Part shown: positions 1 to 32,526 of the stretch, piece by piece | How positions within the stretch are numbered: position 1 is the stretch's first letter | Layout of the letters: every line of letters begins with the position of its first letter | NCBI GenBank assembly: GCA_903945325.1 | Contig: CAJAVE010000139.1 | Location: forward strand, 1-32,526 | Direction of reading: 5' to 3' | Length of the DNA: 32,526 nucleotides | DNA from: an uncultured beta proteobacterium | Lineage (GTDB): Bacteria > Pseudomonadota > Gammaproteobacteria > Burkholderiales > Burkholderiaceae_C | Translations under genes and position numbers: made by a program | The notes under the pieces: generated by a model | Seen by the model: the letters and a program-made list of their open reading frames with translations, nothing else | Told to the model about the DNA's origin: nothing | The model's database searches: none

Positions 1-1
1 C

Positions 2-2059
2 CCCCGTTCGCCCAAGCCGATTCCCGCGCTGTACACCGAGGAGCCCGCGCAAAACGGTGCGCGTCGAACCATCGTCAAGCGCCCCGGTCAGTTGGGTGTG
101 GTCGCAGTGGGGCACAAAATCCCGGCTGCCACCCACCCCGACTTTGCGCCGGTGATGCTGATGAGCGCCATCCTCGCCGATGGCAAAAACAGCCGCATGT
201 ACAAGGCTATCACCAACAAGAACCTGTCCACCGGCGTCGATGGCGAGTTTGGAATTTTTGCCGACCCCGCACTGCACATCGTTTTTGCGCCACTGGCGCC
301 CGGTGCCAAGCATGACGAGGTGGAAGCCATCATCGTGCAGGAGATCGAGCGCCTGAAGAAGGACGGCGTGACCGAGGTCGAACTCAAGGCCGCCGTGGCC
401 AAGAACGCGGCCGATGCTGCCTTCAAGCTCGACGGCTCGTTTGGCATTGCCGGCAACATCAACGAATTCATCAGCGCGGGCGACTGGACCCTGTTTTACG
501 GCCTGGACGAAGCCACCAAGAAAGTGACCGTGGCGGACATCCAGCGCGTAGCCAACAAGTACCTGGTCGAAGACTCCAGCACCACCGGATGGTTTATCCC
601 CACCAACGCGGCCACAGCGGCGGCCAGCGGCGGCGCCAAGCCGGCTGCCAAGCCCGGCTTCAAGGCCTCGCTGGCGGATGGCCCTTACTACTACCGTGAC
701 CCCAACCTCGGCGCAGCCACCCAGCCCGCAATGGCGGCGGCCAAAGAGCCCGCTGGCGCAGGCGCCCTTGCCGGGGCCGGGGCCAAAATTGCTCCGAACG
801 TCAAGCGCAGCAAAATTGCGGGCGTGGACGTCATCGCCTACCCCACTGGCGTGAAAGACGTTGTCACCGTGCGTGGCTCGCTGCCCGCCGGGCGTTCCCA
901 AAGCGCGGGCGGCAATCCGGCGGTGGCCACTCTCACCGCCATGCTGCTGGACCAGGGCACCAAAACGCAGGACAAGTTTGCCATTGCAGAAAAGCTTGAA
1001 GCGGTGGGCGCGGCCATCAACTTCCGCGCGGGCACCGACCTGCTGGACATCAGCGCCAAGTCTCTGAAGAAAGATGCGCCCATGGTGCTGGGCCTGATTG
1101 CCGAGCAGCTGCGTACACCGGCCTTTGCGCCAGAAGAGTTTGCCAAGGTCAAGAAGCAGCTGGCAGGCGGCATCAAACGCAGCCTGGAGAGCACGGATTT
1201 TCGCGCCTCAGATGCATTCAACCGTCTGACCTATCCGGTTGGCCACCCCAGCCGCAGCGTGGCGCCAGACGACATGCTGGCCGCCATTGAAGCCGCCACG
1301 CTGGACGACGTGGTGGCCTTTCACCAAGCCAACTATGGCCCTGCGGCCATGAGCCTGGTGCTGGTGGGCGACTTGGACCTGCCGTCACTGCAAGCCGAGA
1401 TTGCCAGGGCATTCGCCGGTTGGACGGGTGGCAAAACCGCAGTGCGTGCGGCCAAACCCGCAGGCCCTGCTGCGGCCGCTACGCAGGATGTGGCCATGGA
1501 CGGAAAAACCAGCATCTCCATCGTCTTGGGTCAGCCCAGCGGTTTGCGCTACAACGACCCCGACTACCAGGCGTTGCGCGTGGCGACCGCCATTCTGGGC
1601 AGCGGTTTCACCGGACGCCTGATGGCCAATGTGCGTGACAAGGAAGGCCTGACCTATGACGTGGGTTCCGCCTTGCAGAATGACATGGTGAACGATGGTG
1701 ACTGGCGAATCTACGGCACATTTGCGCCTGATTTGCTGGACAAAGGCATTGCCTCCACCCAGCGTCAGCTCAAGCTTTGGTTTGAGGCAGGGGCCACTTC
1801 GGTCGAGATCAGTGCGCGCAAGAGCAACCTGATTGGCTCTTTCAAGACCGGCCTGGCCACGACAGGCGGCATGGCGGGCGCCTTGCTGAGCGCAGTGAAC
1901 CGGGGCTACGACGTGACGTGGCTCGACGATTTTCCGGCACGCGTCGCTGCGTTAAGCGACCAGCAGGTCAACGCAGCCATCAAGAAATACCTCAAACCCG
2001 AGAGCATGGTGCTGGTGCGTGCCGGCACCTTTGCCGGTGCTGCGTCGGTGGCCAAGTAG
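2..2059 (+). CDS. M16 family metallopeptidase (pitrilysin/insulinase-like), 5' truncated by window edge
   Basis: The reading frame is open from the first bases, so the gene starts upstream of the window. About 685 residues are visible. The first part matches the later half of an M16 domain (the VGHKIPAATHPDF strand, then ILADGKNSRMY). An Ala/Pro/Gly-rich linker at about 195-260 leads into a second M16 unit (GVKDVVTVRGSLPAGRS, then FTGRLMANVRDKEGLTYDV). The zinc-binding HxxEH motif would lie in the missing N-terminal part; none is visible, and the second M16 unit usually lacks it. The family are periplasmic or membrane-associated zinc proteases that enclose peptides between two half-shells. 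In proteobacteria they often occur as a tandem pair or a single double-length protein like this one. The family is clear; the substrate is unknown. Confidence 0.9.
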   Translation, partial: PRSPKPIPALYTEEPAQNGARRTIVKRPGQLGVVAVGHKIPAATHPDFAPVMLMSAILADGKNSRMYKAITNKNLSTGVDGEFGIFADPALHIVFAPLAPGAKHDEVEAIIVQEIERLKKDGVTEVELKAAVAKNAADAAFKLDGSFGIAGNINEFISAGDWTLFYGLDEATKKVTVADIQRVANKYLVEDSSTTGWFIPTNAATAAASGGAKPAAKPGFKASLADGPYYYRDPNLGAATQPAMAAAKEPAGAGALAGAGAKIAPNVKRSKIAGVDVIAYPTGVKDVVTVRGSLPAGRSQSAGGNPAVATLTAMLLDQGTKTQDKFAIAEKLEAVGAAINFRAGTDLLDISAKSLKKDAPMVLGLIAEQLRTPAFAPEEFAKVKKQLAGGIKRSLESTDFRASDAFNRLTYPVGHPSRSVAPDDMLAAIEAATLDDVVAFHQANYGPAAMSLVLVGDLDLPSLQAEIARAFAGWTGGKTAVRAAKPAGPAAAATQDVAMDGKTSISIVLGQPSGLRYNDPDYQALRVATAILGSGFTGRLMANVRDKEGLTYDVGSALQNDMVNDGDWRIYGTFAPDLLDKGIASTQRQLKLWFEAGATSVEISARKSNLIGSFKTGLATTGGMAGALLSAVNRGYDVTWLDDFPARVAALSDQQVNAAIKKYLKPESMVLVRAGTFAGAASVAK

Positions 2060-2066
2060 GGAAGGC

Positions 2067-2089
2067 GCACCGGTGCCAGGCGCCGGTGC
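2067..2089 (+). terminator. Short GC hairpin after the M16 peptidase gene
   Basis: The arms GCACCGG (2067-2073) and CCGGTGC (2083-2089) are perfectly complementary around a 9-nt loop, a few bases after the peptidase stop. No T-run follows, so this is at best a weak or Rho-assisted terminator. Confidence 0.3.
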
Positions 2090-2133
2090 CGCACTTGCCA
2101 TGGGGTTTGAATTGCGGCACAGTTCTCGTTGAT

Positions 2134-3378
2134 ATGACCGACCCGACAACGCACAAACCCGTCTTGCTGCTGGTGGACGACCAGCCCTCCAATATCCAGG
2201 TTCTGCACCAGATATTCAAGGCCGATCACGAGGTTTATATGGCTACCAGCGGCGAGCAGGCCCTGGCTTTTTGCGCCAGCCAGCTGCCCGACCTGATCCT
2301 GCTCGATGTCGTCATGCCCGGCCTCAACGGGCATCAGGTCTGCGTCAAGCTCAAAGCCGACGCCCGGACCCGGGACATTCCCGTGATTTTTGTGACCGGC
2401 CACAACAACCCGGAAGATGAGTCCGAAGGCCTGCGCCTGGGCGCTGTGGACTTTATTTCCAAGCCGGTCAACGCGGCCATCGTGCGGGCGCGGGTGCGGG
2501 TGCAACTCATGTTGAGCCGTTCTTTGCGCCAGGTGCAGGAACTCAATGAAACGCTGGAAGAGCGTGTCGCGCAGCGCACCACCGAACTGCGCCAGGCCAT
2601 GCAGGACTTGCGCCAGTCGCAGGACAGCCTGGCCGACAGCGAAGCCCGCGCCACCCTGAGCACCCTGATTGCCAGCGTGTCGCACGAGTTGGGCACGCCG
2701 CTGGGCAATAGCCGCATGGTCGCCAGCACTTTGGCCGAGCAGACCAAGGCCATGGCGCTAGCCCTGAAGGCCGGGCAAATCAAACGGTCTTCGCTGGATC
2801 ACTATGTGGAGCAGGTGTCTGACGGCATCAACCTGCTGGAATCCAATCTGGAGCGATCGGTCGAGTTGCTGGGCGACTTCCGCCAGGTGGCAGCTGACCA
2901 GGCCAGTGAGCAACGCCGCCTGTTCAAACTGGATGTCGTGGTGGGAGAGATTTTGCACACGCTCAGCCCGAGTCTGAAACGCCAGCCGCACTGCATTGTG
3001 GTGGATATTGCCCCGGGCATCATCATGGACAGCCAGCCCGGTGCGCTGGGGCGCGTCCTCATCAACCTGGTCAATAACGCCTACCTGCACGCCTTTGAGG
3101 GCCGCACCGACGGGGTGCTGACCATCAGCGGCCGGGCGGACGCCAATCAGGTCACACTGGTGGTGGCTGACAACGGCATCGGCATAGCCCCCGAGTTGCT
3201 CGACAAAGTGTTTGACCCGTTTGTCAGCACCAAGATCGGCAAGGGCGGCACCGGCCTGGGCATGGCCATTGTTCAAAACCTGGTGACCAAGTCGCTGGGG
3301 GGGCGCATCGAGGTGCAGTCCGCGCCGGGGCAGGGCACGCGGTTTGAGCTCACCCTGCCCACAGTGTTTTCCGGCTGA
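2134..3378 (+). CDS. Response-regulator/histidine-kinase hybrid (REC-HisKA-HATPase), cytoplasmic
   Basis: The protein has 414 residues. An N-terminal receiver domain (about 8-125) has the acidic pair D15/D16, phospho-acceptor D58 in LLDVVMPG and K110 in FISKPV. A helical, probably coiled-coil linker (about 130-172) follows. The dimerisation domain has H184 in SVSHELGTP, and the C-terminal ATPase domain has NLVNNAY, DNGIGIAP and GTGLGMAI. There is no membrane segment or PAS domain, so the input must reach the receiver domain from a separate kinase, or the receiver tunes the kinase in cis. The start was set at 2134 because the receiver fold begins directly after it; the frame stays open upstream into the peptidase gene, but that extension looks non-coding. 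No output regulator gene is adjacent, so the partner is unknown. Confidence 0.88.
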   Translation: MTDPTTHKPVLLLVDDQPSNIQVLHQIFKADHEVYMATSGEQALAFCASQLPDLILLDVVMPGLNGHQVCVKLKADARTRDIPVIFVTGHNNPEDESEGLRLGAVDFISKPVNAAIVRARVRVQLMLSRSLRQVQELNETLEERVAQRTTELRQAMQDLRQSQDSLADSEARATLSTLIASVSHELGTPLGNSRMVASTLAEQTKAMALALKAGQIKRSSLDHYVEQVSDGINLLESNLERSVELLGDFRQVAADQASEQRRLFKLDVVVGEILHTLSPSLKRQPHCIVVDIAPGIIMDSQPGALGRVLINLVNNAYLHAFEGRTDGVLTISGRADANQVTLVVADNGIGIAPELLDKVFDPFVSTKIGKGGTGLGMAIVQNLVTKSLGGRIEVQSAPGQGTRFELTLPTVFSG

Positions 3379-3388
3379 TTATTTTCAC

Positions 3389-3402
3389 CAAGCATTTGCT
3401 TG
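3389..3402. promoter_or_regulatory. Perfect palindrome upstream of the tetR gene, candidate operator
   Basis: CAAGCA-TT-TGCTTG is a perfect inverted repeat in the 56-bp AT-richer gap before the TetR gene, about 33 bp before its ATG. TetR-family proteins bind palindromes of this size and commonly repress their own promoter, so autoregulation is the simplest reading. The assignment is an inference from position and symmetry. Confidence 0.5.
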
Positions 3403-3434
3403 CTAATAATAGTTGAATTTGGTATCGTCGGGGT

Positions 3435-4091
3435 ATGACCACCGACGCAGCCCTGCTTGAAACCGCCGCCGCCAAGCGACCGCGCGGCAGACCCCGCAAG
3501 ACGGTCGACGAGCGCGACGACGGCAACCGCCGCGTTGCCCTGCTGGCTGCGGCCGCGTTGCTGTTTCGCCGCAAGGGTTTTTCGGCCACCACAACGCGGG
3601 ACATTGCCGCCGCCGCCGGCATGCAAAGCGGCTCGCCCTTCTACCATTTCAAAAGCAAGGATGCGCTGCTGTTCGCGGTGATGGAAGAGGGCATGCGCGC
3701 CGCCCTGTCGCGCCAGCGTGCGGTGGTGCAAGCACCAGGCCACGCCAGTTTGTCTCCTCAATCTCGACTGCGCGAACTGGTGCAGGTGCACTTTGACGTG
3801 CTGCTGGGGCCGGGCAACGACTTTGTGCCGGTGATGCTGTACGAGTCGCGCTCTTTGCAGGCGCGCCAGCGCAAGCTGGTGGCGCAGTTGATTTCTGAAT
3901 ACGAATCCCTGTGGATGCCAGTGCTGAGTGCACTGCACGCCAGTGGGCACTTGCGCGCGCCGGTGGGCCTGGCACGCCTGCTGATCCTGGGTGCACTGAA
4001 CTGGTCGGTGCAATGGTTCGATGCCAAAAAAGGCGCGTCGGTACAGGATCTGACCGACGCTGCCATGGCCCTATTTTTGAAATCCGACTGA
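3435..4091 (+). CDS. TetR/AcrR family transcriptional regulator
   Basis: The protein has 218 residues. A basic N-terminal tail (KRPRGRPRK, AT-hook-like) precedes a TetR DNA-binding domain at about 33-80, with the helix-turn-helix around TTTRDIAAAAGMQSGSPFYHF followed by KSKDALL. The C-terminal ligand-binding part is all-helical and not specific in sequence. It lies 16 bp upstream of the SDR gene on the same strand and starts the run SDR, acyl-CoA dehydrogenase, thioesterase. TetR proteins next to such genes often sense acyl-CoA esters and repress the cluster until substrate appears. That role is inferred from neighbours; the family call is firm. Confidence 0.9.
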   Translation: MTTDAALLETAAAKRPRGRPRKTVDERDDGNRRVALLAAAALLFRRKGFSATTTRDIAAAAGMQSGSPFYHFKSKDALLFAVMEEGMRAALSRQRAVVQAPGHASLSPQSRLRELVQVHFDVLLGPGNDFVPVMLYESRSLQARQRKLVAQLISEYESLWMPVLSALHASGHLRAPVGLARLLILGALNWSVQWFDAKKGASVQDLTDAAMALFLKSD

Positions 4092-4107
4092 TTAAGGGAC
4101 TATTTCG

Positions 4108-4992
4108 ATGCAATACGGATCCGTTTTTGCCCCCAACCTGTTCGCAGGCCAAGTGGTTGTCGTCACCGGCGGAGGCTCGGGCATCGGTCGCTGCGTGGCG
4201 CATGAGCTGGCGTCGCTGGGCGCCCAGGTGGCGCTGGTGGGCCGCAAGCTTGAGAAGCTGCAAAAGGTGGCCGCCGAAATCGCCCAGGATGGTGGGCGCG
4301 TCAGTTTCCAGGTCTGCGACATCCGCCAGGAAGAAGTGGTCAAGCAGACGGTTGCCGCCATCGTGGCCGAGCATGGCCCTGTCAGCGGGCTGGTCAACAA
4401 CGCCGGTGGTCAGTTCATGACCCCGCTGGAAGCCATTACTGCCAAGGGCTGGGAGGCGGTGGTCAACACCAACCTGACCGGCGGTTTTTTGATGGCGCGA
4501 GAGTGCTATCTGCAGAGCATGAACAAGCACGGGGGAGCAATAGTCAACATCGTGGCTGACATGTGGGGCTCCATGCCGGGCATGGGCCACAGCGGCGCGG
4601 CGCGGGCCGGCATGGTCAGCTTTACCGAAACGGCGGCGGTGGAGTGGGCGGCCAGGGGCGTACGCGTCAATGCAGTTGCTCCGGGCTACATCGCCTCCAG
4701 CGGCATGGACAACTATCCCGTCGAGATGGCACCCATGATTCGCGAGATGGCCAAGACCATTCCCGCCGGGCGCTTTGGTACCGAGGCCGAAACGGCCGCC
4801 GGCATCGTGTTTTTACTCAGCCCTGCTGCGTCCTTCATCAGCGGTACCACGCTACGCATCGATGGTGCACGCCCACAAGCCCGCGCCGGTTACCCCATGC
4901 GCGTGCCCGATGCAGCGGTGCAGGCGCGTGACGCGGTCAAGCCCTTCAACGGCTTTCACCGCGCCCAAACACCGAAGATTTTCCAAAACTGA
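4108..4992 (+). CDS. SDR oxidoreductase resembling peroxisomal trans-2-enoyl-CoA reductase / 2,4-dienoyl-CoA reductase
   Basis: The protein has 294 residues. The Rossmann nucleotide motif TGGGSGIG is at 20-27 and NNAG at 97-100. The usual Ser-Tyr-Lys triad is absent: where most SDRs have YxxxK, this protein has S162-G-A-A-R166 within GHSGAARAGM, and no serine occupies the usual earlier position (NIVADMWG). From memory, human PECR has the same HSGAARAG segment, LLSPAASF and a similar VPD-containing tail, so the change looks like a subfamily trait and not damage. The likely reaction is NADPH-dependent reduction of an enoyl- or dienoyl-CoA. The gene sits 4 bp before an acyl-CoA dehydrogenase, which fits beta-oxidation of an unsaturated or branched acyl-CoA. 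The exact substrate is unknown. Confidence 0.82.
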   Translation: MQYGSVFAPNLFAGQVVVVTGGGSGIGRCVAHELASLGAQVALVGRKLEKLQKVAAEIAQDGGRVSFQVCDIRQEEVVKQTVAAIVAEHGPVSGLVNNAGGQFMTPLEAITAKGWEAVVNTNLTGGFLMARECYLQSMNKHGGAIVNIVADMWGSMPGMGHSGAARAGMVSFTETAAVEWAARGVRVNAVAPGYIASSGMDNYPVEMAPMIREMAKTIPAGRFGTEAETAAGIVFLLSPAASFISGTTLRIDGARPQARAGYPMRVPDAAVQARDAVKPFNGFHRAQTPKIFQN

Positions 4993-4996
4993 TCGT

Positions 4997-6172
4997 ATGC
5001 TCACAGAAAACATCACCCAAGAAGACATCACAGCGGTGGAAGACGCCGCGCGCCGCTTCATCCAGACTGAAGTCAAGCCGCACCTGGAAGCCTGGGAAGA
5101 AGCTGGCGAGTTCCCGCGCAGCCTGTACCAGCGCGCCGCCGACATGGGCTGGCTTGCCATGGGGTACCCGGAAGAGTTTGGCGGCACGCCCGCGCCATGG
5201 GCCTTGCGCAATGCCATGACGATTGCGCTGGCGCGCACGGGTGGCAGCGGCGGCCTGATGGCCAGCCTGTTCAGCCACAACATTGGCCTGCCACCGGTGG
5301 TGCGCCATGGCAGCCCGGCCCTGCAGCAGAAGGTGATCCCGGATGTGCTGACTGGCAAGAAGATTGCGGCCCTGGCCATTACTGAACCCGGTGGCGGAAC
5401 GGATGTGTCTGCACTGAAAACGACGGCACGACTCGAAGGCGACGAGTATGTGGTGGATGGCGAAAAAATCTTCATCACATCGGGCACCCGTGCCGACTGG
5501 TACACCGTGGCGGTGCGTACCGACCTGAAGAACAAAGGCCCCATGGGTATCTCCATGCTGATGGTGCCGGGGGATGCGGTGGGCCTGACACGCAGACCCT
5601 TGAAGAAAATGGGTTGGCTGTGTTCCGACACTGCGCAGCTGCGCTTTGACAACGTGCGGGTGCCAGCCAGCAACCTGGTGGGGGAAGAAGGCTCGGGCTT
5701 CAAGATCATTTTGACCAACTTCAATGGCGAGCGCCTGTCGATGGCGGCCATGGCCCTGGGCTTCTCGGAATGCTGCTATGACGAGGCGCTCAGCTGGGCG
5801 CAGCAGCGCAAGACGTTTGGCAGCGCGCTGATTGACCACCAGGTGATTCGCCACAAGTTGATGGACATGAAGATGCGCATCGAGTCCACCCGCGCCTGGC
5901 TCAACGCCGTGTCGGCACGCGCCGATGCGGGTGACCGGGGCGACAAAGCGGCCAAGGGAGCGGAGTGGGTGGCGCAGGTCTGCCTGCTGAAGAATCACGC
6001 CACCCAAACCATGCAGTTCTGCGCCGACCAGGGCGTGCAGATTCTGGGCGGCATGGGCTACATGCGCGGCACGGCCTGCGAGCGCATTTACCGGGAAGTC
6101 AAGGTCATGATGATTGGCGGCGGTGCGGAAGAGATCATGAAAGAGTTGGCCTCCCGTCAGTTGGGTCTGTGA
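4997..6172 (+). CDS. Acyl-CoA dehydrogenase (isovaleryl-CoA-dehydrogenase-like active site)
   Basis: The protein has 391 residues, normal for a soluble FAD-dependent acyl-CoA dehydrogenase forming the alpha,beta double bond of an acyl-CoA and passing electrons to ETF. Visible marks are AITEPGGGTDVSALKT (FAD/substrate loop), the middle beta domain, QRKTFGSALIDHQ, ILGGMGYMRGTACERIYREVK and the C-terminal IGGGAEEIM. Medium-chain enzymes carry the catalytic glutamate in the C-terminal EGT motif. Here that place reads GGGAEE, while a glutamate (E245, in NGERLS) sits where isovaleryl- and long-chain enzymes keep theirs. The ATG at 4997 was chosen because it lies 4 bp after the SDR stop and starts the family fold; the longer in-frame extension overlaps the SDR gene. 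Confidence 0.93.
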   Translation: MLTENITQEDITAVEDAARRFIQTEVKPHLEAWEEAGEFPRSLYQRAADMGWLAMGYPEEFGGTPAPWALRNAMTIALARTGGSGGLMASLFSHNIGLPPVVRHGSPALQQKVIPDVLTGKKIAALAITEPGGGTDVSALKTTARLEGDEYVVDGEKIFITSGTRADWYTVAVRTDLKNKGPMGISMLMVPGDAVGLTRRPLKKMGWLCSDTAQLRFDNVRVPASNLVGEEGSGFKIILTNFNGERLSMAAMALGFSECCYDEALSWAQQRKTFGSALIDHQVIRHKLMDMKMRIESTRAWLNAVSARADAGDRGDKAAKGAEWVAQVCLLKNHATQTMQFCADQGVQILGGMGYMRGTACERIYREVKVMMIGGGAEEIMKELASRQLGL

Positions 6173-6181
6173 TACTGACGC

Positions 6182-6679
6182 ATGCCTAAAACACTGCACA
6201 CTGCACCGGATGGTGCTCCCGTTGAGTTCGAGCCCGAATATATCCAGGGATTGAAAAAGATCTTTGAAGAATCCATCGTCTTCAACACCGTGCTGGGTTT
6301 GAAGATTGCATCCATCACGCCTCAGCGGGTGATTGGCTACATTGCCATGAAGCCCGAGCTGGTAGGCCACTACAGCTACAACCGTATTCACGGTGGCGTG
6401 ATCAGCGCCGGGTTGGACGCCATGGGCGGACTGGCCGTCATGGCTGCCATCGGGGCGCGCCACATGGACGAGCCACCCCTGCAGCGCCTGCACCGCTTCA
6501 GCAAGTTGGGAACCATCGACCTGCGCGTTGACTACCTGCGCCCCGGCATCAGCGAGCGCTTTGAACTGCGGGCCGAAGTCATGCGCCTGGGCTCACGTGT
6601 GGCGTCCACCCGCATGGAGTTTCTGGGGGCGGATGGCAAGCTGATGTCCACTGGGGCCGGCGCTTACATTGTTTCCTGA
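6182..6679 (+). CDS. Hotdog-fold acyl-CoA thioesterase, YigI-like
   Basis: The protein has 165 residues with a single hotdog domain: RIHGGVISAGLDAMGG (about 68-83, the central helix) and GTIDLRVDYLRPG (110-122). The latter string is, from memory, nearly identical in E. coli YigI, described as a medium/long-chain acyl-CoA thioesterase. It hydrolyses acyl-CoA to free acid and CoA, probably as a release valve for the acyl-CoA genes just upstream. It starts 9 bp after the dehydrogenase stop, so co-transcription is likely. Its substrate range cannot be read from sequence. Confidence 0.85.
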   Translation: MPKTLHTAPDGAPVEFEPEYIQGLKKIFEESIVFNTVLGLKIASITPQRVIGYIAMKPELVGHYSYNRIHGGVISAGLDAMGGLAVMAAIGARHMDEPPLQRLHRFSKLGTIDLRVDYLRPGISERFELRAEVMRLGSRVASTRMEFLGADGKLMSTGAGAYIVS

Positions 6680-6682
6680 GAT

Positions 6683-6741
6683 GCTACGAATTTTATAGCT
6701 GCTTGCGCAATTTTTACGGGGTCTAGAGGCCGATTTGGTTT
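6683..6741 (+). repeat. Short interspersed repeat (TAGCTGCTTGCGC type), copy a
   Basis: The 95-bp gap between the thioesterase and MFS genes holds TATAGCTGCTTGCGCA followed by TCTAGAGGCCGATTTGG. The first block recurs at 22448-22476 (inverted), and a diverged copy of both blocks is at 32350-32393. An upstream GCTA pairs with the TAGC of the block. From memory this looks like an intergenic repeat common in Comamonadaceae genomes; its function is unknown. Confidence 0.6.
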
Positions 6742-6774
6742 GCAATTTTTACAAGAATCCAGCCTGAGCCCACC

Positions 6775-8055
6775 ATGATCCAGACATCCGAGAACGCACC
6801 GCGCCACTACACGCATCCGCTGGTTTTCCTGCTGCTGGTGATTCCGTTTGGTGCGGTCAGCGGATTCCTGGGTGTCACCGTCGTCTATTTACTGGGCCGT
6901 TCCGGCGTCGACCCGGTAACGATTGCCGTGCTGACGGGTTTGAGCTTTCTGCCGCACACCTTCAAGTTTCTGTACGCGCCGCTGGTGGACTTGACCCTCA
7001 AGCGCAAGCAGTGGTATGTGATGGCCTGCATCGGCAGCGCCTTGGGGATTGCTCTGCTGGGCATGGTGCCGGCCACGGAGGCGGGTTTGCCTTGGCTGCG
7101 CATTCTGGTGGTGGTGGGCAATGTGGCATCCGCCTTCCTGAGCATGGCGGTGGAGAGCCTGATGGCCTACAACACCGCGCCCGGTGAGTTGGGGCGCACA
7201 GCGGGCTGGTTCCAGGCGGGCAATCTGGGCGGCAGTGGATTGGGCGGTGGTCTGGCACTGGTGATTGCCGAGAACACCACGCTGGCCTGGCTGCCTGGCG
7301 TGGTGCTGGCGGTTGTGTGCCTGCTTGCGGGTCTGGCGATCTTTTACACCACCGAGCCTGAACCGCATTTGCCGCAGCTTGCGGACGAAGCGCAGGGGGC
7401 AGGAGTTGTGGCGAAAACCCACCCGGTGGGGCGTGCCATTCGGCGTGTGTTTCTCGACCTGTGGCAGGTTGCCAGCTCCCGCATGGGCTACCTGGGCTTG
7501 TTGATCTGCTTTTTGCCGATTGGCTCAGGCGCGGCGGGCAGCCTGTTTCCATTGTTCGCCACCGAGTGGGGTGCCAGCGCGGGTGACGTGGCGGCCACCA
7601 GCGGTGCGCTCAGCGGTTTGCTTGCGGCACTGGGCTGCATGGTGGGCGGCTATTTCTGCGACCGCATGGACCGCAAGCTGGCCTATGCGGTGTTTGGCCT
7701 CATCATGTCCGCTTGCGCGGTGCTGATGGCCTGGGCACCCCACACCTTGACCATGTATTACGTGTTTGTGCTGGCTTACGGTTTCATCAGCGGGCTGTGC
7801 TTTGCGTCGTTCACTGCTGTCACGCTGGAGGCCATCGGCAAGGGAGCCGCTGCAACCAAATACAGTATTTTTGCCTCGTTATCGAACACGCCCATTGCCT
7901 ACATGGGCATACTCAACAGCCACTTTTACGAAAAGGCGGGCAGCAATGCCGGCCTGTATTCGGATGCCGCCATGGGTGTTGCAGGGGTGATGGTGTTTCT
8001 TTTTGTGACCGTCGCATCCAGGGGGATGCACCAGCGTTATCTGGAGCGGCGCTGA
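6775..8055 (+). CDS. MFS transporter, AmpG/PAT-like
   Basis: The protein has 426 residues with about 12 hydrophobic segments in two six-helix halves, joined by a charged loop at about 200-225 (EPEPHLPQLADEAQ). The N-terminal half has FLPHTFKFLYAPLVDLTLKRK, the usual cytoplasmic loop 2-3 pattern of AmpG-like permeases, and the C-terminal half has GGYFCDRMDRK. AmpG itself imports muropeptides, but this superfamily branch also carries other substrates (acetyl-CoA, siderophores). The gene is 95 bp after the thioesterase, with an interspersed repeat between, so it may be separately transcribed. The substrate is not predictable. Confidence 0.82.
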   Translation: MIQTSENAPRHYTHPLVFLLLVIPFGAVSGFLGVTVVYLLGRSGVDPVTIAVLTGLSFLPHTFKFLYAPLVDLTLKRKQWYVMACIGSALGIALLGMVPATEAGLPWLRILVVVGNVASAFLSMAVESLMAYNTAPGELGRTAGWFQAGNLGGSGLGGGLALVIAENTTLAWLPGVVLAVVCLLAGLAIFYTTEPEPHLPQLADEAQGAGVVAKTHPVGRAIRRVFLDLWQVASSRMGYLGLLICFLPIGSGAAGSLFPLFATEWGASAGDVAATSGALSGLLAALGCMVGGYFCDRMDRKLAYAVFGLIMSACAVLMAWAPHTLTMYYVFVLAYGFISGLCFASFTAVTLEAIGKGAAATKYSIFASLSNTPIAYMGILNSHFYEKAGSNAGLYSDAAMGVAGVMVFLFVTVASRGMHQRYLERR

Positions 8056-8068
8056 TCCGTTTGAGACG

Positions 8069-8401
8069 TCACTCCAGTGCCGAGCCCACGCTGACAAAGA
8101 CCACTTTAACGACCAGCCAGCTTGCCAACACAATCAGCCATGACTTCCAGTTCACCCGTGGCGTGTTCAGCGTGTTTTCAGCAACTGTGAAAACGACGGC
8201 TCCTGCCAGGCCGAATGACAGCCCGATCAGGGTTTGGTCAAGCTTTTCTACCCAGTAATATTTTGGGTTGCCAGAAACGGGCTGGAAGACATGCACGACC
8301 AAACCAAACACCAGCCAGCGGACCAGGTATCCCCACCAACGCATCCAGAGCCCCGTGCCTACTGGGGGCCAATGTTCTGAGTTTGTAGGCGAAGTTTTCA
8401 T
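8069..8401 (-). CDS. Small hydrophobic membrane protein of unknown function
   Basis: The 110-residue version starting MKTSPTNSEHW has about three hydrophobic stretches (roughly 20-38, 60-76 and 88-106). The frame stays open to 8449, but the longer version would begin inside the terminator hairpin at 8442-8464, so the start at 8401 is preferred; no strong ribosome-binding site supports either. It is convergent with the MFS gene, with a 13-bp gap. I recognise no family. The alternating hydrophobic/charged pattern and Trp-rich segments look like a genuine inner-membrane protein. Confidence 0.6.
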   Translation of the reverse strand: MKTSPTNSEHWPPVGTGLWMRWWGYLVRWLVFGLVVHVFQPVSGNPKYYWVEKLDQTLIGLSFGLAGAVVFTVAENTLNTPRVNWKSWLIVLASWLVVKVVFVSVGSALE

Positions 8402-8441
8402 GGAGATGGGGAAAGATACCATTTTCATCCAGAAATGCAAA

Positions 8442-8464
8442 AGCCCCACGAAGATCGCGGGGCT
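8442..8464 (-). terminator. Rho-independent terminator for the liv/ligase/binding-protein operon
   Basis: Read on the minus strand, AGCCCC and GGGGCT pair, with CG/CG inside the loop, and the stem is followed by TTTTGCATTT. It lies about 220 bp after the binding-protein stop and just before the small membrane protein gene, so it would end the operon transcript and separate the two. Confidence 0.6.
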
Positions 8465-8495
8465 CTGCTGAATTGCTACATCGCTGTAGTTTTTG

Positions 8496-8515
8496 ACGTT
8501 ACGGGGCGGTAACGT
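8496..8515. promoter_or_regulatory. 7-bp inverted repeat in the tail of the operon
   Basis: ACGTTAC (8496-8502) and GTAACGT (8509-8515) are perfectly complementary around a 6-nt GC centre. No T-run follows on either strand. It could be an mRNA-stabilising 3' stem of the binding-protein transcript or a protein-binding site. The rest of 8465-8686 shows nothing else clear. Confidence 0.35.
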
Positions 8516-8686
8516 GATCCGGGCTATAAAAGACCGGTGGTTGGATGAAGTTGTTGTACGTATTTTCTATACAGACCACCTTTCACAAGGGCTGCTTTGT
8601 GAGCTTCTTGAGCATCCAAAGACTTCCCTCATGAGGTAACTATAGGCAGCGGTTTGAAAATTACAAGCCTAATTTGTGTTCAAGCC

Positions 8687-9901
8687 CTATTTTTTCGCCG
8701 GAGCCTTTTTCGGTGCTGTGTCTGCTGCCACCGATGCGCTGCTGATGTACTCCGACACCACCTTCCACTTGCCGTCCTGGATTTGTGACATGCGCGAGGC
8801 ATCGCTGCCCAGGCGCTTGGTGGCGGTGTAAGAAGATGGTGCGCTGCCGAACAACTGGTCGGAGAACGACATGGTGTCCATGGTCTTGACGAAGTTGTCA
8901 GACGTCAGGTTGGGGCCAGTCTTTTGCGCGGCGGCAATGAACGAGTCCATCACCAGGTAGCCGTATGCGGAGAACACAGCCGGATCTTCATTGAACTTGG
9001 TCTTGTACTTGGCGGCCCAGAAGCGAATGCCGGGTGAGGCGTCATCCAGGTAAGGGTTGGCAACCGTCATGGTGGCAAAGAGACCGTCCATGGCCTTACC
9101 ACCGAGCTTGTGAATCAGGTCGGTGTAGGCGGCGCTGGAGGCCAGGAAGATGGGGCTGAAGCCGGTCTTGCGTGACTCGCCAATCGTGCCAATGGTTTCG
9201 CGGATGATGGTGCCCAGCACGACCATTTCGCAGCCTGCAGCCTTCATTTTGGCAACCTGGGAAGAGAAGTCGGTAGCGCCGCGCTTGAAGCTGGTCTTTT
9301 CGGTCAGTTCCATGCCGGCAGCTTTGAGACCCGCTTCGGCGCCCCGTTGCACTTCGAGGCCAAAGTCGTCGTCCTGGTAAATCGTGCAGACCTTCTTCAC
9401 ATTCTTGTCCTTGACCATCTTGGGCAGGGTGATGCGGATCTGGTCAAAGTAGGGAGCCGCAAAAGAATACTTCAGTCGGTGTAGTGGCTCATACATTTCG
9501 CGCGCTGCGGTCAGCGGGAAAAAGTTGACCACATTCTTCTCAAACTGCACGGGCATGGCGGCCAGGTTTTGGGCCGTTCCCAGGTGGCCGGCCATGATGA
9601 AGATCTTTTCCTGGTTGACGAGCTTCTGTGCCGCCAGCACCGATTTCTTGGGGTCGTAGCCGTCGTCTTCCACCACCAGCTTGATCTTGCGACCGTGGAT
9701 GCCGCCTTGCTCATTGGCTTCTTCGGCACGCAACTGCATGCCGTTTCGCAATTGCTTGCCATACCCGGCCAGCGGCCCTGAAAGGTCCTGAATACTGCCG
9801 ACCAGGATTTCAGTCTTGGTGACGCCTTGCTGTTCAGCTGCTATGGAAACAGTAGCTGTCAGCGCAACAATGGCGATGGCTAGAGTGGTTTTTTGCTTCA
9901 T
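8687..9901 (-). CDS. Periplasmic substrate-binding protein of a branched-chain-type ABC transporter
   Basis: The protein has 404 residues. MKQKTTLAIAIVALTATVSIAAEQQ is a classic signal peptide, probably cleaved near residue 21-22, and is split here as MKQKTTLAIAIVAL plus TATVSIAAEQQ. The mature part begins with the LivJ-type pattern ILVGSIQDLSGPLAGYGKQ and continues with NEQGGIHGRKIKLVVEDDGYDP, marks of the Peripla_BP_6 family. An Ala/Pro/Lys-rich tail ends the protein. The start at 9901 is supported by an AGGAGA site upstream; the longer frame to 9997 overlaps the ligase 3' end. It is the last gene of the operon livH-M-G-F-ligase and supplies the ligand to that transporter. The link to a CoA ligase suggests an organic acid rather than an amino acid, which is an inference. 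Confidence 0.92.
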   Translation of the reverse strand: MKQKTTLAIAIVALTATVSIAAEQQGVTKTEILVGSIQDLSGPLAGYGKQLRNGMQLRAEEANEQGGIHGRKIKLVVEDDGYDPKKSVLAAQKLVNQEKIFIMAGHLGTAQNLAAMPVQFEKNVVNFFPLTAAREMYEPLHRLKYSFAAPYFDQIRITLPKMVKDKNVKKVCTIYQDDDFGLEVQRGAEAGLKAAGMELTEKTSFKRGATDFSSQVAKMKAAGCEMVVLGTIIRETIGTIGESRKTGFSPIFLASSAAYTDLIHKLGGKAMDGLFATMTVANPYLDDASPGIRFWAAKYKTKFNEDPAVFSAYGYLVMDSFIAAAQKTGPNLTSDNFVKTMDTMSFSDQLFGSAPSSYTATKRLGSDASRMSQIQDGKWKVVSEYISSASVAADTAPKKAPAKK

Positions 9902-9953
9902 TCTCAAGTCTCCTGGTAGTGGGTGGGAAATGGGTGTTCGGTTGAAAGAATGA

Positions 9954-11810
9954 TCATCGGTACATGGCGTCAATTTGCTCGGCATATTTGGTTTCAACCA
10001 GTTTGCGTTTGAGCTTCATGGTGGGCGTGAGTTCCTCGTCTTCGGCAGTTAGTTGTGTTTCCAGCAGAAAAAACTTCTTGATCTGCTCCACGCGGGCAAA
10101 CTTTTTGTTGACACGGTCGATTTCGCCCTGGATGAGGGCCTGCACTTCGGCCGATCGCGTCAGCGACGCGTAGTTACTGAAGGGGACATCGGCATCCTGG
10201 GCAAACTTCTCCACGTTCTCCTGGTCGATCATGATGATAACCACCAGGTAAGGGCGCTTGTCGCCAATGACCACGGCGTCGGTGATGTAAGGCGAGAACT
10301 TGAGGTCATTTTCCAGCTCACTGGGGGTCACGTTTTTGCCGCCGGCGGTGATGATGATGTCCTTCATGCGGTCGGTAATGAAGTAGTAGCCGTCAGAATC
10401 CACCTTGCCCACGTCACCCGTGTGCAACCAGCCGTCGGCGTCAATCGTCTCCGCTGTTTTTTCCGGAAGGTTGAGGTAACCCGCGAACACATTGGTGCCT
10501 CGCACCAGAATTTCCCCCGTGGCGGGGTCCAGCTTCATTTCGTTGAATGCGTTGGCCGGTCCGATGCTGCCGGGTTTGATCAGGTTGGGTTGAGCGCCGC
10601 TCGAGCCGCCGCAGGTCTCCGTCATACCCCACACTTCTACCATTGGCACCCCCAGCGCAAGATACCAGCGCACCAGGTCCGCAGAAATGGGTGCCGCACC
10701 CGTGAAGAGAATACGCGAGCGGTGGATGCCAATGAGCTTGCGCACATTGTTCAGGGTCAGCAGGCTTGCGATGTGGAACTGCAACTTCAGCCAAGCGCCA
10801 ACCGGTTGTTGTGCCATCACCAGATTGGCTACACGGGTGCCCACTCCAATGGACCAGGCATAGGCCAACTGCTGGATGGCGCCGGACTCCTTGAGCGAAA
10901 TCATCACGCCGGAGTAAAACTTTTCCCATACCCGGGGCACGGCTACAAAAACCGTTGGCGCGATTTCCCGCACGTTTTCAGGAATGGTTTCGGGGTTCTC
11001 GACAAAGTTCAGCTTGGCTCCGGTGTACATGCCGTGGTATTCGCCACTCATTCGCTCGGCAATGTGGCACAGCGGCAAGAAACACATGCGTTCGTCGGTG
11101 TCATCTTGCTGGATCAGGGCGCCGTAGCCGCGCACGGTATACACCAGCCCGCGGTGCAGGTGCATGGCCCCTTTGGATTTTCCGGTCGTGCCCGAGGTGT
11201 AGACCAGAATGGCCAGGTCTTGCGGCTGCACCGCTCGTGTGCGGTCCTCAATGGCGCTGGGGTTCTGTTTGAGGTGGTCTCGGCCCAGGGCGCGAAGGTC
11301 GTCCAGACTCAGTACACCTGGGTCCTGCAGCTTCTGCAGGCCTTCCATGTCGATCACGATGATCTTGCGCAGACCAGGTAGCCGGTTGCGTACCTCCAGT
11401 GCCTTGTCGAGTTGCTCGTCGTTCTCCACAAACAGGTATTTGGTGGCGGAGTCTTCGCACAGGTACTGCAACTGGTTGGGGGCATCAGTCGGATAGACAC
11501 CATTGGACACGCCACCGGCCGACAAAATGGCCAGATCCGCCCACACCCATTCAACGGTGGTGTTGGACAAGATCGCAGCGCACTCGCCTCTTTCAAACCC
11601 CAGGTTGACCAAACCAGCTGCAATTTCATGCACGGCGTCAGCGGTCTGGTTCCACGTCCAGCTGCGCCAAAGCCCCAGGTGTTTCTGACGCAGCCACACA
11701 TTGGGGCCGCGCATTTTGACGGCGTTCCAGAAGATCGCGGGAAGCGTATCCCCCTGCACCACGATGTCGTTGCTGGCAACTATCTCTTTGGCGTGCCACA
11801 GTGCGGTCAT
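9954..11810 (-). CDS. AMP-forming acyl-CoA synthetase (long-chain fatty-acid/aryl-CoA ligase family)
   Basis: The protein has 618 residues. It has the ATP/AMP-binding loop YTSGTTGKSKG (204-214), the adenylation motif GVPMVEVWGMTETCGG, the hinge TGDVGKVDSDGYYFITDRMKD and, after it, GGKNVTPSELEN. It converts a carboxylic acid, ATP and CoA to acyl-CoA, AMP and PPi in the cytoplasm. The length and the ITAGGKNVTP region fit the FadD/FACS group with an extended N-terminus. It lies between livF and the binding-protein gene in one minus-strand run, implying that the imported acid is activated at once. The acid is unknown. Confidence 0.92.
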   Translation of the reverse strand: MTALWHAKEIVASNDIVVQGDTLPAIFWNAVKMRGPNVWLRQKHLGLWRSWTWNQTADAVHEIAAGLVNLGFERGECAAILSNTTVEWVWADLAILSAGGVSNGVYPTDAPNQLQYLCEDSATKYLFVENDEQLDKALEVRNRLPGLRKIIVIDMEGLQKLQDPGVLSLDDLRALGRDHLKQNPSAIEDRTRAVQPQDLAILVYTSGTTGKSKGAMHLHRGLVYTVRGYGALIQQDDTDERMCFLPLCHIAERMSGEYHGMYTGAKLNFVENPETIPENVREIAPTVFVAVPRVWEKFYSGVMISLKESGAIQQLAYAWSIGVGTRVANLVMAQQPVGAWLKLQFHIASLLTLNNVRKLIGIHRSRILFTGAAPISADLVRWYLALGVPMVEVWGMTETCGGSSGAQPNLIKPGSIGPANAFNEMKLDPATGEILVRGTNVFAGYLNLPEKTAETIDADGWLHTGDVGKVDSDGYYFITDRMKDIIITAGGKNVTPSELENDLKFSPYITDAVVIGDKRPYLVVIIMIDQENVEKFAQDADVPFSNYASLTRSAEVQALIQGEIDRVNKKFARVEQIKKFFLLETQLTAEDEELTPTMKLKRKLVETKYAEQIDAMYR

Positions 11811-11902
11811 ACGTGGACCCCCGCGCTTGTCGCTGCGCGTACTGCGCTGCCCCCCAAGGGGGTGCTCACTTGCTTGTGGCGGCTCTGCGCTGCGTTCATT
11901 TC
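11811..11902 (-). repeat. GC-rich spacer between livF and ligase with a C6/G5 hairpin, probable interspersed repeat
   Basis: The 92-bp gap interrupts an otherwise tightly packed operon. It contains CGCTTGTCGCTGCGCG, then CCCCCC-AA-GGGGG, then GTGCTCACTTGCTTG and GGCGGCTCTGCGC. From memory, similar strings are scattered between genes in Comamonadaceae, but only one copy is visible here. The C6/G5 stem could pause transcription or protect mRNA ends, setting livF and ligase expression apart. Confidence 0.45.
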
Positions 11903-12700
11903 TTATCTCCAGGTCTTCTTCTTTTTCCAGCGCCGCTCACCGCGCACGCCGTCTTCCTTCATGCCCAGATAGAACTCCTTGATGTCGTCCTTCTCGCGCA
12001 GGTGGGCGCAGGTGTCTTCCATGACGATGCGGCCGTTCTCCAGCACGTAGCCGTAGTCCGATGCATTGAGCGCCATGTTCGCGTTTTGCTCTACCAGCAG
12101 TATGGTGGTGCCATGCTCGCGGTTGATGCGCACCACAATCTCGAAGATCTCTTTGGTCAGCTTGGGCGAGAGCCCCAGGCTGGGTTCGTCCAGCAAAATC
12201 AGGTCCGGGTTGGCCATCAGCGCGCGAGAGATGGCCAGCATCTGTTGCTGCCCGCCCGAAAGCAAACCGGCTTCCTGGTCGGCGCGCTCTTTCAGGATGG
12301 GGAAGTAGCCGTAAACAGCCTCCATGTCACGTGCCACGCCGTCACGGTCATGACGGGTGTAGGCGCCCATCAGCAGGTTGTCGTGCACGCTGAGCAGGGG
12401 AAACACTTCGCGGCCTTCAGGAACATGGCTCAGGCCCTGCTGCACGATGAAGGCCGGGTCCCTGGCGGTGATGTCCTCGCCTTTGAATTCGATGGAGCCT
12501 TTGCGCGGATCGATGATGCCCGAGATTGTTTTAAGGATGGTGGTTTTACCCGCGCCGTTGGAGCCCAGCACGGTCGCAATCTCGCTGCGGCGCACCTGCA
12601 GGCTAACCCCGCGAATCGCCTTGATAGGACCGTAGGCACTTTCTACATTCAGCAGCTTCAATACAGGCAAGTCGCTGATAGCCGGGGGTTGCGTGCTCAT
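11903..12700 (-). CDS. livF: LivF-type ABC transporter ATPase
   Basis: The protein has 265 residues. Walker A GSNGAGKTT is at 46-54, signature LSGGQQQ at 147-153 and Walker B LILLDEPS at about 167-174. VPEGREVFPLLSV is a LivF hallmark. It pairs with LivG to power the LivHM permease. The C-terminus carries an extra basic tail (RGERRWKKKKTWR) not usual in LivF. It overlaps livG by 4 bp, so translational coupling is expected. The symbol gives the subfamily; the substrate is probably not a branched-chain amino acid given the ligase in the operon. Confidence 0.92.
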   Translation of the reverse strand: MSTQPPAISDLPVLKLLNVESAYGPIKAIRGVSLQVRRSEIATVLGSNGAGKTTILKTISGIIDPRKGSIEFKGEDITARDPAFIVQQGLSHVPEGREVFPLLSVHDNLLMGAYTRHDRDGVARDMEAVYGYFPILKERADQEAGLLSGGQQQMLAISRALMANPDLILLDEPSLGLSPKLTKEIFEIVVRINREHGTTILLVEQNANMALNASDYGYVLENGRIVMEDTCAHLREKDDIKEFYLGMKEDGVRGERRWKKKKTWR

Positions 12701-13539
12701 GCTGCCTCCCTTACACCCGCTACGCCGTTGACCGTGCGGCGCAGCGACGACACATCGTCAATGGAACCCAGATACGCTTCAATGACACCCGGGTCAGCCT
12801 GCACTTCGCGCGGTGTACCCATGGCCAGCATCTCGCCCTGGTTCATGGCCAGCACCCGGTCCGACACCTTGGAGACCAGCGACATGTCGTGCTCCACCAT
12901 CAGCACAGTGATCCCCAGTTCGTTTTTGATGTCCTGAATCCAGAAGGCCATGTCGTCGGTTTCTTCCACGTTCAGTCCGGAGGATGGCTCGTCCAGCAGC
13001 AACAGCTTGGGCTCGGTGCACAGGGCGCGCGCGAGTTCCACCACCTTGCGCACGCCGTAGGGCAGGCCAGCCACAAAGGTGTCGCGGTAGTGTTGGAGGC
13101 TCAGAAAGTCGATCACCTCTTCCGCTTTTTCGCGCGCTTTGAGTTCCGCTTCGCGGGTCTTGGAGGTGAAGAAAAAATCCTGCCACAACCCAGTTGCACG
13201 GTGCGTGTGGCGACCAATCAGGAGGTTGTGCAGCACAGAAGCATGCTCGAATAATTCGATGTTCTGAAACGTGCGCGCAATGCCCAGCGAGGCCACGTTT
13301 TGTGGGGGCTGCGTGGTGAGCTTGAGCATGCCGTTGGGCCCGGCAAAGTCGATCTCGCCCATCGTAGGCGTGTAGATGCGGCTGATCAGGTTAAACACGG
13401 TGGTTTTGCCAGCGCCGTTGGGGCCAATCAGGGTGAAAACCTCGCCCTGTTTGACGTCAAAACTCACGTTGTTGACCGCCAGCACGCCCCCAAAGCGCAC
13501 GCTCAGGTTTTTGGCAGAAAGTAAAACGTCATTCATCAT
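12697..13539 (-). CDS. livG: LivG-type ABC transporter ATPase
   Basis: The protein has 280 residues with Walker A GPNGAGKTT (39-47) and LivG-type IARTFQNIELF. The signature region reads LPYGVRKVVELARAL instead of LSGGQ, a variation seen in this ATPase subgroup. Walker B is LLLLDEPSSGLN. Two adjacent ATGs exist, at 13539 and 13536. The first forms an ATGATGA overlap with the livM stop, so reinitiation after livM is likely. It works as a heterodimer with LivF. Confidence 0.92.
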   Translation of the reverse strand: MMNDVLLSAKNLSVRFGGVLAVNNVSFDVKQGEVFTLIGPNGAGKTTVFNLISRIYTPTMGEIDFAGPNGMLKLTTQPPQNVASLGIARTFQNIELFEHASVLHNLLIGRHTHRATGLWQDFFFTSKTREAELKAREKAEEVIDFLSLQHYRDTFVAGLPYGVRKVVELARALCTEPKLLLLDEPSSGLNVEETDDMAFWIQDIKNELGITVLMVEHDMSLVSKVSDRVLAMNQGEMLAMGTPREVQADPGVIEAYLGSIDDVSSLRRTVNGVAGVREAA

Positions 13540-14612
13540 TTCAGGCGATCTGACTTTTGGAACGATTTCTGCCGCTTGAACATGCCCTTGCGGTAGAACG
13601 GAAACATCTGCAAATAGGTGCGAATCTTTAGCCAGCGACCGTACAGCCCCATGGGCTCAAACAGCACGAAAGCAATCAGCACCAGTCCGTACACCAGACC
13701 CTGCAGACCTGGTGCCTGGCCAATGGTGGCCGGCAGGTAGTCCTTGATCATTCCGATGGCCTGGGGCATGGTGATGAGAAAGATGGCCCCCAGAAACGCG
13801 CCGTGCACGGACCCCACACCACCAATGACGATCATCAGCAACAGGTCAATGCTCTGCAAAATGTTGAACTGGTCAGGCGAGATGAACTGCAGGTTGTGCG
13901 CATACAGCGCACCGGCCACACCGGCAAAGCCGGCGGAAATGGCAAACGACAAAGTTTTGTAATACGCCAGGTGAATGCCCATGCTCTGCGCTGATATTTC
14001 CGAGTCACGGATCGCCACAAAGGCTCGCCCCGTAGGTGAGCGCAACAAATTCAAAATGCCCAGCGTAGCGACCACTGTGATCACCAGGCACAAGAAGTAA
14101 AACTGCTCGCCACTATTCAGAACCCAGCCAAAGATGTCAGGCTTCTTGATGTGGATGCCCGCGTTGCCGCCGGTCACCGACTCCCAGCGCGCCAGCACTT
14201 CTTCCACAATGAAGCCAAACGACAGGGTTGCGATTCCCAGGTAAATGCCCTTGACGCGCAGGGCCGGCAAGCCCACCACCAATCCCACGGCGGCAGACAG
14301 TCCAGCGGCGCAGGCCAGTGCAACAGGGAAGGGCACGCCCATGTTCGTGAGCACTGCATGCGTGTAGGCACCAACGCCGAGAAACGCCGCATGCCCCATG
14401 GAGAACAGGCCGGTAAAGCCCGCCAGCAGCATCAGGCCCAGCCCGGCAATCGAGTAGATCAGTACCAGCGTCAACTGCGCCAGCCAGTACTCGGCAAATA
14501 TCCAGGGCGCCACAGCCAGCAGCAGCATCAGCGCGCTGTACCAGAACACATGCCCGCCATGCTTGGCGAGGTTGACGTCCTGCGCATAGTCGGTCTTGAA
14601 AATGAAGCGCAT
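13536..14612 (-). CDS. livM: LivM-type ABC transporter permease
   Basis: The protein has 358 residues with 8-10 hydrophobic segments and the LivM signature GLMLLAGFTGLFSMGHAAFLGVGAY. This is shown as two pieces: GLMLLAGFTGLFS and MGHAAFLGVGAY. The cytoplasmic coupling region is RSPTGRAFVAIRDSEISAQ, and GGVGSVHGAFLGA follows. The start at 14612 (MRFIFKTDYAQD) is preferred over 14642 because it lies 1 bp after the livH stop; the earlier start overlaps livH. It forms the membrane channel with LivH. Confidence 0.92.
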   Translation of the reverse strand: MRFIFKTDYAQDVNLAKHGGHVFWYSALMLLLAVAPWIFAEYWLAQLTLVLIYSIAGLGLMLLAGFTGLFSMGHAAFLGVGAYTHAVLTNMGVPFPVALACAAGLSAAVGLVVGLPALRVKGIYLGIATLSFGFIVEEVLARWESVTGGNAGIHIKKPDIFGWVLNSGEQFYFLCLVITVVATLGILNLLRSPTGRAFVAIRDSEISAQSMGIHLAYYKTLSFAISAGFAGVAGALYAHNLQFISPDQFNILQSIDLLLMIVIGGVGSVHGAFLGAIFLITMPQAIGMIKDYLPATIGQAPGLQGLVYGLVLIAFVLFEPMGLYGRWLKIRTYLQMFPFYRKGMFKRQKSFQKSDRLK

Positions 14613-14613
14613 G

Positions 14614-15489
14614 TCAGACCTTCTTACGCAGTTTTTCGCCAAACAGTCCGTTGGGCTTGACCATCAGCATGACCAGTACCACCACATAGGCGGCCGTATC
14701 CTTGAAACCATCGGGCAGATAGAAGCCTGACAGCGACTCCACAATCCCGATGATGAGTCCACCCACAATGGCTCCCGGCAAGCTGCCAAACCCTCCCACC
14801 ACTGCGGCAGGAAAAGCCTTCAAGCCAATGAAGCCCATATTTGCGTGCACAAAGGTAATGGGCGCAAGCAGCAGCCCGGCGACCGCTGCCACCGCAGCGG
14901 CCAGACCCCATGCGATGCCATTGAGCCGCTGCACCGGTATGCCCATATAGTAGGCCGCCAGTTGGTTCTGTGACGCAGCCTGCATGGCGATGCCCAGCTT
15001 GCTGTAGCGAAACAGGGCAAACAACAAGGCGCACAGCACACCCGTGGCACCAATGACCGCCATGTGCTCCACGTTGAGCACTACCCCCGCCACGTTCCAG
15101 ATTTCGTCCTTGTAGGGCACCGGTAGCGCCTGCGTGTCGGTACCGATGCCGGGCACCATGGTGATCAGGCCGCGCGCCACATAGCCAATGCCGATGGTCA
15201 ACATGACGATGGAAAACGCGGGTTGCCCCAATATGGGGCGAATGACGGTGCGCTCCAGCACCACGCCAAACACGGCCATGGCTGCTACGGCACTCAGTAT
15301 GGAAAGCCAATAGGGAAAGCCCAGCATGGTCATGCCCACCAGGCCGCCAAAGGCGCCCAGCATCATCAGCTCGCCCTGTGCGAAGCTGACCGTCTCGGTC
15401 GCCTTGTAGATCAGCACGAAGCCCAGCGCAATCAGCCCATAGATGCACCCCTGTGCAATCCCGCTGATCACCAGTTGAAGAAACAGCAC
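14614..15489 (-). CDS. livH: LivH-type ABC transporter permease
   Basis: The protein has 291 residues from a GTG start at 15489, which has an AGGAG site 5 nt upstream. An ATG at 15504 is in frame and would add five residues but has no clear ribosome-binding site. The sequence shows IAQGCIYGLIALGFVLIYKATE and VSFAQGELMMLGAFGG, given here in short pieces (IAQGCIYGLIALG, FAQGELMMLGAF), plus GGFGSLPGAIVGG near the end. These are typical of LivH. It is the first gene of the operon, with 113 bp between it and the divergent crotonase gene, so the operon promoter should lie there. Confidence 0.92.
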   Translation of the reverse strand: MLFLQLVISGIAQGCIYGLIALGFVLIYKATETVSFAQGELMMLGAFGGLVGMTMLGFPYWLSILSAVAAMAVFGVVLERTVIRPILGQPAFSIVMLTIGIGYVARGLITMVPGIGTDTQALPVPYKDEIWNVAGVVLNVEHMAVIGATGVLCALLFALFRYSKLGIAMQAASQNQLAAYYMGIPVQRLNGIAWGLAAAVAAVAGLLLAPITFVHANMGFIGLKAFPAAVVGGFGSLPGAIVGGLIIGIVESLSGFYLPDGFKDTAAYVVVLVMLMVKPNGLFGEKLRKKV

Positions 15490-15573
15490 GTCGTCTCCTG
15501 TCATTGATTTTTTTTGCTGGTTGGTTATAGCCTGTGCACTGCAAATCACCGATAGGGTTGTCACTGATGCCCT

Positions 15574-15587
15574 GTCTCTGTTGAGAC
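15574..15587. promoter_or_regulatory. Inverted repeat in the divergent livH/crotonase promoter region
   Basis: GTCTC-TGTT-GAGAC is a perfect inverted repeat 16 bp before the crotonase ATG, in the gap between the two divergent transcription units. A dyad in such a place is a plausible operator controlling one or both, but no regulator gene is adjacent. It differs from the palindrome at 3389-3402. Confidence 0.35.
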
Positions 15588-15602
15588 TATTTAATCGTTG
15601 CC

Positions 15603-16436
15603 ATGAATAACCCCGTAGAAACCCGCACACACGGCGCAATCACCGTGATCACTTTGAGCCGCGCCGATGTGCGAAATGCCGTCGATGCCGACACGGCACG
15701 CAAGCTCTACGAGGCCTTCGTCGCGTTTGATTCAGACCCGCAAGCCCGCGTGGCCGTGTTCCACGGCGCGCATGGCCACTTTTGTGCCGGGTGGGATTTG
15801 CAGGCTGGTGCGCGGCGGGCGCAGCAATTGGAGTCTGCAGCGGTGAATCCGTTTGATGCGCTGGAGTTTTCGCCTGCAGACTATGGCGCCGAGGCAGAGG
15901 TCCCGGCGGGGCCTGCGGGTCCCATGGGGCCATCGCGTTTGATGTTGAGCAAACCGGTCATTGCCGCTGTCAGCGGAGCAGCCGTGGCCGGTGGCATGGA
16001 ACTGGCGCTGTGGTGCGACATGCGGGTGATGGAGGCCGATGCCTACTTCGGCGTGTACTGCCGCCGCTTTGGTGTGCCGTTGATTGATGGTGGCACGGTG
16101 CGTCTGCCGCGTCTGATTGGCATGGGTCACGCCATGGACCTGATACTGACCGGGCGCAAGGTTGAGGCCGCAGAGTCCCTGCAAATGGGCTTGTGCAACC
16201 GCGTGGTGCCTACGGGTGAAGCATTGCCAGCCGCCATCGCGCTGGCCGAGCAATTGGCGGGCTTTCCGCAAAAAACCATGCTGGCGGACCGTGCCAGTGC
16301 CTATGCGCAATGGGACCTGGACATGCCCAGTGCCTTGCACCAGGAATGGCAGCGGGGCAAGGCCTGCATGGGCCAGGGTCTGGAGGGTGCACTTCGCTTT
16401 GCTTCTGGCAGTGGCCGTCACGGAAATTTCCAATGA
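15603..16436 (+). CDS. Crotonase/enoyl-CoA hydratase family protein
   Basis: The protein has 277 residues. The oxyanion-hole elements are CAGWDL (61-66) and AGGMELAL (129-136). E133 matches the first catalytic glutamate of rat enoyl-CoA hydratase (E144). The second (E164, in QPE) is replaced: the aligned triplet is VYC, with C153. The following RRFGVPLIDGGTVRLPRLIG marks a known subgroup with this change. It could be a hydratase with altered chemistry, an isomerase or a hydrolase. Divergent from the liv/ligase operon, it probably acts on the same CoA ester. Family firm, reaction uncertain. Confidence 0.88.
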   Translation: MNNPVETRTHGAITVITLSRADVRNAVDADTARKLYEAFVAFDSDPQARVAVFHGAHGHFCAGWDLQAGARRAQQLESAAVNPFDALEFSPADYGAEAEVPAGPAGPMGPSRLMLSKPVIAAVSGAAVAGGMELALWCDMRVMEADAYFGVYCRRFGVPLIDGGTVRLPRLIGMGHAMDLILTGRKVEAAESLQMGLCNRVVPTGEALPAAIALAEQLAGFPQKTMLADRASAYAQWDLDMPSALHQEWQRGKACMGQGLEGALRFASGSGRHGNFQ

Positions 16437-16600
16437 AAATGACCGCTAACCCCCGTGGAATGTGCGTAAGGCGCTATTGAAATAGCAGCGTCTTTGGTTG
16501 ACCTGCGAGTAGTGCTTGCGGGTCTGCGGGGCTGGCGGACCGGGTATCCGTTCTCTGGCCCACGCTCGCCGTCGTGCGTTATTGGGCTTCCTGCTTGGGT

Positions 16601-16667
16601 TCGTTAACGCGTTGGTTGGCGCGCCCGCTCTGTGGCAACGTCAAATGGGGCCGACGCCCGGACACCC
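16601..16667 (-). repeat. Inverted-pair repeat, left member
   Basis: Read on the minus strand this matches 16891-16957 read on the plus strand at roughly 70%. An exact 16-nt core (minus strand of 16624-16639, GTTGCCACAGAGCGGG) is shared. Both translate in one frame to a GRRPHxxLPQSGxAN peptide, so the two are copies of one sequence. Confidence 0.5.
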
Positions 16668-16791
16668 GATCCACCAGCTTGGCGAAAGGGTAGATGGCGG
16701 TAAGAAAGAGACGACCATGATGTGGAAATACCTCGTGTCTTCGCCATTTCAGCGAAAACGGTCACAACAGACCTTCGGTCGATGAACTAAA

Positions 16792-16857
16792 GTGACCCCA
16801 TTGTTCAATCGCATCACTTACCCAAACGGGAAAATCTATGTCTGGAAGTTGAATCAG
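16792..16857 (+). pseudogene. Remnant of a GIY-YIG-like small protein gene
   Basis: Positions 16807-16842 encode NRITYPNGKIYV, which resembles the conserved N-terminus (xITYPNGKIYVG) of small GIY-YIG-like proteins in proteobacteria. The similarity stops at about 16842, and the rest of the frame (to 17034) reads into the repeat. Only the first strand of the domain is left, so it cannot be functional. Recognition rests on one short motif. Confidence 0.4.
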
Positions 16858-16890
16858 CTGAATCCCGTCTCACCCAAGGCGGGCGGTGGG

Positions 16891-16957
16891 GTTTGCGGGC
16901 GCAGGCCGCACTCGCGGTTGCCACAGAGCGGGTATGCAAATCACGTCATTGACGCAA
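16891..16957 (+). repeat. Inverted-pair repeat, right member
   Basis: This is the partner of 16601-16667 in opposite orientation. The exact core is 16917-16932. The flanking sequence has drifted, but the encoded GRRPHSRLPQSGYAN is still alignable with the other copy. Confidence 0.5.
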
Positions 16958-17040
16958 TTACACCAGCACGCCAAACCTGTTCGTCCGAGAAGCGCGCCGA
17001 AGAACGCAAGCCACGCCGTCCGCCGTGCGCGTGAAAATCT

Positions 17041-17451
17041 TCAGACCTTCGGAATCTCCCGCGGCTGCCCATTGTCATCTATGGCGACGTACGTCACCGA
17101 CGCTTCGGTCACCTTGATGTACTGGCCCTGCGTGCGGTAGCGCTCGGCATACACCTCCACTTTGACCGTAATGGACGTGCGCCCGATGCGGCTGACTTTG
17201 GAGAAAAAGCTCAGGATGTCGCCTACCCGTACCGGGTGTTTGAAGATGAATTCGTTCACCGCCACTGTGGCCATGCGGCCCTGCGTATACCGTGCGGGTA
17301 TGACGGAGCCTGCCAGATCAACCTGGGCCATGACCCAGCCACCAAAGATATCGCCATTGGCGTTGCAGTCGGCCGGCATGGGAATGACCTTGAGGACCAG
17401 TTCCTCATCGGTGGGCAATTGGATGCCGGGGGGGCTTGTATTTGTAGACAT
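17041..17451 (-). CDS. YciA-like acyl-CoA thioesterase
   Basis: The protein has 136 residues with one hotdog domain. The marks are MPADCNANGDIFGGWVMAQVDLAG (in short: NANGDIFGGWVMAQVD), the catalytic/CoA region of the YciA/BFIT-type enzymes, then FKHPVRVGDILSF and VEVYAERY. It hydrolyses a broad range of acyl-CoAs in the cytoplasm. ATG 17451 was preferred to the GTG at 17457 on start-codon type and spacing to an upstream AGG. It is divergent from the ABC exporter gene, sharing a 37-bp gap. Confidence 0.9.
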   Translation of the reverse strand: MSTNTSPPGIQLPTDEELVLKVIPMPADCNANGDIFGGWVMAQVDLAGSVIPARYTQGRMATVAVNEFIFKHPVRVGDILSFFSKVSRIGRTSITVKVEVYAERYRTQGQYIKVTEASVTYVAIDDNGQPREIPKV

Positions 17452-17488
17452 GGGCACAATCCTACCTTGTTAACCAAGAATACCTCTC

Positions 17489-19348
17489 ATGCGCTCCCAC
17501 GGCCACCGCTCGCCACCGGCACCTGCTCCAGACTCCGGCGTCCTCATCTCACCACCCAAGTCTGACTGGGATACGCTCAAACGCCTGTTCCCCTATCTGT
17601 GGACCTACAAATGGCGCGTGATCATCGCGCTCGCCTTCATGGTGGGTGCCAAGCTGACCAATGTGGGTGTGCCGCTTCTGCTCAAAAACCTGGTGGACAG
17701 CATGAGCTTTAAGCCAGGCGACCCGGCGGCCATTCTGGTTGTGCCTGTTGCCCTGCTGTTTGCCTATGGCGCGTTGCGCCTGTCCACCACGCTGCTCACC
17801 GAGTTGCGCGAACTGGTGTTTGCCAAGGCCACGCAAGGCGCTGCGCGCAGCATTGCGCTACAGACCTTTGAACATCTGCACGCTTTGAGCCTGCGCTTTC
17901 ACCTGGAGCGCCAGACTGGGGGCATGACGCGCGACATCGAACGTGGCGTGCGCGGCATCGAGTCGCTGATTTCGTTCTCGCTGTTCAGCATCGTGCCCAC
18001 ACTGCTGGAAGTGGCCTTGGTTCTGAGCATTCTGGCGGTCAAGTTTGACATGTGGTTTGCCTGGATTACGCTGGCCGCGCTGGCGCTTTACATCACTTTC
18101 ACCATCCTCGTGACCGAGTGGCGCACCAAGTTCCGTCGCGAGGCCAACGAGTTTGATTCGGCTGCGCACTCCAAAGCCGTCGATTCACTGCTGAACTACG
18201 AGACCGTCAAATACTTCAACAATGAAGGCTTTGAAGCCAGACGCTACGACGAGAGCCTGGAGCGCCTGCGTCTTGCGCGCCTCAAGAGCCAGACCACGCT
18301 GTCCATCCTCAACACCGGGCAGCAGTTGATCATTGCGGTGGGGTTGGTTACCATGCTGTGGCGCGCCACGCAAGGCGTGGTGGATGGGCGCATGACACTG
18401 GGTGACCTGGTCATGGTCAACGCCTTCATGATCCAGCTCTACATTCCGTTGAACTTTCTGGGCGTGATTTACCGCGAGATCAAGCAGAGCCTGACCGACC
18501 TGGAAAAGATGTTCACGCTGATGGAGCGCGAACGCGAGATTGCCGATGTGCCCGGCGCGAAGGCGCTGCAACTATCGGGTGACACACCGCTGGCCTTTGA
18601 GAATGTGAGCTTTTCTTATGAACTGGGCACCCCAGCGGACCGAAGCGGCGCCCGGTCCATCCTGCACAACATCAGCTTTGAAGTGCCTGCCGGCAAGACG
18701 GTTGCCGTGGTTGGGCCATCGGGCGCTGGCAAGTCCACCCTGGCGCGTCTGCTATTCCGCTTTTATGACGTGAGCAATCCGCAAGACGGTGGTCGCATTC
18801 TGATCGCCGGGCAAGATATCAAGAAGGTAACGCAAGCCAGCGTACGACAGGCCATTGGCATCGTGCCGCAGGACACCGTGTTGTTTAACGACACAGTGGA
18901 ATACAACATCGCCTACGGCAAGCCCGGCGCGACGCGCGAGCAGGTTGAGGAGGCTGCCGCCTCGGCCCACATCCACGCCTTTATCAGCGCCACGCCCAAG
19001 GGCTACGCCACCATGGTGGGCGAGCGCGGGCTCAAACTCTCGGGTGGAGAAAAGCAGCGCGTGGCCATTGCCCGCACCCTGCTCAAGAATCCGCCCATCC
19101 TGATCTTTGACGAAGCCACGTCAGCGCTGGATTCGGCCAACGAGCGCGCCATCCAGGCCGAACTGCAAAGCGTTGCGCGCAACAAGACCACGCTGGTGAT
19201 TGCGCACCGCCTCTCCACGGTGGTGGACGCGCACGAGATTCTGGTCATGGACGCGGGCCGCATCGTCGAGCGCGGCAACCACGCGGCGCTGCTGGCGGCG
19301 AACGGGCGCTATGCGCAGATGTGGGCGTTGCAGCAGAGTTCCGAGTGA
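17489..19348 (+). CDS. Atm1/HMT-type ABC exporter (fused permease and ATPase)
   Basis: The protein has 619 residues. Six transmembrane helices lie at about 44-325, with the Atm1-family loop LLNYETVKYFNNE (235-246) and PLNFLGVIYREIKQSLTDLEKMF just before the ATPase (shown as PLNFLGVIYREIKQ). The ATPase has Walker A GPSGAGKST (409-417), signature LSGGEKQ (517-523) and Walker B ILIFDEATSALD. Relatives export glutathione-linked compounds, including Fe/S-cluster precursors and heavy-metal thiolates. The C-terminal 16 codons and following bases are duplicated 3 kb downstream, beyond an inserted block. The gene itself looks intact. Confidence 0.92.
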   Translation: MRSHGHRSPPAPAPDSGVLISPPKSDWDTLKRLFPYLWTYKWRVIIALAFMVGAKLTNVGVPLLLKNLVDSMSFKPGDPAAILVVPVALLFAYGALRLSTTLLTELRELVFAKATQGAARSIALQTFEHLHALSLRFHLERQTGGMTRDIERGVRGIESLISFSLFSIVPTLLEVALVLSILAVKFDMWFAWITLAALALYITFTILVTEWRTKFRREANEFDSAAHSKAVDSLLNYETVKYFNNEGFEARRYDESLERLRLARLKSQTTLSILNTGQQLIIAVGLVTMLWRATQGVVDGRMTLGDLVMVNAFMIQLYIPLNFLGVIYREIKQSLTDLEKMFTLMEREREIADVPGAKALQLSGDTPLAFENVSFSYELGTPADRSGARSILHNISFEVPAGKTVAVVGPSGAGKSTLARLLFRFYDVSNPQDGGRILIAGQDIKKVTQASVRQAIGIVPQDTVLFNDTVEYNIAYGKPGATREQVEEAAASAHIHAFISATPKGYATMVGERGLKLSGGEKQRVAIARTLLKNPPILIFDEATSALDSANERAIQAELQSVARNKTTLVIAHRLSTVVDAHEILVMDAGRIVERGNHAALLAANGRYAQMWALQQSSE

Positions 19349-19366
19349 TATTGCAAGCTCAAAGTG
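19301..19366 (+). repeat. Direct repeat, left copy (3' end of exporter gene)
   Basis: These 66 bp cover the last 16 codons of the exporter and 18 bp after its stop. By hand count 57 of 66 positions match 22364-22429 in the same orientation. The homology stops at 19366, and the truncated monooxygenase reading frame begins at 19369 on the other strand. This marks a precise junction. Confidence 0.75.
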
Positions 19367-19368
19367 AT

Positions 19369-19575
19369 CCATGGCTTAAAAGCGTAAGCGAAAGAAAACA
19401 TTTCGGAGTCAGAGCGAACTCCGGGGTAACGAAATAGGTCCCAAGTTCCCCCAACAGCATCGCGTCGCTCAAGGACTGCATAGCGCTTTCCTGGGGATTC
19501 TCTTTGCAGATGACAAGCCATGCCAATGCCTGACATGCCTGCTCCCACGATCGGCACGTCGAAATGTTCGCTCAT
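19369..19575 (-). pseudogene. Truncated flavin-dependent Baeyer-Villiger monooxygenase (EthA-like), N-terminus only
   Basis: The start at 19575 has an AGGAGG ribosome-binding site 4 nt upstream, and the first 69 residues look normal. They show FAD-binding VGAGMSGIG, LERRDAVGGTWDLFRYPG and RSDSEMFSFAYAFKPW, as in EthA-type monooxygenases of about 490 residues. After KPW the frame runs antisense into the exporter's 3' end and ends, so about 85% of the enzyme, including the NADPH domain, is missing. The break coincides with the direct-repeat boundary. A 99-residue product could be made but would not be active. Confidence 0.8.
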
Positions 19576-19613
19576 AGGCCTCCTGATGTCGTGTCTTTGG
19601 GTTCGCAAGCTAC

Positions 19614-20093
19614 TTACTCGTCTTCGCCATCGTAGTATTCTGCCGTCGCGTCTTGTTTAGTCATATGAAAGAGCAACGGTCCAAGCGTCTCGGATACAGC
19701 AAGTGTTTTCTTCGAGTCCGGATACACCACTACGTCCACTCTCTCGTTGTTGGATATGACCAAGTACCGCAAATCGACGCTGCCTGTATTGATAATTTGG
19801 TGCGCCTTACCAATGCCGGATGCGATCACATCACCCTCCTTGATTGCATAGGTAACGTCTTCCTGTCGAAGTGCACCACTGCCTGCGAGAACAATGCACA
19901 TTTCCTCCATTGAAGAATGCGCGTGGTAGGGAAACGCAGCCTTGCCGGGTGGCACCGTGATTAAGCCGCACCCTAACTTCTCCAATCCGATAAGGGGGCC
20001 AATTCTTGCTTGCTTGAATACAAACTTTTTGCCATTCCCACGCTCCTTGGTCTGAATATCAGAAAGATTTACAACCGGACTGCTGGCGGACAT
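19614..20093 (-). CDS. Single-domain cupin protein
   Basis: The protein has 159 residues. Cupin motif 1 gives metal ligands H57 and H59 (in PYHAHSS), E64 and, after six residues, G71. Motif 2 gives H98 and N102 in GKAHQIINTG. A bound metal ion is therefore likely. Cupins of this kind are sensors, isomerases or dioxygenases; nothing shows which. It lies between the hotdog gene (86 bp upstream) and the truncated monooxygenase (38 bp downstream). By eye it is AT-richer than the core genes, in keeping with acquired DNA. Confidence 0.85.
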   Translation of the reverse strand: MSASSPVVNLSDIQTKERGNGKKFVFKQARIGPLIGLEKLGCGLITVPPGKAAFPYHAHSSMEEMCIVLAGSGALRQEDVTYAIKEGDVIASGIGKAHQIINTGSVDLRYLVISNNERVDVVVYPDSKKTLAVSETLGPLLFHMTKQDATAEYYDGEDE

Positions 20094-20179
20094 AAAGACC
20101 TCCGTAATTTAAGCTGAATTTTGTGGCGGGCTGAATTGGACACGCAGCGCAGAGGTCTGAAGTCCACATCGAAGACTTG

Positions 20180-20608
20180 TTAGAACGCAAACTCAAGAGT
20201 TGCATGTGCGACCAATTCCCCCGATGTCAGAAACGTGACCTTCGCTTCCGCAAATGCCGACGCCTTGCCAAACCGTAGTACAGAGACCTGAATGCGCAGG
20301 TCTTGCGACAACGCAGGGCGCAAAAAATGCGTGTGTTGATACACCGTGCTCTTGGCCGGTCGGTCACTGGTTGCCATTGCCAATGCGGCTACCGTATCCA
20401 CTGCCGACATGATGACCTGTCCGCAAAGTGCGCCACTGGAAAACTGAAGTTTTTCGCTTTGTGGAAGGATGGCAACCACTTGCCCCGGCGAAACGTCGAA
20501 ATCCCGCAGCCCCATTTCCTTGACCCACGGGGCAAAGAGCCACTCATAGAGGTCCAATACCGTCTCGTTGGTGATCGGCAGACTAAGCGGCGTTGATGGT
20601 GTTGCCAT
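20180..20608 (-). CDS. Hotdog-fold protein, PaaI-type thioesterase-like
   Basis: The protein has 142 residues. The central helix region SSGALCGQVIMSAVDTVAALAM replaces the more usual HGG with SGALCG (shown in short as GALCGQVIMSAVDT). THFLRPALSQDLRIQVSVLRFGKA is the typical second-half hotdog strand pattern (short: HFLRPALSQDLRIQ). It probably binds or hydrolyses a CoA ester. It starts 1 bp after the P450 stop, so the two are translationally coupled and likely serve one pathway. Confidence 0.8.
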   Translation of the reverse strand: MATPSTPLSLPITNETVLDLYEWLFAPWVKEMGLRDFDVSPGQVVAILPQSEKLQFSSGALCGQVIMSAVDTVAALAMATSDRPAKSTVYQHTHFLRPALSQDLRIQVSVLRFGKASAFAEAKVTFLTSGELVAHATLEFAF

Positions 20609-20609
20609 G

Positions 20610-22052
20610 TCAACGCTCCTGGTTGCGCATTCTGAGTCGCATAGTGAGCCCCACCGGGGTCATGGTGAAGGCCAGATGCTCACGCGCTTCCAGTCCATCG
20701 GGCGTATCAACGCTTTGAATATCGAAGCGACTTAGCAAAGTCGCCATCGCCATCTTCATCTCCAGCAGCGCCAGATAGCGCCCTGGGCAGATTCTGGGAC
20801 CGGCGCCAAATGGCATGGAAATTCTCTTGGCCGAATGTGCGGCGTGGCCCGGATCTCCTTGTTCCAGCCAGCGCTGCGGCAGAAACGCCGATGCATTGGG
20901 CAAGTGCGAATCGCTGACTGAATCACGGCGCATCAGACCTATGACGACGATGCCCTCATCCAGACGCACATCGCCAATGACGGTCTCACGCAGGGTTTGT
21001 AGTGGCAACTGAGGGGCCACCGGCTTGAGTCGCATGGTCTCATGGGCACAGGCTTCCACATAGTAAAGCTGCCCCATCTGCTCATGGGTCAGGACCGACC
21101 CATCACCACACACACGGCGGACCTCCTCGGTGGCCATGGCCAGGCAGTCTGGGTTGCGCCACAGCAGGTGGATCATCCATGCCAGCGTGTTGGCGGTGGT
21201 ATCTTCACCGGCCAGCAACATCGTCAACACATTGCCAGCAACTTGTGCGTCGTCGATTCCGCTATCGGGATGGTCAGCCGCAGCGATCATGGCCTCAAGC
21301 AGATTGCCCGGATGGGAACGCAGTTCAGGTCGTGACTCCATGCGTGTACGTGCCTGCCTGACAAACCCGTCCACAGCATGCATGACTTCGCGAATACTGG
21401 CGTCCAGCCTCCTGTCCGCCGGCGACTTTATCCAGCGCCAGGTGGCAACAGGAGCAAAGATGCGTTTGAAGAGAGCCGGGAAGATCTGGTCCAGGTGCTG
21501 CTGGATCACCACCTCATCGGACTCCAGCGTATTGACTTCGGAACCAAAGGCCAGGCCGGCGATGGTGTCCACGGTAAAGCGCATCAGGTCTGATTGCAAA
21601 GGAATTGCCTGGCCGCTGTTGGCGGCAATTTGCCACCGATTGGCAAGACGGGATGCCACACCTTGCAGCGCCGGAAAGTAGGCCTTGACATGCACTGGGT
21701 CAAACCCGGCCATGACCATGCGCCGCTGGCGCTTCCATACTTCACCGCCGGCACCAAACACACCGATCGGCAATCCCATCTCGGTCCAGATTTCCTCCAG
21801 ACGAGTCGTTCTGCGAAAGCCATCCGGGCGATCCCGTAGCATGGCAGCGACTTGTTCGTGGTCGCCGAGGATCACAATTTTGCGTTTGAGCAAACGCAAC
21901 TTGTAGATGGCCCCGTAGTCGCGGCTCCATTGCTCAAACTGAAGGTGTGAACGTGCCGCATCGATTTGCAGCGCATTTCCAAAATACGCAATGCCGCGAG
22001 GCCCCGGCAAGTCGTCAAACGTTCTCAACGCTGCTGTCGCTGATGGTTTCAC
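20610..22052 (-). CDS. Cytochrome P450
   Basis: The protein has 480 residues. It shows the proline-rich DLPGPRG entry, I-helix oxygen-binding AGEDTTANT (281-289), ExxR as E338-T-M-R341, and the heme loop FGAGPRICPG (415-424) with proximal ligand C422. Length and motifs fit a soluble bacterial monooxygenase that needs separate ferredoxin/reductase partners; none are nearby. The GTG at 22052 was chosen because the fold begins soon after it and a GAAGAG site precedes it; the frame is open to 22190, but that extension looks non-coding. With a Baeyer-Villiger enzyme and a hotdog protein it suggests oxidation of a hydrophobic, perhaps cyclic, compound, which is an inference. Confidence 0.9.
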   Translation of the reverse strand: MKPSATAALRTFDDLPGPRGIAYFGNALQIDAARSHLQFEQWSRDYGAIYKLRLLKRKIVILGDHEQVAAMLRDRPDGFRRTTRLEEIWTEMGLPIGVFGAGGEVWKRQRRMVMAGFDPVHVKAYFPALQGVASRLANRWQIAANSGQAIPLQSDLMRFTVDTIAGLAFGSEVNTLESDEVVIQQHLDQIFPALFKRIFAPVATWRWIKSPADRRLDASIREVMHAVDGFVRQARTRMESRPELRSHPGNLLEAMIAAADHPDSGIDDAQVAGNVLTMLLAGEDTTANTLAWMIHLLWRNPDCLAMATEEVRRVCGDGSVLTHEQMGQLYYVEACAHETMRLKPVAPQLPLQTLRETVIGDVRLDEGIVVIGLMRRDSVSDSHLPNASAFLPQRWLEQGDPGHAAHSAKRISMPFGAGPRICPGRYLALLEMKMAMATLLSRFDIQSVDTPDGLEAREHLAFTMTPVGLTMRLRMRNQER

Positions 22053-22363
22053 GGCAAGCTCTTCTAACCATTCGACTTCGGAACTGCAATGAACGCGGTC
22101 CCGAAAGCAATGCAAACTATTCGACAAATAGATAAGAGGGCAGAAATCTTCATGGTGTGCTCCATCAGAAATCGATAAACCGCGTTGCACCTTGGAAGGC
22201 TCATGTCCGAAAGGACAAGCATGAATAGACTGGATGCAGTGGGCGCATTCTTATCTCGAACGCGTGCAGCGACTACGCGGGTAAACCCTGCGGCAGGGTC
22301 AGGTCAGCGGATACAAACTTACGCCTTGTTCTGCGGCCATTCACGCACAGATTGCGGTCGACC
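22053..22363. other. Non-coding end of the island upstream of P450
   Basis: These 311 bp should contain the promoter of the P450 operon. The visible structure is a TGTCC-GAAA-GGACA hairpin with a GNRA-type loop at 22204-22217. A frame from 22221 begins MNRLDAVGAFL, like the start of a LysR protein, but loses similarity at once and reads on into the repeat, so it is not called as a gene. No integrase or transposase fragment was recognised. Confidence 0.4.
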
Positions 22364-22429
22364 AACGGACTCTGTGCGCAGCTGGGGGCGTTGCAGCAGA
22401 GTTCCAAGTGATATTGCAGGCAGAAAGTG
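22364..22429 (+). repeat. Direct repeat, right copy (decayed exporter C-terminus)
   Basis: In frame it reads NGLCAQLGALQQSSK-stop, against NGRYAQMWALQQSSE-stop in the live gene. The conserved Arg, Tyr, Met and Trp are lost, as expected once selection was relaxed. After 22429 the normal spacer to the LysR gene follows, so this copy may be the original, displaced 3' end. Confidence 0.7.
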
Positions 22430-22447
22430 CCTGTAGCCCCCGTCGAT

Positions 22448-22476
22448 ATTGCGCAAGCAGCTATCAAAGTAATAGC
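22448..22476 (-). repeat. Short interspersed repeat (TAGCTGCTTGCGC type), copy b
   Basis: On the minus strand it reads GCTATTACTTTGATAGC followed by TGCTTGCGCAAT, sharing TAGCTGCTTGCGCA with copy a at 6683-6741. GCTAT and ATAGC form a small stem. It lies about 50 bp before the LysR start codon, so it may overlap that gene's promoter. Confidence 0.6.
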
Positions 22477-22524
22477 ACACTTGGGTTGCAACATCACCCA
22501 TGCAATCCGCGCATAATTTGAACC

Positions 22525-23502
22525 ATGGAAACCAAATGGCTTGAAGATTTTGTGTCGCTGGCGGAAACCCGCAGCTTCAGCAGGTCCGCGCAGTTGCGCC
22601 ACGTCACCCAGCCCGCCTTCTCGCGACGCATCCAGTCGCTGGAGGCCTGGGCTGGCACGGACCTGGTTGACCGTAGTAGCTACCCGACCCGGCTCACCCC
22701 CGCAGGCGAGACCCTGTACGACCAAAGCCTGGAGGTGTTGCAGGCCCTGCAAAGCACCCGCGCCATGCTGAGGGGACATACCTCGGCGGCGCAGGACGTG
22801 ATCGAGTTTGCCGTGCCGCACACGCTGGCATTCACGTTTTTCCCGGCCTGGGTGTCGAGTCTGCGCGAGACCTTTGGCCCATTCAAGAGCCGCCTGATTG
22901 CGCTCAATGTGCACGATGCGGTGATGCGCATGGTGGAGGGCAGTTGCGACCTGCTGATTGCCTACTATCACCCCTCGCAGCCCTACCAGCTGGACGCCGA
23001 CCGTTATGAAATGGTGAGCCTGGGCGAGGAGGTGGTCGCGCCTTACGTCAGGCCTGGCAGCAACGGCGCACCCCTGTTTCAGTTACCTGGCAGGGCGGGT
23101 CAGCCCTTGCCTTACCTGGGTTATGCGCCAGGCGCCTACCTGGGGCAAATGGTGGACCTGATCCTGAAGCAGTCCAGTACCGCCATTCACTTCGACCGGG
23201 TGTACGAGACGGATATGGCCGAAGGCCTCAAAGCCATGGCGCTTGAGGGCCATGGCATCGCCTTCCTGCCGCACAGTGCGGTAAAGAAGGAGTTGCGGGC
23301 CAAGCGCCTGGTCAGCGCCTTGCCACCCGATACACGGGGGTTGGACATCACTATGGATGTGAGGGTCTATCGCGAAAGGCCGATTCACAAGGAGTTGCAG
23401 CGTGGTGCTATCGCCAGTGCCCGTGGCACATCTGCCGGCCCCAAGCGCAATGCGCAGGCGCTGTGGGACTATTTGGTCACCCAATCGCAGGCCAGCAAGT
23501 AA
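22525..23502 (+). CDS. LysR-family regulator, HypT (YjiE)-like
   Basis: The protein has 325 residues. The N-terminal winged helix reads METKWLEDFVSLAETRSFSRSA and then VTQPAFSRRIQSLEAW (shown as two pieces). From memory E. coli HypT, the hypochlorous-acid regulator, shares ETKWLxDF, FSxxA and QPAFSRRIxxLE and a similarly shortened effector domain. The ligand domain contains ETDMAEGLKAMALEGHGIAFLP. HypT is activated by methionine oxidation, but I have not matched its sensing methionines here, so the stimulus is unproven. It is 30 bp upstream of pyrC on the same strand. Confidence 0.85.
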   Translation: METKWLEDFVSLAETRSFSRSAQLRHVTQPAFSRRIQSLEAWAGTDLVDRSSYPTRLTPAGETLYDQSLEVLQALQSTRAMLRGHTSAAQDVIEFAVPHTLAFTFFPAWVSSLRETFGPFKSRLIALNVHDAVMRMVEGSCDLLIAYYHPSQPYQLDADRYEMVSLGEEVVAPYVRPGSNGAPLFQLPGRAGQPLPYLGYAPGAYLGQMVDLILKQSSTAIHFDRVYETDMAEGLKAMALEGHGIAFLPHSAVKKELRAKRLVSALPPDTRGLDITMDVRVYRERPIHKELQRGAIASARGTSAGPKRNAQALWDYLVTQSQASK

Positions 23503-23532
23503 AAACCATCCCGGTTTTGGGACAATAGCGGT

Positions 23533-24561
23533 ATGAATGATCTGACCCTGACCCGCCCCGACGACTGGCACCTGCATGTGCGCGACGGCGCCGCCCTCCA
23601 CACCGTGGTTCCCCACACGGCTGCCCAGTTTGGGCGCGCCATCATCATGCCCAACCTCAAGCCGCCGGTGACCACGGCTGCGCAGGCGCTGGATTACAAG
23701 GCGCGCATCCTGGCCGCTGTGCCTGACGGTATGCAGTTTGAGCCGCTGATGACGCTGTACCTGACGGACAACCTGCCTGCCGACGAGATTGCTCTCGCCA
23801 AAGACGCTGGTGTAGTGGCCGTCAAGCTTTACCCAGCCGGTGCTACCACCAACAGCGACGCAGGCGTGACCGATTTGCGCAAGACCTACAAGACGCTGGA
23901 AGCCATGCAGCGCGCTGGGCTGCTGCTGCTGGTGCATGGCGAGGTGACCTCAAGCGACATCGATCTGTTTGACCGCGAGGCCGTATTCATCGACACCCAG
24001 TTGATCCCGCTACGCAAAGACTTTCCCGAGTTGAAGATCGTGTTCGAGCACATCACGACAAAGGAAGCGGCGCAATACGTGCAGGCTGCGGACCGTTTCA
24101 CCGGCGCTACCATCACGGCCCACCACCTGCTCTACAACCGCAACGCCATCTTCACTGGGGGCATTCGGCCCCACTACTACTGCCTGCCGGTTCTGAAGCG
24201 CGAAACGCATCGCCTGGCGCTAGTGCAGGCGGCCACCAGCGGCAGCAATAGATTTTTTCTGGGTACCGACAGCGCGCCACACCCGGCCCACCTGAAAGAG
24301 CATGCCAGCGGCTGCGCCGGGTGCTATACCGCCCACACCGCCATGGAGCTGTATGCCCAGGCGTTTGATGCGGCCGGTGCGCTGGACAAGCTCGAAGGCT
24401 TTGCTTCGTTTCATGGAGCCGATTTCTATGGCCTGCCGCGCAACACGGGCACCATCACCCTGCGACGCGAATCCTGGTCCGTGCCCGAGTCTTTTGCTTT
24501 TGGCGAGGCGCTTTTGAAGCCGCTGTGTGGCGGCGAGACTTTGCTATGGAGGCTGGTCTAA
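23533..24561 (+). CDS. pyrC: Dihydroorotase, class II
   Basis: The protein has 342 residues. It catalyses reversible cyclisation of carbamoyl-aspartate to dihydroorotate, step three of pyrimidine synthesis. The binuclear zinc site is complete: H13 and H15 ([10 protein letters not shown]), carboxylated K98 (VAVKLYPAG), H135 (LVHGE), H173 (FEHITT) and D246 (LGTDSAPH), matching E. coli H16, H18, K102, H139, H177 and D250. The stop codon lies inside the first arm of a palindromic repeat, so the mRNA 3' end probably forms that hairpin. Confidence 0.97.
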
Positions 24562-24657
24562 GGGCATGGGCGGCAGAGCGTTCTGCTCCGTGTCCCCCGC
24601 CCGCTTCGCGAGCTCCTCCTTTACCTGCGCAGAACGCCCTACCGTCCATGCCCTTAG
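24558..24657 (-). repeat. Arm-variable palindromic repeat, copy 1
   Basis: Arms 24558-24586 and 24629-24657 are complementary at 26 of 29 positions by hand count and enclose a 42-nt core (24587-24628). Read on the minus strand, the core matches the core of copy 2 (26370-26411) at 37 of 42 positions. The outer 10 bp of the arms (CTAAGGGCAT and its complement) are absent from copy 2. The left arm contains the pyrC stop codon and the right arm the DUF3025 start codon. Confidence 0.8.
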
Positions 24658-25391
24658 CCTCTATTGACTGGTCTGCGCCATGGCTGGCCCCCTATGCCGA
24701 CGTGGGGCAGGGCGTTGCCGCCAAAGTGGCTGCGGGTGTGCCGAACGCCGACGCGTTGAATGCCGCACTGGCGCCCAATCCAACCCCGGTGCGCTTTGCG
24801 CCGCAGAGCGACTTGCCAGCTGGCGTGGCGTACGAGAGTTACATTTTTGACAGCAACTGCTGCCCAACCCGCGAGGGTTTGCATGACTTTTTCAATGGAC
24901 TGGCGTGGTTGCTGTTTCCTCTGACCAAACGCCGCCTTAACCATCTCCATGTGGCGCAGATCGCACAAACTGGTATCCAGCCGGTGCGTGGCCCGGCGCG
25001 CGACGGCCTGACCGTCTTTGACGAGAACGCAGCGTTTTTGCAATGCCCGGACGCGCTGTGGGACGCCTTGGCCACCAAGCAATGGAGCAATTTGTTTGGC
25101 CCACTGCGCCCGCTGTGGAACGAATCGCATCTGGTCCTTTTTGGACATGCCCTGCTGGAAAAGCTGGTTTACCCCAGAAAACCCATCACAGCCCACGTCT
25201 ACCGTGCGCAGGCAGCTACACATTCCATAGCGGATCTGGACGCCTGGATGTCCGCCGACCTGAGCGCCGAGCGCCTGGCCAGCAAACCCTTCGCCCACTT
25301 GCCGGTGCTGGGCGTGCCCGGCTGGTGGCCGGGCAATGATGTCCCCACTTTTTACGGGGACGCCCAAGTGTTCCGCGCGCCGCGCGCTTGA
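24648..25391 (+). CDS. DUF3025 family protein
   Basis: The protein has 247 residues. The segments IDWSAPWLAPY (near the start), YESYIFDSNCCPTREGLHDFFNGLAW (short: CPTREGLHDFFNGLAW), LNHLHVAQIAQ, GLTVFDENA and HLPVLGVPGWWP fit the DUF3025 family, whose function is unknown. The start at 24648 was chosen because family members begin just before the IDWSxPW segment. The frame is open upstream through the palindromic repeat to 24525, which would add a Pro/Ala-rich N-terminus of repeat origin. With the chosen start, the ATG lies in the stem of that repeat, which may limit translation. Confidence 0.82.
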   Translation: MPLASIDWSAPWLAPYADVGQGVAAKVAAGVPNADALNAALAPNPTPVRFAPQSDLPAGVAYESYIFDSNCCPTREGLHDFFNGLAWLLFPLTKRRLNHLHVAQIAQTGIQPVRGPARDGLTVFDENAAFLQCPDALWDALATKQWSNLFGPLRPLWNESHLVLFGHALLEKLVYPRKPITAHVYRAQAATHSIADLDAWMSADLSAERLASKPFAHLPVLGVPGWWPGNDVPTFYGDAQVFRAPRA

Positions 25392-25460
25392 ATTTGATCA
25401 AATCGACCTTACCATTCACGCTATTGGTCCTTGAAGACGGGCCAACGGAAAAAGGAAACC

Positions 25461-26336
25461 ATGAAACGCATTATTTTGTTTGTCTTGACCAATGTAATGG
25501 TCGTCGCTGTTCTGGGCATTGTTGCCAGCCTGTTGGGCGTGAACCGTTACCTCACAAGCAGTGGCCTCAACCTGGGTGCCTTGCTGGGCTACGCGCTGAT
25601 CATGGGCTTTGGTGGCGCCATCATTTCCCTGCTGATCAGCAAGCCCATGGCCAAGTGGACATCGGGCGTGCGCATCATCAACCAGCCGCAAAACGTGGAT
25701 GAGGCCTGGATCGTGGAAACCGTGCGCAAGCTGTCCGACAAGGCCGGCATTGGCATGCCCGAAGTCGGCATCTTTGAAGGCGACCCCAACGCATTTGCCA
25801 CCGGTGCGTTCAAGAACTCAGCGCTGGTAGCCGTTTCCACCGGTTTGTTACAGGGCATGACCAAGGAAGAAATTGAGGCCGTGATTGGTCACGAGATTGC
25901 CCACGTGGCCAATGGCGACATGGTCACCATGACACTCATTCAGGGTGTGATGAATACCTTTGTGGTGTTCCTGAGCCGCGTCATTGGTTACGCAGTGGAT
26001 AGCTTCTTGCGCAAGGGTGATGACCGCAGCTCCGGCCCCGGCATTGGCTACATGATCACGACCATCGTGCTGGACATCGTGTTGGGCTTTGCCGCTGCCA
26101 TCGTGGTGGCCTGGTTCTCACGCCACCGTGAGTTCCGCGCCGATGCCGGTGCCGCCCAGTTGCTGGGTCGCAAGCAGCCCATGATCAACGCATTGGCGCG
26201 CCTGGGTGGCATGGCTCCTGGTGAGTTGCCCAAGAGCGTCGCTGCCTTTGGCATTGCGGGTGGTATTGGTCAGTTGTTCTCGACCCACCCGCCGATCGAA
26301 GAGCGTATTGCCGCGCTGCAGAACGAACAGCATTGA
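25461..26336 (+). CDS. htpX: HtpX membrane zinc protease
   Basis: The protein has 291 residues. It has two N-terminal hydrophobic segments (about 4-25 and 37-60), the zinc site H144-E145-I-A-H148 with third ligand E224 in [11 protein letters not shown], and two further membrane segments between them (about 157-180 and 196-219). It degrades damaged membrane proteins together with FtsH. An AAAGGAAA ribosome-binding site precedes the ATG. The 69-bp upstream gap has CTTGAA at 25387-25392 with a loose downstream match to a heat-shock -10 box, and a perfect ATTTGATCAAAT palindrome; heat-shock control is plausible but not shown. Confidence 0.97.
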
Positions 26337-26343
26337 AACTTCT

Positions 26344-26437
26344 GGAGGCTGGGCGGCACAGTACTCTGCGTAGGTAAAGGGGGAGCCCGCGTAGCGGGCG
26401 GAGGACACGGAGCAGAGTGCTGTGCCGCCCAGCCTCC
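26344..26437 (+). repeat. Arm-variable palindromic repeat, copy 2
   Basis: Arms 26344-26369 and 26412-26437 are complementary at 25 of 26 positions. The 42-nt core (26370-26411) contains GGTAAAGGGGGAG, an inner GCCCGC-GTA-GCGGGC stem and GGAGGACACGGA. The inner 18-19 nt of the arms resemble copy 1; the outer GGAGGCT/AGCCTCC does not. It fills the gap between the convergent ends of htpX and the cyclic-nucleotide-binding gene, where it could act as a two-way terminator. Confidence 0.8.
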
Positions 26438-26441
26438 TGGC

Positions 26442-26999
26442 TCAACCCAGCGGGGCAGGGCCAGTTTCTGCGCTGCGCAATTCCAAATCAGCAAGCCTTT
26501 CGCTGGAAATGTCCAGGCGTGCCGATAAAACCCGGGCAATGTTGCGGTAGATGATGTGGGCGCTGTCGGGATAGGCGTCCACCCGTTCCCGGTCAAAGCG
26601 CATGGTGACGCTGTCGCGCAACGCTCTGACGGAGGCGGTGCGCAGGTGGTTGCCAACCAGCGCCATCTCTCCAAAGCAATCACCCGCGCCAATGGTGGCA
26701 AGCGTCACTGTGCGCTCGCCCCGGTTCTTCTCAATCACCACTTCACCGGCAATCACCACGTGGAAAGAGCTGCCGATGTCTCCCTCGTTGAACACCACAT
26801 CGCCCGCCTTGTGCGGCATGTGCTCGGCCATGGCCAGCGTGCTCATCAGGCAGTCGTGGGTCATGCCCTGGAATACCTTGACCTTGTTGGCAATTTTTTG
26901 AACGATGGCGGTGTCCAAATTCAGGCCCGTGGGGCGCTGGATGATTTCGGCGCGCACGTTCTCGGCAAAGATTTTGGCAACGGCTGGATCGACTTTCAT
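26442..26999 (-). CDS. Cyclic-nucleotide-binding domain protein without DNA-binding domain
   Basis: The protein has 185 residues. A CRP-type beta-barrel spans about 50-140 with MPHKAGDVVFNEGD and a complete phosphate-binding cassette, F109-G-E-M-A-L then R120-T-A-S-V. It should therefore bind cAMP, cGMP or a related nucleotide. A helical N-terminus (1-48) precedes it, and only about 45 helical residues follow; no helix-turn-helix is present, so it is not a transcription factor by itself. ATG 26999 was chosen; a TTG at 27029 overlapping the hoxJ stop would add ten residues. It directly follows hoxJ, so it is probably the last gene of the hox operon and may connect nucleotide signalling to the kinase. 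Confidence 0.85.
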   Translation of the reverse strand: MKVDPAVAKIFAENVRAEIIQRPTGLNLDTAIVQKIANKVKVFQGMTHDCLMSTLAMAEHMPHKAGDVVFNEGDIGSSFHVVIAGEVVIEKNRGERTVTLATIGAGDCFGEMALVGNHLRTASVRALRDSVTMRFDRERVDAYPDSAHIIYRNIARVLSARLDISSERLADLELRSAETGPAPLG

Positions 27000-27025
27000 G
27001 GCTTTGGATCGTACACCCGCGCGGT

Positions 27026-28384
27026 TCAATCGTTCGGCTTGATCCCTGGCAGGCGCAGCACGAATTCAGCCCCGCCTTGCGGGTGGTTGTGTGCGGTCAG
27101 GGTGCCGCCATGGCGTTCGACGATGCCATAGCTGATGGACAGGCCCAGCCCGGTTCCCTTGCCCACGGGCTTGGTGGTGAAAAAAGGTTCAAAAATACTG
27201 GACATCGTTTGGGGGGCAATGCCGGGGCCGTTGTCGTGCAGCGTGATCACCAGGAAGTTAGCCTCGCGGCTGGCGAAAATCCTGAGTACAGGTAATACAC
27301 CGGGCTGGGCGCTGGCGGCGTCGTAGGCGTTCTGGATCAGGTTCATCAACACCTGCAGCAGTTGGCCGGCATTGCCGGGCACAACGCATTCCGAACAGGT
27401 TTGCAGTTCGACGTCAAAGTCCAGCTTCATGCCGGTGCGTACCCAATGGATTGCACGTTCAATGACTCCATTTACATCCACGATCTCGGTGGTCTCTCCA
27501 TCCAGGGCGGAGAAGCGTTTGAGCCCGTCCACGATGCTGGCGGTGCGCTGTGCACCTTCGATGGTGCCGTCCATCAGCGAAGGCAGGTCGTGCAGGATGT
27601 GATCAATGCGCAGTTTCTGCGCCAGCGCCATCAGGGCCGGGTTGTTGCCCAGCGCGGCCTCGGCATGAACGGCATCCAGGTACTGGCGCAGACGCGTGGT
27701 ATAGCGATTGAGCGCATGCACATTGCCCAGCACGAAGCTGATGGGGTTGTTGAGTTCGTGCGCGACTCCTGCCACCAGGCGACCCAGGGATGACATTTTC
27801 TCGGCGTGCAGCAGTTGCTGCTGCGTGAGCTTGAGCGCCTCGTGCGCCTCATGCAGCTGGCGGTAGGCACGCTTGATCTCCGCCATGGGCCGCCCCACGA
27901 ACACATACCCCACACAGCGGCGGCGCCCGTCGTAGCGTGGCGTAGCGGTGAAGTCCACCGGCACAGAGTGGCCCGCTGCGTCGTGCAGCATCAGCTCCAC
28001 CGTCTCGCCCTGGCGCAAGGCGACGGCGTGGCGCATCATGTCCTGCAGCACGTCAGCGCCCCCACTGTTGTGCAGCAGTGTGCGCATGTGTGCACCTAAC
28101 AAGGCTTCTTCGCTGCAGCCCACCAGCTCGCACAGGGCCTGGTTGGTTTGCTCGATCAGCCCCTGCGCGTCGGCGGCGACCAGCACATCCGACATCGAGG
28201 ACAGCAGGCTGTAGATCAGTTGCTGGGATGCTTCCAGTTGCGCATTCTTTTCCTCCAGCGCCACCTCATCGCGCAGCAACTGCGAATATACGTCGTCCAT
28301 CTTGTGGATCACGTCCAGCCAGGTGTCGTCGTCCACCCCTTCCAGGGGCAGGTGACTGGATGCATGTGCGATATGCCGGTTCAT
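27026..28384 (-). CDS. hoxJ: HoxJ-like hydrogen-signalling sensor histidine kinase
   Basis: The protein has 452 residues and no membrane segment. A short N-terminal coiled coil (about 35-58) precedes a PAS domain (about 59-175), then the dimerisation domain with phospho-acceptor H209 in AGVAHELNNPISF, then the ATPase domain with NLIQN (348-352), DNGPGI (384-389) and GKGTGLGLS (408-416). In Ralstonia eutropha the HoxJ PAS domain contacts the regulatory hydrogenase and the kinase inactivates HoxA when H2 is absent. All ATPase glycines are present, so the kinase looks active. It starts 16 bp after hoxC; the frame open to 28660 only overlaps hoxC. Confidence 0.9.
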   Translation of the reverse strand: MNRHIAHASSHLPLEGVDDDTWLDVIHKMDDVYSQLLRDEVALEEKNAQLEASQQLIYSLLSSMSDVLVAADAQGLIEQTNQALCELVGCSEEALLGAHMRTLLHNSGGADVLQDMMRHAVALRQGETVELMLHDAAGHSVPVDFTATPRYDGRRRCVGYVFVGRPMAEIKRAYRQLHEAHEALKLTQQQLLHAEKMSSLGRLVAGVAHELNNPISFVLGNVHALNRYTTRLRQYLDAVHAEAALGNNPALMALAQKLRIDHILHDLPSLMDGTIEGAQRTASIVDGLKRFSALDGETTEIVDVNGVIERAIHWVRTGMKLDFDVELQTCSECVVPGNAGQLLQVLMNLIQNAYDAASAQPGVLPVLRIFASREANFLVITLHDNGPGIAPQTMSSIFEPFFTTKPVGKGTGLGLSISYGIVERHGGTLTAHNHPQGGAEFVLRLPGIKPND

Positions 28385-28400
28385 GTTCTGTCGTGCTCCA

Positions 28401-29852
28401 TCAATGCACCGTGCAGACCATGCAGGGGTCAAAGGAGCGCACGACGTGCTGCACCGCAACCGGTGTCTTTTCACCCGGTTGCACCGGCGCTCCCACCAGC
28501 GCGGCTTCCAGCGCACCCGGTGTGCCGTGGCGGTCCCGGGGGGAGAAGTTCCAACTGGTTGGGGCGATGATCTGGTAATTGGCAATGCGTCCGCCTCGGA
28601 TGGACAGCCAGTGGCCCAAGCTGCCGCGCGCGGCTTCGCACAGGCCAAACGCATCGGCATCCATCGGCAGCAGCGCTTCGTTGCTGCAAGGCGCTTCGGG
28701 AACTATGGCACGCAAACACTGCTCGGTCAGTATTACCAGCCGCGCCAGCTCTATGGCGCGGGAGAGTACCCGCGTTACCACGTTGCCGCCGGTGCGCTCC
28801 CACAGGGCACGAATCAGCGGCTGGCCACCCGCCAGTTGCCGGGCCAACGCGCCAGTTTCCAGCACCCGGCCGTCCAGGCGGGGCGCCTTGTTCCAGGTGT
28901 AGGCGCCAGGCTTGTCCATCTGCGGCATAGTCAGGCCGCTTGACGGGTGTAGTGCGGCACCTGCATCAGCCAGCCACGCGTGGCGCGCGTCCTCGGCAAT
29001 CTGCGACGTGTTGACCGGCTGCAGTATGCTGCCGTCCCACACACCGGGTGCCATCGCAAATTCGCCGCTTGGGTCGGCAAAACCGCCGTAGCTCAGCGTC
29101 AGACCGGGCCCGCGCCCGAGTGTGTCGAGTTGCAGGTCGCGGGCGATGGACAGGAACAACCGCAAGTCCCCGCGCAGGGGATCGCTCTGCAGCCACTGCT
29201 CCAGGGCCTGCTCACAGTTCAGTGCGACCACTTCTTCCAGCGGTGCGGCATACAGCACGCGCTCCAGGAAACTGCGCATCTCCGCCACCCTTGTGCCCAG
29301 CCGGAAGCGCTCGGAGCCACTCAGATTACGGGTCGAGCCGCCGGGGACTATGGATTGCGTGTGCGGCCATTTGCCGCCCAGCGTGCCCATGATGTGCATC
29401 CAGCGCTGGCGCACCGCCACGGCTTCACGGGAATGCTCACCGGATTGGGTGGACAGGTGGCGCTGGGCCTGCGCATGCCAGAACCGTCCAGCGTAAACCT
29501 CGCGTGTGAAGTCGGGCATGAAGAACAGGTAAAAATGGGTCAAGTGGTCAGCTGCGTTCTCGCAGGCCAGCATCAGGTTGGTCAGCCAGACCCCGTTCGG
29601 AGGTGCCTCCACGTTACAGACCGCAGCCAGTGCGCGCGCCGCCGCGACCGATTGCGTGACCGAGCAAATGCCGCAGATGCGGGGCACGTAAACCATGGTA
29701 TCAAACGGGTGCTTGCCTTGCAGGATCTGCTCAAACCCGCGGTACATGGGCGCGTTGACCCAGGCCTCGGTCACCCGTCCGTCGGCCACCTCTAGTCGGA
29801 CCTCCAGATCGCCTTCTACGCGGTTGAATGGGCCTACCAGCAAACGTGTCAT
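28401..29852 (-). CDS. hoxC: Regulatory [NiFe] hydrogenase large subunit
   Basis: The protein has 483 residues. Ni-Fe ligands are C60 and C63 (RICGIC) and C477 and C480 (DPCMVCTVH). The protein ends exactly at that last His, so there is no C-terminal peptide for a maturation protease to remove, as known for H2-sensing hydrogenases (HoxC/HupV). I62 and F110 match in type and number the bulky gas-channel residues reported to protect the R. eutropha sensor from O2. The start overlaps the hoxB stop by 4 bp. With HoxB it forms the cytoplasmic H2 sensor. Confidence 0.96.
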   Translation of the reverse strand: MTRLLVGPFNRVEGDLEVRLEVADGRVTEAWVNAPMYRGFEQILQGKHPFDTMVYVPRICGICSVTQSVAAARALAAVCNVEAPPNGVWLTNLMLACENAADHLTHFYLFFMPDFTREVYAGRFWHAQAQRHLSTQSGEHSREAVAVRQRWMHIMGTLGGKWPHTQSIVPGGSTRNLSGSERFRLGTRVAEMRSFLERVLYAAPLEEVVALNCEQALEQWLQSDPLRGDLRLFLSIARDLQLDTLGRGPGLTLSYGGFADPSGEFAMAPGVWDGSILQPVNTSQIAEDARHAWLADAGAALHPSSGLTMPQMDKPGAYTWNKAPRLDGRVLETGALARQLAGGQPLIRALWERTGGNVVTRVLSRAIELARLVILTEQCLRAIVPEAPCSNEALLPMDADAFGLCEAARGSLGHWLSIRGGRIANYQIIAPTSWNFSPRDRHGTPGALEAALVGAPVQPGEKTPVAVQHVVRSFDPCMVCTVH

Positions 29853-30859
29853 TTCAGTCGGGTCTTCTTGATGAGGGGTGTCACCACCAGGTGGTCGGAC
29901 ATCGAGTTGACTTTGACCCGTTTGGGCGTGGCCGATTTGGACAGCGAGGCCAGCGCCACGAACCAGGCCTTGTGCATGTCGGTGGGCAGGCCGATGGGAA
30001 TGCCCGCCACCTTGGGCGTCTGGTGGAAGGCGTGCCCGGGTTCTTCAAACCCTGGCTCGGTGCAGCTGATGCAGGCGTAGCCGCCACGGATGCATGAGCC
30101 TTCACCGTTCCATAGGCGAATGTTGCAATCGGCATGCGCCTGCGTGCCCTTGCAGCCCATGTTTTCCATCAGGCAGCCCAGGTCAGATGGTTTGTGTGCG
30201 CTGGCCTTGTATTCGTAATACTCGTTGCGGATGCAGGCGTGGTGCACCAGTTGGTCACTGTAGAACCGTGGTCGCGCCAGGGTATCGAGCGCTTCGGCGG
30301 ACAGACTGCCCTGCGCCAGTGCGGCCAGCGTTTCCAGCACCCAGCCGGGGTGGGTGGGGCAGCCCGCCACATTGACCACTGGCAGTCCCGCGTTGCTGCG
30401 CCACTGCGCGCCCAGCACGCCACCGGGGTGGTCGCCCTCGTACTGCAAGCCGCAGGCGTCTGTCGGGTTTATGCCACCGGCGGTGATGCCGCCAAAGGCG
30501 GCGCAACTGCCCACGGCCACAACATACTGGGCCACGGCGCTCAGGCGCTCCACCCATCGCAGCATCGGCTCCTGGGTGCCCGCCAGCATGTGGAAGCGCC
30601 CGCTGCCCTCAGGCCCGCGCAACACCGCGCCTTCCAGGCACAATGCATGCAGCGGCAGCTTGCCGCTCAGGCAGTCTTGCATGATGGTCAGCGACTCGTC
30701 CCCCGACTCCAGTGAAAACGCCGGATGCCACAGCAGGTTCACCCCGATCTGGCGCAGCAGGCCCCGAAAATCGGCCGTGTCTGCACATAGCAGCGACATG
30801 CTGCAACCGCCGCAGCCACCGGACTGCAGCCACAGCACATTGAAGCGGGGCTCAGCCAT
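29849..30859 (-). CDS. hoxB: Regulatory [NiFe] hydrogenase small subunit
   Basis: The protein has 336 residues. It begins MAEPRFNVLWLQSGGCGGC, so the proximal cluster cysteines C16 and C19 follow at once and there is no Tat signal peptide. This is the hallmark of cytoplasmic H2-sensing hydrogenases, unlike exported uptake enzymes. Further cluster ligands are in VAVGSCAAFGG, NVAGCPTHP, LVHHACIRNEYYEY, GCKGTQAHADCNIRLWN and GGYACISCTEPGFEE. The start at 30859 overlaps the hoxA 3' end by 8 bp; the frame open to 31111 lies inside hoxA. The C-terminus (about 45 residues after the last cluster) lacks the membrane anchor of uptake hydrogenases. Confidence 0.96.
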   Translation of the reverse strand: MAEPRFNVLWLQSGGCGGCSMSLLCADTADFRGLLRQIGVNLLWHPAFSLESGDESLTIMQDCLSGKLPLHALCLEGAVLRGPEGSGRFHMLAGTQEPMLRWVERLSAVAQYVVAVGSCAAFGGITAGGINPTDACGLQYEGDHPGGVLGAQWRSNAGLPVVNVAGCPTHPGWVLETLAALAQGSLSAEALDTLARPRFYSDQLVHHACIRNEYYEYKASAHKPSDLGCLMENMGCKGTQAHADCNIRLWNGEGSCIRGGYACISCTEPGFEEPGHAFHQTPKVAGIPIGLPTDMHKAWFVALASLSKSATPKRVKVNSMSDHLVVTPLIKKTRLK

Positions 30860-32336
30860 CTGTCTGGCCCTCCAATCCAAAACGCGCCAGCTTTTGCCGC
30901 AGGCCGACGCGTGACAGGCCCAGCTCCTTGGCAGCGTGGGTTTTGTTCCACCGATGGCGCAGCATGGTTTCGCGCAGGATAACGGCTTCCATCGCATCGA
31001 TGCGTTCTTGCAAAGTGCCGCTTTGGGGCAGTGCGAGATTGCCGTTACTCGACGAACCATGGATACCGCTTTGTCCGTAAAGCACGCGCTGCGAAAACGC
31101 GCTCGCCGCAACCACCTGTCCGTCCGACAAGGCCACTGCGCGGTAGATCTCGTTCTTCAGTTCCCGGATATTGCCCGGCCAGGCGTAGGCCAGCAGATTG
31201 GCTTGCACATCCTTGGCAAAGCGTACATCGGGGCGCCCTAGCTCCTGGCCGGCGCGCACCAGCAGCATGTCGGCAATCGGCAGGATGTCGGCACTGCGCT
31301 CGCGCAGCGGGGGCACCGACAGCGTGATGCCGGCAATGCGGTAGTACAGGTCTTCGCGGAAGCGGCCCGAGCGTACGTCCTGCTCCAGATCCCGGTGAGT
31401 GGCGGCAATCACCCGCACATTGACCAGCACCGGGCGGCTGGCACCTACGGGGCGCACTTCGCCCTCTTGCAGCGCACGCAGCAGCTTGACCTGAAAAGCT
31501 GGTGACGTGTCGCCAATTTCATCCAGAAAAAGCGTGCCACCATCGGCCCGCTGGAACAGGCCGATATGGTCCTCAAAGGCACCCGTAAACGACCCTCGCT
31601 TGTGGCCAAACAGTTCCGATTCGAGCAGCGTATCGGTCATGGCGGCGCAGTTCTCCATGACGAAGGCCCGCTCGCAGCGCGGGCTGGCGTAGTGGATGGC
31701 ACGTGCCAGCAATTCCTTGCCGGTGCCCGACTCGCCGGTCACCAGCACCGCCAGGTCGTAGCGGGCGACGCGGGCCGCCATCTCGCACACGGCGTTGAGC
31801 GGGCTGTTCTCCGATCGCTCCAGGCTGTCAAAGTCAAACGCGGCGCGGGCGGTGGCCAGCGTCTCGGTGCCACGGCGGCGCAGCACCGGGGCGCTGGTGC
31901 GCAGCTCCAGGTTCAGCCGCTGGGTCTGCATTTGCAGGCTGCGCGCCTCAGCCGCTTTGGCAACAGTGGACAGCAGGTGCTCGGGCACCCAGGGCTTGAG
32001 CACGTACTGGTAAATGCCCGCGTCGTTGATGCCGGCAATGATGTCCTGCGAATCGGTGTAGCCGGAGATGATGATGCGCACCGTGTCGGGCCACAGCTCG
32101 CGCACTTCCTTCAAAAACTTGACGCCGCTGGTGCCGGGCATGCGCTGGTCGCACAGGATCACACTGACCTCGTGGCGCTCCAGCAGGCCGCGCGCCTCGT
32201 CGGCGGAGCTGGCCGTCAGGATGCGGAACTCTTCTTCCAGATTGCGGCGGATCGAATCCAGCGAGCGGGTTTCGTCGTCCACCACCAGCACCAGTGGCAG
32301 AGAGTCGTAGGGGTCAGGCAATGCGGGCAGGGACAT
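30852..32336 (-). CDS. hoxA: NtrC-type response regulator for hydrogenase genes
   Basis: The protein has 494 residues. The receiver domain has phospho-site D63 in LCDQRMPG and K114 in YVLKPW. A linker leads to a sigma-54 activator AAA+ domain with Walker A GESGTGKE (201-208), GSFTGA loop (248-253, usually GAFTGA) and Walker B GGTLFLDEIGD (266-276). The C-terminal Fis-type helix-turn-helix contains KTHAAKELGLSRVGLRQKL. In R. eutropha HoxA drives sigma-54 promoters of the hydrogenase operons and is active unphosphorylated. Gene order hypX-hoxA-hoxB-hoxC-hoxJ matches that organism, supporting the same role. Its targets are outside the window. Confidence 0.95.
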   Translation of the reverse strand: MSLPALPDPYDSLPLVLVVDDETRSLDSIRRNLEEEFRILTASSADEARGLLERHEVSVILCDQRMPGTSGVKFLKEVRELWPDTVRIIISGYTDSQDIIAGINDAGIYQYVLKPWVPEHLLSTVAKAAEARSLQMQTQRLNLELRTSAPVLRRRGTETLATARAAFDFDSLERSENSPLNAVCEMAARVARYDLAVLVTGESGTGKELLARAIHYASPRCERAFVMENCAAMTDTLLESELFGHKRGSFTGAFEDHIGLFQRADGGTLFLDEIGDTSPAFQVKLLRALQEGEVRPVGASRPVLVNVRVIAATHRDLEQDVRSGRFREDLYYRIAGITLSVPPLRERSADILPIADMLLVRAGQELGRPDVRFAKDVQANLLAYAWPGNIRELKNEIYRAVALSDGQVVAASAFSQRVLYGQSGIHGSSSNGNLALPQSGTLQERIDAMEAVILRETMLRHRWNKTHAAKELGLSRVGLRQKLARFGLEGQTDG

Positions 32337-32349
32337 TGAGGTGCTCTTG

Positions 32350-32393
32350 TTTTGATAGCTGGTTGCGCAGTGTTGACGAGGGCTAGCGGCTGT
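32350..32393 (+). repeat. Short interspersed repeat (TAGCTGCTTGCGC type), copy c, diverged
   Basis: GATAGCTGGTTGCGCA and, after 11 bp, GGCTAGCGGC correspond to both blocks of copy a (6683-6741) with some changes. It occupies most of the 59-bp gap between the upstream hydrogenase gene and hoxA, splitting an operon that is compact elsewhere. Confidence 0.5.
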
Positions 32394-32395
32394 TT

Positions 32396-32526
32396 TTATC
32401 TATGGACTGCCAGGTGGCGCGGGGTCCAGGCATGCGGCTTGCGATAGACAAAATGGTGCCGCGCCACGTGGTAGCTGGGGTCGAAGCCGTAAAAGTTGCG
32501 GTGCATGCGTTGCAGTTCCTCGGCGC
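32396..32526 (-). CDS. hypX: C-terminus of a probable HypX (hydrogenase maturation) protein, partial
   Basis: Only the last 43 codons lie in the window; the gene continues past the right edge. They read EELQRMHRNFYGFDPSYHVA, then RHHFVYRKPHAWTPRHLA and VHR before a TAA stop. The pattern NFYGFDPSYHxAR-xFV resembles, from memory, the end of HypX/HoxX, which makes the CO ligand of the [NiFe] site under air from a formyl group. Position fits: hypX precedes hoxA in Ralstonia-type clusters. The identity rests on a short fragment and context. Confidence 0.7.
   Translation of the reverse strand, partial: AEELQRMHRNFYGFDPSYHVARHHFVYRKPHAWTPRHLAVHR

Follow-up and report, generated by a model that had tools for sequence, protein, structure and literature searches.

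Several groups of short palindromic repeats in bacteria offer points of comparison for the element reported here. The Rickettsia palindromic elements (RPE) and the Wolbachia palindromic elements are palindromes of about 100 to 150 bp that lie between genes and also in frame in conserved protein genes, and the product of an RPE-bearing guanylate kinase gene is active with an altered substrate affinity (PMC2229807, PMC10969869). A REP unit measures 20 to 40 bp, according to the section that defines it (PMC3733652), and REPINs and BIMEs are, in the descriptions we drew on, dispersed non-autonomous palindromes that lie outside genes and commonly alternate in orientation, similar to the element studied here. 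BRE, the Beta-proteobacterial repeat element, is a chromosomal repeat of about 90 bp, intergenic with some copies wholly inside coding sequences and suspected to be mobile (Hot et al. 2011, PMC3110155); the excerpted account gives betaproteobacteria, including Rhodoferax and Polaromonas, as its hosts and an orientation that is not tied to replication (PMC3110155).

The two palindromes of the window (the whole stretch of 32,526 nucleotides that was analysed, from an uncultured beta proteobacterium) belong to a large dispersed family of hairpins of about 96 nt in Burkholderiales. Like RPE, the palindrome occurs in frame inside conserved protein genes (30 of 177 copies, with 96-nt inserts at three sites). 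Unlike RPE, its hosts among the matches listed are Burkholderiales and not Rickettsiales, a separation drawn by description; in addition, the element here keeps its pairing on one strand, has an internal loop that is conserved, can occupy one site in either orientation, and forms dimers. The element resembles MITEs such as NEMIS and ERIC in being short, in having terminal inverted repeats, and in containing no gene, but differs from them in that there is no clear target-site duplication and no cognate transposase is known. The family suggests that in-frame, protein-coding palindromes are not an oddity of Rickettsiales. Each genome holds tens of copies, sites can be compared filled and empty, and both orientations occur, so that the family is a large natural data set that lets strand-specific hairpin conservation be separated from host transcription and makes the question of why bacterial palindromic repeats keep their structure directly testable.

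The two window copies and their family

The original prediction held that two palindromes lie at 24558-24657 and 26344-26437, about 1.7 kb apart in opposite orientation, and an arm search bore out both sets of arms (Table 1), with 1701 nt between the matching blocks. Arm complementarity is 90% over 29 nt in copy 1 and 96% over 26 nt in copy 2, and 42 nt separate the arms in each. As had been claimed, the 42-nt cores are alike (37 of 42 positions match), and the outermost arm pairs differ between the copies, each still being paired with its own partner. The central purines of copy 2 are swapped relative to copy 1. The contact with gene ends takes one refinement. The adjoining genes are, judged by their translations, probable pyrC, YbgA, htpX, and Crp genes. 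The stop codon of pyrC, whose frame closes at 24561, falls within the left arm of copy 1, and copy 2 is separated by 7 nt from the htpX frame end (26336) and by 4 nt from the convergent Crp-like frame (26442). The purine-rich strand, which is the folded one, is the minus strand in copy 1, antisense to both adjoining genes, and the plus strand in copy 2, which makes it the sense strand for htpX and the antisense strand for the Crp-like gene.

Table 1. Positions of the two palindrome copies and of the neighbouring genes in the window.
Feature	Position	Strand	Details
Copy 1, whole palindrome	24558..24657	-	Arm search; R1 model match 24560-24655 on -, E 2.3e-18; better fold on -
Copy 1, left arm	24558..24586	.	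29 nt; holds pyrC frame end (24561)
Copy 1, core	24587..24628	-	Conserved asymmetric internal loop flanking the apical hairpin (24599-24613) on both sides
Copy 1, right arm	24629..24657	.	29 nt
Copy 2, whole palindrome	26343..26438	+	R1 model match on +, E 3.1e-18; better fold on +
Copy 2, arms	26344-26369 and 26412-26437		26 nt each
Copy 2, core	26370..26411	+	GGTAAAGGGGGAG (26373-26385), apical hairpin (26386-26398), CGGAGGACAC (26399-26408)
pyrC-like gene	23533..24561	+	Upstream neighbour of copy 1; present in relatives
YbgA-like gene	24648..25391	+	Between both copies
htpX-like gene	25461..26336	+	Upstream of copy 2
Crp-like regulator gene	26442..27029	-	Convergent with htpX

When folding was compared with dinucleotide shuffles, 0 of 200 shuffles were as good for either strand of either copy, whether folded as RNA or as DNA. 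The predicted RNA fold energy is -63.3 kcal/mol on the minus strand versus -54.4 kcal/mol on the plus strand for copy 1, and -73.3 kcal/mol on the plus strand versus -67.6 kcal/mol on the minus strand for copy 2; both copies, though oppositely oriented, fold better on the strand with the purine-rich core. Given the shuffle folding and the 54 matches in the genome, the two palindromes are not a product of chance.

These 54 matches, contig-end fragments included, were obtained in the window's own genome with a covariance model (R1), and they confirm that further copies exist beyond the window. The model was built from 74 gap-free type-A copies, picked for equal length and type from the 178 parsed copies that were left when 2 unparsed ones had been dropped from 180 collected palindrome matches. 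A BLAST search of the same genome with copy 1 gave 44 matches at 40 distinct places. Because the window copies are two of about 54 dispersed copies, a single local inverted duplication, which had been considered as the origin of both, is ruled out and was rejected. In relatives, the model gave 90 (G048), 36 (G007), 29 (G001), and 30 (G059) matches.

BLAST matches were found in at least 46 of 61 genomes of the genus, and covariance model matches in at least 71 of 160 genomes of the host family and at least 4 of 369 genomes of a class-wide sample, the latter two counts being lower bounds because stricter filters were used. The four class-wide hosts are the window's own genome, one more of the host family, and two of another family, in which the core is the same as that of the palindrome and the arms are unrelated. 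Among the matches listed, the hosts are Burkholderiales, with Rhodoferax, Hydrogenophaga, Curvibacter, Ramlibacter, Roseateles, and Oxalobacteraceae as the named ones. Carriage on phages or plasmids was rejected, as there was no match in viral contigs searched with the core pattern or in plasmids searched with copy 1. Rfam gave 0 matches at the gathering score for the window and five further loci, and weak microRNA/sX6 matches only for four loci at a lax threshold. In the open-licence literature, we found no paper on this hairpin element, BRE possibly excepted.

Hairpin anatomy and strand-specific pairing

The hairpin unit of about 96 nt (about 92 to 100 nt) has a conserved asymmetric internal loop and a small apical stem inside an outer stem of about 25 bp, and the order along the purine strand is outer arm, AGGTNAAGGRGGAG, apical stem, CGGRGGACAC, and outer arm. 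In the internal loop, AGGTNAAGGRGGAG faces CGGRGGACAC with G.A-type mismatches; these adjoin the core and by eye fall into type A, with two mismatches around one Watson-Crick pair, and type B, with tandem mismatches. The central two purines swap jointly (153 A/G, 16 G/A, 7 A/A, and 2 G/G; n = 178; Fisher 1.4e-15), a pattern that fits a putative G.A pair or quadruplex-like arrangement. The apical stem covaries, changing along with its partner strand. The sequence of the outer stem is locus-specific with pairing retained, and most of the arms look, by eye, like one drifted consensus, AGGAGCCTGGGCGGCAGAGC-like. Its length, unlike its sequence, is nearly fixed, since in 127 of the 150 sites the end of the outer stem lies 25 to 32 positions away from the core.

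In the gap-free type-A alignment, 95.6% of cells are paired versus 75.7% after shuffling, and pairing drops to 36 to 44% in slid registers. Double-sided changes occur in 26 of the 32 base pairs. The number of double-changed cells was 432 versus 112.9 in the shuffles, of which 0 of 500 reached the observed value, with kinship among the copies inflating such covariation counts; covariation in the outer arms is thus upheld.

The outer-stem mismatches differ between the strands: G.U pairs number 308 on the purine strand versus 58 on the other, corresponding to A.C versus G.T as read on the pyrimidine strand. These counts come from those parsed copies, 164 of 178, that have 25 nt on either side. 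The ratio is 78:11 with the pyrimidine strand as mRNA and 81:14 with the purine strand as mRNA; it is 54:10 between convergent genes and 14:4 between divergent genes, and 32:8 and 12:1 inside genes, the last value being that for genes read in the pyrimidine sense. The wobble asymmetry is independent of the direction of host-gene transcription.

Copies at the same site in orthologs were compared in 52 pairs drawn from 39 site clusters; the flanks used for matching could lie at a distance from the element, and identical pairs and those with less than 55% arm identity were left out. Among single-sided changes, 94 were between a Watson-Crick pair and G.U on the purine strand, 19 between a Watson-Crick pair and A.C, and 41 between a Watson-Crick pair and another mismatch, and there were 99 double changes from one Watson-Crick pair to another. 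The 94:19 asymmetry has p = 4e-13, in a set where the copies are related and the flanks are not required to abut. Exceptions are the L038/L172 pair in Mpl, with 5 A.C versus 4 G.U changes, and the L036/L219, L102/L184, L119/L154, and L243/L282 pairs, with A.C changes and zero G.U. Because the wobble is strand-specific in both comparisons, we conclude that the structure is conserved on one strand. The covariation and the ortholog changes together support the proposal that the structure is selected, and point to a putative factor recognising one strand of the hairpin.

Residence in genes, empty sites, and orientation

Genes were called with a codon-model caller written for the analysis, which gave a context for 177 of the 180 copies, three loci being too short for gene calling. 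Open frames contain 30 of these copies, while 118 fall between genes and 29 are at gene edges; facing 3' ends are a median of 26 nt away and facing 5' ends a median of 103 nt, and single copies sit near stop codons in both orientations. Host genes identified by Pfam encode MutS, PriA, Tex, MurD, a Mur ligase, an AraC regulator, and an alpha-amylase; the Mur ligase gene is presumably Mpl, and we take a further host gene, from its sequence, to be MutL. The purine-sense in-gene copies (24 of 30) read ..GSAQVKEEPAKRAGDTEQ... Core length is a multiple of three in 29 of 29 parsed in-gene copies, a conservation of frame that is partly by construction since the class is defined by an open frame, and is mixed in intergenic copies. 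Judged from the reading frames, the in-gene copies are predicted in-frame inserts of about 32 residues in conserved protein genes. A search of solved structures for the insert peptide found none that carries it, and the solved chain nearest to one host protein aligns on either side of the insert and is without it.

Comparison with empty orthologs gives an insert of 96 nt at the isomerase, mutS, and alpha-amylase sites and of 93 nt at the L032 site, where the core is shorter. The element is present in 20 of 33 Mpl loci, two of the 33 being from one strain; 5 others have a loop of 5 to 6 residues, and 8 have a longer one that lacks the element, which occurs at this site in both orientations, and Hydrogenophaga also carries it. 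Empty sites in relatives were found for both window copies. At pyrC-ybgA the element is absent in G022, G048, and G007 and inverted in G055, another repeat is present in G003 and another gene in G043, and G009 could not be anchored. At htpX-crp there is no element in five genomes (G003, G022, G043, G048, and G055), the site is filled with different arms in G009, and G007 could not be anchored.

Under the requirement that matching flanks reach to within 20 nt of the stem on either side, the orientation is the same in 60 same-site pairs and inverted in 16, with both orientations at 6 of 22 sites; some of the switches may be second insertions. No clear target duplication was found at the stem ends of 150 sites: direct repeats of 2, 3, 4, 5, and 6 nt at offset 0 occurred at 9, 5, 1, 0, and 0 sites versus 10.4, 3.0, 0.8, 0.3, and 0.06 in the control. 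Offset -2 gave 32 matches of two nt and offset -1 gave 2 of five nt; neither offset has a control of its own, and the borders are uncertain.

Candidate mobilising factors, rival explanations, and known repeats

A search of the 61 genus genomes with Y1 transposase and reverse transcriptase profiles found no recombinase for the element. Y1_Tnp is present in 55 of the 61, including G004, G008, G017, G028, and G035, which are without copies among the matches listed, and was not found in G031, G043, and G052 (91, 66, and 88% complete), each of which has at least 14 to 16 copies. With this phyletic mismatch, RAYT was rejected as the mobiliser, and no hairpin was found near the RAYT of the window's own genome. 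RVT_1 is present in 21 of the 61 and was not found in G048 (90 copies), G001, and G034; a reverse transcriptase was rejected because RVT_1 does not track the element. No related autonomous transposon was noticed, and the Y1 and RVT_1 distributions do not follow the element. The gene between the two L148 copies, which from its translation looks like an NAD(P)H-hydrate epimerase and not like a transposase, was rejected as an autonomous element. Neither a replichore strand bias nor, specifically, a lagging-strand bias was seen among the matches listed of four genomes, with the origin position not known, and the latter was rejected.

Our preferred explanation, to which we give about an even chance, is that the copies belong to a non-autonomous foldback element, dispersed and about 96 nt long, whose purine strand is recognised, probably as single-stranded DNA, by a trans-acting factor. 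The purine-rich strand would fold into the outer stem, internal loop, and small apical stem, and the factor would read the internal loop and a bare duplex of near-fixed length on one strand only, most likely in the form of single-stranded DNA but otherwise of RNA. It would spread, re-insert, or invert the element, and copies would persist where harmless, just after stop codons or in frame at a tolerant protein loop. Because such a factor would read the loop and the bare duplex, the arm sequence would be free to drift while pairing is kept, giving locus-specific, self-complementary arms.

The conservation in place on one strand can be explained as easily by a transcribed RNA. A structured purine-strand RNA with a cellular role, as an sRNA or an RNA-protein binding site, in which selection on the RNA keeps the pairing, is the main rival to an element recognised as single-stranded DNA, and we regard it as possible though doubtful. 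It would account for the tolerance of G.U on one strand only. If BRE and this family are the same, the available parts of two reports add that BRE overlaps a transcript of about 80 nt in Bordetella (PMC3110155) and that the bprJ level is altered in an RNase III mutant (PMC8386462), but BRE is likened to the element by description only. Against an RNA role, the asymmetry holds unchanged where the purine strand runs antisense to the host gene, no promoter-like conservation is seen outside the stem in the flanks of 140 sites, and the many dispersed copies lie beside unrelated genes. Ordinary transcription terminators are highly improbable, even with single copies near stop codons in both orientations, as TTTT follows within 30 nt of the stem at only 7 of 140 sites when the purine strand is read, or 14 on the pyrimidine strand, and 30 copies lie within open genes.

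Two further explanations would keep or make the palindrome at the level of DNA. Template switching or hairpin-mediated quasi-palindrome correction, which would maintain it without selection, would yield double changes, homogenised arms, native flank copied into an arm (as in mutS), and inversion of the core. We disfavour it as unlikely: it predicts equal G.T and A.C on both strands, and the observed 308:58 departs from this. Neutral decay likewise predicts symmetry, so 94:19 runs against both. That the element forms its arms from target sequence when it inserts had also been put forward; snap-back copying would do this, and locus-specific arms would then be a birth mark. The mutS site (L033) favours it: native codons make up the outer left arm, and the right arm carries their complement, which is absent from two empty orthologs. 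This pattern is found at 1 of 10 in-gene sites aligned with relatives, and a small overlap at pyrC amounts to at most about five base pairs of target-derived type. The mutS pattern could, however, also be produced by later compensation, and in one ortholog a synonymous left-arm change is matched on the right arm; most arms are common to the one consensus and diverge by paired substitutions, and those of orthologous copies go on changing after insertion. The evidence for target-derived arms is therefore weak, and we consider snap-back copying as the general origin of the arms quite improbable.

As a tentative extension of the preferred explanation, the element may represent mobile palindromes read on one strand, with a putative hairpin recombinase that inverts or re-makes copies in place, including in mutS and priA, across two orders of the class. 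Its substrate would be the conserved purine-rich loop, whether as G.A pairs or as a GGRGG/GGRGG quadruplex-duplex hybrid, within a duplex of fixed length and free sequence.

The suggested relationship to REP/BIME stands as a functional analogy and not as membership. Unlike REP, the unit is about 92 to 100 nt and not 20 to 40 bp, the loop rather than the stem sequence is conserved, a GTAG or CGTC tag is nearly lacking, being found at the hairpin foot in 11 and 9 of 150 sites, and RAYT (Y1) does not track the element. BRE and the hairpin element may be one family, likened by description only. BRE forms tandem arrays in Bordetella, as far as the consulted text describes them, and that text does not speak of a hairpin, of in-frame reading, or of a function (PMC3110155). 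The tandem-core pattern was found in 8 of 399 family genomes versus 16 for the reversed control, in a sample that may not include Bordetella. The likeness to REPIN/BIME lies in the inverted dimers: among neighbouring copies less than 300 nt apart, 28 of 31 pairs are purine-outward (-+ order), with orthologous loci counted separately. By eye, 15 close pairs among the host-family matches listed and 10 in the class-wide set are all purine-outward, and the two genomes from the other family also contain such pairs. Exceptions are an in-gene pair in G048, which is reversed, and a pair in L074, which is head-to-tail.

Contig ends and a published motif survey

A BLAST search with copy 1 of the ~96-nt palindrome against its own genome (GCA_903945325.1) revealed that the assembly is broken by these hairpins, since at least nine of its contigs begin or end in or beside a copy. 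On the purine strand, whose hairpin pairing is conserved, the conserved loop of the element core (AAGGAGGAG) contains a Shine-Dalgarno-like string.

In a published motif survey, Rhodoferax ferrireducens T118 is reported to have the most spaced motif pairs (140) among the genomes analysed (PMC5217627), and the palindrome family could account for this high count.

Contig ends at element copies and a further gene of the window
Feature	Location	Remark
Own-genome contigs starting or ending at a copy	C99, C196, C53, C393, C77, C98, C32, C145, C372	
Open frame	window 28401-29852	putative identity, from translation

Element sites within and between genes

At the in-gene site in the Mur ligase gene Mpl, eight loci (L178-L183, L185 and L186) encode a loop of ~16-25 residues with no recognisable element, and these longer loops are possibly decayed insertions. 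A single open AraC-type gene in genome G048 (L226) holds two adjacent copies in opposite orientations.

In the pyrC-ybgA interval of G055 (L196), a further palindromic copy lies at the start of ybgA, in or near the gene, besides the copy at the pyrC end. The same interval of G003 (L197) carries, at the position of the window's copy 1, two to three copies of a different short repeat that is GGGACAGACCTTCAGCTCTGTCCCC-like.

Reverse transcriptase matches and another window gene

Contig C1 of G059 has 12 matches to the reverse transcriptase domain RVT_1, 11 of them with an identical score and several paired at a spacing of ~1.9 kb; the set looks like a recent mobile element with no relation to the palindromes. 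The tabulated frame resembles, by its translation, a group 4 hydrogenase/HyfG-type large subunit.
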